Assembly: GCA_024207135.1 (NCBI GenBank)
Contig: CP042428.1
Span: 1,612,001 to 1,676,000 of the forward strand
Source: Arthrobacter sp. C2
Lineage (GTDB): Bacteria > Actinomycetota > Actinomycetes > Actinomycetales > Micrococcaceae
Direction of reading: 5' to 3'
DNA length: 64,000 nucleotides
Shown: piece after piece, positions 1 through 64,000 of the stretch
Numbering within the stretch: position 1 is the stretch's first letter
Layout: each line of letters starts with the position of its first letter
Translations under genes and position numbers: made by a program
Notes under the pieces: generated by a model
Seen by the model: the letters and a program-made list of their open reading frames with translations, nothing else
Databases searched by the model: none
Told to the model about the DNA's origin: nothing

Positions 1-474
1 GGGGGTGCTGCCGTTGCGACCCAGTCCGGTGTCGATCTTCAGGTGCACGCGTGCCGGTTGGGCCGCCGCTTCGGCGGCGCGTGCCACATGCTCAAGTTCC
101 CAGCCGGACACGGCCAGGTCGATGTTTGCGGCGATGGCCTCGGCGAAGGGGGTCCCCTTGGTGTGCAGCCAGGCCAGCATCGGGACCTCGAGTCCCGCTT
201 CCCGCACCTTCAAGGCCTCGGTGACGTGGGCGCAGCCCAGCCAGGTGGCCCCGGCCTGCACCGCTGCGCGTCCCACGGCCACGGCTCCGTGCCCGTACCC
301 GTCGGCCTTGATCACGCCCATGATGGCGGCCGGCGCCACGAGCTCGGCGACCCGCTTCACGTTTTCGCGGACGTTGGCCAGATCGATGATGGCGCGCCGT
401 TCCCAGTCCGACGTCGTTGTCGGGTCCTGGGTGTGGGTTGGATTTTCGGTCTGATCGGTAGATTGTGCACTCAC
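1..474 (-). CDS. alr: Alanine racemase, N-terminal part (gene runs off the window start)
   Basis: PLP-dependent enzyme that interconverts L- and D-alanine in the cytoplasm to supply D-Ala for peptidoglycan. Reading the minus strand from a GTG at 474 gives 158 codons without a stop up to the window edge. The PLP-binding motif VIKADGYGHG, with its lysine near residue 56, and the HLKIDTGLGRNG segment identify fold-type III alanine racemase. The first ~24 residues are a polar tail before the conserved core. A GGAG lies about 6 nt before the GTG. The catalytic tyrosine and C-terminal domain are outside the window. The identification is firm and the exact start less so. Confidence 0.93.
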   Translation of the reverse strand, partial: MSAQSTDQTENPTHTQDPTTTSDWERRAIIDLANVRENVKRVAELVAPAAIMGVIKADGYGHGAVAVGRAAVQAGATWLGCAHVTEALKVREAGLEVPMLAWLHTKGTPFAEAIAANIDLAVSGWELEHVARAAEAAAQPARVHLKIDTGLGRNGSTP

Positions 475-562
475 CGCTCCATCATCCCACTTTCAATGCG
501 GTGCGTGCTTCAGGGGCGCATCCCGGCCCACGCCCTGGTGGTGACTGGCCTTGGACATGAGA

Positions 563-606
563 ATGCCCCGGCGGCCGGATCGAAAGGATCACGGCCACCG
601 GGGCAT
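563..606 (-). terminator. Hairpin downstream of mscL
   Basis: ATGCCCCGG and CCGGGGCAT pair around a GC-rich interior, giving a strong stem just past the mscL stop. No U-tract follows on the minus strand, so this is a terminator-like hairpin rather than a textbook intrinsic terminator. It separates mscL from alr. Confidence 0.55.
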
Positions 607-639
607 CATCGGTCGTGGCACCCGAAGGTGCGCGGTTGA

Positions 640-1038
640 TCAGGCGGTTCGATTGCGCAGTTCGTCGCGGATCTCGGCCAGCAGGGCTACCTGCGGATCG
701 ATTTCCTCGGCGGGTTCCTCGACGCCCAGGCGAGCCTGGCGCATCTCGGCGAGATGCTTCATCGGCACAACAACGATGAAGTAGATGGCGGCAGCTACCA
801 GGATGAAGTTCACCAAGACGGTCAGGAATGCGCCGAACTTGATGGCCACGCCGGACCCGATCGTGACAACCAGGAAGTTGTCGAAGTTCGGGGAACCGAC
901 CAATGCTGCAATCAATGGCATAAGAATGTTCTCAACCAATGAATTGATCACGGCGCCAAAAGCGGCACCAATGACGACGGCAACGGCAAGGTCAACGACG
1001 TTGCCCTGCATAATGAAATCCTTGAATCCTTTTAACAT
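640..1038 (-). CDS. mscL: Large-conductance mechanosensitive channel MscL
   Basis: Homopentameric inner-membrane channel that opens under membrane tension to release solutes during hypo-osmotic shock. The 132-residue product has the family layout: an amphipathic N-terminus (MLKGFKDFIMQGN), TM1 at about 15-40 containing VVDLAVAVVIGAAFGAVINS, a periplasmic loop, TM2 at about 65-95 and a charged C-terminal helix ending LAEIRDELRN. The ATG at 1038 is chosen because MLKGF is the usual family start; an in-frame upstream start would add 11 unconserved residues. The gene stands alone between alr and coaA, followed by a hairpin. No clear promoter was found. Confidence 0.95.
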   Translation of the reverse strand: MLKGFKDFIMQGNVVDLAVAVVIGAAFGAVINSLVENILMPLIAALVGSPNFDNFLVVTIGSGVAIKFGAFLTVLVNFILVAAAIYFIVVVPMKHLAEMRQARLGVEEPAEEIDPQVALLAEIRDELRNRTA

Positions 1039-1133
1039 GTGCCCAGCTTTGCACACATTGCCAGTGGTCAATAGGTGGAAGCGCGGTAATTTTTCGAAAA
1101 GTTTACGAACCGTTCATCGGGCGCATTCCGATT

Positions 1134-2093
1134 TTAGATCTTGCGAAGCAGCATTCTGCGGATCGAATGGTCCGCCGATTTGCTTAATACGAGCTGTGCG
1201 CGGCCGCGCGTCGGGATGACGTTTTCCCGCAGGTTCGGCTCGTTGATGCGCTTCCAGATGCCGTGCGCCGTTTCCCTGGCTTCGTCGTCGCTGAGCGATG
1301 CGTAGCGGTGGAAATAGGACGCTGGATCCGAGAAGGCACCCGAACGCAGCTTCATGAATCGGCGGATGTACCACTCCTCGATGTCCGCCGTCCGCGCGTC
1401 GACATAGACGGAGAAGTCAAAGAAATCACTCAACGCCAGTCCCGCGGTGCCGTCCATCCGGGCCCGGGCCGGCTGCAGGACGTTGAGTCCCTCCACGATC
1501 AACACCTGCGGGGAGCGCACCACCACTTCCTTGCCGGGGACGATGTCGTAGCTCAGGTGCGAGTACCAGGGTGCGCGCACCTCGGGTGCCCCGGATTTCA
1601 CTTCCGAGACAAAACGCAACAGGCGTCGGCGGTCGTAGGACTCGGGGAAGCCCTTGCGATGCATGATGCCGCGTTTTTCCAGATCCGCGTTCGGGTACAG
1701 GAAGCCGTCGGTCGTGATCAATTGCACGTCGGGGGTGTCGGGCCAGCGGCGCAGCAATTCCTGCAGCACGCGAGCGGTCGTGGACTTGCCCACGGCCACG
1801 GAACCTGCCACGCCGATGACGAAGGGGGTTCGCCGGGTTTTTTCCCCGAGGAAGGTGTTGGTGGCCTGGTGCAGCGAGGCCGCGCCCTGGACATAGAGGT
1901 TGAGCAGGCGCGACAAGGGCAGGTACACCTCGCGCACCTCGGCGAGGTTGAGCTGTTCACCCAGGCCGCTGAGGCGGCGGAGGTCCGCTTCGTCCAGTGG
2001 CTGCTTCAGTTCATTGGACAGTCTTGCCCAGGTCTGGCGGTCCAATTCGACAAAGGGTGTTGCACTGTAGTCGACCGCACGCTGTCCATTCAC
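1134..2093 (-). CDS. coaA: Pantothenate kinase, type I (CoaA)
   Basis: Phosphorylates pantothenate with ATP, the first committed step of coenzyme A synthesis. The 319-residue product carries a Walker A motif GSVAVGKS at about 97-104 and the segments [24 protein letters not shown] and INEPNL typical of bacterial type I CoaA. The start is a GTG at 2093 with AAGG about 5 nt upstream; the open frame extends further but lacks conserved residues. The gene is divergent from glmS across about 150 bp, so the two probably have separate promoters there. Confidence 0.95.
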
Positions 2094-2228
2094 GCCTTGA
2101 ATTGTGCCAACAACCCACCTGTATTCCCAAACTTCGCCATTTGGCCATACTTCCCGGCTATGTTCATGACCACAAAATATTATGCCCACCCAACAGGGCA
2201 AATGTATCTGCGGCCTTGTGCGGCACGG

Positions 2229-2241
2229 TACTCTTTTTTTC
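2229..2241 (+). promoter_or_regulatory. Candidate -10 box for a leaderless glmS transcript
   Basis: TACTCT at 2229-2234 fits the actinobacterial TANNNT -10 pattern and ends 7 nt before the glmS ATG. A pyrimidine run, not a ribosome binding site, fills the gap. A start site at or next to the A of the ATG would give a leaderless mRNA. The -35 is weak. Confidence 0.4.
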
Positions 2242-4113
2242 ATGTGTGGAATTGTTGGATACGTAGGTAATGCTGGACGCGCGGCCGATCACGGCGCGCT
2301 CGATGTGATTCTCGAGGGCCTGCGGCGCCTCGAATATCGCGGTTACGACTCGGCCGGCCTGGCCGTTGTCACCGACGCGGGCATCGACTCGCGCAAAAAG
2401 GCTGGCAAGCTCGCCAACCTCGTCCAGTCGCTGGAAGACGCACCGCTGCCGGCGGCCTTGACCGGCATCGGGCACACCCGCTGGGCTACCCACGGCGGCC
2501 CGACCGACGCCAACGCCCACCCGCACCTTGCCGATGAAGGCAACCTCGCAATGATCCACAACGGCATCATCGAGAACTTCGCCGAGCTGAAGGCCAAGCT
2601 GCGCGCCGAGGGCGTCGAGTTCATCTCCGACACCGACACCGAAGTCGCAGCGGCCCTGCTCGGCTCCGTCTACCGCGGCGCCGGCGAGGGAAACCTCACC
2701 CGTTCCATGGAGCTGACCGCCCGCCAGCTCGAGGGTGCCTTCACCCTGCTGGCCGTGCACGCCGAACACCCCGGTGTAGTCGTGGCCGCCCGCCGCAACT
2801 CCCCGCTGGTGCTGGGACTGGGCGACGGGGAAAACTTCCTGGGTTCGGATGTCTCGGGCTTCATCGACTTCACCCGCCGCGCCGTCGAGCTGGGCCAGGA
2901 CCAGATCGTCACCATCACCCCCGAAACCCACAGCATCACCGACTTCGAGGGCAACCCCGCCGAGGGCAAGGAATTCCACGTCGATTGGGATGCCGCCAGC
3001 GCCGAAAAGGGCGGGTTCGCCTCCTTCATGGAAAAGGAAATCTTTGACCAGCCCGCGGCTGTCGCAGACACCCTGCTCGGCCGCTCCGACGCCTTTGGCC
3101 GCCTGACTCTCGACGAGCTGCGCATCTCCCCCGAGGAACTTGCCTCCGTCACCAAGATCGTCGTGCTGGCCTGCGGCACCTCCGCCTACGGCGGATCGGT
3201 TGCCAAGTACGCAATTGAGAACTGGTGCCGCATCCCGGTCGAGGTCGAGCTGAGCCACGAGTTCCGCTACCGCGACCCGATCGTTGACTCCAACACCCTG
3301 GTCGTCTCCATCTCGCAGTCCGGCGAAACCATGGACACCCTCATGGCTGTGCGCTACGCCAAGGAGCAGGGAGCCAAGACCCTGTCGATCTGCAACACCA
3401 ACGGGTCGACCATCCCCCGCGAGTCCGACGCCGTGCTTTACACGCATGCCGGACCGGAAATCGCCGTGGCCTCCACCAAGGCCTTCCTGGCCCAGATCAC
3501 CGCAACCTACCTGCTGGGCCTGTACCTGGGCCAGCTGCGCGGGAACCTGTTCAGCGGCCAGATCAAGGACATCCTGGCCGACCTGGGCAAGATCCCGGCG
3601 AAGATCCAGGACATCCTGGACCGCGCCGAGGAAATCAAGGCGCTGGCACGCTCGATGAAGGACACCGAGTCGGTGCTCTTCCTGGGCCGCCACGTGGGCT
3701 ACCCGGTCGCCATGGAGGGTGCCCTGAAGCTCAAGGAGATCGCCTACATCCACGCCGAGGGCTTTGCCGCCGGCGAGCTCAAGCACGGCCCGATCGCGCT
3801 GATCGAGCAGGACAAGGCCGTCTTCGTGGTGGTCCCCTCACCGCGCGGCCGCGACTCGCTGCACTCCAAGGTGGTCTCCAACATCCAGGAGGTCCGCGCC
3901 CGCGGCGCCAAGACCCTGGTCATCGCCGAGGAAGGCGACGAGGCGGTGCGCGACTACGCCGAGTTCATCTTCTACGTCCCGGAGACCCCGACGCTGCTGA
4001 TGCCGCTGCTGGCCACCGTCCCGCTGCAGCTCTTCGCCTGCGAATTGGCCACGGCCAAGGGCCTGGACGTCGACCAGCCGCGCAACCTGGCCAAGTCGGT
4101 CACGGTCGAGTAG
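2242..4113 (+). CDS. glmS: Glutamine--fructose-6-phosphate aminotransferase (GlmS)
   Basis: Makes glucosamine-6-phosphate from fructose-6-phosphate and glutamine, the entry step to UDP-GlcNAc and the cell wall. The 623-residue protein begins MCGIVGYVG, so Cys2 becomes the N-terminal nucleophile of the glutaminase domain (about 2-230) once Met is removed; the GHTRWATHG motif is present. Two SIS sugar-isomerase domains follow, with SQSGETMDT and [15 protein letters not shown], ending in the usual LAKSVTVE. Cys2 fixes the start at 2242, although no ribosome binding site precedes it. No glmS riboswitch-like structure is visible, consistent with actinobacteria. A strong hairpin follows the stop. 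Confidence 0.98.
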
Positions 4114-4145
4114 CCTCCGGGCTTCTCCAAGGGTCCACCATCGTG

Positions 4146-4190
4146 CGGTGCCGGTACCTTCCCCACTTTTGTGGGAAGGCACCGGCACCG
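4146..4190 (+). terminator. glmS terminator hairpin
   Basis: CGGTGCCGGTACCTTCCCCA pairs with TGGGAAGGCACCGGCACCG across a very short loop, giving a near-perfect stem of about 19 bp. It lies between glmS and the convergent gene at 4205-4780, so it may serve both strands. The plus side continues TTCGG with no U-run. Confidence 0.75.
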
Positions 4191-4204
4191 TTCGGCGTTA
4201 AGCC

Positions 4205-4780
4205 CTAAGGGCGCTTGGTGTGGTTCATGTCCTTGTAGATGCCGCGGACGAACTCGGCCTGGGCCAGGTGCGCGGTGGTCTCCCCCAGGATGCTCACCAG
4301 CCGCGCCGCCGCAGTGACCGGTGGATCCCAGCGCCGGTCGATTACCGTGCCAAGATCCGATTCGCGCAGCGTGCCCAGGATTTCCAGGGAATGCCGGTGC
4401 ACATCCAGGTGGTAGCCGCGCAGGTATTGGCCGTCATACATCCCGAAGTCCGCTACCTGTTCGGTGCTGTGCCCGAATCCGGTGTCCAGCCGCCGGTAAG
4501 GCAGGTTGAAGCGGGACACCCAGTCGTTGGCGATCCATCGCTGCTCCGCCTCCGAATCCGGATCCAGCGCCCTGGCCAGGAACGTGAAATGGTCATCCTG
4601 CACCCGGGTCAGGTGCCAGATGAGCCAAGCCACGGGGTTCGCGGAGCTGCTGGCCCGAAAACGCAGCATCCTCGGCTCGGCGCTCTCGAGCAACGTCTCG
4701 ATCCCCTCGCTCACCCGCGTGAAGCCGTCGCGCAGCAGCAAGACCGCGCTGGGTTCCGGTTCGCTCCCGTTCGCTCCCAT
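4205..4780 (-). CDS. DUF664 / DinB-like protein
   Basis: The 191-residue protein matches the DUF664 branch of the DinB four-helix superfamily: NPVAWLIWHLTRVQDDHF near residue 45, a mid segment DTGFGHSTEQVADF, then RWDPPVTAAARLVSI and AHLAQAEFVRG at the end. Histidines in the WHL, YHLD and AHLAQ segments could form the superfamily's metal site. In actinobacteria such proteins are often mycothiol-dependent transferases or isomerases, but the substrate cannot be told here. The ATG at 4780 has a good AAGGGG ribosome binding site; the longer open frame upstream is antisense to acpS and was rejected. It is convergent with glmS and divergent from acpS. Confidence 0.82.
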   Translation of the reverse strand: MGANGSEPEPSAVLLLRDGFTRVSEGIETLLESAEPRMLRFRASSSANPVAWLIWHLTRVQDDHFTFLARALDPDSEAEQRWIANDWVSRFNLPYRRLDTGFGHSTEQVADFGMYDGQYLRGYHLDVHRHSLEILGTLRESDLGTVIDRRWDPPVTAAARLVSILGETTAHLAQAEFVRGIYKDMNHTKRP

Positions 4781-4883
4781 GAAGATTCCCCTTCCCCGTT
4801 TGCACCCTGCACACGGTATGTGGAAGCCTACGCCCGTGCGCCCCGGGACGGGACCGGAGCGCTGAGCCGATAAACTCGAGGGC

Positions 4884-5234
4884 ATGATCGTGGGAATTGG
4901 TGTTGACGTGGTCCAGGTGTCTCGTTTCAAGGCGCAGCTTGAGCGGACCCCCGCACTGCTCGAACGCCTCTTCGTCCCCGAGGAACGCGAGCTGCATGTC
5001 CGTTCCCTGGCCGCGCGATTCGCCGCCAAGGAGGCCATCGCCAAGGCGCTCGGTGCCCCGTCCGGGATGAACTGGCAGCATTGCCGGATCGAGAAGGACC
5101 AGGCGGGCGATCCCTACGTGGTGCTCGACGGTTCGGTGGCCGAGGCCGCGGCAAAGAAGGGCGTGGTGCACTGGCACCTGTCCATGAGCCATGACGGGGA
5201 CCTGGCCACGGCCATGGTCGTGGCCGAACGCTGA
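4884..5234 (+). CDS. acpS: Holo-[acyl-carrier-protein] synthase
   Basis: Transfers 4'-phosphopantetheine from CoA to the serine of apo-ACP, activating fatty acid synthesis. At 116 residues it is family-sized. The Mg-binding Asp8 lies in [12 protein letters not shown] and Glu50 in [13 protein letters not shown], and the C-terminal [18 protein letters not shown] is conserved. A TAAACT box ends 7 nt before the ATG with GAGGG in between, so the transcript has a very short leader or none. It is followed 84 bp later by nnr on the same strand. Its substrate CoA depends on coaA upstream. Confidence 0.95.
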
Positions 5235-5318
5235 GACCCGTCCCCCGCACCGGGCGCGCCCGGGCCCGCCAGCCGAAACCTGCGGCAAATACCAGCCGCG
5301 GTTGGGTATTCTGAAGAC

Positions 5319-6854
5319 ATGATCCCCGTGTATGCAGGTTCCAGTGTTCGAGATGCCGAAAAGCCGCTGCTTCGCGATGCCAACGACCTGAGACTGATGC
5401 GCCGGGCCGCCGACGCGCTGGCACACCAGGCGGTGCTGATGCTCAAGGAACACACCGGTCGGCTCTACGGATCCCGCGTGGTGGCGCTGATCGGTCCCGG
5501 CAACAACGGCGGGGACGGACTCTTCGCCCTTGCCGCCCTGGCCAAGCGCGGAGTCGCCGTCACCGCGGTGCTGCTGGCCTCCCAGGCCCACCATGAGGGC
5601 TTGGCCGCGCTGGCGCGCGCAGGAGGCCGCACCGCCGCCGCCGAGCGCCTGGAGACGCTGCTCGAGGACTGCGACCTGCTCATCGACGCCGCCTACGGCA
5701 CCGGGCTGCGCCCCGGCGCCCACCTGCCGGCCATCCCCCGCCATATCCCGGTGCTCGCGTGCGACGTGCCCAGCGGCGTCGATGCCGACACTGGTGCGGC
5801 TGCCCAGAGCGTGATCCCGGCCGAGCGGACCGTGACCTTCGGGGCGCTGAAGACCGGCCTGGTGGTGGGATCCGGGCATCTGGTCTCCGGACGCATCCGC
5901 GTCACCGACATCGGGCTCACCCCGACCCTGGGCAAGCCGGAGGCCTGGGTCGTGCAGGGAGACGACCTGGAATTGCTGCTCGACCGCGACCACGGCTGGT
6001 CGGCGGCGGGCAGGCACAAGTACCAGCGCGGGGTGCTGGGATTGCTGGCCGGCTCCGTCCGTTACCCCGGCGCCGCGGTGCTCAGCGCCCGTGCCGCCGT
6101 CGCCACCGGGCTGGGGCTGCTGCGCACCATCGTCCCGGAGAACGTGGCCACGGCCCTGACCAGCCAGGTCCCCGAGGCCGTCCCGCTGGGCACCGACGAG
6201 CTGACCGCCCTGCTGGCGCAAAACCGCCGCAACGGGCGCGAGGGCGCCACCCGCATCGGAGCCTGGGCCATCGGCCCCGGACTGGAAGACACGCCAGAGA
6301 CGCGCCGGCACCTGCAACAGATCCTCTCGGCCAACAACCCGTGCGTCATCGACGCCAGCGCGCTGGCGATGCTGGAACCGGGCGAACACCGCCAGCTGCG
6401 CATCCTCACCCCGCATGCCGGGGAACTGAACGCCCTGCTGGCCAAGGCCGGGGTGCGCGTCAGCGCCCGGGACATCGCCGCCGACCCGATCCGCTGGGCC
6501 CGCTGGGCCGCGGTCGCCTACGACTGCGTGATCCTGCTCAAGGGTTCGGCAACCATCTGCACGGCCCCGGACGGCTACGCACTGATCGTGCACGCCTCAA
6601 CCCCGGACCTGGCCACCGCGGGCAGCGGGGATGTCCTCACCGGCATCCTGGGCACGTTGCTGGCGGCCGCCGACTTCCCGGCCACGCCGACCACCGGCGA
6701 CGCCACCGCCCTGAGCCACCGCCTGACCGACCTTGCTGCAGCAGGGGCGCTGATCCACGCCCACGCCGGCGCGCTGGCGGCCCGCGAAGGCACGCTCAGC
6801 GCCGTCGATCTGCTGGTGGAGCTGCCGCGCGCGGCCAGGGACCTGGGGCTCTAG
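5319..6854 (+). CDS. nnr: Bifunctional NAD(P)H-hydrate epimerase / ADP-dependent dehydratase
   Basis: Repairs damaged NADHX and NADPHX. The N-terminal YjeF_N epimerase domain (about 1-215) carries the Rossmann-like motif GPGNNGGDG at 59-67 and ends CDVPSGVDADTG and FGALKTGL. The C-terminal ribokinase-like dehydratase domain (about 225-511) includes ILTPHAGEL and the nucleotide-binding STPDLATAGSGDVLTGIL near residue 430. At 511 residues it is a normal-length fusion of the two activities. It follows acpS on the same strand and ends 230 bp before the convergent ugd. Confidence 0.95.
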   Translation: MIPVYAGSSVRDAEKPLLRDANDLRLMRRAADALAHQAVLMLKEHTGRLYGSRVVALIGPGNNGGDGLFALAALAKRGVAVTAVLLASQAHHEGLAALARAGGRTAAAERLETLLEDCDLLIDAAYGTGLRPGAHLPAIPRHIPVLACDVPSGVDADTGAAAQSVIPAERTVTFGALKTGLVVGSGHLVSGRIRVTDIGLTPTLGKPEAWVVQGDDLELLLDRDHGWSAAGRHKYQRGVLGLLAGSVRYPGAAVLSARAAVATGLGLLRTIVPENVATALTSQVPEAVPLGTDELTALLAQNRRNGREGATRIGAWAIGPGLEDTPETRRHLQQILSANNPCVIDASALAMLEPGEHRQLRILTPHAGELNALLAKAGVRVSARDIAADPIRWARWAAVAYDCVILLKGSATICTAPDGYALIVHASTPDLATAGSGDVLTGILGTLLAAADFPATPTTGDATALSHRLTDLAAAGALIHAHAGALAAREGTLSAVDLLVELPRAARDLGL

Positions 6855-7055
6855 GTTCCGTTTGCGGCGAACGATCCCGGTTTCGGGCATTAAAATGGGC
6901 CCACCAAAATTGCGAGTCATGGCGGGCCCTTTTCGCAGTTGCGGAAACTTGGGGTTTTCGCAGCATGCTGACGCGGGTAATTGGGGTAACCAACGCTGAT
7001 GATCATGCTACCCAACTTTCCGGATTTGGCACGTCCCACCGCTGAAGTTAAGAAA

Positions 7056-7075
7056 TACCGGCAGGCTTGCCGGTA
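7056..7075 (-). terminator. ugd terminator
   Basis: TACCGGCA and TGCCGGTA form a perfect 8-bp stem with a GGCT/AGCC loop. On the minus strand it is followed by the U-rich TTTCTTAAC, as expected for an intrinsic terminator about 10 nt past the ugd stop. Confidence 0.8.
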
Positions 7076-7084
7076 AGGGCGCTC

Positions 7085-8428
7085 CTACAGTTCCCCATCC
7101 AGCGGGGCGTAGTGCTGGCCCATGCCAACGATTTCCCAGCCGGCGGCCTCCCACTGGGCGCGGGACAGCACATTGCGTCCGTCGATGATCCGTCGCTGCG
7201 CCACCAACGGCTCCAGGTCCGCGGGAACCAGTGCCCTGAACTCGGACCATTCGGTCAGCAGCAGTACCAGGTCCGCCTGGGCCACGGCCTCGGGCAGGTC
7301 GTCGGCGTAGTGGAGGCGCGGAAAGCGGTCGGCGGCGTTCTTGTTGCCCTTGGGGTCGTAGACCAGCACCTCGGCGCCGGCGTTGAAGAGCCGCACGGCA
7401 ATGTCCAGCGCCGGGGAGTCGCGCACGTCGTCCGAATCGGGTTTGAAGGTCACCCCGAGCACCGCGATGCGCGCACCGACCAGTTGCTCGTTGAGCATGG
7501 TGTGGGCCAGGCGCACCACGCGTTCGCGGCGGCGCAGGTTGATCTCGTCCACCTCGGCCAGGAATCCCATGGTGTGGGTCAGGCCCAGTTCGCTGGTCCG
7601 TGCCTGCAGGGCGCGAATGTCCTTGGGCAGGCAGCCTCCGCCGAACCCGACCCCGGCGTTGAGGAACTTCCGCCCGATGCGAGCATCATGGCCCAGCGCG
7701 TCGGCCAGCACGGTGATGTCCCCGCCGATCGTCTCGGTCACCTCGGCAAAGGAGTTGATGAAGGAGATCTTGGTGGCCAGGAAGGCGTTGGCGGCGACCT
7801 TGACCAGTTCGGCGGTTTCGAAGTCCGTCACGATCAACGGGGTGTCCGCCTCCAGCGCGCTTGCATAGATGCTGCGCAGCACCATCTCGGAGGTTTCGTC
7901 CTCGACACCCAGCACCAGCCGGTCCGGGGTCATGGTGTCGGCCACGGCGAAGCCCTCGCGCAGGAACTCGGGATTCCAGGCCAGGGTGATCTCGGCGTCC
8001 GCGTGGGCGTTGGCGGCGATCAGGGTGCGCAGGCGCCGGGCGGTTCCCACCGGCACCGTGGACTTGCCCACGATCAGGGCCTTGCCGCGGATGCGGGTGG
8101 CCAGCTCGGCGACTGCAGCGTCGACGTAGCGCATGTCGGCCCCGTGCCCGTCGGCGCGCTGCGGGGTGCCGACGCCGATGAAGTGCACGTCCGCCCAGGA
8201 GGACACCTGCTCGTAGTCGGTGGTGAAGCGCAACCGGCCGGAGGCCACGTGCTTGCGCAGCAGCTCGGGCAGGCCGGGCTCGTGGAAGGGCAGCAAGCCT
8301 GCCGAGAGTGCCTCGATCTTGGCCGGGTCGACGTCGACGCCGATGACCTCGAATCCCAGCTCCGCCATGCAGGCCGCGTGCGTCGCGCCCAGGTACCCGG
8401 TGCCGACCACCGAAATCTTCATGCTCAT
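7085..8428 (-). CDS. ugd: UDP-glucose 6-dehydrogenase
   Basis: Oxidises UDP-glucose to UDP-glucuronate with two NAD+, supplying polysaccharide and cell-surface glycan synthesis. The 447-residue product has an N-terminal Rossmann NAD domain (VVGTGYLGATHA), the central segment VGKSTVPVGTA, the active-site Cys in GVGFGGGCLPKD near residue 265, and the C-terminal UDP-binding segment VLGVTFKPDSDDVRDSP. The start is ATG 8428 or ATG 8422 (MKISVVG); neither has a clear ribosome binding site. No glycosyltransferases are adjacent, so the glucuronate sink is elsewhere. It shares strand with glmM but a hairpin separates them. Confidence 0.94.
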   Translation of the reverse strand: MSMKISVVGTGYLGATHAACMAELGFEVIGVDVDPAKIEALSAGLLPFHEPGLPELLRKHVASGRLRFTTDYEQVSSWADVHFIGVGTPQRADGHGADMRYVDAAVAELATRIRGKALIVGKSTVPVGTARRLRTLIAANAHADAEITLAWNPEFLREGFAVADTMTPDRLVLGVEDETSEMVLRSIYASALEADTPLIVTDFETAELVKVAANAFLATKISFINSFAEVTETIGGDITVLADALGHDARIGRKFLNAGVGFGGGCLPKDIRALQARTSELGLTHTMGFLAEVDEINLRRRERVVRLAHTMLNEQLVGARIAVLGVTFKPDSDDVRDSPALDIAVRLFNAGAEVLVYDPKGNKNAADRFPRLHYADDLPEAVAQADLVLLLTEWSEFRALVPADLEPLVAQRRIIDGRNVLSRAQWEAAGWEIVGMGQHYAPLDGEL

Positions 8429-8455
8429 GCCCGTGGGAAACCCTTCAACTTTTTG

Positions 8456-8479
8456 GGGTGCAACGGGGGTGTTGCACCC
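8456..8479 (-). promoter_or_regulatory. Stem-loop in the ugd 5' region
   Basis: GGGTGCAAC and GTTGCACCC form a perfect 9-bp inverted repeat with a 6-nt loop, about 28 nt before the ugd start. There is no U-run on either strand, so it looks more like an operator or leader hairpin than a terminator. Confidence 0.4.
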
Positions 8480-8491
8480 GCACAAATGAAC

Positions 8492-8535
8492 GTGGCCGAG
8501 GTCCGGGCACCCGTGGTGCCGGAACGCTCGGCCAC
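8492..8535 (-). terminator. glmM terminator hairpin
   Basis: GTGGCCGAG and CTCGGCCAC form the outer stem, and CCGGGCACC with GGTGCCGG the inner stem. The element begins 23 nt past the glmM stop. No U-tract follows. Confidence 0.6.
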
Positions 8536-8557
8536 ATTGGCAATGCGGGAGTGGATG

Positions 8558-9904
8558 TCAGAGCGCCAGTTCGCGCTGGACGACGTCGGCCAGGGACTGA
8601 GCCAGGGAACTCGCCATGGCGTGCGAGGTGGCCTCGACCATCACGCGGACCACCGGCTCGGTTCCCGAGGGGCGCAGCAGCACGCGGCCGTTCTCGCCCA
8701 GTTCCGCCTCGGCGGCGGCGATCGCGGTGATCAGCGTCTTGTTGCTGGGCGCGGCTTCCTTGTCGACGCCCTTGACGTTGATCAGCACCTGCGGGAGCAC
8801 CGTCATGGCGGCGGCAAGCTCCTTGAGGGTCTTGCCGGTGGCATTGACGCGGGCTGCGATGTGCAGGCCGGTAAGCACCCCGTCGCCGGTGGTGGCGTGG
8901 TCGGCGAAGATCACGTGGCCGGACTGCTCCCCGCCCAGGTTGTAGTCGCCGGTGCGCATGCCCTCGAGCACGTAGCGGTCCCCCACCCCGGTTTCCAGGA
9001 TGGTGATGCCGGCTTCGCGCATGGCGATCTTCAGGCCGAGGTTGCTCATCACGGTGGCCACCAGGGTGTCGTCCTTCAGGACGCCGCGTTCCTTCATGTC
9101 GGTGGCCATGATCGCCATGATCTGGTCCCCGTCCACGACAGTGCCTTCGTGGTCCACGGCCAGGCAGCGGTCGGCGTCGCCGTCGTGGGCGATGCCCAGG
9201 TCCGCGCCGTTGTCCAGCACGGCGGCCTGCAGGCGCTCGAGGTGCGTGGAGCCGTAGCCGTCGTTGATGTTGATGCCGTCGGGTTCCGCACCGATGACCA
9301 CGACCTGGGCCCCGGCGGCGTTGAAGACCTCCGGGGAGCAGCCGCTGGCCGCGCCGTGGGCACAGTCAAGGACGACCTTCATGCCGTCAAGCCGGTTCGG
9401 CAGGGTCTGCAGCAGGTGCATGACGTAGCGGTCCTCGGCATCCGCGAAGCGCGTTACCCGTCCCACGTCACCGCCGACCGGACGGTACTTGGGCTTGTCC
9501 AGGGCCGCCTCGATGGCGTCCTCCAGGGCGTCGTCGAGCTTCTTGCCGCCGCGGGCCAGGAACTTGATCCCGTTGTCCGGGGCGGGGTTGTGCGAGGCGG
9601 AGATCATGACGCCGAAGTCGGCGCCCAGATCCGCGACCAGGTACGCCGCCGCCGGCGTCGGAAGGGTCCCCGCATCGTGCACATCGACGCCGGAGGCTGC
9701 GAGCCCCGCCTCGATTGCAGCAGAGAGGAAGTCGCCACTGATCCTGGGATCCTTGGCCACCACCGCCACGGGCCTGCGCCCGTCATGTATTTTCTCGTGC
9801 CCCAGCACCATCGCGGCGGCCTGTGAAAGCGCCATCGCCAGTTCGGGGGTCAGAAGTTCGTTTGCTTTTCCGCGGACACCATCGGTCCCAAATAACCTTG
9901 CCAT
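8558..9904 (-). CDS. glmM: Phosphoglucosamine mutase
   Basis: Converts glucosamine-6-phosphate, the GlmS product, to glucosamine-1-phosphate for UDP-GlcNAc synthesis. The 448-residue protein starts [12 protein letters not shown]. It carries the phosphoserine loop ISASHNP (serine about 104), the metal-binding loop DGDADRC, the sugar-binding loop GGEQSGH and the phosphate-binding [14 protein letters not shown] at the C-terminus. ATG 9910 is an alternative start adding two residues. It lies on the same strand downstream of rplM-rpsI but is separated from them by tandem hairpins. Confidence 0.97.
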
Positions 9905-10017
9905 CGTCATCCATCATAGGGCCAGCAATCCCCGAAGTCGGGCATCTGTGGGGTTTATCAAGGCAATCTTTGCCTATTCATGTGCCATATCCCACTACGG
10001 CACCGCGCCTTAACGCC

Positions 10018-10071
10018 CGAAGGGCCCCGGCACGAATGCCGGGACCCTTCGGTGCCGGGTGAAAACCCGGC
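10018..10071 (-). terminator. Tandem hairpins downstream of rpsI
   Basis: Two stems follow the rpsI stop: GCCGGGT/ACCCGGC (10054-10071) and a 14-bp stem CGAAGGGCCCCGGC / GCCGGGACCCTTCG (10018-10051, one mismatch). Together they should end the rplM-rpsI message. Confidence 0.7.
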
Positions 10072-10080
10072 GCAAGCGGT

Positions 10081-10581
10081 TTAGCGCTTGGAGAACTGCG
10101 AAGCCTTGCGAGCCTTCTTGAGACCAGCCTTCTTGCGCTCGATGACGCGTGCGTCACGAGTCAAGTAGCCGGCCTTCTTGAGAGCGGCGCGGTTGTTGTC
10201 GCGGTCGATCTCGTTCAGCGAGCGGGCGATGCCCAGGCGCAGCGCACCGGCCTGGCCCGAGGGGCCGCCACCGTGGATGCGTGCAATGACGTCGTATGCG
10301 CCGTCCAGCTCGAGGAGCTTGAACGGTTCGTTGACGTCCTGCTGGTGCAGCTTGTTCGGGAAGTAGTTGTCCAGCGAGCGGCCGTTGAGGGTCCACTGGC
10401 CGGTGCCCGGAACGACGCGCACGCGGGCAATTGCCTGCTTGCGACGGCCAACTGCTGCGCCTGCAACGGTCAGTGCCGGACGTTCCTTGACTGCCTCTGC
10501 CTCTACGGCAACGGTCTCCGAGGTGTACGAAGTCGGAGCTTCACCCTCGAATTCAGTGATCTCTTCAGTGTTCTGAGCCAC
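10081..10581 (-). CDS. rpsI: 30S ribosomal protein S9
   Basis: Small-subunit protein whose basic C-terminal tail reaches the P-site tRNA anticodon stem. The product is 166 residues; about 38 acidic N-terminal residues ([15 protein letters not shown]...) precede the conserved core that starts [20 protein letters not shown], an extension common in actinobacterial S9. [29 protein letters not shown] and the terminal [11 protein letters not shown] are family hallmarks. It is cotranscribed with rplM, 36 bp apart. Confidence 0.97.
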
Positions 10582-10617
10582 GATAATCTCCTAAAGTCTT
10601 GTTCTCGGGGCCCAGCG

Positions 10618-11061
10618 CTACTGCGCGACCTGGGTGATTTCGAAGGTCTGCGGCTGCTGTGCAGCGTGCGGGTGCTCGGCACCGCGGTAGACCTTCAACT
10701 TGGACAGCTGATCCGCAGCCAGCGAGTTCTTCGGGAGCATGCCCTTGATGGCCTTCTCCACTGCCTGTACCGGGTTCTTTTCAAGAAGCTCGGCGTAGGT
10801 CACGGACTTCAGGCCGCCCGGGAAACCCGAGTGGCGGTAGGCGCGCTTGTTTTCGAGCTTGGCGCCGGTGAGGGCAACCTTCTCGGCGTTGATGATGATG
10901 ACGTGGTCGCCCATGTCCATGTGGGGGGCGAAGGTAGCCTTGTGCTTGCCGCGCAGCAGGGTTGCGGCCTGGACGGCGAGGCGGCCAAGTACAACGTCAG
11001 TGGCATCAATGATGTGCCACTGGCGGGTCTGGTCAGCCGGCTTTGGAGTGAACGTACGCAC
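10618..11061 (-). CDS. rplM: 50S ribosomal protein L13
   Basis: Early-assembly large-subunit protein. The 147-residue product begins [20 protein letters not shown] and includes [37 protein letters not shown] and YRHSGFPGG, all standard L13 segments. It is the first gene of the rplM-rpsI operon. About 230 nt lie between the predicted promoter and the ATG, unusually long and possibly regulatory. Confidence 0.97.
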
Positions 11062-11322
11062 TGTAATTGCCTTTGTTTATTGGTTACTGGTCAAGCACAG
11101 GTCCAAACAGCGGCTGTGAGATCCACTATTGTCTTTGTGCTGTGTTTCGATGCGCTGTACCAGTTCGCCAGGTGAGGACTGAAAAGACCGGCCGTCCATG
11201 AATGTTCGCAATCCCAGCAGACCAGTGGCTCTGCAACTGAGCCGTCACGCGGAGAAGGTTGTGTCGAACAAAGGACACGCACAACAGCCGTTAGTCTATC
11301 GGATTAACCCCGGCACCACCAA
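11062..11322 (-). promoter_or_regulatory. rplM promoter and long leader
   Basis: TTGGTG (11317-11322) and TAGACT (11293-11298), 18 bp apart, form a good vegetative promoter. A start near 11286 gives a leader of about 225 nt. The leader contains GGCTC/GAGCC and other short stems but no U-tract terminator. There is no gene in 11062-11404. Confidence 0.55.
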
Positions 11323-11404
11323 AGCGTGCGCCGTGAACCGCGCTACGCTTGCGTGATTCGCCTCTCACTGCCCGGATCGGGGCACCCGGGCAAGGGTCTT
11401 GCCG

Positions 11405-12349
11405 CTATTCCAGCGACACTCCCCCGATGGGGATGCCCACGTCGTGCGGCAGCCGCCGGGCCCGGGTGAGCTCGGCACGCGCCGCCGCCTCGCGCCCGGT
11501 GGGGTAGGCCACTTCCTCGAGCACCAGGGCCCGGGGATCGGCCAGCAATGTCTTGGAATCACGCAATTCCTCGGCGAGGCGGGCGGCAACCCAGCCGGGT
11601 TCCTCCCGCCCGTCGCCCACCAGCAGGCACGCCCCGATGAGGGCGCGGACCATGTTGTGGCAGAACGCGTCCGCCTTCAGGTGCGCCACCACGATGCCGC
11701 GCTCGTCGCGGGCGAAGGAGAACTCGGTCAGCGTGCGGATGGTGGTGGCGTGGTCCCGCGGCTTGCAGAAGGACAGGAAGTCGTGGCGGCCCAGCAGGCT
11801 TTGCGCCTCGGCGTCCAGCAGCTCCACATCGACCTCGCGCTTGTGCCACATCGTGTAGGCGCGCGAGAGCGGGTCCCAGCTGGAGGCGCCGTCGGCGATC
11901 CGGTATGAATAGCGGCGCCAGAGGGCGGAGAAGCGCGCATCGAACCCGGCCGGGGCGAGGGAAGCCTGGTGGATGAGGATGGCCCCGCGCTCCCGGGTCA
12001 GCACCCCGCGCAGCCTGCGCACCAGGGCTCGTTCCGGGGAAATGGCCGCTCCGCGGGGCAGGGACTCGAATTCGGCGGCGGTCAGGTCGAAGTGGACCAT
12101 CTGGTTCCGGGCGTGGACCCCGGCATCGGTGCGCCCGGCCACCGTGGTGCGCACGGGCCGGCGCAGGAGCATGGCCAGGGCCGCTTCCACCACGCCTTGC
12201 ACCGTGGGAAGGCCAGGCTGGATGGCCCAGCCGTTGTACCCGGTGCCGTCATATCCCAGTCGCACGCACATGCGCACCAGCGCCGGCTCGGTGGGGCTGG
12301 AGCTGGGGGCCAGTGAGGGATCCACCGAATCAATGGCGGGAATCAACAT
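11405..12349 (-). CDS. truA: tRNA pseudouridine(38-40) synthase TruA
   Basis: Isomerises uridines 38-40 in the anticodon stem-loop of many tRNAs. The 314-residue product has LGYDGTGYNGWAIQP, the catalytic Asp75 in GRTDAGVHARNQMVHF, and CHNMVRALIGACLLVG in the C-terminal domain. ATG 12349 has AGGA about 8 nt upstream; the first ~25 residues are non-conserved. It lies in the usual actinobacterial place after rplQ, separated here by a strong hairpin. A weak stem, TGCCCGG/CCGGGCA (11369-11392), follows the stop. Confidence 0.95.
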   Translation of the reverse strand: MLIPAIDSVDPSLAPSSSPTEPALVRMCVRLGYDGTGYNGWAIQPGLPTVQGVVEAALAMLLRRPVRTTVAGRTDAGVHARNQMVHFDLTAAEFESLPRGAAISPERALVRRLRGVLTRERGAILIHQASLAPAGFDARFSALWRRYSYRIADGASSWDPLSRAYTMWHKREVDVELLDAEAQSLLGRHDFLSFCKPRDHATTIRTLTEFSFARDERGIVVAHLKADAFCHNMVRALIGACLLVGDGREEPGWVAARLAEELRDSKTLLADPRALVLEEVAYPTGREAAARAELTRARRLPHDVGIPIGGVSLE

Positions 12350-12404
12350 GTTTCAATCCTAGATCCACGCGCCTGCCCGCTGCGGGCCGGCGCCGTTTAA
12401 AGCC

Positions 12405-12455
12405 ATTGGCCCGGCGCATTTTCCCCCTAATCGGGAAAAGCCGCGCCGGGCCAAT
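12405..12455 (-). terminator. rplQ terminator
   Basis: A perfect 13-bp stem (ATTGGCCCGGCGC / GCGCCGGGCCAAT) encloses a second stem (TTTTCCC/GGGAAAA). On the minus strand it is followed by GGCTTTAAAC. It ends the rpoA-rplQ message before truA. Confidence 0.8.
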
Positions 12456-12483
12456 GTTTTGGCTGTTGCCAGGGGGACAAGGA

Positions 12484-12996
12484 CTAGGCCTTGTTCTCCT
12501 CTGCTGCCTCGGTCTCAACGACCTCGGCGGTTTCGGTTGCTTCGGTCTCGACGACCTCTTCAACCGGAGCAGCCACTGCGGCAGCCTTTTCGGCTTCCTT
12601 CACAACGGCCTGCTTCGGGGAAACCGGCTCCATGACCAATTCGATGACAGCCATCGGGGCGTTGTCGCCCTTGCGGTTGCCGATCTTGGTGATGCGGGTG
12701 TAGCCACCCGGACGCTCGGCCATGACCGGTGCGATGTTCTCGAACAGCTCGTGGACGATCGACTTGTTGGTGCGGCTGCGCGAGGCAATGACTGCCTGGA
12801 CGCGGCGACGCGAGGCCAGGTCTCCGCGCTTGGCGAAGGTGATCAGGCGCTCTGCGTGCGGACGAAGGCGCTTGGCCTTGGTCAGCGTGGTGGTGATGGA
12901 TTTGTTCTCGAACAGCTGCGCGGACAGGTTCGCGAGCATCAAACGCTCGTGAGCTGCGCTGCCGCCGAGACGCGGACCCTTGGGAGGGGTAGGCAT
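12484..12996 (-). CDS. rplQ: 50S ribosomal protein L17
   Basis: Protein near the peptide exit tunnel. The product is 170 residues: a conserved core to about residue 118 ([58 protein letters not shown]) followed by a ~50-residue Ala/Glu/Val-rich acidic tail ([20 protein letters not shown]), an actinobacterial extension. AGGAG precedes the ATG. It sits 94 bp downstream of rpoA. Confidence 0.97.
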
Positions 12997-13090
12997 AGTG
13001 TTCTCCTAGTATGGTGGCCTTTGCGCCCGGGGCCCCGGTGGGATACCGGGCGCAAAGGTTTAAGTTCTATAGCTGGTGGGCCAAGAAGTC

Positions 13091-14098
13091 TTAGACTTCT
13101 TCCTCACCGTAGACGTCATCGTCGCCAATGGCGGCGGCACGTGCTGCAAGATCGAAGCCCGGAGGGGAATCCTTCAGGGCCAGACCCAAATCGATCAGCT
13201 TCGCCTTGACCTCGTCAATGGACTTCGCACCGAAGTTACGGATGTCCATCAGGTCGGCCTCGGAGCGTGCAACGAGTTCACCCACGGAGTGGATGCCCTC
13301 ACGCTTGAGGCAGTTGTACGAGCGAACCGTCAATTCGAGGTCTTCGATCGGCAGTGCCATGTCGGCTGCGAGTGCGGCGTCCGTCGGGGACGGGCCGATC
13401 TCGATGCCTTCAGCGGCGGTGTTCAGCTCGCGTGCCAGGCCGAACAGTTCAACCAGGGTGGTGCCTGCGGATGCAACTGCATCGCGCGGGAGCATCGAAT
13501 CCTTGGTCTCGACATCGACGATGAGCTTGTCAAAGTCGGTGCGCTGCTCGACACGGGTGGCCTCCACGCGGAAGGTCACCTTCAGCACCGGCGAGTAGAT
13601 CGAATCCACTGGGATGCGACCGATCTCTGCGTCCACGTTCTTGTTCTGCGCTGCAGAAACATAACCGCGGCCACGTTCGATGGTCAGTTCCATGTCGAAC
13701 TTGCCCTTCGCGTTCAATGTCGCGATGTGCAGGTCCGGGTTGTGGAATTCCACGCCGGCTGGCGGGGTGATGTCGGCTGCGGTGACGACGCCCGGGCCCT
13801 GCTTGCGCAGGTAGGCGACGACCGGCTCGTCATGTTCGGAGGACACTGAGAGATTCTTGATGTTCAGAATCAGCTCGGTGACATCTTCCTTCACACCGGC
13901 TACGGTGGTGAACTCGTGCAATACCCCGTCGATCCGCACACTGGTGACAGCTGCACCAGGAATGGAGGAGAGCAGGGTACGGCGAAGCGAGTTACCCAGG
14001 GTGTAGCCGAAGCCAGGCTCCAACGGTTCAATTACGAAACGGGAGCGGTTCTCCGCTACGACTTCTTCGGTCAGGGTAGGGCGCTGTGCAATGAGCAC
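13091..14098 (-). CDS. rpoA: RNA polymerase alpha subunit
   Basis: Scaffold for RNA polymerase assembly and contact point for promoter UP elements and activators. The 335-residue product has the alpha-NTD ([28 protein letters not shown], about 1-230), a linker, and the alpha-CTD ([39 protein letters not shown]), ending in an acidic tail [10 protein letters not shown]. The start is GTG 14098 with AAAGGAA about 7 nt upstream. rpsD, which precedes rpoA in many bacteria, is absent; rpsK is the neighbour, beyond a hairpin and a candidate rpoA promoter. Confidence 0.97.
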
Positions 14099-14123
14099 TT
14101 ACATTTCCTTTCAGCGAGCGTCC

Positions 14124-14152
14124 GCTATATGACGCAACACAGGGGGTGGAAA
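14124..14152 (-). promoter_or_regulatory. Candidate rpoA promoter
   Basis: TTTCCA (14147-14152) and TATAGC (14124-14129) are 17 bp apart, placing a start about 20 nt before the rpoA GTG. With the hairpin at 14207-14252 this suggests that rpoA-rplQ can be transcribed independently of rpsK. Confidence 0.45.
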
Positions 14153-14206
14153 CGACGTATGCCTCGTCGGCGTTCGTCTGGTTCGGTCTGGCTAGCCGTG
14201 GCGATC

Positions 14207-14252
14207 ATGCCGCCGCGCCCAACCCCCTTGCGGGGGAAAGACGCGGCGGCAT
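14207..14252 (-). terminator. Hairpin between rpsK and rpoA
   Basis: A perfect 11-bp outer stem (ATGCCGCCGCG / CGCGGCGGCAT) encloses CCCCC/GGGGG. It lies 20 nt past the rpsK stop. There is no U-tract on the minus strand, so it may be a partial terminator or an mRNA-stabilising hairpin. Confidence 0.6.
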
Positions 14253-14271
14253 CAAAGCCAGACAGTCATTT

Positions 14272-14673
14272 TTAGACGCGGCGACGCTTTGGCGGGCGGC
14301 AGCCGTTGTGTGCGCTTGGGGAAACGTCCTGGATGGACCCAACCTCAAGGCCAGCAGCCTGCAGCGAGCGGATCGCGGTTTCGCGTCCCGAGCCCGGGCC
14401 CTTGACGAAAACGTCAACCTTGCGAAGTCCGTGCTCCTGAGCACGCTTTGCAGCAGCCTCGGCGGCCATCTGTGCAGCGTACGGAGTGGACTTGCGCGAG
14501 CCCTTGAAGCCAACCTCGCCGGCCGAGGCCCACGAGATTACAGCACCTGAAGGATCCGTGATGGAAACGATGGTGTTGTTGAAGGTGCTCTTGATGTGCG
14601 CCTGTCCGAGCGCGATATTCTTTTTGTCCTTGCGACGCGGCTTGCGGACCGCTCCACGAGTCTTGGGGGGCAT
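14272..14673 (-). CDS. rpsK: 30S ribosomal protein S11
   Basis: Platform protein of the small subunit that contacts mRNA near the E site. The 133-residue product shows [60 protein letters not shown] and the basic C-terminus CRPPKRRRV, all canonical. It follows rpsM by 43 bp on the same strand. Confidence 0.98.
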
Positions 14674-14716
14674 GCTTACTCCTACGAGAAATTTGGCTTA
14701 GTGACGACCGCTAGAT

Positions 14717-15091
14717 TTAGCGGGTCTTCTTCTTACCGGCGACGGTGCGCTTCGGGCCCTTGCGGGTACGAGCGTTGGTCTTGGTGCGCTGACCGCGGAC
14801 CGGCAGGCCCTTGCGGTGGCGGATGCCTTCGTAGGAGCCGATTTCAACCTTGCGGCGAATGTCAGCTGCCACTTCACGGCGGAGGTCACCCTCAACCTTG
14901 AAGCTGCCTTCAATGAAGTCACGCAGCTGAACCAGCTCAGCGTCGGTCAGATCCTTCACGCGAGTGTCCGGGTTGATCCCGGTCTCGGCGATGGTCTGTT
15001 CTGCACGGGTCTTGCCCACGCCGTAGATGTAGGTAAGCGCAATAATCACGCGCTTTTCGCGCGGGATGTCTACGCCAGCTAGACGAGCCAT
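14717..15091 (-). CDS. rpsM: 30S ribosomal protein S13
   Basis: Head protein forming intersubunit bridges B1a/b and contacting P-site tRNA through its C-terminal tail. The 124-residue product has [20 protein letters not shown], the helix-hairpin-helix segment [12 protein letters not shown] and the tail [20 protein letters not shown]. It is preceded by a 150-nt gap carrying nested inverted repeats (15126-15201). Confidence 0.98.
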
Positions 15092-15125
15092 ATGCTGTCT
15101 ACCTTTCGATGTGCGGAGGTCTAAA

Positions 15126-15201
15126 GCAGTACAATCCTGGGAATTCCCAGTCCACGGCCTCCGTGCCGTGGGTGTGCATCGCGCGGTGGATGCTGTACTG
15201 C
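15126..15201 (-). promoter_or_regulatory. Nested palindromes between rpmJ and rpsM
   Basis: An outer stem GCAGTACA-ATCC / GGAT-TGTACTGC (2-nt bulge) encloses two further elements: the perfect 14-nt palindrome CTGGGAATTCCCAG (15137-15150) and the hairpin CCACGGC/GCCGTGG (15152-15171). As RNA on the minus strand this would be a branched structure 26 nt before... the rpsM coding start region. It may be a ribosomal-protein binding leader for rpsM-rpsK or a processing site. I know of no named family that matches. Confidence 0.5.
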
Positions 15202-15241
15202 CGATTACAATTACTACGCGCAGGATTTCCCGTGAGGGAAA

Positions 15242-15355
15242 TTAGCCCTGACGCTGCTTATGGCGTGGATTTTCGCAGATCACCATGACCCGACCATTAC
15301 GGCGGATCACCTTGCACTTATCGCAGATCGGCTTCACGCTAGGGTTAACCTTCAC
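15242..15355 (-). CDS. rpmJ: 50S ribosomal protein L36
   Basis: Tiny zinc-ribbon protein of the large subunit. Translation from a GTG at 15355 gives 37 residues beginning [20 protein letters not shown] and ending NPRHKQRQG. It has the zinc ligands Cys11, Cys14, Cys27 and His32, so it is the zinc-binding (C+) form. AGGAG lies 8 nt before the GTG. It sits between infA and rpsM as in most bacteria. Confidence 0.96.
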
Positions 15356-15438
15356 GGCTTACTCCTTTTGCGGTTGCGGTTTCAGTGGAGCGTAATTACC
15401 TTTGTCGCCCGTCCCAAGGGAAGGAAGAACAAAAATCT

Positions 15439-15660
15439 TTACTTGTAGCGGTAAACGATACGTCCGCGGTTGAGGTCATACGGACTGAGTTCCACCACTA
15501 CGCGATCCTCAGGGAGGATTCGAATGTAGTGCTGACGCATCTTTCCCGAGATAGTTGCAAGTACAACGTGCCCGTTGGGCAGCTCAACACGGAACATCGC
15601 GTTGGGCAGTGCCTCTGACACGGTGCCTTCTACCTCGATGACACCCTCTTTCTTGGCCAT
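15439..15660 (-). CDS. infA: Translation initiation factor IF-1
   Basis: OB-fold factor that binds the 30S A site during initiation. The 73-residue product [20 protein letters not shown]...[20 protein letters not shown] ...RIVYRYK is the standard length. ATG 15660 with GGAGG 6 nt upstream is clear; the open frame continues upstream without conservation. It starts the infA-rpmJ-rpsM-rpsK group; the 231-bp gap to map probably holds a promoter I could not place. Confidence 0.97.
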
Positions 15661-15891
15661 ATCCTCCGCTAACTTTTGTTGCTGGCGACATTTACCGCCA
15701 ACAGATTTATGGTCTCGGCCATCGATCACAGAGGTACCCGCAGCAACAGCTTTTGGGCACCAAGGAACAGACAACCAACAGTCAAGCCTACGCGCTGGAG
15801 GGCTTAAAGGGAAATCATTGTGGCCGACCCGTTTTGTTAGGTTGGCCACAGCTTCCCCACCCGGCCACGCGCACCGGAGGGCGGACCGGCG

Positions 15892-16722
15892 CTAGGAAAC
15901 GATCGGGGAGGGGACCACGCCGTACGGTGCAAGCCCCGCCACTCCCCCGTCGTGGGCCGTCAGTACCCAGATGCCGCCCATGTGCACGGCTACCGAGTGT
16001 TCCCACTGCGAGGCACGCTGCCCATCGACGGTCACCACGGTCCAGTCGTCGGCCAGCACCTTGGTCTCAAGCCCCCCGCGCACCAGCATCGGTTCGATGG
16101 CCAGGCACATGCCCGGCTTCACCCGGGCGCCGCGGTGTCCGGTGCGGTAGTTCAGGACATCGGGCGCCTGGTGCATCTCGGACCCGATGCCGTGGCCCAC
16201 GTAGTCCTCCAGGATGCCCAGCGGAGCGCCCGGGACCCCGGAGACGAAATCGTCGATGGCATCGCCGATCGCACCGACGAAGCGTGCCTCGGCCAGTGCG
16301 GCAATCCCCCGCCACATGGCTTCCTGGGTGATGTCGGACAGGCGCTGGTCCTCGGGGGCCGCGGTGCCGACGATGACGGTGCGCGCCGAGTCGGCATGCC
16401 AGCCGTCGATGATGGCCCCGCCGTCGATCTTCAGCACGTCCCCGTCCGCCAGCACGTACTCGCTGGGGAACCCGTGGACGACCTCCTCGTTGACCGAGGC
16501 GCAGATGGTGGCCGGGAACCCGTGGTAGCCCTTGAAGTTGCTGGTCGCCCCGTGGCGTTCAAGCACCGAGGCGAAGACCGTGTCCAGGTGGGCGGTGGTC
16601 ACGCCGATTTGCGCGGCGGCAACGGCTTCGTCCAAGGCCTCGGCCAGGACCAAGCCCGCCTCGCGCATCTTCAGGATCTGCCCGTTGGTCTTGTACTCGA
16701 TCTTGCGTTGGCTGAAAGCCAT
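15892..16722 (-). CDS. map: Methionine aminopeptidase, type I
   Basis: Removes the initiator Met from nascent proteins using a two-metal site. In the 276-residue product the five metal ligands are visible in order: Asp in IDGGAIIDGWHAD, Asp in HADSARTV, His in YVGHGIGSEMH, Glu in CLAIEPML and Glu in SQWEHSVAV. The substrate-side His lies in VNEEVVHGFP. ATG 16722 (MAFSQRKIEYKT) is preferred; an in-frame TTG lies 7 codons upstream inside the apparent AAAGGG ribosome binding site. An intrinsic terminator separates it from adk. Confidence 0.96.
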   Translation of the reverse strand: MAFSQRKIEYKTNGQILKMREAGLVLAEALDEAVAAAQIGVTTAHLDTVFASVLERHGATSNFKGYHGFPATICASVNEEVVHGFPSEYVLADGDVLKIDGGAIIDGWHADSARTVIVGTAAPEDQRLSDITQEAMWRGIAALAEARFVGAIGDAIDDFVSGVPGAPLGILEDYVGHGIGSEMHQAPDVLNYRTGHRGARVKPGMCLAIEPMLVRGGLETKVLADDWTVVTVDGQRASQWEHSVAVHMGGIWVLTAHDGGVAGLAPYGVVPSPIVS

Positions 16723-16768
16723 GGTGTGTATGTCCCTTTCCAAAGACGTTGCTCCACGTCATTATCGC

Positions 16769-16815
16769 AAAAAACCGCGGGGCTCGCGGCACTGGTGTGC
16801 CGGTCCCCGCGGTTT
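16769..16815 (-). terminator. Intrinsic terminator between adk and map
   Basis: AAACCGCGGGG / CCCCGCGGTTT form an 11-bp stem with an internal GGCAC/GTGCC hairpin. On the minus strand it runs straight into TTTTTTGCG, a classic U-tract. Confidence 0.88.
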
Positions 16816-16832
16816 GTGCGTGCGTGAGCGAT

Positions 16833-17405
16833 TTAGACGTTCTGTCCCAGCGCGTCCATGACGCGGTTGGTGACTTCATCGATCTCGCCGATGCCGTCCA
16901 CCAGGCGCACGATGCCGCGCTCCTGGTAGCGGTTGACCACGACGGCGGTTTCCTCGTGGTACAGGCCCAGGCGGTGGCGGATGACCTCTTCGTTGTCATC
17001 GGCGCGGCCTTCGATCTGCGCGCGCTTGAGCAGGCGGGCGACGAGCTCCTCGTCGTCGGCGGTCAGCTGCAGCACGGCGTCGAGCTGCACCCCGGCGTCG
17101 GCCAGGATCGAATCAAGCTCGTCGACCTGGGCGCTGGTGCGCGGGTACCCGTCCAGCAGGAAGCCGTCCTTGACGTCGTCCTGGGACAGGCGGTCGCGGA
17201 CCATCGAGTTGGTGACCGAGTCGGGAACGAAGTTCCCGGCGTCGATGTACTTCTTGGCCTCGACGCCCAGCGGGGTTCCGCCCTTGACGTTGGCGCGGAA
17301 GATGTCGCCGGTGGAGATGGCCACAACGTTGAGGCGCTCGGAGATGCGGTCCGCCTGGGTGCCCTTGCCGGCACCGGGGGGTCCAATGATCAACAGTCTT
17401 GTCAT
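16833..17405 (-). CDS. adk: Adenylate kinase
   Basis: Interconverts 2 ADP with ATP and AMP. The 190-residue protein is the short form without a zinc-binding LID. The P-loop GPPGAGKGT is at 8-16, then the AMP-binding segment STGDIFRANV and DGYPRTSAQVDELD. Its ATG overlaps the secY stop by 4 nt (ATGA), so secY and adk are translationally coupled. Confidence 0.97.
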   Translation of the reverse strand: MTRLLIIGPPGAGKGTQADRISERLNVVAISTGDIFRANVKGGTPLGVEAKKYIDAGNFVPDSVTNSMVRDRLSQDDVKDGFLLDGYPRTSAQVDELDSILADAGVQLDAVLQLTADDEELVARLLKRAQIEGRADDNEEVIRHRLGLYHEETAVVVNRYQERGIVRLVDGIGEIDEVTNRVMDALGQNV

Positions 17406-18706
17406 CGCAGAAGTCCTTCGTAGTGTCGCTGCTGCATTTGTGCGTTGATTTGCTTGACGGTTTCAAGACCCACACCAACCATGATGAGGATCGAGGTGCC
17501 GCCAAATGGGAAGTTCTGATCGGCATTGATCAACACGAAGGCGATCAACGGAATCAGGGCCACGAATGCCAGGTAAATGGCACCGGGGAACGTGATGCGG
17601 CTGAGGATGTACTCGAGGTACTCGGCCGTCGGACGTCCGGCACGGATGCCGGGGATGAATCCGCCGTACTGCTTCATGTTGTCGGCAACCTCGGTCGGGT
17701 TGAACGTGATGGCGACGTAGAAGTAGGTGAAGCCGATGGTCAGCAGCGTGTAGGCGATCATGTACAGCGGCGAGGAACCGGCGAAGTTCGTCTGCACCCA
17801 CAGCGCCCAGTCCGGCAGCGTGCCGTCGGCACGCGTGTTGAACTGCACGACCATCGAGGGCAGTGCCAGCATCGAGGAAGCGAAGATCACCGGGATCACG
17901 CCGGCCATGTTGACCTTGATCGGGATGTAGGTGGACGTTCCGCCCACGGTGCGGCGCCCGATCATCCGCTTGGCGTACTGCACCGGGATGCGGCGCTGGG
18001 ACTGCTCCACGAAGACGACCAGGGCAATGACCGCGACGCCGATGAGGATGACCCCCGTGAAGACGCCCCAGCCCTGCGAGGTGGCGATGGCGCCCATGGC
18101 CGAGGGGAAGCCCGAGGCAATGGACACGAAGATCAGCAGCGACATGCCGTTGCCGACGCCGCGTTCGGTGGCCAGCTCGCCCATCCACATGATCAGGCCG
18201 GTGCCTGCGGTGAGCGTGAAGATCATCAGGATGATGACCCAGAGGTTGTCCTCGGGGACGATCGGGAGCTGGCAGGAGGGGAAGAGCATTCCGCTGCGTG
18301 CCAGCGAGACCAGCGTGGTTGCCTGCAACAGGCCCAGCGCAATGGTCAGGTACCGGGTGTACTGGGTCAGGACGGCCTGTCCGGCCTGTCCTTCCTTGTG
18401 CAGCTCCTCGAAGCGAGGGATCACCACACGCAGCAGCTGGACGATGATGGAGGCCGTGATGTAGGGCATGATGCCCATGGCGAAGATCGAGACCTGCAGC
18501 AATGCACCGCCGCTGAACAGGTTCACGAACTGGTACAGGCCGCCGGTGGTGTTACCCGCGGCAAGACACTGTTGGACGTTGGAGTAGTCCACGCCAGGGG
18601 CAGGGATGTAGACACCTGCACGGTAGATCGCGATGATGGCGAGCGTGAACAACAACTTGCGTCGCAGGTCAGGCGTCCGGAATACCCGGGCAATGGCGCT
18701 GAACAA
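17402..18706 (-). CDS. secY: Protein translocase channel subunit SecY
   Basis: Ten-TM channel of the Sec translocon; its partner secE is at 57516-57782. The 434-residue product has SAIARVFRTPDLRRKLLFTL at the N-terminus, the plug/TM2 region GGALLQVSIFAMGIMPYITA, and FTYFYVAITFNPTEVADNMK in TM8. The best start is a TTG at 18706, preceded by a strong GGAGG with 5-nt spacing; the longer frame upstream is not SecY-like. It has its own candidate promoter, beyond a strong terminator after rplO. Confidence 0.97.
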   Translation of the reverse strand: MFSAIARVFRTPDLRRKLLFTLAIIAIYRAGVYIPAPGVDYSNVQQCLAAGNTTGGLYQFVNLFSGGALLQVSIFAMGIMPYITASIIVQLLRVVIPRFEELHKEGQAGQAVLTQYTRYLTIALGLLQATTLVSLARSGMLFPSCQLPIVPEDNLWVIILMIFTLTAGTGLIMWMGELATERGVGNGMSLLIFVSIASGFPSAMGAIATSQGWGVFTGVILIGVAVIALVVFVEQSQRRIPVQYAKRMIGRRTVGGTSTYIPIKVNMAGVIPVIFASSMLALPSMVVQFNTRADGTLPDWALWVQTNFAGSSPLYMIAYTLLTIGFTYFYVAITFNPTEVADNMKQYGGFIPGIRAGRPTAEYLEYILSRITFPGAIYLAFVALIPLIAFVLINADQNFPFGGTSILIMVGVGLETVKQINAQMQQRHYEGLLR

Positions 18707-18756
18707 GCGTCCTCCTGATTGGTGGTGGCCGGGGGTACCCGGGGGTTGACCTATTG

Positions 18757-18787
18757 ATTCTATCGGGTGGTGAGTGTTACACACCAA
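18757..18787 (-). promoter_or_regulatory. Candidate secY promoter
   Basis: TTGGTG (18782-18787) and TAGAAT (18757-18762), 19 bp apart, give a start about 45 nt before the secY TTG. Independent secY-adk expression fits the upstream terminator. Confidence 0.5.
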
Positions 18788-18910
18788 ATGAATCGCGGCT
18801 GGGACTGTAATCATTCCCCGGCTGATCGATATATCCAGCGGGAAACCACCTGCGGAACCATGCCCACGGCATAACTGCATGACAGCCGGTTCCCGAAGGT
18901 GTAGCGGAAA

Positions 18911-18964
18911 GAAAAAAGGGGTGTCCCCGGGAATCCGCTTAGCGAATTCCCGGGTCCACCCCTT
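18911..18964 (-). terminator. Intrinsic terminator after rplO
   Basis: AAGGGGTG/CACCCCTT and CCCGGGAAT/ATTCCCGGG stack into a long stem. On the minus strand it is followed by TTTTTTCTTTCC. It ends the rplN-rplO message ahead of secY. Confidence 0.88.
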
Positions 18965-18993
18965 CTCACTGTGTGATCAAGAGACCACGTAGC

Positions 18994-19449
18994 TTAGAGC
19001 TCTACTGCAGAGCCGCCGGCTGCGACGATCTTTTCCGACGCGGACGAGGAGAAGGCGTTGACCTTCACGTCGACCTTGACGGTCAGTTCGCCCGAGCCAA
19101 GGACCTTGACGGGCTCGTTCTTGCGAACGGCGCCCTTCGCGACCAATGCCTCAACGGTGACTTCGCCACCTTCGGGGAACAGCTCCGAGATCTTGTCCAG
19201 GTTTACAACCTGGAACTCGACGCGGAACGGGTTCTTGAAGCCGCGAAGCTTCGGAAGGCGCATGTGCAGCGGCAACTGGCCACCGGCGAAGCCGGCCTTG
19301 ACCTGGTAGCGCGCCTTGGTGCCCTTCATACCGCGACCAGCGGTCTTGCCCTTGGATGCCTCACCACGACCCACACGGGTCTTGGCGGTCTTGGCACCTT
19401 CGGCCGGACGCAGGTGGTGTACCTTCAATGCGTTTTCTTTTTCAGCCAT
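18994..19449 (-). CDS. rplO: 50S ribosomal protein L15
   Basis: Late-assembly large-subunit protein. The 151-residue product has [20 protein letters not shown], the glycine-rich [35 protein letters not shown] and the C-terminal [20 protein letters not shown]. It ends the spc-type operon; its ATG is 2 nt from the rpmD stop. Confidence 0.98.
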
Positions 19450-19451
19450 GA

Positions 19452-19658
19452 CTACTTCGCCTCCTCAACCTTTACGAGGTGCGGAACCGTGTTGACCATG
19501 CCTACGGTGACGGCGTCGGCGGTACGGACCACGGTGTGGCCGATGCGCTTCAGACCGAGCGAGCGAAGGGTGTCGCGCTGGTTCTGCTTGCCACCAATGG
19601 TGGACTTAATCTGGGTGATTGTCAGAGTCGCGTCGCTAGGGACAATGTTCTTCGCCAC
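19452..19658 (-). CDS. rpmD: 50S ribosomal protein L30
   Basis: The 68-residue product reads [20 protein letters not shown], then [20 protein letters not shown] and a terminal [12 protein letters not shown], the canonical small bacterial L30. The start is GTG 19658, 2 nt after the rpsE stop, with AGGT about 10 nt upstream inside rpsE. The longer ATG-initiated frame overlaps rpsE and was rejected. Confidence 0.96.
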
Positions 19659-19660
19659 TA

Positions 19661-20368
19661 TTACGCACCTGCCTTCTGGTTCTGGATGTTCCACAGCATC
19701 TGTGCCGAAACAACTTCTTCCAACGGCAGGCCACGACGTGCTGCCACTGCCTGAGGCTCTTCAAGGGCCTTCAGTGCGGCAACGGTGCCGTGGACGATGT
19801 TGATCTGGTTGCTCGAGCCCATGGACTTCGACAGGACATCGTGGATGCCTGCGCATTCCAGTACGGCGCGGACCGGACCACCGGCGATAACGCCGGTACC
19901 CGGAGCAGCCGGACGCAGGAGGACAACGCCGGCAGCGGCTTCACCCTGCACCAGGTGCGGGATGGTGGTGCCGACGCGGGGAACGCGGAAGAAGGACTTC
20001 TTGGCTTCTTCAACGCCCTTGGCGATTGCTGCCGGAACTTCCTTGGCCTTGCCGTAGCCAACGCCAACGAGACCGTTGCCGTCACCCACAACCACAAGCG
20101 CGGTGAAGCTAAAGCGACGACCACCCTTGACAACCTTGGATACGCGGTTGATGGCTACAACGCGCTCAAGGAACTTGTCCTTGTCATCGTTGCGGCTGTC
20201 CTTCTGGTCGCGGCCACGGCCACGACCCTCGCCACGGCCACGGCCTTCGCCGCCACGTCCACGGCCTTCGCCGCGAGCGGCTCCGGCCTTGTCAGCGGCA
20301 GGAGCAGTCGCGACTGCCTCAGTAGCTTCAGACACCTGAGTTTCCTTCTTGTTAGTTGCTTCGCTCAC
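19661..20368 (-). CDS. rpsE: 30S ribosomal protein S5
   Basis: Decoding-fidelity and helicase protein at the mRNA entry. The product is 235 residues. The conserved part (about 65-235) includes [40 protein letters not shown] and the C-terminal [20 protein letters not shown]. The first ~60 residues are low-complexity: an Ala/Glu segment, then Gly-Arg repeats ([20 protein letters not shown]). GTG 20368 overlaps the rplR stop by 4 nt. Confidence 0.97.
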
Positions 20369-20736
20369 AGTGCCAGCCCACCTTCGCGTGCACCGTCAGC
20401 AACAGCTGCCACGCGACCGTGGTACTTGTTGCCGCCGCGGTCGAAGACCACGGATTCGATGCCGGCAGCCTTGGCGCGCTCGGCGACGAGCTCACCAATG
20501 CGCTTGGCCTTGGCGGTCTTGTCACCGTCGAATGCGCGCAAGTCAGCTTCCATCGTCGACGCGTAAGCAACGGTGATGCCCTTGCTGTCGTCTACGACCT
20601 GAACGAAAATGTGGCGTGCGGAGCGGTTGACGACCAGGCGCGGACGCACCTCGGTGCCGGTGATGCGCTTACGAACACGCAAGTGGCGACGGCCGCGTGC
20701 GGCTGCCTTGCTCTTACCCTTGATTCCGAGAGCCAT
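20365..20736 (-). CDS. rplR: 50S ribosomal protein L18
   Basis: 5S rRNA-binding protein. The 123-residue product has [40 protein letters not shown] and [20 protein letters not shown], all standard. Its stop overlaps the rpsE start, and its ATG is 2 nt from the rplF stop. Confidence 0.98.
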
Positions 20737-20738
20737 GG

Positions 20739-21275
20739 TTACTTACCAGCCTTTCCGACCTTGCGGCGGATGATTTCGCCAGCGTACCGAACGCCCTTGC
20801 CCTTGTACGGGTCAGGCTTGCGGAGCTTGCGGATGTTGGCGGAAACTTCGCCAACCTGCTGCTTGTTGATACCCGAGACGGTGATCTTGGTGTTGCCCTC
20901 GACAGCGAAGGCAATGCCCTCGGGAGCCTCGACAACAACCGGGTGCGAGTAGCCCAGGGCGAACTCGAGGTTCGAGCCCTTTGCTGCAACGCGGTAACCG
21001 GTACCGTGGATTTCGAGCTTCTTTTCGTAGCCTGCGGTGACACCGATGATCATGTTCTCGATCAGGGTACGGGTCAAGCCGTGCAGCGAACGCGAATCGC
21101 GTTCGTCGTTCGGGCGGGACACGGTCACGGTGTTCTCTTCGAGAACAACAGCGATCGGGCTTGCTACGGTGTGGTTCAGTTCGCCCTTGGCGCCCTTGAC
21201 GGTGACAACGTCGCCATCAATCTTGAGCTCAACGCCGGCAGGAACAGTGATCGGAAGACGTCCAATACGTGACAT
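20739..21275 (-). CDS. rplF: 50S ribosomal protein L6
   Basis: Large-subunit protein near the sarcin-ricin loop and factor-binding centre. The 178-residue product has [20 protein letters not shown], the C-terminal signature [20 protein letters not shown] and a basic end KVGKAGK. It lies between rpsH and rplR. Confidence 0.98.
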
Positions 21276-21296
21276 GGTTTCTTTCTCCCTTTCCCG

Positions 21297-21695
21297 TTAC
21301 CAGACGTAGGCGAGGACTTCCCCACCTACACCCTTCTTGGCTGCCTGGCGGTCCGTGAGGAGACCGGAGGACGTGGACAGGATTGCAATGCCGAGGCCAC
21401 CAAGGACGTGCGGCAAGTTGGTGGACTTTGCGTATACACGCAGGCCCGGCTTCGAAATACGGCGAACGCCAGCGATTGAACGCTCGCGGCTCGGGCCGAA
21501 CTTCAGGGTGATGGTCAGCTTTTTGCCGACCTCTGCTGCTTCTTCAACGAACGAGCCGATGTAGCCCTGTTCCTTGAGGATCTGGGCAACGCGCACCTTC
21601 AGCTTCGACGACGGCATGGAAACCGTGTCGTGGTAAGCCGAGTTGGCGTTGCGCAGACGAGTCAGCATATCTGCGACAGGATCTGTCATTGTCAT
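21297..21695 (-). CDS. rpsH: 30S ribosomal protein S8
   Basis: Primary 16S rRNA-binding protein and, in many bacteria, the spc operon autoregulator. The 132-residue product has [40 protein letters not shown] and the signature [23 protein letters not shown] 21695 fits the AGGG ribosome binding site better than ATG 21689. Only 62 bp separate it from rplE, so the usual rpsN/rpsZ (S14) gene is missing. Confidence 0.98.
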
Positions 21696-21757
21696 TTGGG
21701 CTTCTGCCCTTCCTCGCTACGGTTTCCGCGCAAGCGCGGACCTGCAACGTAGTTGAT

Positions 21758-22327
21758 CTAGTTGGCGGTCTTGAACGGGAAGCCCAGGGCCTTGAGCAAG
21801 GCGCGGCCTTCGTCGTCGGTCTTCGCGGTGGTCACTACGGTGATGTCCATGCCGCGAACGCGGTCGATGGAATCAACATCGATCTCGTGGAACATCGACT
21901 GTTCCGTGAGACCGAAGGTGTAGTTGCCGTTGCCGTCGAACTGCTTCGGGCTCAGGCCACGGAAGTCACGGATACGCGGCAGTGCCAGCGAAACCAGACG
22001 ATCCACGAATTCCCACATGCGATCGCCGCGAAGCGTTGCGTGGGTACCAATCGGCATGCCTTCGCGCAGCTTGAACTGTGCGATCGACTTGCGTGCCTTG
22101 GTAACCAACGGCTTCTGGCCGGTGATGGCGGTGAGGTCGCGAACTGCGCCTTCGATGAGCTTGGAGTCCTTGGCGGCTTCGCCGACACCCATGTTCACAA
22201 CAACCTTGACCAGGCCCGGGACCTGCATCGGGTTGGCGTAGTTGAACTCGTTCGTCAGGGTTTCGCGGATTTCGGCGTTGTACTTGGCCTTAAGGCGAGG
22301 CTGGATGTTCACAGCTGCTTCAGTCAT
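21758..22327 (-). CDS. rplE: 50S ribosomal protein L5
   Basis: 5S rRNA-binding protein forming bridge B1b to S13. The 189-residue product has [53 protein letters not shown]-type [17 protein letters not shown] and [20 protein letters not shown]. Its ATG overlaps the rplX stop by 1 nt (TAATG). Confidence 0.98.
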
Positions 22328-22671
22328 TACAGTGCCTTTCCGGAAGACTTGGCGAAGCGAACACGGACGGTCTTGGACACGCCGTTCTTCTCCACGGTTT
22401 CCTCGCGGAAGCCAACGCGGGTCGGCTTCTTGGTTTCCGGGTCAACGATTGCGACATTCGAGATGTGCATCGGGGCCTCAACGACCTCAATGCCACCGGT
22501 CTGCGTGCCACGCTCGGTCTGGCCGGCCTTGGTGTGCTTGGTGACGCGGTTGACACCCTCAACAAGAACGCGCTGCGCTGCCGGGAATACCTTCAGCACC
22601 TTGCCCTGCTTGTTGCGGTCGGAACCGGCGATGACCTGAACGAGGTCACCCTTCTTAATCTTTGCACCCAT
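22327..22671 (-). CDS. rplX: 50S ribosomal protein L24
   Basis: Assembly-initiator protein of the large subunit. The 114-residue product starts [20 protein letters not shown] with the KOW motif [20 protein letters not shown], followed by [20 protein letters not shown] and [20 protein letters not shown]. It is tightly coupled to rplN (2-nt gap) and rplE (1-nt overlap). Confidence 0.98.
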
Positions 22672-22673
22672 GG

Positions 22674-23042
22674 TTACAGTACCTCCGGAGCCAGGGAAAC
22701 GATCTTCATGAACTTCTTGTCGCGAAGTTCACGACCCACCGGACCGAAAATACGGGTGCCGCGGGGCTCGCCGTCAGCCTTGAGGATGACAGCTGCGTTC
22801 TCGTCGAACTTGATGTAGGAACCGTCGACGCGGCGACGCTCCTTCTTGGTGCGAACGATGACAGCCTTGACGACGTCACCCTTCTTTACGTTTCCGCCAG
22901 GGATTGCATCCTTGACGGTGGCGACGATTACGTCGCCGATGCCTGCATAGCGACGGCCAGAGCCACCGAGAACACGAATGGTAAGGATTTCCTTAGCACC
23001 GGTGTTGTCGGCAACCTTCAGTCGCGATTCCTGCTGAATCAC
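22674..23042 (-). CDS. rplN: 50S ribosomal protein L14
   Basis: Large-subunit protein in the L14/L19 cluster facing the 30S. The 122-residue product has [60 protein letters not shown] and [20 protein letters not shown]. The start is GTG 23042 with AGGAG. It heads the second half of the cluster behind a ~260-nt leader, because an unrelated gene (23411-24394) separates it from rpsQ. Confidence 0.97.
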
Positions 23043-23233
23043 TTTTTACTCCTGTCGTCTCGCTGGTTCTCCTAGGGAGCCTTGCGGAACGGATATGGTC
23101 CATCTCAGCTTCCGCTTACCCCCACCTCCATACACAACGGTTCAAGGCGCCCGAGGGCGAGGAACAGTTGGTGCTGGGGAAGCAGGGCCGAGGCGTTAGC
23201 TCAGAGCTATGCCGCACAGCTTTCCGGGCCCGT

Positions 23234-23271
23234 AAAAAACCCTCCGGCTGCACTATGCATCATGGCGGAGG
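23234..23271 (-). terminator. Attenuator-like intrinsic terminator upstream of rplN
   Basis: CCTCCG/CGGAGG closes a stem with a TGCA-TAG-TGCA inner hairpin and is followed on the minus strand by GTTTTTTAC. It lies about 140 nt past the stop of the 23411-24394 gene and about 190 nt before rplN. It is therefore either that gene's terminator or an attenuator downstream of the rplN promoter. Confidence 0.75.
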
Positions 23272-23307
23272 TGGATAGTCTCCAGACATAACGCGCACAG
23301 AATAAAA

Positions 23308-23337
23308 AGTCTACCGCAAGAATGCGTGATCCCGAAA
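23308..23337 (-). promoter_or_regulatory. Candidate rplN promoter
   Basis: TTTCGG (23332-23337) and TAGACT (23308-23313), 18 bp apart. The -10 and spacing match the rplM, tuf and tRNA-Trp candidates; the -35 is weak. A start near 23301 gives a ~260-nt leader containing the terminator at 23234-23271. Confidence 0.45.
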
Positions 23338-23410
23338 CCGTGTGCTATGGGGCAACAGGGGGTCCTTGGTCACATGAAACGGCCCAATTCGGGTGCAGAT
23401 CGCCAGTCGC

Positions 23411-24394
23411 TCACCGGCAGGTGGCCAGCCTGGCCACGATCCCGTGGTGGTCGGTGCCCGCCACCGCAATGAGCCCGGAGTCAATGACCCCAAGGCCGCG
23501 CACCAGCACGTGGTCGATCGCGGCAAAGGCGGGAACCGCGCCGTCGGCCGGCCAGGTGGCGGCGGCCAGGGGCCCAAACGCCGGGGAGGCATCGGAAAAA
23601 CCGTGCGCCAGTGCCCGGAACCGGGGGTGGGCCCTGGTGGCATTGAAATCTCCCGCCAGCACCAGCGGCAGATCGGTGTTTTGCCCCGCCCAGCTTTCCA
23701 CCGCGGCCAAGGTGGTCGCCCAGGATGCCGGGCCGTGGGTCGGCGGCACCGGATGGATCCCGGCCACGCGGATCCGCCCCGCCCGCGGGAGGTCGATGAC
23801 CGCCACCGGTATGTCAAAGAGGGAGCCGTCCGCTTGCCGGGCCGCCGGAGCCTCGGAATGTATCGGGTGGCGCGAGAGGATGACGGTGTCCACGGCGCCG
23901 CCGGTGACAACGGACCCGGTCCGGTGGGTGTAGTCCCACTGCGGCAGTGTGCCGGCCAACGCCTGCAGCATCGGCTCGCTCGCCTCGACCAGGACCAGCA
24001 CATCCGGGGCGGACGCCGTGATGGCATCGGCAAGCACCGAGGGATCGGCATTCCCGCGCCCCGCGTTCAGGGACAGCACTGTCACCGGCACCCCCGGTGT
24101 ACAAGTTCCCCCGGCACCGGGTTGGAGCACCGGGACCAATGAAACGGCCGCGCTGACCAGCAGCACCGCAGCGGGAACCCAGACGCGTCGAAAGAGCAGA
24201 AACAGGCCAAGTGCCAGCGCGGCCAGGCAGAGGGCTGGCAGCAGTGCCTGGAGCACCGCCAGGGACCTGGAGTCCCCGAGGTCCAGGTGCGGCAGGAGCG
24301 CCAACAGCGCCCCGGCAATGACCACGGGGAACAAGCCACGGGTCTTGGGTGCGCGGCCGACCTGCACCTGTCCCGCTCCGGAGTTGGCCATCAT
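23411..24394 (-). CDS. Membrane-anchored endonuclease/exonuclease/phosphatase-fold protein
   Basis: The 327-residue product has three hydrophobic helices in the first ~90 residues (FPVVIAGALLALLPHL, LAVLQALLPALCLAALALGL, VWVPAAVLLVSAAVSLVPVL), then an EEP domain. Visible EEP motifs are VTVLSLNAGRGNAD, LVLVEAS, LVLAGDFNAT, AIDHVLVRGL and the terminal GTDHHGIVARL, so the metal and catalytic residues appear intact. The domain probably faces outward and could cleave nucleic acid, phosphodiester or phospholipid; the substrate is unknown. ATG 24394 follows GGGGAG; a GTG four codons upstream is possible. It sits alone between the rpsQ terminator and the rplN promoter, splitting the ribosomal cluster. 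Confidence 0.85.
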   Translation of the reverse strand: MMANSGAGQVQVGRAPKTRGLFPVVIAGALLALLPHLDLGDSRSLAVLQALLPALCLAALALGLFLLFRRVWVPAAVLLVSAAVSLVPVLQPGAGGTCTPGVPVTVLSLNAGRGNADPSVLADAITASAPDVLVLVEASEPMLQALAGTLPQWDYTHRTGSVVTGGAVDTVILSRHPIHSEAPAARQADGSLFDIPVAVIDLPRAGRIRVAGIHPVPPTHGPASWATTLAAVESWAGQNTDLPLVLAGDFNATRAHPRFRALAHGFSDASPAFGPLAAATWPADGAVPAFAAIDHVLVRGLGVIDSGLIAVAGTDHHGIVARLATCR

Positions 24395-24481
24395 GGTGCT
24401 CCCCACCCCTTGTGTTGAAGCCCGCCGATCCGGGACCGGGCCAAGTCCCCCATGCTACCGGCGGCACTCCCCCGCCGAACG

Positions 24482-24529
24482 CAAAACACCCCGGCACCGG
24501 CTGGATGAATCCAGCGGTCCCGGGGTGTT
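24482..24529 (-). terminator. rpsQ terminator (end of S10 operon)
   Basis: A 10-bp outer stem AACACCCCGG / CCGGGGTGTT and an inner CTGGAT/ATCCAG stem, followed on the minus strand by TTTTGCG. It ends the rpsJ-rpsQ transcript. Confidence 0.85.
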
Positions 24530-24569
24530 GAGCTTGGTTCACGTCTAAGTGAAAACCAACGAAAGGGGC

Positions 24570-24857
24570 TTACTTGGCCTTTTCGAGGATTTCCACGAGG
24601 CGCCAGCGCTTGTCGGCAGACAGCGGGCGGGTCTCGGCGATGAGAACGAGGTCGCCGATGCCGGCGCTGTTCTCTTCGTCGTGAGCCTTGACGTTCTTGT
24701 TGCGACGCATGACCTTGCCGTAGAGGGCGTGCTTTACACGGTCCTCGACGTCAACGACGATGGTCTTCTGCATCTTGTCGGAAACCACGTAACCACGGAG
24801 GGTCTTGCGGTCGTTGCGCTCTGCAGCTGCATCCACGACGTTATCCTTCTCGCTCAT
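24570..24857 (-). CDS. rpsQ: 30S ribosomal protein S17
   Basis: Primary 16S rRNA-binding protein. The 95-residue product has [40 protein letters not shown] and [20 protein letters not shown]. It is the last gene of the S10-type operon here and starts at a TAATG overlap with rpmC. Confidence 0.98.
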
Positions 24858-25126
24858 TACTTGGCTTCCTTGCTCTTCTTGGTCTCTTCGACCGGCACTA
24901 CAACGTCGGGACGAATGCCCAGCTCGCGTTCGCGGAGCACGGTGTAGATACGAGCGATGTCACGCTTGACAGCCTTCAGGTTGCCATGCGATTCGAGCTG
25001 ACCGGTGGCCGACTGGAAACGGAGGTTGAACAGCTCCTCCTTGGCCTTCTTGAGCTCCTCGACCAGACGGGCGTTATCAAAGCCGTCCAGTGCTTCGGTT
25101 GCTAGATCCTTGGATCCGATTGCCAT
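24857..25126 (-). CDS. rpmC: 50S ribosomal protein L29
   Basis: Protein at the peptide exit that helps dock trigger factor and SRP. The 89-residue product has [20 protein letters not shown] and [21 protein letters not shown], plus a ~17-residue charged C-terminal extension ending ETKKSKEAK. It overlaps rpsQ by 1 nt. Confidence 0.97.
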
Positions 25127-25128
25127 TC

Positions 25129-25545
25129 CTATTCACCACCTTCGCGACGCACAATGCGTGCCTTCAACGGCAGCTTGTGGATTGCCAGGCGCAATGCCTC
25201 GCGTGCTACCTCTTCACTGACACCGGAGAGTTCGAAGAGAACCCGTCCCGGCTTTACGTTTGCGACCCACCATTCCGGCGAACCCTTACCGGAACCCATG
25301 CGGGTTTCGGCAGGCTTCTTGGTCAGCGGACGGTCCGGATAAATGTTGATCCAGACCTTGCCGCCACGCTTGATGTGGCGGGTCATTGCGATACGAGCTG
25401 CCTCGATCTGGCGGTTGGTAACGTAGGCCGGGGTAAGGGCCTGGATACCGTACTCGCCGAAGGCTACCGTGGTACCGCCCGAAGCTGCGCCACTCCGACC
25501 GGGGTGGTGCTGCTTGCGGTACTTTACTCGGCGTGGGATAAGCAT
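25129..25545 (-). CDS. rplP: 50S ribosomal protein L16
   Basis: Large-subunit protein that helps position A-site tRNA. The 138-residue product starts [20 protein letters not shown] and has [20 protein letters not shown] and [20 protein letters not shown]. Its ATG directly abuts the rpsC stop. Confidence 0.98.
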
Positions 25546-26376
25546 TTAAGCCTGTCCTCCTTCTGCAACTGCTGCTGCGGGAGCCTCAACAGCCGAAGCT
25601 GCTTCTGCACCTGGAGCTGCGCTGCGCTCGGGGCGACGACGACGTTCGCCACCTTCGGGGCGTCCACCCGGACGTCCGCCGGGACGATCGCCGCGACCGC
25701 GGGCCGGAGCTGCTGCAGCCTGGGCTGCCAGTTCCTTCGAAGTTACGTCGCCCTTGTAGATCCAGACCTTCACGCCGATGCGGCCGAAGGTGGTCTTGGC
25801 TTCGAACTTGCCGTAGTCGATGTTCGCACGCAGGGTGTGCAGCGGCACACGGCCTTCGCGGTAGAACTCCTTGCGGGACATTTCTGCCCCGCCCAGACGA
25901 CCGGAGCACTGTACGCGGATGCCCTTGGCACCTGCGCGCATTGCCGACTGCATGGCCTTCTTCATCGCGCGGCGGAAAGCCACACGCGAAGCAAGCTGCT
26001 CGGCGATGCCCTGGGCAACAAGCTGGGCTTCGATCTCGGGGTTCTTGACCTCGAGGATGTTCAGCTGAACCTGCTTGGCGGTGAGCTTTTCGAGCTCGCC
26101 ACGGATGCGATCGGCTTCGGCGCCGCGGCGACCGATAACGATGCCCGGGCGTGCGGTGTGGATATCCACACGAACACGGTCACGGGTGCGCTCGATCTCC
26201 ACGCGGGCGATGCCGGCGCGTTCCATGCCAACGGTCATCAGTTCGCGGATACGGATGTCTTCTTTTACGAAGTCCTTGTAACGCTGACCGACCTTGGTGC
26301 TGTCGGCGAACCAGTGCGAAACATGGTCGGTAGTGATACCGAGACGGAACCCATGCGGGTTAACCTTCTGTCCCAT
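25546..26376 (-). CDS. rpsC: 30S ribosomal protein S3
   Basis: mRNA-entry protein with RNA helicase activity together with S4 and S5. The 276-residue product starts [20 protein letters not shown], has the KH-domain segment [20 protein letters not shown] and the C-terminal domain [15 protein letters not shown]. The last ~60 residues are an Arg/Gly/Pro-rich then Ala-rich low-complexity tail, an actinobacterial extension. ATG 26376 is fixed by the family N-terminus; the longer frame runs antisense through no conserved sequence. Confidence 0.97.
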
Positions 26377-26377
26377 T

Positions 26378-26743
26378 TTACTCTTCCCCACCCTTCTTAG
26401 GGGTTGCGACGACCACAGTGATGTGGCTCGTGCGCTTCTTGATCTGGTATGCCCGACCCTGAGCACGCGGCTGGAACCGCTTCATGGTCGGACCCTCGTC
26501 AACAAACGCTTCGCTGATGAACAGCTCGTCTTCGTTGAACGCGACACCCTCGCGGTCTGCGGCGGCACGGGCGTTAGCCACTGCCGATGCTACAACCTTG
26601 AACACTGGCTCTGAAGCTGCCTGCGGGGCAAACTTCAGGATCGCCAGTGCTTCGTTCGTCTGCTTGCCACGAACAAGGTTGACGACGCGCCGGGCCTTCA
26701 TAGGCGTCACGCGGATATGGCGCGCAATTGCCTTGGCTTCCAT
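26378..26743 (-). CDS. rplV: 50S ribosomal protein L22
   Basis: Protein whose beta-hairpin lines the exit tunnel constriction. The 121-residue product starts [20 protein letters not shown] and includes the hairpin segment [20 protein letters not shown]. No tunnel-macrolide resistance insertion is visible by eye. ATG 26743 is preferred over an upstream in-frame start because the conserved sequence begins there. Confidence 0.97.
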
Positions 26744-26800
26744 TGCTTTCCTTCTCTCGTCTCTCGAAGAAGTGCTAAGCACTCGCTGAACCCTTGCGGG

Positions 26801-27082
26801 TTAGCGGCGCTTGCCCTTCTTGTCGTCCTTCACGTGGCTGCGGAACGTCCGGGTCGGGCTGAACTCGCCGAGCTTGTGCCCGACCATCGACTCGGTGACA
26901 AACACGGGGATGTGCTTGCGTCCGTCGTGTACGGCGATCGTGTGCCCGAGCATGTCGGGGATGATCATCGAACGGCGGGACCACGTCTTGATGACGTTTT
27001 TGGTGCCCTTTTCGTTCTCAGCAGCGACCTTTACAAACAGGTGCTGATCGACGAAGGGGCCTTTCTTCAGGCTGCGTGGCAT
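26801..27082 (-). CDS. rpsS: 30S ribosomal protein S19
   Basis: Head protein forming a complex with S13. The 93-residue product [20 protein letters not shown]... has [20 protein letters not shown] and [20 protein letters not shown], all canonical. It lies between rplB and rplV with short gaps. Confidence 0.98.
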
Positions 27083-27094
27083 GTTTCCAGGCTC

Positions 27095-27934
27095 CTATCG
27101 CTTGTTCTTGCCGGTACGACGACGGCGAACAATCAACTTGTCGCTGTCCTTGTTGGGACGACGGGTGCGTCCCTCGCGCTTGCCGTTCGGGTTGACCGGG
27201 TGACGGCCACCGGACGTCTTGCCTTCGCCACCACCATGCGGGTGGTCAACAGGGTTCATGGCCACGCCACGCACGGTCGGGCGAACGCCCTTCCAGCGCA
27301 TGCGGCCGGCCTTGCCCCAGTTGATGTTCGACTGCTCGGCGTTTCCGACCTCGCCGACGGTTGCGCGGCAGCGCACGTCAACGTTGCGGATTTCGCCGGA
27401 CGGCAAACGGAGCTGGGCGAAGCGACCCTCACGGGCCACCAGCTGCACCGAGGCGCCTGCGGAACGAGCCATCTTTGCACCGCCGCCGGGACGCAATTCC
27501 ACAGCGTGGATTACGGTACCAACCGGGATGTTGCGCAAAGGCAGGTTGTTGCCGGGCTTGATGTCGGCATTTGCGCCGGCCTCAACGGTGTCGCCCTGGG
27601 AGAGCTTGTTCGGTGCGATGATGTAACGCTTGGTTCCATCAGCGTAGTGAAGAAGCGCAATGCGAGCGGTGCGGTTCGGGTCGTACTCGATGTGAGCGAC
27701 CTTTGCCGGCACGCCGTCCTTGTCGTGGCGACGGAAGTCGATCAGACGGTACTGGCGCTTGTGTCCGCCACCCTTGTGACGGGTGGTGATCTTACCGGTG
27801 TTGTTACGGCCGCCAGTCTTGTGCAACGGGCGAAGCAACGACTTTTCCGGAGTCGATCGGGTGATTTCTGCGAAGTCGGCAACGCTCGAGCCGCGAAGGC
27901 CCGGGGTTGTCGGCTTGTACTTACGGATTCCCAT
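27095..27934 (-). CDS. rplB: 50S ribosomal protein L2
   Basis: Primary 23S rRNA-binding protein close to the peptidyl transferase centre. The 279-residue product has [40 protein letters not shown], the signature [20 protein letters not shown] with the functionally key histidine, and a basic C-terminus RRRTGKNKR. Confidence 0.98.
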
Positions 27935-27964
27935 AGTTTAATTCCTCGTTAAAGTGGTCTCCGC

Positions 27965-28267
27965 TTAAGAAAGCGGACCGCCGAAGATGTCAATCGAGCC
28001 TTCCTTCAGGGAGACGATCGCACGCTTGGTAGCCTTGCGCGTCCCCCATCCGAACTTGGTGCGCTTGCGCTTGCCGGCACGATTAAGGGTGTTTACGGAG
28101 TCAACCTTGACCGAGAAGATAGCTTCCACGGCGTTCTTGATTTCCGTCTTGTTCGAACGCGGGTCAACGAGGAAGGTGTACTTGCCTTCGTCGATCAGAC
28201 CGTAGCTCTTTTCCGATACGACGGGTGCGATGACCACATCGTGCGGAGCCTTTGAGAAGGTGCTCAC
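27965..28267 (-). CDS. rplW: 50S ribosomal protein L23
   Basis: Exit-tunnel protein that docks trigger factor and SRP. The 100-residue product has [40 protein letters not shown] and [20 protein letters not shown]. The start is a GTG overlapping the rplD stop (GTGA), so the two are coupled. Confidence 0.98.
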
Positions 28268-28866
28268 TTGGCTTCCTCCTTCTGGACCAGGGCATCGAAT
28301 GCGGCCTTGGTGAAGATGACGTCGTCGGAAACCAGCACATCGTAGGTGTTGAGCTGGTCTACGTACAGGACGTGGACCTCGGTGAGGTTGCGGACCGAAA
28401 GGGCTGCAACGTCGTTGGCGCGCTCGATGACTACGAGCAGGTTCTTGCGCTCGGACAGAGCGCGCAGGGTGGCCAGTGCTGCCTTGGTGTTCGGCGTGGT
28501 GCCTTCAACCAGGGCTTCGATGACGTGAATGCGGTTGTTGCGAGCGCGGTCGGACAGGGCGCCGCGCAATGCAGCAGCCTTCATCTTCTTGGGGGTGCGC
28601 TGGCTGTAATCGCGAGGAGTCGGTCCGTGGACAACGCCACCACCGGTCATGTGAGGAGCACGGATTGAACCCTGACGGGCGCGGCCGGTGCCCTTCTGCT
28701 TGAACGGCTTGCGACCGGCACCGGAAACTTCGGCGCGGTTCTTGGTCTTGTGCGTGCCCTGGCGAGCAGCTGCCAGCTGGGCCACGACGACCTGGTGCAG
28801 CAGCGGAACGTTGGTCTGAACGTCGAAGATCTCCGAAGGGAACTCGACAGTAAGTGCCTTAGACAT
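28264..28866 (-). CDS. rplD: 50S ribosomal protein L4
   Basis: Tunnel protein and, in E. coli, the S10 operon repressor. The 200-residue product has the extended loop [20 protein letters not shown] and [20 protein letters not shown], then [20 protein letters not shown]. Whether it autoregulates here is unknown; the long rpsJ leader is the place to look. Confidence 0.98.
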
Positions 28867-28870
28867 TTAG

Positions 28871-29521
28871 TTATGCTCCCTTCACAGCGGTGCGCACGAG
28901 TACGACGCGGCCGCGAGCGCCTGGAACGGCACCCTTGATCAGCAGGAGGTTCTTCTCGGCATCCACAGCGTGAACGGTGAGGTTCTGCGTGGTGACGCGC
29001 TCGGCGCCCATGCGACCGGCCATCTTCTGGCCCTGGAACACACGGCCCGGGGTCGATGCGCCGCCGATGGAGCCCGGCTTACGGTGGTTCTTGTGAGCAC
29101 CGTGCGATGCCGGAGCACCGTGGAAGCCGTGGCGCTTCATGACGCCGGCGAAGCCCTTACCCTTGGAAGTTCCAACGACGTCGACCTTCTGGCCGGCGGC
29201 GAAGATTTCGACGGTCAGTTCCTGGCCTGCGGCGTAGGAATCGGCGTCGGCAGTGCGCAGCTCAACGACGTGGCGGCGCGGGGTGACCCCTGCTGCCTCG
29301 AAGTGGCCGGCGAGCGGCTGGGTGACCTTGCGCGGGTCGATCTGGCCGTAGCCGATCTGAACCGCGGTGTAGCCATCGCGCTCGGCGTTGCGCAGCTGAG
29401 TGACGACATTGCTGTCGGCCTGTACAACGGTTACCGGGATGAGGTTGTTGTTCTCGTCCCAAACCTGGGTCATGCCGAGCTTCGTGCCCAGCAGGCCCTT
29501 TACGTTACGGGTTGCGGTCAT
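28871..29521 (-). CDS. rplC: 50S ribosomal protein L3
   Basis: Early-assembly protein whose loop reaches the peptidyl transferase centre. The 216-residue product has [40 protein letters not shown], the loop [20 protein letters not shown] and a conserved C-terminus. Second gene of the S10 operon. Confidence 0.98.
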
Positions 29522-29541
29522 AGTTTTCTCGCCACCTCCCC

Positions 29542-29850
29542 TTAGAGCTTGATTTCGATGTTGACATCCGCCGGCAGGTCAAGACGCATCAGCGAATCTA
29601 CGGCCTTCGGGGTCGGATCGATGATGTCGATCAGACGCTTGTGCGTGCGCATTTCAAAGTGCTCACGGCTGTCTTTGTACTTGTGGGGCGAACGGATAAC
29701 GCAGTACACGTTCTTTTCCGTTGGGAGCGGCACTGGGCCGACTACGGTCGCGCCAGCGCGCGTCACCGTCTCAACGATCTTCCGGGCAGAAACGTCAATG
29801 ACCTCGTGGTCATACGACTTCAGCCGGATGCGGATTTTTTGTCCCGCCAT
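29542..29850 (-). CDS. rpsJ: 30S ribosomal protein S10 (NusE)
   Basis: Ribosomal protein and transcription antitermination partner of NusG (57 kb). The 102-residue product starts [20 protein letters not shown] and has TGARVVGP-like [20 protein letters not shown] and [23 protein letters not shown] 29850 is preferred; an upstream in-frame start adds 9 unconserved residues. First gene of the S10 operon, preceded by ~340 nt of leader. Confidence 0.98.
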
Positions 29851-30187
29851 GGCTTGATGCCTCTTTCTAATTAGCACTCTCTGTACAGTTACTGTGCCCT
29901 ACGGGCCCCTTTCGGGACCGGCACGCCTCGCATCGAACTGAATCCGAATAAATCCGGGTTCCTCAATCCGCCGAAGCCCGACCCCCGCGGTCGGGCGTGT
30001 CGCACTTTTCAGCGACACCGAACCCGTAAAAACCTTGGGGGACATTGTTCGTGTTTCCAGGAATTTCGGTTGTATTGCTCCCCAGCCCCGGGCATTATCC
30101 CGGGTGAGACACAATCTCGGTAGAAAAAATCCATATCCCGGTGTCGGTTTCCCGATCAGCAGACATGAACCATGGAAATGCTCACGA
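29851..30187 (-). promoter_or_regulatory. Long structured leader of the S10 operon
   Basis: The region from the predicted start to rpsJ holds no gene. Two adjacent perfect stems stand out: GTGTCGC/GCGACAC (29997-30018) and CCCGACC/GGTCGGG (29977-29995). The first has a U-rich loop. No strong U-tract terminator follows, so translational control or antitermination would be more likely than simple attenuation. Confidence 0.45.
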
Positions 30188-30193
30188 ACAACT

Positions 30194-30222
30194 TGTCTAG
30201 TGTGTCAGGTTCCGGGCCCAAA
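30194..30222 (-). promoter_or_regulatory. Candidate rpsJ (S10 operon) promoter
   Basis: TTTGGG (30217-30222) and TAGACA (30194-30199), 17 bp apart. The -10 resembles the TAGACT boxes upstream of rplM, tuf and tRNA-Trp. Confidence 0.45.
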
Positions 30223-30416
30223 CACCAAATCTTTGATGGTTCCGGCTCCGGCGACCAATCGTCGCGGCCACCACGCGGAAGCGCCGGCGCGCCTGGGCCG
30301 GAGGATGAAAACACCGGTATTTCGGTGATCCCTCTCCCGGCCGCCGACGCTGACGGGGCCGCTGCCCTCTCGTCGCGTGAGCAAGCTCACCGACCGGCCT
30401 CGTCGCGGTGCCGCGG

Positions 30417-30542
30417 CTACTCGTCGCGGTTGGCCCGGCGGATTTCCTTGGCCCGGTCGATCTCCTTCGAGAATTGCGTGCGCAAGCGCATCACGACCAC
30501 AACCACCACCACAACGATCAGCAGGACTATCAAGAACTTCAT
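30417..30542 (-). CDS. 41-residue single-pass membrane peptide
   Basis: From ATG 30542 the frame encodes MKFLIVLLI, then eight valines, then a basic/amphipathic tail MRLRTQFSKEIDRAKEIRRA ending NRDE. One transmembrane helix (about 2-18) is followed by positively charged residues, giving an N-out/C-in topology by the positive-inside rule. It lies 81 bp downstream of the giant membrane protein gene on the same strand. AGG about 9 nt upstream is a weak ribosome binding site. A short hairpin, CACCG/CGGTG with TTTT on the minus strand (30307-30327), could terminate it. I do not recognise a family. Confidence 0.5.
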   Translation of the reverse strand: MKFLIVLLIVVVVVVVVMRLRTQFSKEIDRAKEIRRANRDE

Positions 30543-30622
30543 GGGACCAGCCTAGCCGCTGGCGGCACCGAGGTCACTGCGGAGACCGGGCCGATTGCGC
30601 GATCACCCCCGGCGTTTCCCGC

Positions 30623-33600
30623 TCAGCCCCGGTCGCCGCCGCCGCCGTCATCGGCCGGAGGCTTCATCCATGGCATGCCCGTGAGCCGTGCCGGTGCCTG
30701 TCCTTGGTCCGCCGGGGTTCCCGGCATCCCTTGGCCCGGCCGTCCCTGGCCGGTTTCTTGCTGCTCCGGTTCCGGCCCTGGCCCCGCGAAGCCGTCCGTC
30801 GTGACTTCGGCCCACGGGTGTTCGGCGTTCGGCTGTCCGTCCCCGGGCGCCGCGGGCCCCGCCGGTGGTTGCCCGTGACCGGGCAGGCCGTGGGAGTCCG
30901 GGGTCCGGTTCATCCGGCCCAGCCTCCACAGGGCCAGCGCGATCAGGCCCGCCGCGATCAGCAGCAGCAACAGGAACGTAAAGCCGCGCAGGAACCACAG
31001 CACCGCGACGCCGACCCCGACGGCTCCCCACACGGTGAAGATCCTCCGGTTGGTCACCAGGCCGAAAACCAGCAATGCGGTAAAGGTCAACAAGACCAGC
31101 AACTGCTGGCCCAGCGTGGAGGAAAAGACCGTCCCGAGACCGACCAGCGAGAGCACTCCGGCCGCGGTGCCCAGCACGAGCGTGCCGTTCCGCTCGCGCT
31201 TGCGCGTGTACTCGTAGGCGGCCAGCACCCCGAGCACGATGATCCAGTAGTAGAGCGCGGCAAACGTGCCGGTGCCGCCGACGGCGACCCACCAGCAGCG
31301 CTGGATGACCGCGGCGCCCACCAGCGCCGCCGCCTCGTAACCCGTTTCGCGGCGGACCAGCGGAACCTCGAGGGCCGCCGCGGCAAAGACGGCCGCCAGC
31401 AGCATCGCGGCCCCGGCGTAGACGTACCGGTCGGCGTCTGCGGCCAGGCCGATCAGCCCGCCGATGCCCAGTGCGGCCAGCGAGGAGCTGAAGAGCACCC
31501 GCCCGTGGGCCGGGCCCCAGCCTGCGGTGCGCCGCAGGACCGCGGAGAACGGCACGCCGTCGCCGCCAAAGCGGTCGCCGAAGATCGCGGCGACCAGCAG
31601 CACCACGCAGGTTGCACCGAGCGCGAGCATGGTGTCCAGCGGCTCGCTCCCCTGCTGCCCGGCCAGCACGTGGATGAATTCGGTTCCGCGCAGCGCGGCG
31701 AGCAGCACCAGCGCCGCACTGCCCAGCAACAGCAGCGGGATGCCGCGGGTCGCGGAAAAGACCAGCAGCGCGGCGGCACCCAGCAGCCCGGCCGCGACCT
31801 GCCAGCCGGGTTCGGCGGCGTCGTGCAAGCCGAAGAGCGCCGCCGCGTAGAGCAGCGCCACCCCCGCCCGCACCCAGCGGAGTTCCTTCCCCCCGGCGGT
31901 GCGCCGCTCGGCCACCAGCAGGCCGATGAGCAGCACCGCGAGGATCGCGAACGCCACGTCGTTGTTCCACAGCGGCTCCGGCAGCCATCCCCCGCCGCGC
32001 AGCGACTGCCCGTTGGCCGGTGCCAGCACCAGCCCCAGCAGTCCCAGCGCGGCGGGGATCGCGACGTACGCGAATCCCGCGTCCTTGCGTGCGCGGGTCA
32101 CGGCGACCAGGGCGGAGAAGGCCAGCAGGCACAGGAACTGGACCAGCAGCGCGGCCTGGTCCAGGCCGCGGGGCCCGGAGACCAGGTAGGCGAACGGGAC
32201 CAGCAGCAACACGGCAACCGCGGCAAGGGTCATCAGCGAGCGTGGATCGGACGGCTTGCGTGCCGCGGAATTGCGGCCCAGGTAGGCCCGCGCCCCCTGC
32301 GCGGAGGCCACGGTGAAGGCAAACAGCGCGTACTGCCCGTGCACGTCCATGGCGAAGCGGTCGGCGATGTGCCACGCGGTGCCGGAGTACAGTGCCTGGG
32401 CCAACAGTGCGTAGCCGATCCTGCCGGCCGTCCCGGTGGCGGCCAGGATGCGAATGCCCGCGTAGGCGAGGCCGGCCAGCGCCGCGATCTCCACCAGCCA
32501 GTCCGGGTTGCGCCCCGCCACCAGGCCCAGCCCGGCGGCCAGGGCCAGCAGCCCGCCGGCTTGCACCACCAGGTGCGGCCGGTTCGCTTCCGCGGTGACG
32601 GTGTTCCGCGGACCGCCCGGAACCGGGCGGCGGTGCCCCAGCACCGCGGTGGCGCCGAGCAGTCCGGCACCCAGCAGCAGCCAGGCCAGCACCAGTCCCC
32701 ACGGGTGGCTCAGCCACAGCGCGGCGCTCCAGCCCAGGCCCAAGTCCTGCACGTCCGCGGCCAGCCCCTGGCTTCCCCGGCGCAGCAGCCCCGAGACCGT
32801 CCAGGCGGCGACCGCGGCCAGCAGCACGGACCCGGTGAAGATCACCGATTCCCCGGCCATGCCGAAACGCGTTTCCGCACCGGGCTGCGCGGTCCGCCCG
32901 GCCCGCCGCAGGTTCCGGGCGGCCAACGCGAGCTGCACCAGCACAGCCAGGCCGACCCCGACCCAGGACGCGACCTCGACGGACCGCTCCAGCAACAAGG
33001 CGGCGCCGGGGACCTCGGTGGGCAAGCGGTGGAAGCGCGGCCGCAGCACCCAGCCGGAGGCCGCGAGGGATACCAGCGCCCCGGCGGCGACAACCGTCGC
33101 GATCCGGGCGGCCCAGTGCAGGGCCTGCCGCTCGCGCCCGCCCGCCCGGCGCGCCAGCGCCCAGGTGGCCAGCGCGGCGGCGGCGACCAGGATTCCCTGA
33201 CGCCCCAGGTTCAGCGCCGACGGCTCGACGGCACCCAGCACCGCGGCGCCCAACGGCACCCAGCGGAAATTCCCGCCGAACCTGACCCCGGCATAGACGC
33301 CGGCTGCCAGCAGCACGGCCAGCGCCCAGTTAAGGTCCAGCCCGGCGGCCTTCCCGCCCGGCCAGATCCCGGAGAGCAGTCCCTCGGCGCCCAACATGGT
33401 GCAGGCGCCGGCGATCACGAGCAGGATCCACGCCTCGCTGTGCACGATCCCCCGGCCCAGGCCCGTGGTGCGTCGGTAGGCCGCGGTGAACCGGGCCAGC
33501 AGCACCACCTGGACGAGTAGCAGCGCGGCCAAGATGCGCCAGAGGACGGTGGCGGGCACGTCGGCCACGTGCAGGAAGCAGGCGATGGCGACCAGCGCGG

Positions 33601-34714
33601 CGGCGCGCGCCGCGAGTTGGTGCCCGAACCGCTCGGCCCGCGGGCCGGCCGCCAGCGCGACTGCGTAGTAGAGCGCGGCGGCGGTGAAGAGCCACCCGTA
33701 GTCGACGGCATCGAGCACGGCCGCGGAGAAGACGGCGGCCGCCAGCGTCGCGGGCACCAGGTAGCGGTGGGCGACGGTGAAGGATGCCAGGTAGATGTTG
33801 GAGATCCAGCGTGGCCGCTTCAGGCCCACCAGGGTGATCGCCGCGGCCAGCAGCATGCTGAACAGGAAGTAGAAAATCAGGCCGCGGTTGAGCACCGCGC
33901 CGCCGGAGTAGGCGGTGGACACCAGGAAGGTGGTGGCCAGGCCGGCGACGACCTTGGACTGCAGCCGCCCCGCGGCGAAAATGAAGGCCGCCGTGCCCAC
34001 CAGGGAGGTGGTGAACCAGCTGGCGCCGGGGGTGGTGGAGAGCAGCAGGTAGTGGGCCAGTCCGGTCATCGGGACCAGCGCCAGGCCGGTGGCGGTGAAG
34101 GCCGCCGCGGCCGGGCGGAGCCGTTCGCTGCGGGCATGCATGACGAGCCCGACGACGTAGAAGCCCGCCGCGACGACGCCCAGGCCCACGACCTTGGCCG
34201 CGGCCGGCAGCGCGAGGGCGATGAACAGCGACGCGGCGGCAACCATGAGCAGGGCCGCGACGTACAGCGTGATGTTGATGTTCCGCAGCGCCCGCACGCG
34301 CGGGTCGACCGGGGCCACTGCCGGCGGTGGCTGCGGCACCGCACGGGCCGGTGCCGCGGCCGGGCCGGACGGCGCCGGTCCCGCCGGGGCCGCCGGGGCC
34401 CCGGCCTGGATCCCGGCAGGTTGCCCCACACCTTCGGAAGCCTCCGGGGTCGGCGCGGGCGCAGGCCCAACCGGAGCCGGCGCCGGAGCGGGCGCCGCAC
34501 CTTCCAGCGGTTCTGCGTCCGACACCGGCGGCCGGGTGGCCGCCAGCGTCGCGGCATCGAATCCGCGCTGCCACGCCGCGGCCAAGGCCATGCGGTCCGT
34601 CGTCCCGTCGGCCGGAGGCCGTGCGGCGAGCTTTTTCGCCGCCGCCTGCCTGCCGACAAACAGCCCGGCCACGAACATGATCGCGGCCACCACCATCAAC
34701 GCCAACCCATCCAT
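30623..34714 (-). CDS. Giant polytopic membrane protein of unknown function (1363 aa)
   Basis: After an N-terminal TM (MVVAAIMFVAGLFVG) come a charged segment and a ~70-residue Ala/Pro linker (APAPAPAPVGPAPAPTPEAS and similar). From about residue 145 to 1265 there is an almost unbroken series of some 30 or more hydrophobic helices with short loops, such as NITLYVAALLMVAAASLFI and FTFLLLLLIAAGLIALALW. The C-terminal ~95 residues are a hydrophilic Gly/Pro/Gln/Glu-rich tail ending PPADDGGGGDRG. No enzymatic motif is visible. It recalls the very large many-TM proteins of unknown function (such as DUF2339-type) in bacteria, but I cannot assign it. The frame is supported by its hydrophobic pattern; other long frames here are GC-driven shadows. 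Confidence 0.85.
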   Translation of the reverse strand: MDGLALMVVAAIMFVAGLFVGRQAAAKKLAARPPADGTTDRMALAAAWQRGFDAATLAATRPPVSDAEPLEGAAPAPAPAPVGPAPAPTPEASEGVGQPAGIQAGAPAAPAGPAPSGPAAAPARAVPQPPPAVAPVDPRVRALRNINITLYVAALLMVAAASLFIALALPAAAKVVGLGVVAAGFYVVGLVMHARSERLRPAAAAFTATGLALVPMTGLAHYLLLSTTPGASWFTTSLVGTAAFIFAAGRLQSKVVAGLATTFLVSTAYSGGAVLNRGLIFYFLFSMLLAAAITLVGLKRPRWISNIYLASFTVAHRYLVPATLAAAVFSAAVLDAVDYGWLFTAAALYYAVALAAGPRAERFGHQLAARAAALVAIACFLHVADVPATVLWRILAALLLVQVVLLARFTAAYRRTTGLGRGIVHSEAWILLVIAGACTMLGAEGLLSGIWPGGKAAGLDLNWALAVLLAAGVYAGVRFGGNFRWVPLGAAVLGAVEPSALNLGRQGILVAAAALATWALARRAGGRERQALHWAARIATVVAAGALVSLAASGWVLRPRFHRLPTEVPGAALLLERSVEVASWVGVGLAVLVQLALAARNLRRAGRTAQPGAETRFGMAGESVIFTGSVLLAAVAAWTVSGLLRRGSQGLAADVQDLGLGWSAALWLSHPWGLVLAWLLLGAGLLGATAVLGHRRPVPGGPRNTVTAEANRPHLVVQAGGLLALAAGLGLVAGRNPDWLVEIAALAGLAYAGIRILAATGTAGRIGYALLAQALYSGTAWHIADRFAMDVHGQYALFAFTVASAQGARAYLGRNSAARKPSDPRSLMTLAAVAVLLLVPFAYLVSGPRGLDQAALLVQFLCLLAFSALVAVTRARKDAGFAYVAIPAALGLLGLVLAPANGQSLRGGGWLPEPLWNNDVAFAILAVLLIGLLVAERRTAGGKELRWVRAGVALLYAAALFGLHDAAEPGWQVAAGLLGAAALLVFSATRGIPLLLLGSAALVLLAALRGTEFIHVLAGQQGSEPLDTMLALGATCVVLLVAAIFGDRFGGDGVPFSAVLRRTAGWGPAHGRVLFSSSLAALGIGGLIGLAADADRYVYAGAAMLLAAVFAAAALEVPLVRRETGYEAAALVGAAVIQRCWWVAVGGTGTFAALYYWIIVLGVLAAYEYTRKRERNGTLVLGTAAGVLSLVGLGTVFSSTLGQQLLVLLTFTALLVFGLVTNRRIFTVWGAVGVGVAVLWFLRGFTFLLLLLIAAGLIALALWRLGRMNRTPDSHGLPGHGQPPAGPAAPGDGQPNAEHPWAEVTTDGFAGPGPEPEQQETGQGRPGQGMPGTPADQGQAPARLTGMPWMKPPADDGGGGDRG

Positions 34715-34851
34715 ACCGGTTCCCCGCCTTCAGCTGTTTCCATGCGCGTCCTGCCCGGCACCGGGCCGTGCGCAGTCCCCAGCGTACCCCATTCAGACCA
34801 TTCGTTTGATATATGTGGCAGGGATGTACACAAGGCATTGCACGGGACAAG

Positions 34852-34896
34852 AAAAAGGCCCCCGCTGCACTGTCGAAACAGTGCGGCAGGGGCCTT
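34852..34896 (-). terminator. tuf intrinsic terminator
   Basis: AAGGCCCC...GCACTGT / ACAGTGC...GGGGCCTT form a long stem with a CGAA/TTCG tetraloop. On the minus strand it is followed by TTTTTCTTG. Confidence 0.9.
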
Positions 34897-34931
34897 CTCC
34901 AGGCCGTTAGGCCGGGATCAGCAAGTCGAAA

Positions 34932-36122
34932 TTACTTGGTGATCTTGGTGACCTTGCCCGAACCAACGGTGCGGCCGCCTTCGCGGATTGCGAAGCCGAG
35001 GCCCTCTTCCATGGCGATCGGCTGGATCAGCACGACGGACATTTCGGTGTTGTCGCCGGGCATAACCATTTCCGTGCCTTCCGGCAGGGTGATAACGCCG
35101 GTGACGTCCGTGGTGCGGAAGTAGAACTGCGGGCGGTAGTTCGAGTAGAACGGGTTGTGACGCCCGCCCTCATCCTTGGAAAGGATGTACACGTTGGCCT
35201 CGAAATCGGTGTGCGGGGTGATGGAACCCGGCTTCACGATGACCTGGCCACGCTCTACGTCTTCGCGCTTGATGCCGCGAAGCAGCAGACCACAGTTCTC
35301 GCCGGCCCATGCCTCGTCGAGCTGCTTGTGGAACATCTCGATACCGGTAACCGTGGTCTTCTGGACCGGGCGGATGCCGACGATCTCGACCTCGGAGTTG
35401 ATGGCGAGGGTTCCACGCTCGGCGCGGCCCGTAACAACGGTGCCACGACCGGTGATGGTGAAGACGTCTTCAACCGGCATCAGGAACGGCTTGTCGCGGT
35501 CACGAACCGGGGTCGGAACGTGCTCGTCAACGGCGTCCATGAGTGCTTCAACGGACTTGACCCAAACCGGGTCGCCTTCCAGTGCCTTCAGGCCCGAAAC
35601 ACGCATAACCGGTGCCTCGTCGCCGTCGAAGCCCTGCGAGGAGAGAAGTTCGCGAACTTCCATTTCCACGAGGTCCAGAAGCTCTTCGTCTTCGACCATG
35701 TCGGACTTGTTCAGTGCGACCAGCAGGTAGGGAACGCCAACCTGGCGGGCCAGCAGAACGTGCTCGCGGGTCTGAGCCATCGGGCCGTCGGTGGCGGCAA
35801 CCACGAGGATCGCGCCGTCCATCTGGGCAGCACCGGTGATCATGTTCTTGATGTAGTCAGCGTGACCCGGGGCATCAACGTGCGCGTAGTGGCGCTTCTC
35901 GGTCTGGTACTCAACGTGCGAGATGTTGATGGTAATACCGCGCTGGCGCTCTTCCGGAGCGGAGTCGATATTAGCGAAATCGCGCTGCTCGTTCAGATCC
36001 GGGTACTTGTCAGCAAGCACCTTGGAAATGGCGGCGGTCAACGTGGTCTTGCCATGGTCAACGTGACCAATGGTGCCGATGTTGACGTGCGGCTTGTTCC
36101 GCTCGAACTTTGCCTTTGCCAC
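34932..36122 (-). CDS. tuf: Elongation factor Tu
   Basis: GTPase that delivers aminoacyl-tRNA to the ribosome. The 396-residue product has [10 protein letters not shown] (G1), the switch II segment [20 protein letters not shown] and the guanine-specifying NKSD, then domains II and III through [11 protein letters not shown]. The start is GTG 36122 with AGGAGG. It is last in the str group but has its own candidate promoter and lies behind hairpins after fusA. Confidence 0.98.
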
Positions 36123-36181
36123 AGGTTCCTCCTAGAAACGTTTACAGAAGACGTACCTCGTCCACACGGGTCGCGGACGAA

Positions 36182-36220
36182 ACTTGTACAAGTCTACTGG
36201 GGGCTTAGTGAAATGTTTAA
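36182..36220 (-). promoter_or_regulatory. tuf promoter with overlapping palindrome
   Basis: TTAAAC (36215-36220) and TAGACT (36191-36196), 18 bp apart. The perfect 12-bp palindrome ACTTGTACAAGT (36182-36193) overlaps the downstream half of the -10 and the predicted start site, as an operator would. The leader to the GTG is about 60 nt. Confidence 0.5.
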
Positions 36221-36269
36221 ATTGTGGTTAGCTGCGGGATCCAACGTGGGATCCGTTAGTTGGCCTGGC

Positions 36270-36339
36270 GGGGCCGGATTGGATTTCTCCGCACCGGCCC
36301 CATCGTGCGGCCACTCACCCGATGATCGGGGTCACGGCC
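36270..36339 (-). terminator. Tandem hairpins between fusA and tuf
   Basis: CCCGAT/ATCGGG (36318-36330, flanked by GGCC arms) and GGGGCCGG/CCGGCCCC (36270-36301) follow the fusA stop. No U-run is present. They may reduce read-through into tuf. Confidence 0.5.
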
Positions 36340-36357
36340 AATTCTTGGTCCGGACGA

Positions 36358-38472
36358 TTACTCGCCGCGGGACTTCTGGATGATCTCTTCGGCAACTGCC
36401 TTCGGGACCTCTGCGTAGCTGGAGAAGGTCATCGAGTACACTGCACGGCCCTGGGTCTTCGAGCGCAGGTCACCAATGTAACCGAACATCTCAGACAGCG
36501 GAACCGTCGCACGGATGACCTTCACGCCTGCAGCGTCTTCCATCGAGGCGATGGAACCACGGCGGGAGTTCAAGTCACCGATGACGTCGCCCATGTACTC
36601 CTCCGGAGTACGGACTTCGACATCCATGACCGGCTCGAGGATGATCGGCTGGGCGCGGCGTGCGCCTTCCTTGAACACCTGTGAACCGGCAATCTTGAAC
36701 GCCATTTCCGAGGAGTCAACGTCGTGGTAGGCACCGTCGAGGAGGGTCGCCTTGACGCCCACCATCGGGTAGCCGGCCAGGATGCCGAACTGCATGGCGT
36801 CCTGGATACCTGCGTCTACCGAAGGGATGTATTCGCGAGGAATACGTCCACCGGTGACGCCGTTCTTGAACTCGTAGATGACACCGTCGACAACTTCCAG
36901 GGGCTCGAAGGAGACCTGGACCTTTGCGAACTGGCCCGAACCACCGGTCTGCTTCTTGTGGGTGAAGTCAACCTTCTCCACAGCCTTCTTGATGGTTTCG
37001 CGGTATGCAACCTGCGGCTTGCCAACGTTGGCTTCAACGCGGAATTCGCGGCGCATGCGGTCCACCAGGATGTCCAGGTGGAGCTCGCCCATGCCGCCAA
37101 TTTCGGTCTGGCCGGTGTCTTCGTTGAGGGAGACGGTGAACGTCGGGTCCTCGGCCGAAAGCTTCTGGATCGCGGTCGAGAGCTTCTCCTGGTCACCCTT
37201 GGTCTTCGGCTCGATGGCAACGAAGATCACGGGATCGGGGAAGGACATCGACTCAAGAACGATCGGGTGTGCCGGATCGCACAAGGTGTCACCGGTGGTG
37301 GTGTCCTTGAGGCCGATCACAGCGTAGATGTGGCCGGCGTGGACCTCGTCTACGGGCATTTCCTTGTTGGCGTGCATCTGGAAGAGCTTGCCAATGCGTT
37401 CCTTCTTCTGCTTCGTCGAGTTCAGCAGCTGGGTACCGGGAGTTGCCTTGCCGGAGTACACGCGGATGAAGTTCAACTGGCCGAAGAACGGGTGAGTTGC
37501 AATCTTGAACGCAAGTGCCGAGAACGGCTCGTCCTCGGAAGGCTTGCGGATCAGTTCGATCTCTTCGTTCTTCGGGTCGTGGCCGATCATGGCCTCGACG
37601 TCGAGCGGCGAAGGAAGGTAGTCGATGACAGCATCGAGCATCGGCTGGACGCCGCGGTTCTTGAAGGCAGAACCACAGAAGACCGGGTAGAGCTGCGAGT
37701 TGACAACCATCTTGCGGATGCCGGCCTTGAGCTCAGCAATGCTGATCTCTTCGCCTTCGAGGAACTTCTCCATGAGCTCGTCAGAGCCCTCGGCTACGTC
37801 CTCAACCAGCTTGGCGCGGTATTCCTCGGCCTTTTCCTGAAGGTCGGCCGGGATTTCCTGGACTTCGTAGGCGGCACCCATGGTGACGTCACCCTTGGAG
37901 TCGCCCTCCCAGACGAAAGCCTTCATGGTCATCAGGTCGACAACGCCGGTGAACTCGGACTCGGAGCCGATCGGCAGCTGCATGACCAGCGGCTTGGCAC
38001 CAAGGCGCTTGATGATGGTGTCTACGGTGAAGTAGAAGTCAGCACCCAGCTTGTCCATCTTGTTGACGAAGCAGATACGCGGAACGTTGTACTTGTCGGC
38101 CTGGCGCCAAACAGTCTCGGACTGCGGCTCCACGCCTTCCTTGCCATCGAATACCGCAACGGCGCCATCGAGGACGCGCAGCGAGCGCTCAACCTCAACG
38201 GTGAAGTCAACGTGACCCGGGGTGTCAATGATGTTGATCTGGTTGTTGTTCCAGAAGCAGGTCACGGCGGCAGACGTGATCGTGATGCCGCGTTCCTTTT
38301 CCTGCTCCATCCAGTCGGTCGTTGCGCCGCCGTCGTGCGTTTCGCCGAGCTTGTGGTTCACACCCGTGTAGAACAGGATGCGTTCCGTAGTAGTGGTCTT
38401 ACCGGCATCGATGTGGGCCATGATGCCGATATTGCGGACCTTGTTTAGGTCGGTAAGCACGTCCTGTGCCAC
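36358..38472 (-). CDS. fusA: Elongation factor G
   Basis: Translocation GTPase. The 704-residue product starts [20 protein letters not shown] with [14 protein letters not shown] (G1), the switch segment [20 protein letters not shown] and [10 protein letters not shown] (G4). The C-terminal domains include [21 protein letters not shown] 38472 start. Part of rpsL-rpsG-fusA. Confidence 0.98.
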
Positions 38473-38553
38473 GATGTCTCCCTTTGTTGGTTATGCCCGC
38501 GACGTTGGCGGAACCGGTCTATGACCAATCCCGCCAACCGGACAAAACGCTTT

Positions 38554-39024
38554 TTACCAGCGGTAGTGGGCGAAGGCCTTGTTGGACTCTGCCATCTTGT
38601 GAGTGTCTTCGCGACGCTTGACAGCGGCACCAAGACCATTCGATGCGTCGAGGATCTCGTTCATGAGACGTTCGATCATCGTCTTCTCGCGGCGAGCCTT
38701 GGAGTAGCCAACGAGCCAGCGAAGAGCCAGCGCGGTGGAGCGTCCGGGCTTGACCTCAACGGGAACCTGGTAGGTTGCGCCACCAACACGGCGGGAGCGA
38801 ACCTCGAGGGCCGGGCGGATGTTATCCATGGCCTTCTTCAGGGTCACGACCGGGTCGGTACCGTTCTTGGCCAAGGCACCTTCGAGTGCACCGTAAACGA
38901 TACGCTCTGCGGTGGACTTCTTACCATCGACCAAAACCTTATTGATCAGCTGGGTAACAAGCGGGGAACCGTATACCGGATCCGAGACGAGGGGGCGCTG
39001 TGGCGCGGGGCCCTTACGAGGCAT
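38554..39024 (-). CDS. rpsG: 30S ribosomal protein S7
   Basis: Head-assembly initiator that contacts mRNA and E-site tRNA. The 156-residue product has [60 protein letters not shown] and [13 protein letters not shown]. Its ATG overlaps the rpsL stop by 1 nt. Confidence 0.98.
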
Positions 39025-39398
39025 TACTTACCTTCCTTCTTGGCGCCGTAGCGGGAACGAGCCTGCTTACGGTTCTTGACACCCTGGGTATCGAGAGCGC
39101 CACGTACGATCTTGTAGCGCACACCCGGGAGGTCCTTCACACGTCCGCCGCGCACAAGCACGATGGAGTGTTCCTGCAGGTTGTGGCCGACACCCGGAAT
39201 GTAAGCGGTAACTTCGACGCCACCGGCAAGACGCACACGTGCGACCTTACGAAGTGCGGAGTTCGGCTTCTTCGGGGTGGTGGTGTATACACGGGTGCAT
39301 ACGCCACGACGCATCGGGTTGCCCTTAAGGGCTGGGGCCTTGGTCTTAGTGACCTTCGGCGAGCGACCCTTGCGGATCAGCTGCTGAATAGTAGGCAC
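39024..39398 (-). CDS. rpsL: 30S ribosomal protein S12
   Basis: Decoding-centre protein. The 124-residue product starts [20 protein letters not shown], with [20 protein letters not shown] and [19 protein letters not shown]. The lysines at the two classic streptomycin-resistance sites (in TPKKPNS and RVKDLPG) are wild type. GTG 39398 start with GGAGG. First gene of the str operon. Confidence 0.98.
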
Positions 39399-39464
39399 TT
39401 TCGTGTCCTCCGGTTTCTTTGTTCTGCGGCGCCACCCACAATCAAACTGCTTGGAGACGCTGCG

Positions 39465-39470
39465 TTTATA
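39465..39470 (-). promoter_or_regulatory. Possible rpsL -10 box
   Basis: TATAAA in GACTATAAACG lies about 67 nt before the rpsL GTG. I see no good -35 at 16-19 bp. The rest of 39471-39893 contains no gene or clear structure. Confidence 0.3.
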
Positions 39471-39893
39471 GTCGTTTCATCACAGCGACTTCGGATTTGA
39501 CCCTAGGCGTGCGAAAGTGTGGCATCTGTTGCGCAACCTACCCGCAACCCGGACCGTGTCCATTTGCCACACATGAAAAACAATTAGCTCAAGCTTAGCA
39601 CGCGGATCACCCGCCCCCTGACACCGCGCCTCTTCCCGAGAAGCCCCCCATCCCCGCGGAATCGGGCCACGCTCCCCCGTCGCTCCAGGAACCACCGTAA
39701 TTCCGCCATTGCCTCCCGCCACCAGACCTTCCCCGCGCGCTTGCGCTGAAACGCACATCACTTAATTTCCGCCTCCATTCGACCGCCCCGGGCAATCCCC
39801 TTCACTTCCCATCCGACCCCGGGGCCACCGCCACTTCACCGAAAGTTATCCACATATTCGCCCAGACCCAACATTTCGACCCGGCAAAGGTCC

Positions 39894-41690
39894 ATGGTGG
39901 ATGGCATGACGACGACGGCAACACTCGCGACCGCCGGATTGGCTGGTCTCCAGCAGATCCTGGCTCCGTCCACGAAAGGCCCGGATGCAAACCCATCCGC
40001 AACCACCGTGGACGAGAAGTTGCGCCTGCTCGCCGTCCTGAACTCCATGCAAAAGATCCTCCTCGACGACGTCGCACACGCCGTCTCGTCGTCTCCTGCC
40101 AGGTCCGTGTTCCTGGCACTGCTGACCGAGGACCTGGCCCGGACAGCAGGTCGTGCCCAAATCGTTGCGGCGGGGAAACTCGAGGAAACCGAGGCCCACA
40201 CACTTCGGGAAGAACCCCTCGCCCTGCTTCACGAAGCGCACCGCGGCTTGGCTGCATTCATCGGGGGAAGCATCTCGCTGCCCGGTGACCATCGCAACGC
40301 TCCCGGGACCAAGATGCTGTTCAAGGACGCCACCGATCTGCTCAAGGACCAGCTGCATCTTTCCTTTGCCCAGGCCAAGCACCGGGTCATCGTCCACGAC
40401 CTGCTGCTCCCCCGTGCAGGGTTCAACGGTGCCGTTCTCCCCCCGCACTTTGGACAGCTGGCCGGCGTGTTCAATGACGGTTCGGCCGACCCCCACGAGG
40501 TCGCACTCGCCGCCCGGCGAATGCTCGCGCTCCAACCAGGCATCGATGCCCAGCAGGATCCCGCGGCAACAGCCGAGTCCATTGAGCAGCAGCTTGCCGA
40601 ATCATTGGCGGACAGGAACCCCTCCGGCACCGCCCAGCTTTTCAAGCGCATCTCCGCGGAACTCGACGCTAGCGCGCTGGAACGCAGCGAGGCGGAGATG
40701 GAAGCCCACATCGGACTGCGTTACAAGGGCAAGCAGCCGCGCGGATTCATCTGGGAGCTCTGCACCGACCTCCGGGGACATGAGATGCTCCAGACGTTAT
40801 CGGACCAACTGTCCAATCCGCGGTCCGCATTCGGTCGTGACACCACACCCCCCGATGGAGAGGGCAACGGGCAACAGTCAGGGGAATCTTCCGGTGAGCA
40901 GCCCGAGCTTCCGGGCCTTTCGAACGAGTCGCTTTTCCCGGTTGCACCGCCGGTCCCCGCGTGGGCCGTCGACCCCGACATGCCGGAAGACCAGCGGCCG
41001 TGAGCAGGGTTTGCCGACGTTGGACGGCCCGGACCCGCCGAAGACCAGATGCCCGAGCTGCAGCTCCAACCCGGCGAGGCGCCGGCGGCGGCCCGGGAAC
41101 GGTTGAAGGCAAGGAGCTTGCTCCGGTTCCTGTTCGATTCCGCGCGCTTCGTTGCCGACGGCGACCAGGAAGCCTCGCCGGATCTGCCCATGAGACCCAA
41201 TGTGGAATTGATCGTGACGATTTCCTGGGATTCCCTGATCGGGAAGCTGAACGACCCGGGTCTCACCAGCCACAACCATCTGGTTTCGGCCGGATACGCG
41301 CGAAGACTCGCCTGTTCCGCCAACGTCATTCCGGCCGTACTGGGAACGGAGTCGCAACCCCTGGATCTCGGCAGAACCCAACGGTTCTTCAACCGCGCAC
41401 AAAGACGGGCCATGATGCTGCGGGACATCGGCTGCATCAATCCGGGCTGCAGCATGGCAGGGCATCGCTGCGAAGCCAACCACATCAAGCCCTGGTACCT
41501 AGGCGGCGAAACCAACCTGGCCAATAGCGCGCTTCTTTGCCCGGCATGCCATGCTTCCTTCCACGCCGGACACTTCAAGATCGTGGTGGTGAATTCGATC
41601 CCCTACGTCCTGCAGAACAAGGCCCTTGATCCCGAACAGCGACTCCGCCGAAATTGGATCTTCCACCCGAGCGCCAAGGCCATCGGCTAA
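39894..41690 (+). pseudogene. DUF222/HNH endonuclease gene interrupted by an in-frame TGA
   Basis: Two open segments in the same frame (39894-41003 and 41049-41690) make one DUF222-HNH protein of about 597 residues if the TGA at 41001-41003 is ignored. The first part is the helical DUF222 region (KLRLLAVLNSMQKILLDDVA, RFA-like LHLSFAQAKHRVIVHD). After the stop the frame continues AGFADVGRPGPAEDQMPELQ, then DUF222's distal part and an HNH motif CINPGC, GHRCEANHIKPWYLGGETNL, LLCPACHASFHAG with intact zinc/catalytic residues. Such genes are multicopy in Arthrobacter relatives, sometimes linked to mobile introns or mobility, but their role is unclear. A recent nonsense mutation, read-through or sequencing error are all possible. 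ATG 39906 is an alternative start. Confidence 0.8.
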
Positions 41691-41898
41691 CCGTCAAACG
41701 GCTTGGCCCGCCGCTTCTCACGTTGCCTGCCTCCCAGAACGGAAGGGGCAAGGCCGCTTGGTTCCATGCAGGAGCACACGGCACCAGCCGCCATTCCTCC
41801 GCCCGCCAAGACATCACCAGGCAGGTTGTCCACTAGGTGCACAATCCCATGGTCGTTCTCGCGTGCGTCCGAAATTCCGCATCATTCCGCGAAATGAG

Positions 41899-41928
41899 AC
41901 CGCACGCACTGCCCCGCAAGCGTGCGGT
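41899..41928 (+). terminator. Hairpin downstream of the DUF222-HNH gene
   Basis: ACCGCACGC and GCGTGCGGT form a perfect 9-bp stem with a 12-nt loop. No U-tract follows. The rest of 41691-42085 shows no gene or other structure. Confidence 0.4.
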
Positions 41929-42085
41929 TCAGGGGACCACCAGTCGAACACCGGGTGCAATTACATCCAATGCCGCACCATCTTCCCACCGTGCCACCCT
42001 CGCGCCCCCCGGACACCTGCCGCCGTCACTTGCGGCCAGGCCCCGGTTCCCGAACCCCGATACGGCACCGACACCCTTGGGCATG

Positions 42086-42157
42086 AAAAAGGCCGGCCCG
42101 CACCGCACTCCCCCGCCTCCTCTTTCAAGGAGCGGGAAGTGCGGCACGGGCCGGCCT
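42086..42157 (-). terminator. rpoC intrinsic terminator
   Basis: AGGCCGGCCCG / CGGGCCGGCCT form the outer stem, with inner GCACT/AGTGC and further pairing. On the minus strand it is followed by TTTTTCATG. Second of two hairpins after rpoC. Confidence 0.88.
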
Positions 42158-42165
42158 CGTTACGT

Positions 42166-42198
42166 GTTCTTCTTCCCGGCGATGCCGGGAAGAAGAAC
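42166..42198 (-). terminator. First hairpin after rpoC (15-bp perfect stem)
   Basis: GTTCTTCTTCCCGGC and GCCGGGAAGAAGAAC are perfectly complementary with a 3-nt loop, starting 6 nt past the rpoC stop. There is no U-tract. It may protect the mRNA 3' end or add to termination. Confidence 0.75.
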
Positions 42199-42204
42199 TA
42201 CGCC

Positions 42205-45200
42205 TTAGCGGAAATCGTTGCCGAGATCGTAGTCATCCATGGCGATGGCGTGGAATTCCGGGCTCAGGCCCGGCTCCAGACCTTCGTAATCCATGCCGGT
42301 GGAGAAGGCGGACTGCCCGGTGAACAGCGAAGCCTTCGCTGCCTCGGTCGGTTCCACGTTCACCTGGGTGTAGCGATCCAGGCCGGTACCGGCCGGGATC
42401 AGCTTACCGATGATGACGTTTTCCTTCAGGCCGAGCAATGGATCGGACTTGCCTTCCATCGCGGCCTGGGTCAGGACACGCGTGGTCTCCTGGAAGGACG
42501 CGGCCGAGAGCCAGGAATCGGTAGCCAAGGAAGCCTTGGTGATACCCATCAGCTCGTCACGACCGGATGCGGGACGCTTGCCCTCGGAGACGGCCTTGCG
42601 GTTCTCCGACTGGAAGCGTGCCTTGTCCGCCAGCTCGCCCGGCAGCAAGTCGGTTTCGCCCGACTCGATGACGGTGATGCGGCGAAGCATCTGGCGAACG
42701 ATGACTTCCACGTGCTTGTCGTGGATGCCCACGCCCTGGGACTGGTAGACCTCCTGGACTTCGCGTACGAGGAACTTCTGTGCCTCACGCGGGCCAAGAA
42801 CTCGCAGGACCTGCTTCGGATCGATCGCACCGGCAACCAGCTGCTGGCCAACGGTGACGGACTCGCCCTCGATAACCAACAGACGTGCACGACGCAGCAC
42901 CGGGTAGGCGATTTCTTCGTCGCCGTTGTCCGGGGTGATCACGATGCGCAGCTGCTTCTCGGAATCCTCGATGGTCACGCGACCGGCAACCTCGGAGATC
43001 GGGGCAACACCCTTGGGGGTACGTGCCTCGAAGAGCTCCTGGATACGCGGCAGACCCTGGGTGATATCTTCCGCGGAGGCAGCGCCACCGGTGTGGAAGG
43101 TACGCATGGTCAGCTGGGTACCGGGCTCACCGATGGACTGTGCGGCAATAATGCCCACTGCCTCACCGATGTCAACGGTCTTGCCGCTGGCCAGCGAACG
43201 TCCGTAGCACAGTGCACACGTTCCGACGGCCGATTCACAGGTCAGCACGGAGCGGACCTTGATCTCGGTGACACCGGCGTTGAACAGCTCGTCGATGAGC
43301 ACGTCGCCCACGTCCGAGCCGCCCGCGGCCAGCACCTTGCCCTCTGCGTCGGTCACATCGGTGGCCAACGTACGGGTGTAGGCCGAGTTCTCGACGGTTT
43401 CGTGCATGCGCACGGTGCCGATCTCGTCCGTGTAGGCGATCGGCACGGTCAGGCCGCGGCTGGTGCCACAGTCCTGCTCGCGCACGATGACATCCTGCGA
43501 GACGTCCACCAGACGACGGGTCAGGTAACCCGAGTTGGCGGTCTTCAGCGCGGTATCCGCCAGGCCCTTACGGGCACCGTGGGTCGCGATGAAGTACTCA
43601 AGGACCGACAGGCCTTCACGGTATGAAGACTTGATCGGACGCGGGATGATCTCGCCCTTTGGGTTGGACACCAGGCCACGGATACCGGCAATCTGGCGCA
43701 ACTGCAGCCAGTTACCACGAGCCTTGGAAGTCACCATGCGGTTGATGGTGTTCAGCTCTTCCATGCCGGCCTGCATGGCCGCGGCAACCTCGTCGGTCGC
43801 CTTGGTCCAGATGTCGATCAGGTCCTGGCGGCGCTCCGAGTCGGCAATCAGGCCCTTGTCGTACTGCGACTGGACACGACGCGCCTTCTCCTCGTACGGG
43901 GCAAGGATGGTGGCCTTGTCCATGTTCGAGGTGATGTCGGAGATGGCAACGGTGATGCCCGAGCGGGTGGCCCACTTGAAGCCTGCATCCTTGAGGTTGT
44001 CCAGCGTTGCCGCGGTAACAACCTTCGGGTAGCGCTCGGCCAGGTCGTTGACGATGTCCGAGAGGGCATCCTTGCCGGCGACACGCTCCACCCACGGGTA
44101 ATCCGCAGGCAGGGTCTCGTTGAACAGGACCTGTCCGAGGGAGGTCTCGATGAGCGCCTCGGCGCCCTCGACCCAACCTTCCGGAGCCGGCTGGTCAGCG
44201 GACGGGACGAAGCCCGACACGCGGATCTTGACCGGTGCGTTCAGGTGCAGCTCTCCGCGGTCCATCGCCATGATCGCCTCGGCGGCCGAGGAGAACGCAC
44301 GACCGGCGCCCTTCTCGTCCAGGCGCTTGGTGGTCAAGTGGTGCAGACCGATGATCATATCCTGCGAAGGAAGTGCAACCGGGCGGCCATCGGACGGCTT
44401 CAGGATGTTGTTCGAGGACAGCATCAAGATGCGTGCCTCGGCCTGGGCCTCGGGGCTCAGCGGCAGGTGGACTGCCATCTGGTCACCGTCGAAGTCGGCG
44501 TTGAAGGCGGCACAAACCAGCGGGTGCAGCTGAAGGGCCTTGCCCTCAACCAGCTGGGGTTCGAACGCCTGGATGCCCAAACGGTGCAGGGTGGGTGCAC
44601 GGTTCAGCAGCACCGGGTGCTCGGTGATGATCTCTTCGAGAACGTCCCAGACCTGCGGACGGTAACGCTCGACCATGCGCTTGGCGCTCTTGATGTTCTG
44701 TGCGTGGTTGAGGTCAACCAGGCGCTTCATCACGAACGGCTTGAAGAGCTCCAGGGCCATCTGCTTGGGCAGACCACACTGGTGCAGCTTCAGCTGCGGG
44801 CCGACCACGATGACCGAACGGCCCGAGTAGTCGACGCGCTTGCCGAGGAGGTTCTGGCGGAATCGTCCCTGCTTGCCCTTGAGCATGTCGCTCAGGGACT
44901 TCAGCGGACGGTTGCCCGGACCGGTCACCGGACGGCCACGACGGCCGTTGTCGAAGAGCGAGTCCACAGCTTCCTGCAGCATGCGCTTTTCGTTGTTCAC
45001 GATGATTTCCGGCGCACCGAGGTCCAACAAGCGCTTGAGGCGGTTGTTGCGGTTGATCACGCGGCGGTACAGGTCGTTGAGGTCGGAGGTCGCAAAGCGG
45101 CCACCGTCCAGCTGCACCATCGGGCGAAGCTCCGGCGGGATCACCGGAACGGCGTCCAGGACCATGCCCAACGGGGAGTTGGTGGTGGTCAGGAACGCGT

Positions 45201-46098
45201 TGACGACCTTGAGGCGCTTCAGGGCACGGGTCTTGCGCTGGCCCTTGCCGGTCTCGATGATTTCCCGAAGGATCTCGGCTTCCGCTTCCATGTCGAAGCC
45301 CTCGAGGCGCTTCTTGATGGCTTCGGCACCCATGGAGCCTTCGAAGTACAGTCCGTAGCGTTCGCGCAGCGAACGGAACAGGCCTTCGTCACCCTCGAGG
45401 TCAGCGACCTTCAGGTTCTTGAAACGGTCCCAGACCTGGTCAAGACGCTCGATGTCGGCGTCGGCGCGCTTGCGCACCTGGGCCATCGTCTTGTCCGCGA
45501 GGTCGCGGGTCTTCTTCTTTTCCGCTGCCTTGGCGCCGTCGGCTTCGAGGGCAGCAAGCTGGTCCTCGAGGTCGCGGGCGATGGAGGCGATGTCGGAGTC
45601 GCGGGTGTCAACCAGCTGCTTGCGTTCCAGGTCATGCTGGGCTTGGAGGTTCGGCAGCTCGGCGTGGCGGCGCTCTTCATCAACGGCGGTGACCATGTAG
45701 GCCGCGAAGTAGATGATCTTCTCAAGATCCTTCGGGGCCAGGTCAAGCAGGTAGCCCAAGCGCGAGGGAACGCCCTTGAAGTACCAGATGTGGGTCACCG
45801 GAGCGGCGAGCTCGATGTGGCCCATGCGTTCGCGGCGGACCTTGGCGCGGGTGACTTCTACGCCACAGCGTTCGCAAATGATGCCCTTGAAACGCACGCG
45901 CTTGTACTTGCCGCAGTTGCACTCCCAGTCACGGGTGGGACCGAAGATCTTTTCGCAGAAAAGACCGTCCTTTTCCGGCTTGAGGGTGCGGTAGTTGATG
46001 GTTTCGGGCTTCTTTACCTCGCCGTAGCTCCACCCGCGGATCTCTTCCGCAGTTGCCAGGCCGATGCGCATGAGGCCGAATGAGGATTCGCTGGACAT
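42205..46098 (-). CDS. rpoC: RNA polymerase beta' subunit
   Basis: Catalytic subunit of RNA polymerase. The 1297-residue product has the zinc-binding [20 protein letters not shown], the clamp and switch regions, the active-site Mg loop [20 protein letters not shown], the bridge helix/trigger loop region ([20 protein letters not shown]) and the second zinc site [13 protein letters not shown]. The actinobacterial insertion near residues 140-225 ([20 protein letters not shown]) is present. It lies 190 bp downstream of rpoB. Confidence 0.98.
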
Positions 46099-46288
46099 AT
46101 GGTCCTTATCTCTCTTCTAAGTTCTCTGAAGTCTAATGTGGTGGGGTGTTCGCCGGTCCTTGCGGATCGGCGCCCACCGTTGGGTCTGGAAGTGATCCAG
46201 TTCCGTGGCCGTGGTTTCGTGCCGGGGGCGGGCGGACCGGCGTTGCCGGTGCACCGCTCCCCCTGGCACGAAAACCCACTGCGGGGAA

Positions 46289-49200
46289 CTAGACCTCTTC
46301 GACGGAGTTCGGTTCCGACCGGGAAAGGTCGATGCCGAGTTCTTCCGCGGCCCGGAAGACTTCTTCATCCGAGTCTCGCATTTCGATGGTCTGTCCGTCG
46401 GTTCCGAGGACCTCGACGTTCAGGCACAACGACTGCATTTCCTTGATCAGGACCTTGAACGATTCCGGAACGCCAGGTTCCGGGATGTTCTCGCCCTTGA
46501 CGATCGCCTCGTAGACCTTCACGCGACCGTGGATGTCATCGGACTTGATCGTGAGCAGTTCCTGCAGGGTGTATGCGGCACCGTAGGCCTCCAGGGCCCA
46601 CACTTCCATCTCACCGAAGCGCTGGCCACCGAACTGTGCCTTACCACCCAGCGGCTGCTGCGTGATCATGGAGTACGGGCCGGTGGAGCGGGCGTGGATC
46701 TTGTCGTCCACCAGGTGGTGGAGCTTCAAGATGTACATGTAGCCCACGGAGACCGGATCCGGGAACGGCTCGCCGGAGCGGCCGTCGAACAGACGGGTCT
46801 TGCCGGAGTTGCCGATCAGGCGCACGCCGTCGCGGGTCACCGCGGTGTGGTCCAGCAGTCCGCGGATCTCGTCCTCGGAAGCGCCGTCGAAGACCGGGGT
46901 CGAAACCGTGGTCGAACCGACCTCGCGCGGCAGGTTCGGCAGATCCTTGATCCACTCCGGCTCGCCCTCGATCTTCCAACCCTGCTTGGCTGCCCAACCC
47001 AGGTGGATTTCCAGAACCTGGCCGACGTTCATTCGGCCCGGAACACCCAAGGGGTTCAGGACGATGTCAACCGGAGTTCCATCTTCCAGGAACGGCATGT
47101 CCTCGATCGGCAGGATCTTGGAAATGACGCCCTTGTTGCCGTGGCGGCCGGCAAGCTTGTCACCATTGGTGATCTTGCGCTTCTGGGCCACGTAAACGCG
47201 AACCAGCTGGTTCACGCCCGGGGGCAGGTCGTCGTCGTTGTCGCGGTCGAAGATGCGAACACCGATGACCACGCCGGACTCGCCGTGCGGAACCTTCAGC
47301 GAGGTGTCGCGCACTTCGCGGGACTTCTCGCCGAAGATGGCGCGCAGCAGGCGCTCTTCCGGGGTCAGCTCGGTCTCGCCCTTGGGCGTGACACGGCCAA
47401 CGAGGATGTCGCCGGCTTCGACCTCGGCACCGATGTGGATGATGCCGCGTTCGTCGAGCTGCGCCAGGATTTCCTCGGAGACGTTCGGGATGTCCCGGGT
47501 GATCTCCTCGGCACCGAGCTTGGTGTCGCGGGCATCGACTTCGTGCTCTTCGATGTGGATCGAGGTGAGCACGTCGTCGGAGACCATGCGCTGCGACAGG
47601 ATGATCGCATCCTCGAAGTTGTGGCCTTCCCAGGACATGAACGCCACCAGGAGGTTCTTGCCCAGGGCGAGCTCGCCCTTGTCGGTGGACGGGCCGTCGG
47701 CGATGATCGAGTTGTAGTCAACCCGGTCGCCCTCGGACACCATCACGCGCTGGTTGTATGCGTTGCCCTGGTTGGAGCGTGCAAACTTCATGATCGGGTA
47801 GGAGGCCTCGGTGCCGTCGTCGTTCATGACGGTGACCAAGTCGGCCGACACCTCGGAGACCACGCCGCCGGTGGAGGCGACGACGGAGTCGCCGGCATCC
47901 ACGGCTGCGAACTTCTCCATGCCGGTGCCCACGAGCGGGGACTCGGATGCCAGCAGCGGCACAGCCTGGCGCTGCATGTTCGCACCCATGAGGGCGCGGT
48001 TGGCATCGTCGTGCTCGAGGAACGGAATCAGTGCGGTTGCCACCGACACCATCTGGCGCGGGGAAACGTCCATGTACGCGATCTCGGACGGCTCGACGAT
48101 GACGGGCTCGCCGCCACCGCCCTTTTCGCGGACCAGGACGCCGTCTTCGATGAAGTGTCCGTCTTCGCTCAGCGGCGCGTTGGCCTGGGCGATGAAGTGG
48201 TCCAGCTCGTCGTCCGCGGTCAGGTAATCGATCTGGCCGGTGACCTGGCCGTTGACGACCTGGCGGTACGGGGTTTCGATGAAGCCGAAGGCGTTGATGC
48301 GGCCGTAGGTCGCCAACGAACCGATCAGGCCGATGTTCGGGCCTTCAGGGGTTTCGATCGGGCACATGCGTCCGTAGTGGGACGGGTGGACGTCTCGGAC
48401 TTCCATGCCTGCACGGTCACGGGACAGACCGCCCGGGCCCAGCGCGGAAAGACGACGCTTGTGCGTCAGACCGGCCAGCGGGTTGTTCTGGTCCATGAAC
48501 TGCGAGAGCTGGGAGGTTCCGAAGAACTCCTTGATCGCTGCAACAACCGGACGGATGTTGATCAGCGTCTGCGGGGTGATCGCCTCGACGTCCTGGGTGG
48601 TCATGCGTTCGCGAACCACGCGCTCCATGCGGGAAAGACCCGTGCGGACCTGGTTCTCGATCAGTTCGCCCACGGCGCGGATGCGACGGTTGCCGAAGTG
48701 GTCGATGTCATCGATGCTGACGGTCAGGTCGACGGGCTTGCCGTCGCGGATGCCCGGGGTGGTCTTCTCGCCTGCGTGCAGGGCAACCAGGAACTTGATC
48801 ATCGCGACGATGTCGTCGATGTTCAGCACCGAGGCGTCCGGGGAGTTCAGCGGGGTGTCGACGCCGAGCTTGCGGTTGATCTTGTAACGGCCAACCTTGG
48901 CCAGGTCGTAGCGCTTCGCCTCGAAGTAGAGGTTCTTCAGCAACGCCTGTGCGGCATCGACCGTCGGCGGCTCGCCCGGGCGAAGCTTGCGGTAGATATC
49001 CAGGAGTGCTTCTTCCTGGGTATCGGTGGTGTCCTTCTCGAGGGTGGCGCGGATCGAGTCGTACTGACCGAACTCCTCGAGGATGCGGCCTTCGGTCCAG
49101 CCAAGGGCCTTGAGCAGGACGGTGACCGACTGCTTGCGCTTGCGGTCAAGGCGGACGCCGACCTGGTCGCGCTTGTCGATTTCGAGTTCGAACCAGGCAC

Positions 49201-49795
49201 CACGCGACGGGATGATCTTCGCGGTGAAGATGTCCTTGTCACTGGTCTTGTCCGGGGTGCGCTCGAAGTAGGCGCCCGGGGAACGCACGAGCTGGGACAC
49301 CACGACACGCTCAGTGCCGTTGATGATGAAGGTGCCCTTGTCGGTCATCAGCGGGAAGTCGCCCATGAACACGGTCTGCTGCTTGATTTCGCCCGTGTTG
49401 TTGTTCATGAACTCGGCCTTGACGTACAGCGGAGCCGCGTAGGTTGCGTCGCGGTCCTTGCACTCGGCCATCGTGTACTTGGGATCAGCGAACTCCGGCT
49501 CCGAGAAGCTCAGGGACATGGTCTCCTGGAAGTCTTCAATCGGGGAGATCTCTTCGAAGATCTCGGCCAGGCCGGAGACGTTGGCTACACTGGTGTCACC
49601 GATGGTCTGGGCGTATGCCAGACGGTTCTTCCAGCGCTCATTGCCGATGAGCCAATCGAAGCTCTCGGTCTGAAGCGCCAAGAGGTTCGGGACGTCAAGT
49701 GGTTCGTGAATCTTTGCAAAAGAAAGTCGGCCAGCATATTCCGCGCTGCGGGCCGAACTAGCGGTTTGGTTGTTAGAGGTGCTCGAGGCGACCAA
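46289..49795 (-). CDS. rpoB: RNA polymerase beta subunit
   Basis: Catalytic subunit of RNA polymerase and rifamycin target. The TTG at 49795 is favoured as start (protein [20 protein letters not shown]..., 1168 residues) because AAGGA lies 6 nt upstream; GTG 49810 would contain that ribosome binding site. The rifampicin region [29 protein letters not shown]-type sequence is wild type at the Asp, His and Ser hot-spot positions. The C-terminal [20 protein letters not shown] is standard. Start choice moderately certain, identity certain. Confidence 0.97.
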
Positions 49796-49926
49796 GATGG
49801 ATCCTTCCACAGACCGTCAGGTTTCCGGCGTCGTCTCCCCGTGACCAGTTTCACTGATCACAGCACCGCTGAGCAGGCCCACCGCTATATGAAGGCCGGA
49901 GATGAAAAGAGAAGACGCAAATCTCT

Positions 49927-49955
49927 ACGCTACACCATGCGGCTTACCATGTCCA
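49927..49955 (-). promoter_or_regulatory. Candidate rpoB promoter
   Basis: TGGACA (49950-49955) and TAGCGT (49927-49932), 17 bp apart, place a start about 125 nt before the rpoB TTG. There is no gene in 49796-50104. Confidence 0.45.
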
Positions 49956-50104
49956 CCGGCATGCATGCAACCCGGCTACCCAAGGGCCGATTTGACTGAG
50001 ATTTCCATCACGATTGATCAGGGGTCCTGTGGGCCAAACCACAGCGCGCTAGTGTAGAGGTAGCAGTTGTTTCACCGCAACCCCCGAAAGCGAGATCCAC
50101 CATC

Positions 50105-51298
50105 ATGTCCTCACCACGAGACGCAGTCATAGTTGCCGGAGCGCGCACCCCCTTCGGCCGCCTCAACGGCCAACTCTCCACCCTCAGTGCCGTCGACCTC
50201 GGCGCCGCCGCCATCCGCGGGGCACTGGAACGCTCGGGCGTTGCGGCCGCAGACGTGCAGGCCGTCATCATGGGACACGTGGTCCAGGCCGGTTGCGGCC
50301 AGAACCCGGCCCGCCAGAGCTCGATCGCGGCCGGGATCGGCTGGGACGTCAACGCCACCACGCTGAACAAGGTCTGCCTCTCCGGACTCGCAGCCGTCAC
50401 CGATGCGGCACGCCTGATCCGCGTCGGCGACGCGGACGTCGTGGTCGCCGGCGGCCAGGAATCCATGTCACAGACCCCGCACCTGCTGCCGGGTTCACGC
50501 AAGGGCTGGACCTACGGGAACATCACCGCCATCGACTCGGTCGCCAACGACGGGCTGACCGACGCCTTCGACGGGAATTCCATGGGCATGAGCACCGAAA
50601 CCAAGAACACCGAGCTGGGCCTGACACGGACCGAGCAGGACGAGGTTGCCGCGGCCTCGCACCAGCGTGCCGCGGCGGCCGTCGAATCGGGCGTCTTTGC
50701 CGAGGAGATCGTCCCGGTCAGCATCCCGCAGCGCAAGGGCGATGCCTTGGTCATCGACACCGATGAGGGAATCCGGCCGAACACGACCCTCGAAACCTTG
50801 GCCGGGTTGCGCCCGGCCTTCGCCAAGGACGGCAGCATTACCGCCGGAAACTCCTCTCCCCTGTCGGACGGGGCAGCAGCGGTCATCGTCACCTCGCGCG
50901 CATACGCCGATTCGCACAACTTGGAGGTCCTGGCAACCATCGGGGCGGCCGGACAGGTCGCCGGCCCCGATAACTCGCTGCATTCCCAGCCATCGCACTC
51001 GATTGCCGCCGCGCTGAAGACCCAGGGCTGGACCACCTCGGATCTTGATTTCATCGAGATCAACGAGGCCTTCGGCGCCGTGGCCTGCCAGTCGCTGAAG
51101 GACCTGGACTACCCGCTGGAAAAGACCAACATCCACGGCGGTGCGATTGCGCTCGGCCACCCGATCGGCGCGTCCGGCGCCCGCCTGGCCCTGACCGCGG
51201 CACTGGAACTCAAGCGTCGCGGCTCCGGCCGGACCGCCGTCAGCCTGTGCGGCGGCGGCGGCCAGGGCGATGCCCTGCTGCTGAGCCGAGAGGCCTAG
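50105..51298 (+). CDS. Acetyl-CoA C-acyltransferase (thiolase)
   Basis: Condenses two acyl-CoAs or cleaves 3-ketoacyl-CoA. The 397-residue product has the nucleophile Cys91 in LNKVCLSGLAAVTDA, the NEAFGA motif near 320, GGAIALGHPIGASGAR with the catalytic His, and the proton-donor Cys in SLCGGGGQGDAL. It looks like the biosynthetic acetyl-CoA acetyltransferase type, but chain-length preference cannot be read by eye. It is divergent from rpoB and is followed 5 nt later by a YbaK-like gene. Confidence 0.93.
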   Translation: MSSPRDAVIVAGARTPFGRLNGQLSTLSAVDLGAAAIRGALERSGVAAADVQAVIMGHVVQAGCGQNPARQSSIAAGIGWDVNATTLNKVCLSGLAAVTDAARLIRVGDADVVVAGGQESMSQTPHLLPGSRKGWTYGNITAIDSVANDGLTDAFDGNSMGMSTETKNTELGLTRTEQDEVAAASHQRAAAAVESGVFAEEIVPVSIPQRKGDALVIDTDEGIRPNTTLETLAGLRPAFAKDGSITAGNSSPLSDGAAAVIVTSRAYADSHNLEVLATIGAAGQVAGPDNSLHSQPSHSIAAALKTQGWTTSDLDFIEINEAFGAVACQSLKDLDYPLEKTNIHGGAIALGHPIGASGARLALTAALELKRRGSGRTAVSLCGGGGQGDALLLSREA

Positions 51299-51303
51299 GC
51301 AAG

Positions 51304-51807
51304 ATGGCGGATCAGCTGCCGGCAGGTGTGGAACGAATGATGCATGACGCATCGGCACGCGGCCTCGATGTCGAGGTCGTGTCCCGCCCTCCGGCCGGCA
51401 GCCTGGCCGAGGCAGCCGGCCTCCTGGGAATCCAGCCGCGCGAGATCATCAAGTCTCTGGTGGTCAAGCACAAGGACGGGTCGTTCTTCTTCGCCCTGAT
51501 TCCGGGTGACAGGGTCATTTCCTGGCCCAAGCTGCGTTCCCTGCTTGGCGTGAACAAGTTGTCCATGCCGCGCTCCGACGTGGCCTTCGCTGCCACAGGC
51601 TATGAGCGCGGCACGATAACCCCGCTTGGATCGAGTACCCCGTGGCCGGTCTACGCGGACTTCGGCGTCGAACCCGGGCGGATCTGCATCGGTGCCGGCG
51701 CCCATGGGCACTCGGCATTCGTGGATTCCACGGACCTGATCGCGGCACTTGATGCCACGGTGGCCGACATCAGTGATCCCGAGCCGCAGCTTCCAACTTC
51801 TTCGTGA
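51304..51807 (+). CDS. YbaK/EbsC-family aminoacyl-tRNA deacylase
   Basis: The 167-residue product matches the YbaK/ProX editing fold, which hydrolyses mischarged tRNAs such as Cys-tRNA(Pro). Seen segments: EAAGLLGIQPREIIKSLVVK with the conserved lysine, FFFALIPGDRVISWPKLRSL, YERGTITPLGSSTPWPVYAD and the C-terminal ICIGAGAHGHSAFVDSTDLI. ATG 51304 (MADQLPAG) is chosen; the longer frame overlaps the thiolase. The 3' end overlaps the opposing acyltransferase gene by 38 bp. The tRNA substrate is not known. Confidence 0.88.
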   Translation: MADQLPAGVERMMHDASARGLDVEVVSRPPAGSLAEAAGLLGIQPREIIKSLVVKHKDGSFFFALIPGDRVISWPKLRSLLGVNKLSMPRSDVAFAATGYERGTITPLGSSTPWPVYADFGVEPGRICIGAGAHGHSAFVDSTDLIAALDATVADISDPEPQLPTSS

Positions 51808-52963
51808 GCCCGAGCCGGCCGCCCAGGTAGTTCAGGGACCTGGTGGTCGCGGCGGCCAACGGCTTGGCAAGCGGGCGTTCAATGAACCTCTGGACCAGGT
51901 AGGCGGCACCGACCACCATGCCAATGACCAGGAACAGCGTCAGGTACTGACCCAGCACCGGGTTGAGGTGCTCGATCATCCACCAACCCCACACTTGGTG
52001 CAAGAGGTAGACCGGATAGGTCAGCGCTCCCATGGTGGCCAGGAATCGCCACTGCACGTTGCGCAGGGGCGTGAGCGACAGCAAGATCACCGCGGCAAAA
52101 AGCCCGGCAATGATCAGCCAGTAGTGCCAGGCAGGAATGACGTAGCCGACCAGTTCCAGGGCCTCGGCCGGTCCCTTCACCCCCGTGAAGAACCCGGCAA
52201 TGACGACATTGAGCGCCAGCAGGAACCAGCGCATCGGGCTGTGTCCGAAGCGGTAGATGAGGAAGAGCATGATCCCGCCGCAGAAGAGCGGCGCATATTC
52301 GCTCATGAGGAACTGTGCCGCGGCCTCGCGGTTCGCGATGTGCAGCGCCAAGCCGATCACGGGCCAGGCCGCGGCCAAAACCGTCATGGTCCGAACGGTC
52401 AGCAGGCGCAGCATGATCAGCGCAAGTATGAGCAGGTAGAAACGCATTTCGACCCACAAGGTCCAGTAGACCCCGTCGATGTGCCGCAGGCCCATGGCCG
52501 GGTGGAACATCGTGAGGTTGGCCAGCAGCTCCCTGATGCCCAGCCCCGCGCCCATCTGCGGCCACACGAAAATCACCAGTGTTCCGGTGGCCAACACGGC
52601 GAACCAGTATGCGGGATACAGCCGCCCGATCCGCGAACCGACGAAGCGGCCGGCGCCTCTTCCGTAGGCGGAGAGCAGGATGACGAATCCGCTGATGATG
52701 AAGAACAGCTGCACACCCATGTTGCCGTATACGGTGACCTTGGAGAGCAGGGGCCAGGCGTCCCTGGCCTCGGCGGTTCCCCAGAAGCCGTGGTGCCACG
52801 CGGTGTAGTGAAAGAGCACCACCAGCACGGCTGCGCCGAGTCGCAGTCCGTCGAGCAGGGCCAGGCGCGGGGCCTTCTTCGGAGCAGTATCAGCCCTATG
52901 GGCGGGTTTGGTTTGGGTTGCGGCGGCCGGGGCGGTGATGGTTGCCGTGGCGTTGTGCGACAT
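51770..52963 (-). CDS. Acyltransferase family 3 membrane protein
   Basis: A 397-residue integral-membrane O-acyltransferase of the AT3 family that would acylate a surface glycan, peptidoglycan or lipid. Seen are the first-helix motif LDGLRLGAAVLVVLFHYTAW with the family histidine, MGVQLFFIISGFVILLSAYG, RIGRLYPAYWFAV, and YWTLWVEMRFYLLIL, a variant of the usual W-S-L-x-E-x-Q-F-Y signature. About 10 helices and a basic C-terminal tail follow; the ~30-residue N-terminal tail is disordered. A good promoter with an 11-bp-period direct repeat lies upstream. Confidence 0.92.
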   Translation of the reverse strand: MSHNATATITAPAAATQTKPAHRADTAPKKAPRLALLDGLRLGAAVLVVLFHYTAWHHGFWGTAEARDAWPLLSKVTVYGNMGVQLFFIISGFVILLSAYGRGAGRFVGSRIGRLYPAYWFAVLATGTLVIFVWPQMGAGLGIRELLANLTMFHPAMGLRHIDGVYWTLWVEMRFYLLILALIMLRLLTVRTMTVLAAAWPVIGLALHIANREAAAQFLMSEYAPLFCGGIMLFLIYRFGHSPMRWFLLALNVVIAGFFTGVKGPAEALELVGYVIPAWHYWLIIAGLFAAVILLSLTPLRNVQWRFLATMGALTYPVYLLHQVWGWWMIEHLNPVLGQYLTLFLVIGMVVGAAYLVQRFIERPLAKPLAAATTRSLNYLGGRLGLTKKLEAAARDH

Positions 52964-52992
52964 TGCTGCTTCCCCCTGCGCTTGACCTAGTT

Positions 52993-53012
52993 CGTTATCT
53001 ATCCGTTATCTA
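52993..53012 (-). repeat. Direct repeat with 11-bp period downstream of the acyltransferase promoter
   Basis: CGTTATCTA occurs twice (52993-53001 and 53004-53012), 11 bp apart centre to centre, about one helical turn. It lies just downstream of the predicted start site and about 30 nt before the ATG, a position where a repressor or response regulator could bind. Confidence 0.6.
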
Positions 53013-53024
53013 CGGTATCAAAGA

Positions 53025-53052
53025 ACATTAGTTGCAGTACCCCAAAGGTCAA
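53025..53052 (-). promoter_or_regulatory. Candidate acyltransferase promoter
   Basis: TTGACC (53047-53052) and TAATGT (53025-53030), 16 bp apart, place a start near 53018, just upstream of the direct repeat. Confidence 0.5.
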
Positions 53053-53111
53053 CAAGAGATGCATGTCACAGCAAGTCAAAAGCTTTTTCGCCGGAAGCCC
53101 GGGGTTAAAGA

Positions 53112-53150
53112 CCTCTGGCCCGCAAAACCAGGGGTTTTGTGGGCCAGAGG
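53112..53150 (-). terminator. rplL terminator
   Basis: CCTCTGGCCCGCAAAACC pairs with GGTTTTGTGGGCCAGAGG (one mismatch) around a very short loop. A brief CTTTAA follows on the minus strand. Confidence 0.82.
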
Positions 53151-53165
53151 CGATGAAGCGAAGAA

Positions 53166-53537
53166 TTACTTGACAGTAACCGTTGCGCCGGCGGCCTCCA
53201 GGGCCTCCTTTGCCTTCTCTGCAGCTTCCTTGGTGGCAGCTTCGAGGATGGCCTTCGGAGCGGCGTCAACCATATCCTTGGCTTCCTTCAGACCCAACGA
53301 AGTCAGGGCACGAACTTCCTTGATGACTGCGATCTTCTTTTCGCCGGCCGATTCGAGGATAACGTCGAATTCGGTCTGCTCTTCGGCTTCAGCGGCACCA
53401 GCGGCCGGGCCGGCAACTGCGACAGCAGCTGCGGAGACCTCGAAGGTCTCCTCGAAGGTCTTTACGAACTCGGAGAGCTCGATGATGGTCATTTCCTTGA
53501 AGGCTTCCAAGAGCTCTTCGGTGGACAGCTTAGCCAT
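53166..53537 (-). CDS. rplL: 50S ribosomal protein L7/L12
   Basis: Stalk protein that recruits translation GTPases. The 123-residue product has the dimerising N-terminal domain [20 protein letters not shown], an Ala/Gly hinge at about 36-55, and the C-terminal domain [20 protein letters not shown] ...[18 protein letters not shown] 53537 is set by homology; the open frame starts 9 codons earlier. Cotranscribed with rplJ. Confidence 0.98.
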
Positions 53538-53605
53538 GGTGGGCAGCCTTTCCGTCGGCGGCACTTATGTGCCGCAAGTTACTTGAGTGAGGGGTTGAAG
53601 AAAGC

Positions 53606-54160
53606 TTAGGCTTCTTCGGTGGCGGCTTCGGCAGCAGGTGCCTCGGCCTCGGCAGGTGCTTCAGCAGCGCCACCGTTTGCTTCTTCGAGCTTTGCACGCA
53701 GTGCTTCGATGGTGCGGACTGCGGCGGAAGCCGGAGCCTGCAGCACACCGGCAACACGTGCCAGCTGGAACTCACGCGATTCAAGGGCTGCCAGTGCGGC
53801 AACTCCGGCTGCGTCAAGGGCCTTGCCCTCGAAGAAGCCGGTCTTGATGATGAGCTGCTTGTTGTCCTTGGCGAAATCCGTGAGGCTCTTAGCGGCAGCG
53901 ATTGCGTCGCCCTTGATAAAGGCGATAGCAGTCGGGCCAGCAAGCTGGCCTTCGAATGCTTCGATGCCGGCTTCCTTTGCTGCGATACCAGTCAAGGTGT
54001 TCTTCACAACCGCGTACTTGGTCTCCTGACCAAGTGAGCGGCGAAGCTGCTTGAGCTGCGCAACAGTAAGCCCACGGTATTCGGTCAGGACAGCGGCGGT
54101 CGACTCCTTGAAGTCGGCGGTGATTTCCTCAACTGCGGAAACCTTAGTCGGCGTTGCCAT
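53606..54160 (-). CDS. rplJ: 50S ribosomal protein L10
   Basis: Base of the L7/L12 stalk and usual repressor of its own operon. The 184-residue product has VSAVEEITADFKESTAAVLT, EYRGLTVAQLKQLRRSLGQ, KYAVVKNTLTGIAAKEAG and an Ala/Glu-rich C-terminal end. It is preceded by a recognisable L10 leader. Confidence 0.97.
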   Translation of the reverse strand: MATPTKVSAVEEITADFKESTAAVLTEYRGLTVAQLKQLRRSLGQETKYAVVKNTLTGIAAKEAGIEAFEGQLAGPTAIAFIKGDAIAAAKSLTDFAKDNKQLIIKTGFFEGKALDAAGVAALAALESREFQLARVAGVLQAPASAAVRTIEALRAKLEEANGGAAEAPAEAEAPAAEAATEEA

Positions 54161-54370
54161 AACACTCCTTCCGGGGTATAGATCTGAAACCTGTCAATCT
54201 GGCCCGGTCAGGAGTACTGACATAAAAAACGCCCCATGCAGATGCACGGGGCGGAAAGAACGCAACAGTATTGCGGAAAATTCACTTCGTTCACCTGCGC
54301 AGGTCGTCCTTTGTGGGACTTTCGGAGTCTTACCGCATAAACAGCAATCCTCGACCGACGGTCTTCGGTA
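54161..54370 (-). ncRNA. L10 leader with attenuator
   Basis: The ~200-nt leader carries GAGGATTGC, TAAGACTCCGAAAGTCCC and ACGACCTGCGCAGGTGA, close to the conserved kink-turn/stem elements of the bacterial L10 leader family. It ends in the terminator CGCCCC-A-TGCA / TGCA-C-GGGGCG followed by TTTTTT (54224-54253). L10(L7/L12)4 binding would be expected to lower rplJL expression. Confidence 0.82.
54224..54253 (-). terminator. rplJ attenuator terminator
   Basis: An 11-bp stem (one mismatch) with a 2-nt loop runs directly into TTTTTT on the minus strand, about 65 nt before the rplJ ATG. It sits inside the L10 leader rather than at the end of a gene. Confidence 0.85.
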
Positions 54371-54376
54371 GTTCCA

Positions 54377-54406
54377 AGCCTAACAGCGGAACGCCACCGG
54401 CTCCAA
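54377..54406 (-). promoter_or_regulatory. Candidate rplJ promoter
   Basis: TTGGAG (54401-54406) and TAGGCT (54377-54382), 18 bp apart. It starts the L10 leader and lies about 60 nt past the small-RNA terminator. Confidence 0.55.
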
Positions 54407-54467
54407 ATCGAGTGCGGGGTGTTCCTTGCAACAGTGCCAGGACGGTGCGCGGATACGGCTTGCCAGG

Positions 54468-54646
54468 AAAAAGCGACGGGCCCCTCAGGTTCCGCAACTT
54501 GGGGGAAAGCGGAAGGGAGGGGCCCGTCTGTGCAGCAATGCAACTTGGGGGAACGCATTGCTGCGGTATCACGCTCGGGGCGGGGCTTGGGGTCTCCGCC
54601 GTGGAGCGCGTGGTGACATAGTCACCCGTCGCAATCAGATCGCGAC
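54468..54646 (-). ncRNA. Candidate small RNA with two C-rich hairpin loops (6C-like)
   Basis: Read on the minus strand, a ~180-nt region contains GTCGC/GCGAC and GGTGAC/GTCACC stems, then hairpin A, a perfect 10-bp stem (GCAGCAATGC/GCATTGCTGC, 54532-54564), then hairpin B, a 12-bp stem (GACGGGCCCCTC/GAGGGGCCCGTC, 54475-54528) enclosing TTCCGC/GCGGAA. Hairpin B runs into GCTTTTTCC, an intrinsic terminator. The loops of A and B are nearly identical: both read TTCCCCCAAGTT. Paired C-rich loops recall the actinobacterial 6C RNA, though that family has six or more Cs per loop and here there are five. It has its own candidate promoter and a separate promoter for rplJ lies downstream. Expression is not shown. 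Confidence 0.65.
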
Positions 54647-54652
54647 CACCTA

Positions 54653-54680
54653 AGCCTATCAGGAATGTGCCATCCGACAA
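54653..54680 (-). promoter_or_regulatory. Candidate promoter of the small RNA
   Basis: TTGTCG (54675-54680) and TAGGCT (54653-54658), 16 bp apart. The -10 is identical to that of rplJ. Confidence 0.45.
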
Positions 54681-55165
54681 CTCACTGGGCCGAAATCTTT
54701 CCCGATGCCTCGCTGATCAGGCGAAAGGCCTTTCTATTGGTAGCCAGCCGGCCCCGGACGCGTCGGGAAACCGTGGAATGCCGGCGATTACGGCGTGGTT
54801 GCACGTCGGCACTCGACCGCGGCAGCCCCAGACAAGGTTTTTGAGTGGCAACGGCCCAAACCAAGCGGGCTTCCACGGAAGTCGGCAGCCAGCTGCCAGG
54901 GCAAGGACTCGAGCATGCCTTCGGTGGTGCTCCCCCGGCATCGCCCCCCAGGTGTCCTCCGGGCCGTTTCTTCCCGGCCCACGGCCAGAACCAAGTTCAT
55001 GGGCCTCTGCCAGGCGCGGTCGGTGTCGTCCGGCAGTGTTGGTCCACATTGCCCGCTACCAATCCGGTGTTCGCCCATGGTCGTTGCACAGGCTTGTTGA
55101 TCCGTGCCCTCCTGCGTCCGGGCAAGTGCCCGATGTCCGGCTGGCGACGACATGCCGTTAAACGG
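54681..55165. other. Gene-less stretch between the small RNA and rplA
   Basis: About 485 bp with open frames on both strands, but none has a ribosome binding site, a plausible composition or a recognisable product. I see no strong palindrome or repeat. It may be a decayed gene or simply spacer. Confidence 0.5.
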
Positions 55166-55210
55166 GCTGACCCGGTACCAGCACCCGTGAGGGGCTGGTA
55201 CCGGGTCAGC
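55166..55210 (-). terminator. rplA terminator
   Basis: GCTGACCCGGTACCAG and CTGGTACCGGGTCAGC form a perfect 16-bp stem, starting 15 nt past the rplA stop. CCGTTTAACGG follows. Confidence 0.85.
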
Positions 55211-55225
55211 GACGTGGACGCGTAA

Positions 55226-55936
55226 TTAGGAAGCGTCAGGCAGAACTCGGGTGACGTTGGAGTCAACCGCGATGCCCGGGCCGAACGTGGTCGTCAGGGT
55301 CGCCTTGGTGATGTAGCGGCCCTTGGAGGAGGAAGGCTTCAAACGAAGAACCTCATCCAGTGCTGCTGCGTAGTTCTCTGCAAGCTTCTGCGCATCGAAG
55401 GAAACCTTGCCGATGATGAAGTGCAGGTTCGAGTGCTTGTCGACGCGGAAGTCGATCTTGCCACCCTTGATGTCGTTGACGGCCTTGGCGACGTCCATGG
55501 TGACGGTGCCGGTCTTCGGGTTCGGCATCAGGTTACGGGGACCCAGCACCTTACCCAAGCGGCCAACCTTGCCCATGAGGTCAGGGGTTGCAACCGCTGC
55601 GTCGAAGTCGGTCCAGCCGCCAGCGATCTTGGCGATCAGGTCGTCCGAGCCAACGAAGTCGGCGCCGGCTGCGATTGCAGCCTCTGCCTTGTCGCCGTTC
55701 GCGAACACGAGGACGCGGGCGGTCTTGCCGGTGCCGTGGGGAAGGATCACGGTGCCGCGAACCATCTGGTCCGCCTTGCGAGGGTCAACGCCCAAGCGGA
55801 AAGCGACCTCAACGGTCTCGTCGGCCTTCGAGAAGGCGACCTCCTTGGCCAAGGCAATTGCCTCGACCGGAGCGTAGAACTTGTCTTCTTCGATCTTCGC
55901 CGCGGCGGCTACGAATGCTTTACTGCGCTTTGCCAT
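55226..55936 (-). CDS. rplA: 50S ribosomal protein L1
   Basis: Protein of the mobile stalk at the E site and repressor of rplKA in many bacteria. The 236-residue product has [60 protein letters not shown] and the C-terminal [20 protein letters not shown]. It is 159 bp downstream of rplK. Confidence 0.98.
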
Positions 55937-56095
55937 CTGCTTTTTCTCCTTATGCAGTCGTGGTCATGTTTGGGTCGCGCGCGACCCTGCCACTTGCAAT
56001 GCGGTGCACCGGTTAGTTCCGGCTGGTTCCGCATCGTCTGGTTGTTTTTGGTTTGCGTTCCTGGCTGGCCAGGTTCGCGGTTGTAAAGGGCGTTA

Positions 56096-56527
56096 TTAGC
56101 CTTCTACGGTGATGCCCATCGAACGGGCGGTGCCGGCGATGATCAAGGCAGCAGCCTTGATGTCGTTGGCGTTGAGATCTTCCATCTTGGTGGTGGCGAT
56201 CTCTTCAACCTGGGCCTGGGTCAGCTTGGCAACCTTGACGGTGTGCGGGGTGGCTGAACCCTTGGCAACGCCTGCGGCCTTCTTGATGAGCTCGGCTGCC
56301 GGCGGGGTCTTCGTGATGAAGGTGAACGAACGGTCTTCGTAGACAGTGATTTCAACCGGAACCACGTTGCCGCGCTGCGACTCGGTGGCGGCGTTGTACG
56401 CCTTGCAGAATTCCATGATGTTGACGCCGTGCTGACCAAGCGCCGGGCCGATCGGCGGTGCCGGGTTGGCGGCGCCTGCCTGGATCTGCAGCTTGATGAG
56501 TCCGGTGACCTTTTTCTTGGGGGCCAT
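56096..56527 (-). CDS. rplK: 50S ribosomal protein L11
   Basis: GTPase-centre protein, thiopeptide target and activator of RelA. The 143-residue product starts [20 protein letters not shown], with [20 protein letters not shown] containing the thiostrepton-site prolines, and ends [23 protein letters not shown] 56527 has AAGGA 6 nt upstream; the longer frame starts within spacer. It follows nusG. Confidence 0.98.
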
Positions 56528-56610
56528 GTCGGGTCCTTCTTCTTTTGCGTTGCCCCGTTGCACAGGAGCGTGCCTCGGGGGGTTGGCCGCCGTGGCGCGG
56601 CGACCGAAAC

Positions 56611-56649
56611 CGTGCCTGTGCCCGGTAAAGCATCCGGGTGGCAGGCACG
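56611..56649 (-). terminator. Hairpin between nusG and rplK
   Basis: CGTGCCTG/CAGGCACG with inner CCCGG/CCGGG, followed on the minus strand by GTTTCGG. Probably a weak or conditional terminator. Confidence 0.5.
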
Positions 56650-56660
56650 AAAACTAAATG

Positions 56661-57458
56661 TTACTGGATCTTGGTGACCTGGCTGAAGGACAGGGTCACG
56701 GGGGTCTCTCGTTCGAAGATCGAGACCAGCACGACCATGGTCGAGGATTCCAGCTTGATCTCGCTGATCGTTGCCGGCAAGGTCTCGAACGGGCCGTCAT
56801 TGACGATGACCGATTCGCCGACCGCGAAGTCGACGTGGACCTCGGTGATCGGGGCGCGGCCGGCCTTCGAGTGCTCGCCGGCTTCCTCGGTCACGATGGT
56901 GTGCTCAAGCATCGAGAAGACTTCCTCAAGACGCAGCGGGACCGGATCGTGGGCGTTGCCGACGAAGCCGGTGACACCCGGGGTGTGGCGAACCGCGCCC
57001 CACGAGGCGTCGGTCAGTTCCATGCGAACCAGCACGTAGCCGGGGATTCGGACACGACGCACGATCTTGCGCGTGGTGTTCTTGATCTCGACGACTTCTT
57101 CCATCGGGACCTGGATTTCATAAATGAATTCCTCCATGCCCAGGGTCTGGATACGGGTCTCGAGGTTCACCTTGACGCGGTTTTCGTAACCTGCATACGA
57201 GTGGATGACGTACCAGTCGCCGGGCTGGCGGCGAAGCTTGGTGCGGAATTCTTCAATGGGATCCACGGCCGGGGCTTCCTCGGCTGCTTCATCCTGCTCG
57301 GCTTCCTCGGAGGCCTGCGCGGCGTCTTCGGTTACCTCGGGAGCCTGCTCGGCGTCCTCGGAAACGACGGAATCGGCCGACACCTTATCGGTATCGACCT
57401 CTACTGCCTGGCCTTCGAGTTCTTCGGTGGCCTGCGGTTCGAGTTCCTGCTCGGACAC
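56661..57458 (-). CDS. nusG: Transcription termination/antitermination protein NusG
   Basis: Binds RNA polymerase and couples to S10 or Rho. The 265-residue product has a ~75-residue acidic N-terminal tail ([20 protein letters not shown] and similar), an actinobacterial trait, then the NGN domain ([38 protein letters not shown]) and the KOW domain ([20 protein letters not shown]). GTG 57458 start. It follows secE as in most bacteria. Confidence 0.97.
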
Positions 57459-57515
57459 TGCGGTTCCTGCTTTCTGTTACTGGTTCACCAGAAATGTGGG
57501 GCGTTTGGTCCCGGG

Positions 57516-57782
57516 TTACTGTTCGGGCGAATTGGTGAAGATCAGAATCGATCCGTTGCCGAACACGAAGTCCAGACCGGAAATGATCAACATCATCAAC
57601 ACCACGAAGCCGATGACAACCAGTGTGTAGTTGACCAGCTCACTGCGGGTAGGTGTGACGACTTTCTTCAGCTCGGAAATCATCTGGCGGAAGAAGAGGG
57701 CAATGCCTGCGAAGAAACCGGCTTTCGACGGCTTCTTGTTGTGCCCAGCGCCATGCGAATCGCTCGCAGTCGTTTCGGTCAC
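57516..57782 (-). CDS. secE: Preprotein translocase subunit SecE
   Basis: Single-TM SecYEG subunit. The 88-residue product has an N-terminal polar region, the amphipathic helix FFRQMISELKKVVTPTRSEL and one TM (VNYTLVVIGFVVLMMLIISG). The start is GTG 57782 with GAGGA. It lies upstream of nusG and partners SecY (17402-18706). A good -10, GATAAT, lies about 20 nt before the GTG but its -35 is weak. Confidence 0.97.
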   Translation of the reverse strand: MTETTASDSHGAGHNKKPSKAGFFAGIALFFRQMISELKKVVTPTRSELVNYTLVVIGFVVLMMLIISGLDFVFGNGSILIFTNSPEQ

Positions 57783-57817
57783 CGATTCCTCGTTTCAGAT
57801 TATCCCACTTGAAACAA

Positions 57818-57858
57818 TCACGGTGTGCCGCAGCCGTATCGACCACAACACACCGTGA
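57818..57858 (-). terminator. Inverted repeat between tRNA-Trp and secE
   Basis: TCACGGTGTG and CACACCGTGA are perfectly complementary (10 bp) with a 21-nt loop. On the minus strand it is followed by TTGTTTC. It probably ends tRNA-Trp transcripts. Confidence 0.6.
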
Positions 57859-57899
57859 CGTGAATATTCGCCGAGCAACCGTAGATGATTGCCACTGCG

Positions 57900-57972
57900 C
57901 AGGGCAGACAGGACTCGAACCTGCAACCTGCGGTTTTGGAGACCGCTGCGCTACCAATTGCGCCACTACCCT
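57900..57972 (-). tRNA. tRNA-Trp (anticodon CCA)
   Basis: The minus strand reads AGGGTAG for the acceptor 5' arm and CTGCCCT for the 3' arm (one G-U), with the anticodon loop CTCCAAA between GCGGT and ACCGC. The T-arm GGTTCGAGTCC is intact. Length is 73 nt with a discriminator G; CCA is not encoded. The location upstream of secE-nusG is typical of actinobacteria. Confidence 0.95.
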
Positions 57973-58047
57973 TCGAGCGTCAAGCTCGCGGACCATCAAA
58001 TCCTCATCGGACTTGGTGATCCAGATGTTTTCCAACACCGAGGATCA

Positions 58048-58077
58048 AGTCTACGCAAAGATTGTGCCGATTGTCGA
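58048..58077 (-). promoter_or_regulatory. tRNA-Trp promoter
   Basis: TCGACA (58072-58077) and TAGACT (58048-58053), 18 bp apart, about 75 nt before the tRNA. It is among the best vegetative promoter matches in the window. Confidence 0.6.
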
Positions 58078-58143
58078 ACCGGGGGCCCGGTAGGCCTTTT
58101 CCGGCCGATATTTGGCCCGGAAACATCCTGCTAGGTTGGTGGC

Positions 58144-58722
58144 ATGTTCCCCACGACAGCCCGGCGCCCGCACCCCGGCTCCACCACCGCCCTGGTCTTG
58201 CTGGTCTTTGCCGGCGGCTCGGTGCTTGACGCCATCCTGCGCGCAACCTCGCGGTATTCACCGGCTGCAGGGATGCTGCCCCAGCTGCTGCTCGCCGCCG
58301 TGCCGATGTTCATCGCCATGGGCACCTGGATCTGCCTGCGTGGCCGGAAGGGGCTTTCCGGGAGCCTGTTCCTGCAACTGCTGCTGGCGATCGGAGTGGG
58401 GGTCCTGGCCATGGGCTCGGCGCTTCCGCTGTCCTGGTACCTCGGCATCGGCCTGGTGCTCTGGGCGATGCGCCTGGGCCGGAGCCTGCTGATGTGGGCG
58501 GGCACCAGCCTTTTGGTGCTGGCCGGAGGGGCCCAGTTCGGAATGATCGACTTCTCCGGGGTGCTGTTCCTGCCCTTTGCCCTGACCCCGCCGCTGTTCC
58601 TCGGTGCCGCCGCCTACTACCAGTGGCACCAGGTGCGGCACAGCCAGCCGGAGACGGACATCGACGCGGAGCGGTCCGCGGAGCTGCTTCGGAATCGCTA
58701 CGGCCGCGAGCCGGGCCACTAG
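58144..58722 (+). CDS. Small integral membrane protein of unknown function
   Basis: The 192-residue product has about four to five hydrophobic helices (STTALVLLVFAGGSVLDAIL, MLPQLLLAAVPMFIAMGTWI, LFLQLLLAIGVGVLAMGSAL and a later pair near 115-155), then a charged C-terminal tail ending NRYGREPGH. No catalytic or transport motif is visible. A TAGGTT box ends 6 nt before the ATG, so the mRNA may be leaderless. The neighbours (tRNA-Trp and an aminotransferase) give no hint of function. Confidence 0.75.
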   Translation: MFPTTARRPHPGSTTALVLLVFAGGSVLDAILRATSRYSPAAGMLPQLLLAAVPMFIAMGTWICLRGRKGLSGSLFLQLLLAIGVGVLAMGSALPLSWYLGIGLVLWAMRLGRSLLMWAGTSLLVLAGGAQFGMIDFSGVLFLPFALTPPLFLGAAAYYQWHQVRHSQPETDIDAERSAELLRNRYGREPGH

Positions 58723-58920
58723 GTCCCGAAGCCTTCCGGGAGCCGTGGCCGCACCGTCCACGGTGCCGCCGGGAGCCCGGCCGTCGGCGGCCTCGGTCCG
58801 CCGGGCAAGTGCGGCTTCACACTACGACGGCGCGTCAACAAATAATCGTGCCGCCACGGCCGCGACCACTAAGCTTGTTCCATACGCACACCCACACCTC
58901 CCTTTCCAGGAAGCGACGAC

Positions 58921-60120
58921 ATGCCACGCATTTCCCGACGTATCGGGTCCATCGCAGAATCAGCCACGCTGGCCGTAGACGCCAAGGCCAAGGCACTGAA
59001 GGCGGCGGGCCGGCCCGTCATCGGCTTCGGTGCCGGTGAACCGGACTTCGCCACCCCCGACTACATCGTCGAGGCGGCCGTTGCCGCGGCACGCAACCCC
59101 AAGTACCACCGATACTCCCCCGCCGCCGGCCTGCCCGAGCTGCGCGCGGCCATTGCGGAAAAGACCATGCGCGATTCGGGCTACCAGCTCGACGCCGCGC
59201 AGGTCATGGTCACCAACGGCGGCAAGCAGGCCGTGTACAACGCGTTTGCCACCCTGCTGGATCCGGGCGACGAGGTCATCGTGCCGACCCCATACTGGAC
59301 CACCTACCCCGAGGCCATCCGCCTGGCCGGCGGTGTCCCGGTAGAGGTGTTCGCGGGACCGGAGCAGGGCTACAAGGTCACCGTCGACCAGCTCGATGCC
59401 GCGGTCACCGACAAGACCAAGGTGCTGCTCTTCGTCTCCCCGTCGAACCCGACCGGTGCGGTGTACTCCCCCGACCAGGTCGCGGAGATCGGCCGCTGGG
59501 CCGCTTCCAAGGACCTGTGGGTCATCACGGACGAGATCTACGAGCACCTGACCTACGACGATGCGGTGTTCACCTCGATCGCCACGGCCGCCCCGGAACT
59601 GGGCGACAAGGTCATCGTGCTCAACGGCGTGGCCAAGACCTACGCCATGACCGGCTGGCGCGTGGGATGGATGGCCGGGCCGCTGGACGTCATCAAGGCC
59701 GCCACCAACCTGCAGTCGCACGCGACCTCCAACGTCTCGAACATCTCGCAGGTCGCCGCGCTGGCCGCGGTCTCGGGCCCGCTGGATGCCGTGGCGCAGA
59801 TGCGCACCGCCTTCGACCGCCGCCGCAAGGCGATGGTCTCGGCACTCAACGCCATCGACGGGGTCAACTGCCCCGTCCCGGAGGGCGCGTTCTACGCGTA
59901 CTCCGACGTGCGCGCCCTGCTGGGCCGCGAGATCCGCGGCGTGGTTCCCACGACGTCGGCCGAGCTGGCCGCACTGATCCTGGAACAGGTCGAGGTGGCC
60001 GTGGTGCCGGGCGAGGCCTTCGGACCGTCGGGCTACATCCGCATGTCCTACGCGCTGGGCGACACCGACCTGGCCGAGGGCGTCGGACGCCTGGCCACCC
60101 TGCTGGGCGAGGCCAGGTAG
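58921..60120 (+). CDS. aspC: Aspartate aminotransferase, class I
   Basis: PLP enzyme that moves the amino group from aspartate to 2-oxoglutarate, linking nitrogen and TCA metabolism. The 399-residue product has [15 protein letters not shown] at the N-terminus, [38 protein letters not shown] and the PLP lysine Lys239 in [16 protein letters not shown], with a C-terminal RMSYALGD containing the substrate-binding arginine. Substrate could include other amino acids. It is followed by a strong hairpin shared with the convergent gene. Confidence 0.93.
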
Positions 60121-60139
60121 CGCAACCGCCTGCCACGGC

Positions 60140-60187
60140 GAAGGCCGGTGTCCGGATTCCCCTGCGGGATTCCGGCCGCCGGCCTTC
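60140..60187. terminator. Bidirectional terminator between aspC and the response regulator
   Basis: GAAGGCCGG/CCGGCCTTC enclose a second stem with one mismatch. It lies midway between two convergent genes; the plus side continues CTTCCTTGCG. Confidence 0.75.
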
Positions 60188-60219
60188 CTTGCGTTCCGGG
60201 TGGCCCCGGCGCGGGGGTA

Positions 60220-60894
60220 TCAGAGGATCCGGCGGTCCACGGCCCAGCGGGTGAGTTCGTGCCGGTTGGACAACTGCAGCTTGCGCAGCACGCTCGAGAC
60301 ATGGGTTTCGACGGTCTTGACCGAGATGAACAGGTCCTTGGCGACCTCCTTGTAGCTGTAGCCGCGCGCGATCAGGCGCATGACCTCCAGTTCGCGGGCG
60401 CTGAGCAGGTCAAGCTCCTCGTCGGCGCTGATCGCCGCCTGGGTGCCGAAGGCATCGAGCACGAACCCGGCCAGCCGCGGGGAGAAGACCGCGTCCCCGC
60501 CGGCCACCCGCAGCACCGCATCGGAGATCTCGGCGCCGGAGATCGACTTGGTGACGTAGCCGCGGGCCCCGGCACGGATGACCGTGACCACGTCCTCGGC
60601 GGAATCCGAGACGCTCAGCGCCAGGAACTTCACCTGCGGGAATACGTCCACGCAGCCGGTGAGCACCTCCGCGCCGCCGCCCCCGCGCCCGCCGGGCAGG
60701 TGCACATCGAGCAGCACCACCGCGGGCAGCTGGGCGTGCACCACCGCGATGGCGGATTCGACGGTGGCGGCCTCGCCGACCACCTCGATGCGCCCGTCCA
60801 GGTCGGCCTTGAGCCCGGAGCGGAAGATCCCGTGGTCATCGACCACCACCACCCGCACCCGGTTCGATGCCGTGTTTTCGGTTGACTCAGTCAT
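60220..60894 (-). CDS. LuxR-family response regulator
   Basis: The 224-residue product has a receiver domain (VRVVVVDDHGIFRSGL with the acidic pair, phospho-acceptor Asp63 in AVVLLDVHLPGGR, the conserved Lys in GYVTKSISG) and a C-terminal LuxR/NarL helix-turn-helix (LSARELEVMRLIARGYSYKE, DLFISVKTVETHVSSVLRKL). Its ATG overlaps the kinase stop by 8 nt, so kinase and regulator are coupled. It is the partner of the PspC-type kinase and probably controls the divergent PspC/LiaF-like operon in cell-envelope stress; target sites were not identified. Confidence 0.94.
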   Translation of the reverse strand: MTESTENTASNRVRVVVVDDHGIFRSGLKADLDGRIEVVGEAATVESAIAVVHAQLPAVVLLDVHLPGGRGGGGAEVLTGCVDVFPQVKFLALSVSDSAEDVVTVIRAGARGYVTKSISGAEISDAVLRVAGGDAVFSPRLAGFVLDAFGTQAAISADEELDLLSARELEVMRLIARGYSYKEVAKDLFISVKTVETHVSSVLRKLQLSNRHELTRWAVDRRIL

Positions 60895-62161
60895 GTCCTT
60901 CTCCGTTTTCCGTTTCCAGCACCAGATGCACCTCGGTGCCCTCCGTGTCGCTCTTGATGCGGGCGCTCCCGCCGTTGCGTTCCATGCGCCCGATGATCGA
61001 TTCGCGCACCCCGTGCCGGTCCGCGGAGACCGCGGAGGGGTCGAAGCCCGGTCCGCGGTCGCGCACGAACACCTCGACCTTGGCGGGGGATGCCTCCACG
61101 TACACCGAGATGGTGCCGCCGGCATGCTTGGCCGCGTTGGCCATGGCCTCGCGGGTGGCCTGCAGCAGGGCCTCGTGCCCGGGGGCTCCGGTGCGCTCCC
61201 CGACGCCCACCACGTTGATGGAGACCAGGTAGAGTTCCTCGATCTCGCCGGCGGCCGTGCGGATCGCCGCGGTGATCCCGTCCTCGCTGCGCTCGTGCTC
61301 GTCGTACAGCCAGGAGCGCAGCTCGCGTTCCTGGGCGCGGGCCAGGGTGAGCACCTTGGCCGGGTCCTCGGCGCGCTTCTGGATCAGCGCCAGGGTCTGG
61401 AGCACCGAGTCGTGCAGGTGCGCGGCGATGTCCGCGCGTTCCGCCGCCCGCACCCGGTTGGTGCGCTCGGAGACGAAGTCGCGCCAGAAGCGCAGCGCCC
61501 AGGGCAGCAGCACCAGCGCCAGCCCGGCGATGACCGCCACCGCCACCGCGAGCCCCGAGAGCAGGGAGCTGAGGCCCACGGCCCCGCTGAGCAGCAGCAG
61601 CACCCCGGCGACCACCAGCGAGACGCCCACCAGCAGCCGCGCCAGCCCGGCGGCGCCCAGCGCCCCGGTGTTCTTGCGCAGGTCCTGCCGTCCGCCCTCG
61701 TCCAATTGCGTCCAGGCCAGCACCGCGCCGGCCACCACCACCAGCAGCGGCCAGACGACATTCCAGCGGATCGCCACCCCGAGCAGCTGCGCACCGGCCA
61801 GCCCCGCCACCAGCAGCAGGGCGATGCCGATGAGCACCTGGCGCAGCGAGGCCTGCCGGGCGCCGTCCCCCGGTTCATCCGACGCGCCGCGGGTGCCGGC
61901 GCCCAGTTCCTCGGCGAGGGTGAAGCGGCGAGTGCCGCTGCGCCGCTCGGCGTCGCGTTCGGCGTCGTTGGCGCTGGGCAGGAAGATCCACAGCCAGGCG
62001 TAGAGCACGACCCCGGCCCCGGCCAGCAGGCAGGCGGCCAGGAAGCCGATCCGCACCCATTTCACCTGCACGCCCAGGTGCGCCGCCACCCCGGAGCAGA
62101 CCCCGGCAACGATGCGCGACGGTCCGCGCAGCAACTCGGGACGCAGGGGTGTTTGGCTCAT
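60887..62161 (-). CDS. PspC-domain sensor histidine kinase
   Basis: The 424-residue product starts with a PspC domain (LRGPSRIVAGVCSGVAAHLG, then a TM AACLLAGAGVVLYAWLWIFL), has more TMs at about 110-240, a HisKA_3 dimerisation box with the phospho-acceptor His in AAHLHDSVLQTLALIQ, and a HATPase_c domain (ATREAMANAAKHAGGTISVY, VRDRGPGFDPSAV). ATG 62161 (MSQTPLRPELL) is chosen. It resembles the actinobacterial PspC/LiaS kinases that sense envelope stress. It is divergent from a second PspC protein. Confidence 0.93.
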   Translation of the reverse strand: MSQTPLRPELLRGPSRIVAGVCSGVAAHLGVQVKWVRIGFLAACLLAGAGVVLYAWLWIFLPSANDAERDAERRSGTRRFTLAEELGAGTRGASDEPGDGARQASLRQVLIGIALLLVAGLAGAQLLGVAIRWNVVWPLLVVVAGAVLAWTQLDEGGRQDLRKNTGALGAAGLARLLVGVSLVVAGVLLLLSGAVGLSSLLSGLAVAVAVIAGLALVLLPWALRFWRDFVSERTNRVRAAERADIAAHLHDSVLQTLALIQKRAEDPAKVLTLARAQERELRSWLYDEHERSEDGITAAIRTAAGEIEELYLVSINVVGVGERTGAPGHEALLQATREAMANAAKHAGGTISVYVEASPAKVEVFVRDRGPGFDPSAVSADRHGVRESIIGRMERNGGSARIKSDTEGTEVHLVLETENGEGHD

Positions 62162-62287
62162 GTATCCATCCAAGCATGCCCCGGGCCCCAAACGGGCCTT
62201 TGGCCACCGATCCCGGGGTAGGGCTCAGGGTTCAATCAGGGGCGACCCCCATAGCGCGGGGCGCAGCCGAGGCGCGAGGATTGAAGC

Positions 62288-63937
62288 ATGAATGAAGCAT
62301 CGATGGAACACGGGTTTTTCCGGTGGATACGAGAACTGGGGCTGCGGCGCGGCGAGGACCACTGGGTCGGCGGCGTCGCCTCCGGGGTGGCGACGCGCTT
62401 CGGCATCGCCCCCATCCTGGTGCGCGGCGCCTTCGTGGCGCTGTGCTTCGTGGCCGGGCTGGGTTTGCTGGTCTACGGCGTCGGCTGGGCCCTGCTGCCC
62501 GGGGCCGACGGGAAGATCCACGTGCAGGAGGCGATTGCCGGGCGCTGGAGCAGCGGGATGAGCGGGGCGCTGGTCTTCTTCGTCATCGGCGCGGTCGGCT
62601 CCCCGGCACTCTTTGGCTGGTGGGACGGCGGGTTCTGGACGCTGCTGGTGATCCTGGGCGTCTGCTTCCTGGTCTTCTCCCGGCGCGGACGCTTTGCCGA
62701 AAATGCCGGAGGCAAGCAACCCGCCGCATCGTGGGCCACGGGCACCGACAGCCCGGCCCCGGCCAACCCGGCAGGTTCCGGTGCCACGCAGGCCCCGGCC
62801 TCCCAGGCGGCGGCACCCACGGCGTCCTTTGCCGCGTCCACCGGCTCCTTGCCGGGGGAAGCAACCCCCGCCACCGCCTCGGGCACGGTGCCCGATGACG
62901 CTTTTGCCACCCACACAACGGCAGGTGCAGCCGAGGACACCTTCGACGAGGGCTCCACGAGGGACGATGTGCCCGCCTCGGATGCTTCGGACGCGGACGC
63001 CACCAAGGCGGACGACGCGGAAACCCCGGCCGGGGCCGATGCCCGGACCTCGGGCGGCGACCCCGCCGGACCCGGTGCCCCGGGATCCGAGGCACCCACC
63101 ACGCCACTCACCGCCGCCGTGCCGGGGCACGGCCCGTACCCGGAGGAGCAAACCATGCCGCAACCAACATCCCAGTCCCCCGCCTCCCCGACCGATGCAC
63201 GGTCCGGCCACCGCGCGGGGCAGCCCTCGGGATCCGGGCCGACGCCTCCGTCGGGCTTCGAACCGGCAACGGGCTCCCCCGCGCCGGATTCCGGCAAGGC
63301 TCCGCGGCAGGTCCGCGGCAGGTCCGTCCCCGGCTACGTGGCAACCATCGTGCTGGGACTGGCGGTGCTCGCCTTCGCCCTGGTCACGGGGCTCGAACAC
63401 CTGGGCATGCTCGCGGTGCCGGCCAGCCCGCTGGCCGTGGGATTCGCGGTGGCACTGATCATCATCGCCCTGGGAGTCATCGGGGCGGCGCTGAGCAACC
63501 GCACCGGCGGGGCCCTGGTCGGGTTCGGCATCGTCGCCCTGGTCTTCGCCCTGGTCTGGGGCGGCGGATCGCTGCGCGATTCCGGGCCGATCTCCTCGTT
63601 CCGCGGCATCACCACCACCGATGGCGGGGGCACCACCAACGTCTTCCACTCCGGGGAACTGGACCTGCGGTCGTACTCCACCATCACCTCGGACACCACG
63701 GTGCGGATCGACAACGTCTTCTCCTCCACGAAGTTGATCGTTCCGGACAACATCCCGGTGGTCATCGACTCGCAAAGCGCCTTCGGATCCCAACGGATCA
63801 ATGGCGCCACCGCCGAAATCCGCAATGGAAGCACAGTCCTGAATGCCGGGCTCGGCGGCCCCGAACTGCACCTGCAGATCGACGGGGCATTCAGCAGCAT
63901 CGAAATCAACGTAGAGAAGGCAGAGGTTGCACCATGA
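62288..63937 (+). CDS. PspC-domain membrane protein with LiaF-like C-terminus
   Basis: The 549-residue product has a PspC domain at about 20-75 (DHWVGGVASGVATRFGIAPI), TMs at about 90-130, a ~195-residue Ala/Pro/Thr/Asp-rich linker, a second block of TMs at about 345-440 (ATIVLGLAVLAFALVTGLEH) and a hydrophilic beta-rich C-terminal domain (IDNVFSSTKLIVPDNIPVVI) resembling the LiaF/DUF4097-type stress domain. It probably regulates or outputs from the divergent kinase. GAGGA precedes the ATG. The stop overlaps the next ATG by 4 nt. Confidence 0.88.
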   Translation: MNEASMEHGFFRWIRELGLRRGEDHWVGGVASGVATRFGIAPILVRGAFVALCFVAGLGLLVYGVGWALLPGADGKIHVQEAIAGRWSSGMSGALVFFVIGAVGSPALFGWWDGGFWTLLVILGVCFLVFSRRGRFAENAGGKQPAASWATGTDSPAPANPAGSGATQAPASQAAAPTASFAASTGSLPGEATPATASGTVPDDAFATHTTAGAAEDTFDEGSTRDDVPASDASDADATKADDAETPAGADARTSGGDPAGPGAPGSEAPTTPLTAAVPGHGPYPEEQTMPQPTSQSPASPTDARSGHRAGQPSGSGPTPPSGFEPATGSPAPDSGKAPRQVRGRSVPGYVATIVLGLAVLAFALVTGLEHLGMLAVPASPLAVGFAVALIIIALGVIGAALSNRTGGALVGFGIVALVFALVWGGGSLRDSGPISSFRGITTTDGGGTTNVFHSGELDLRSYSTITSDTTVRIDNVFSSTKLIVPDNIPVVIDSQSAFGSQRINGATAEIRNGSTVLNAGLGGPELHLQIDGAFSSIEINVEKAEVAP

Positions 63938-64000
63938 GCCAGCACACCGCACAACCCTCCAGCCCCGCCGAAGAGGCACCGGCTTTCCCCACCGGCACCC
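63934..64000 (+). CDS. Start of the next gene in the PspC operon (partial)
   Basis: ATG 63934 overlaps the previous stop as ATGA and opens MSQHTAQPSSPAEEAPAFPT before the window ends. The coupling suggests a third member of the envelope-stress module. No identity can be given. Confidence 0.6.
   Translation, partial: MSQHTAQPSSPAEEAPAFPTGT

Follow-up and report, generated by a model that had tools for sequence, protein, structure and literature searches.

The spacer between the ribosomal protein genes rplA and rplJ in the window (the whole stretch of 64,000 nucleotides of Arthrobacter sp. C2 DNA analysed here) very probably encodes, on its minus strand, a small RNA of about 180 nt that is transcribed as a unit of its own. 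We read this RNA as 6C-type but diverged, with three loops and at a new site. The case for an independent small RNA rests on loop conservation, stem covariation in two clades and a −10 box found in 25 of 25 loci; as judged from sequences, the comparative evidence for a small-RNA gene, as the original prediction had it, is strong. The genome (G000) is a single contig of 4.56 Mb, and the rplJ genes most similar to its own among named loci are mostly those of Paeniglutamicibacter. The spacer is about 1.07 kb long (1065 bases) and carries the RNA on the strand of both flanking genes, with the 3′ end of the RNA 308 nt from rplJ. The features of the locus are as follows.

55226..55936, minus strand: rplA (L1; TIGR01169, 326.5 bits), upstream neighbour of the RNA, same strand.
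54675..54680, minus strand: putative −35 box TTGTCG, a hexamer of the TTG type with 16 nt between it and the −10 box.
54653..54661, minus strand: extended −10 box TGATAGGCT, of the form TGnTAnnnT.
54468..54646, minus strand: predicted small RNA, ~179 nt (fold z −9.75; array of three hairpins found here in all 15 genus genomes).
54612..54645, minus strand: two short 5′ hairpins, UCGCGAUCUGAUUGCGA and GGUGACUAUGUCACC, from folding.
54570..54610, minus strand: hairpin H1, loop ACCCCAAG at 54593-54586; double-sided changes at 6 of 13 pairs.
54532..54564, minus strand: hairpin H2, loop CCCCCAAG at 54551-54544; double-sided changes at 4 of 11 pairs.
54475..54528, minus strand: hairpin H3, loop CCCCCAAG at 54505-54498; double-sided changes at 9 of 18 pairs.
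54468..54472, minus strand: U-run, putative intrinsic terminator, from the sequence.
54215..54386, minus strand: L10-leader-like region, a separate element between the RNA and rplJ (RF00557, 23.8 bits, cut-off 44).
53606..54160, minus strand: rplJ (L10; NF000955, 157.8 bits), downstream neighbour of the RNA, same strand.

The original prediction described two C-loop hairpins on the minus strand, with outer stems of 10 and 12 bp and C-runs of five. Both hairpins are present, but a third, H1 (54610-54570), had been missed. H3 has the 12-bp outer stem, followed by an inner stem of 6 bp, and doubles as the putative terminator stem; H2 measures 11 bp, counting a G-U as its innermost pair, and 99% of its cells are paired in the alignment. 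The loops of all three hairpins read CCCC(C)AAG, with runs of 4, 5 and 5 Cs in the window RNA, such that the predicted five holds for H2 and H3 but not for H1. The sequence said to be shared, UUCCCCCAAGUU, is indeed present in the loops of both H2 (54553-54542) and H3 (54507-54496). The 178-nt segment has a folding energy of −90 kcal/mol, compared with an average of −55.8 for shuffled versions (z −9.75), none of 200 of which folds as stably. When the 1065-base spacer was resampled under a first-order Markov model, none of 20000 samples had a triple CCCCAAG pattern. The two short 5′ hairpins, likewise absent from the original prediction, resemble inverted repeats seen by eye in relatives.

The 5′ end of the RNA is placed from the −10 box and the 3′ end from the U-run (54472-54468), which had been predicted, as had the promoter-like pair: TTGTCG, a 16-nt spacer, and the hexamer TAGGCT (54658-54653) preceded by TGn. 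The TGnTAnnnT element lies ahead of the first C-loop in all of the 25 loci examined for it, out of 37 array-bearing loci (duplicates included), against a background of 7 of 1065 80-nt windows in a sample of the same genome; it is 45-47 nt from the first C-loop in Glutamicibacter types and 66-73 nt in the others. Only the 11 closest relatives listed (L011-L024) consistently have a TTG-type −35 hexamer at 16 nt, which is mostly weak or absent elsewhere. The window's promoter pair is not listed by a generic sigma-70 promoter scan (0 found), nor H3 by a generic terminator scan, and the U-run is missing in some relatives (L020, L024).

We consider it very unlikely that the array is instead a cis element, either a 3′ UTR of the rplA operon or a leader of rplJ, controlling L1/L10 expression. 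The RNA does share its strand with rplA and rplJ, ends 308 nt short of the latter and is followed by the L10-leader-like region; however, it has a conserved promoter box of its own, its distance to rplJ varies (the first C-loop is 353 to 632 nt upstream), and the two sibling RNAs described below neighbour other genes. Nor is the small RNA a member of RF00557, since the L10-leader-like region is a separate element that scores below its own cut-off; at gathering threshold, Rfam reports one tRNA in the whole window and nothing else. At its end, some 60 nt ahead of rplJ, the L10-leader-like region has a strong terminator-like hairpin with U6 (54253-54230), and transcription attenuation is possible there.

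Within a search region extending at most 1.5 kb upstream of rplJ, every one of the 15 genus genomes has three C-loop hairpins at this spot. So do 22 of 58 named Micrococcaceae loci (L026-L083), among them Glutamicibacter, Galactobacter and Zafaria; some strains are in both sets. The array was not seen within that distance of rplJ in 36 of the 58, which are mostly Arthrobacter and Sinomonas and also include two Glutamicibacter-like loci (L054, L079), Zhihengliuella and Rothia MAG loci, Specibacter and an unclassified strain. Several Arthrobacter-type genomes (L035-L041 and others) have an rplA-rplJ spacer of about 1.5 kb, which by eye seems to contain an extra coding stretch in place of the C-loop RNA.

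Twenty-one members from the same rplA-rplJ spacer, picked to avoid duplicates, were folded and aligned, an alignment that had been proposed as a check. All 21 form three C-loop hairpins. The claim of selection on the loops is well supported by this alignment: every one of its 16 invariant columns, out of 145, is inside a loop, and the majority residue has a mean frequency of 0.90 in loops versus 0.57 elsewhere. Outside the loops, identity to the window RNA is 86-89% for the four closest members and 26-58% for the other 16. Loop sizes and closing pairs differ among the folded members.

The stems, in contrast, have diverged in sequence, with covariation in two clades. RNAalifold returned just 6 pairs on the mixed alignment, because stem lengths differ between clades, and covariation was then counted clade by clade. 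The alignment of the window's genus (11 sequences) has 42 pairs with double-sided changes in 19 (controls: shuffled mean 6.4, slid 2-5; 0 of 500 shuffles reach 19), and that of the Glutamicibacter type (9 sequences) has 44 pairs with double-sided changes in 28 (shuffled mean 17.6, slid 5-10; 0 of 500 reach 28); 93.2% and 94.4% of cells, respectively, are paired, percentages that are favoured by the structures having come from members of the alignments. The number of further pair types in the genus alignment does not exceed that of shuffles, 111 of 500 of which reach it. The predicted structure, the constraint on its loops and the conservation of its putative promoter box are thus demonstrated by comparison. 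A non-transcribed inverted-repeat or mobile DNA element would also present near-perfect inverted repeats, but the array keeps its position across genera with a promoter box upstream, and its loops are conserved on compensating stems; covariation already argues against this reading, which we regard as extremely improbable. A DNA search of 120 family genomes gave 8 matches, two of which (G083 and G067) were set aside as short (25 and 34 bases) and, by eye, lacking the C-loop pair.

The best Rfam match of the spacer is 6C (RF01066), in keeping with the likeness originally noted, and kinship with 6C is supported. The covariance search that had been suggested gave 35.7 bits (E 0.0092), the highest among Rfam families but under the gathering cut-off of 47. 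H2 and H3 align across the entire model as two neighbouring C-loop stem-loops, with H1 as a third; the loops lack the six Cs reported as typical of each 6C loop (PMC4046766). A genome-scale search of G000 with RF01066 returned no match, the window RNA included, at E ≤ 0.001 or 0.05. In the family, 27 of 240 genomes match at E ≤ 0.05, with 13 passing the cut-off. Four of the 27 belong to genus g21, and three of their matches lie between rplA and rplJ, at 49.6, 50.0 and 45.1 bits (two of the three over the cut-off); the fourth (G108, 33.2 bits) is located elsewhere. Genus g16 contributes 16 matching genomes, 11 of them over the cut-off, and CCCCAAG is present in 13 of the 16 RNAs, with neither rplA nor rplJ within the flanks fetched. 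At the five g16 loci examined for neighbours, a MarR-type gene is near four and a fatty-acid-CoA ligase gene near two of those. A candidate identification of the latter as acetyl-CoA synthetase was ruled out, since it is a long-chain-fatty-acid-CoA ligase in both loci having the gene, and synteny of the g16 RNAs with canonical 6C was dropped for that reason.

Canonical 6C in M. tuberculosis is placed in the Rv3660-Rv3661 spacer by PMC12395582, and the window RNA is not at a site of that type. Canonical sites vary: one (L251) is between genes for a type II/IV secretion ATPase and an acetate-CoA ligase, and another (L252) follows a penicillin-binding-protein gene. Across 198 genomes of the order, 46 match RF01066 at E ≤ 0.01, and none of 30 order-level 6C loci has rplA or rplJ in flanks of up to 1.5 kb. 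Three cpaF-like loci of the window's own genome have no CCCCAAG hairpin in their flanks, where weak hairpins around other C-runs are present; its acs gene was not found in the sequence stretches examined.

A covariance model built from the window's genus only (R1) matched 16 of the 240 family genomes, namely all 15 genus genomes and one g40 genome. Among chosen loci it found both of the Glutamicibacter type, both from g21 and four of five from g16 (E 0.001-0.0024; L314, the fifth, had E 0.69), and none of the four canonical 6C loci given (L222, L225, L239, L244) at E ≤ 1; it also gives E 0.022 to the opposite strand of the window locus. The RNA could be a lineage-specific small RNA that gained its C-loops independently of 6C, as suggested by its score under the 6C cut-off, its different loop tail, the canonical loci missed by R1, and the location of the g16 RNAs elsewhere, with examined neighbours (MarR, fatty-acid-CoA ligase) unlike those of the canonical 6C of L251. 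No synteny ties the g16, rplJ-linked and canonical 6C sets, because their spots and neighbours differ. Two of the three same-spot g21 RNAs nevertheless pass the 6C cut-off, and the 6C-scoring g16 RNAs both carry CCCCAAG in 13 of 16 cases and are found by R1 at four of the five loci given. We judge independent origin to be on the unlikely side, if by no means far-fetched; it would go with either of the mechanisms discussed below and so does not exclude them. Descent from 6C is probable, and the mixed RF01066 scores, the R1 results and the neighbour differences lead us to label it a 6C-like RNA that is probably a homologue without being a filed member of the family. A limited literature search found no paper on 6C RNA in Micrococcaceae and none on Glutamicibacter small RNAs with RNA-seq.

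A model-free search for triple CCCCAA in the 15 genus genomes gave 43 places versus 2 for the reversed control, of which not every one is an RNA gene, since repeats are included; outside the genus its occurrences were often low-complexity repeats, and the control gave similar counts (genera g17 and g20), so that the pattern was not counted there. The pair pattern CCCCAAG-N24-54-CCCCAAG occurs at 11 places in the window's own genome (control 3), five of them inside the window RNA and two siblings.

G000:C1 ~3506556-3506759, plus strand: RNA2, three CCCC(C)AAG hairpins within a long closing stem (L136, L163, L171).
G000:C1 ~1561378-1561530, minus strand: RNA3, downstream of guaB; three C-loops, one of them C7UAAG (L158, L167).

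RNA2 is a multibranch structure whose closing stem is an interrupted 18 bp; an invariant TTTTGCGAGTGGC element lies upstream of it, 23 of 58 pairs show double-sided changes (9 sequences), and a histidine kinase gene and a nitroreductase gene are on either side. A signature taken from its 5′ part occurs in 14 of the 15 genus genomes and in none of 225 others. RNA3 has a separate strong terminator-like hairpin besides its C-loop hairpins. Similar RNAs are present in four other genus genomes (L144, L145, L146 and L168), with guaB within the fetched stretch in all except L146 and about 1.6 kb off in L168. Eight of the nine loops of the three RNAs are CCCC(C)AAG, the ninth being C7UAAG. RF01066 has no match at E ≤ 1 in the sibling loci L136, L144 and L145. 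R1 picks up RNA2 weakly, in six genomes at E 0.004-0.0075 and in L136 at E 0.005, and scores RNA3 at E ~0.0002 in L158 and L144 and hardly in L168 (E 0.38); these scores are no proof of common descent, because shared loops drive them. The siblings are a more surprising part of these findings than the window RNA itself. We suggest, tentatively and as a rather unlikely reading, that the three RNAs form a shared-motif network in the window's genus, jointly titrating one RNA-binding protein or a common set of G-rich targets, in which case their summed expression would set the output.

Other C-loop arrays were seen in passing. Two similar leaders in one g3 genome (L153 and L154, G150) precede related putative secreted-protein genes and contain arrays of short CCCC-loop hairpins, which number about four and three when folded. 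Other genomes (L147, L149, L150) have further multi-hairpin stretches whose loops read C-run-AAG or CCCCAA, the one in L150 being near a carbon-nitrogen hydrolase gene and matching R1 at E 5e-7. A g18 genome (G141) has a hairpin repeat unit of the CTGGCCGGAACTTCCCCCAACGGTTCCGGCCAG type in at least three copies in a short stretch (L152).

It is somewhat probable, in our view, that the window RNA is a diverged 6C/B11-type trans-acting small RNA, with C-loops that pair with G-tracts near ribosome-binding sites. We infer this mechanism solely by analogy with B11/6C, whose C-loops are reported to repress mRNAs in M. abscessus and M. marinum by pairing with G-tracts at ribosome-binding sites (PMC10470900, PMC12395582). 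Either C-loop of the M. abscessus RNA can reportedly repress a target through a six-G tract in the 5′ UTR (PMC10470900), and for M. marinum repression is described for the C-rich terminator loop and no effect for the other C-loop (PMC12395582). The window RNA would accordingly be a free-standing, trans-acting molecule of about 180 nt, transcribed from its own promoter to its own terminator, that displays three C-rich loops, each ending in AAG, on stems of little sequence importance. The partners of the loops would be G-tracts, with CUUGGGG(G) as the best match, located at or close to the ribosome-binding sites of several mRNAs; pairing would block ribosomes and lower expression of the targets, and three equivalent seeds may confer redundancy or multivalency.

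A search of mRNAs for loop complements, also proposed originally, did not bear fruit, in that gene starts are not enriched. The pattern CTTGGGG-N3-14-RTG is hardly enriched (311 versus 281 for the reversed pattern); at 355 gene starts called by a crude script, CTTGGGG falls 0 times in the ribosome-binding window and no k-mer is enriched; and loop-target duplex energies are no better than with shuffled loops. This outcome is compatible with few targets, with a protein sponge or with the absence of such a function, and computed target lists were called inaccurate by the authors of the M. marinum study (PMC12395582). Within the sample, the strongest individual candidate target is a lipoprotein-like gene (L172:4538-5545, plus strand; G000:C1:104538) with an Rv1352/Rv1906c domain and no Pfam match, which has UUGGGGGAG before its start, eight bases of which are complementary to the C-loops.

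The conserved AAG of the loops is unexplained by plain C-G pairing, for which a C-run would do, and this is one of several observations that would suit a protein sponge, in which CCCC(C)AAG loops bind an RNA-binding protein that the window RNA and its two look-alikes titrate in the manner of CsrB/RsmZ and CsrA. The others are that three like loops sit on unrelated stems, that two more RNAs of the genome carry three such loops on different scaffolds, and that gene starts show no target enrichment. We know of no CCCCAAG-binding protein. The variation in loop sizes and closing pairs argues against a sponge, as does the RNA-RNA pairing reported for mycobacterial 6C (PMC10470900, PMC12395582), and we regard it as unlikely. 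Pairing of the loops with G-tracts is our preferred reading.

The 6C RNA is one of the few broadly conserved small RNAs of actinobacteria. The window RNA resembles 6C/B11 (RF01066) in its adjacent GC-rich hairpins, C-run loops, last hairpin acting as putative terminator and own putative promoter box, and differs in having three C-loops where 6C has two, 4-5 Cs followed by a conserved AAG, and a site between rplA and rplJ. Sponge RNAs of the CsrB/RsmZ type, which titrate CsrA, also present several like loops on variable stems, but with GGA as the loop motif in place of CCCC(C)AAG. In Staphylococcus, unpaired C-rich loops of RsaE and RNAIII pair with G-rich ribosome-binding sites; the likeness is in the C-rich loops, whereas host and scaffold differ. 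More than one C-loop RNA per genome has a parallel in the extra mycobacterial 6C copies of PMC9569102, but those are said there to fold like regular 6C, whereas the siblings in the window's genome have different scaffolds. What is new here is a lineage whose 6C-like RNA has a third loop, AAG tails and a site between ribosomal protein genes, and with two further RNAs sharing its motif, these soil bacteria offer a test of such loops as mRNA seeds versus protein-binding sites.
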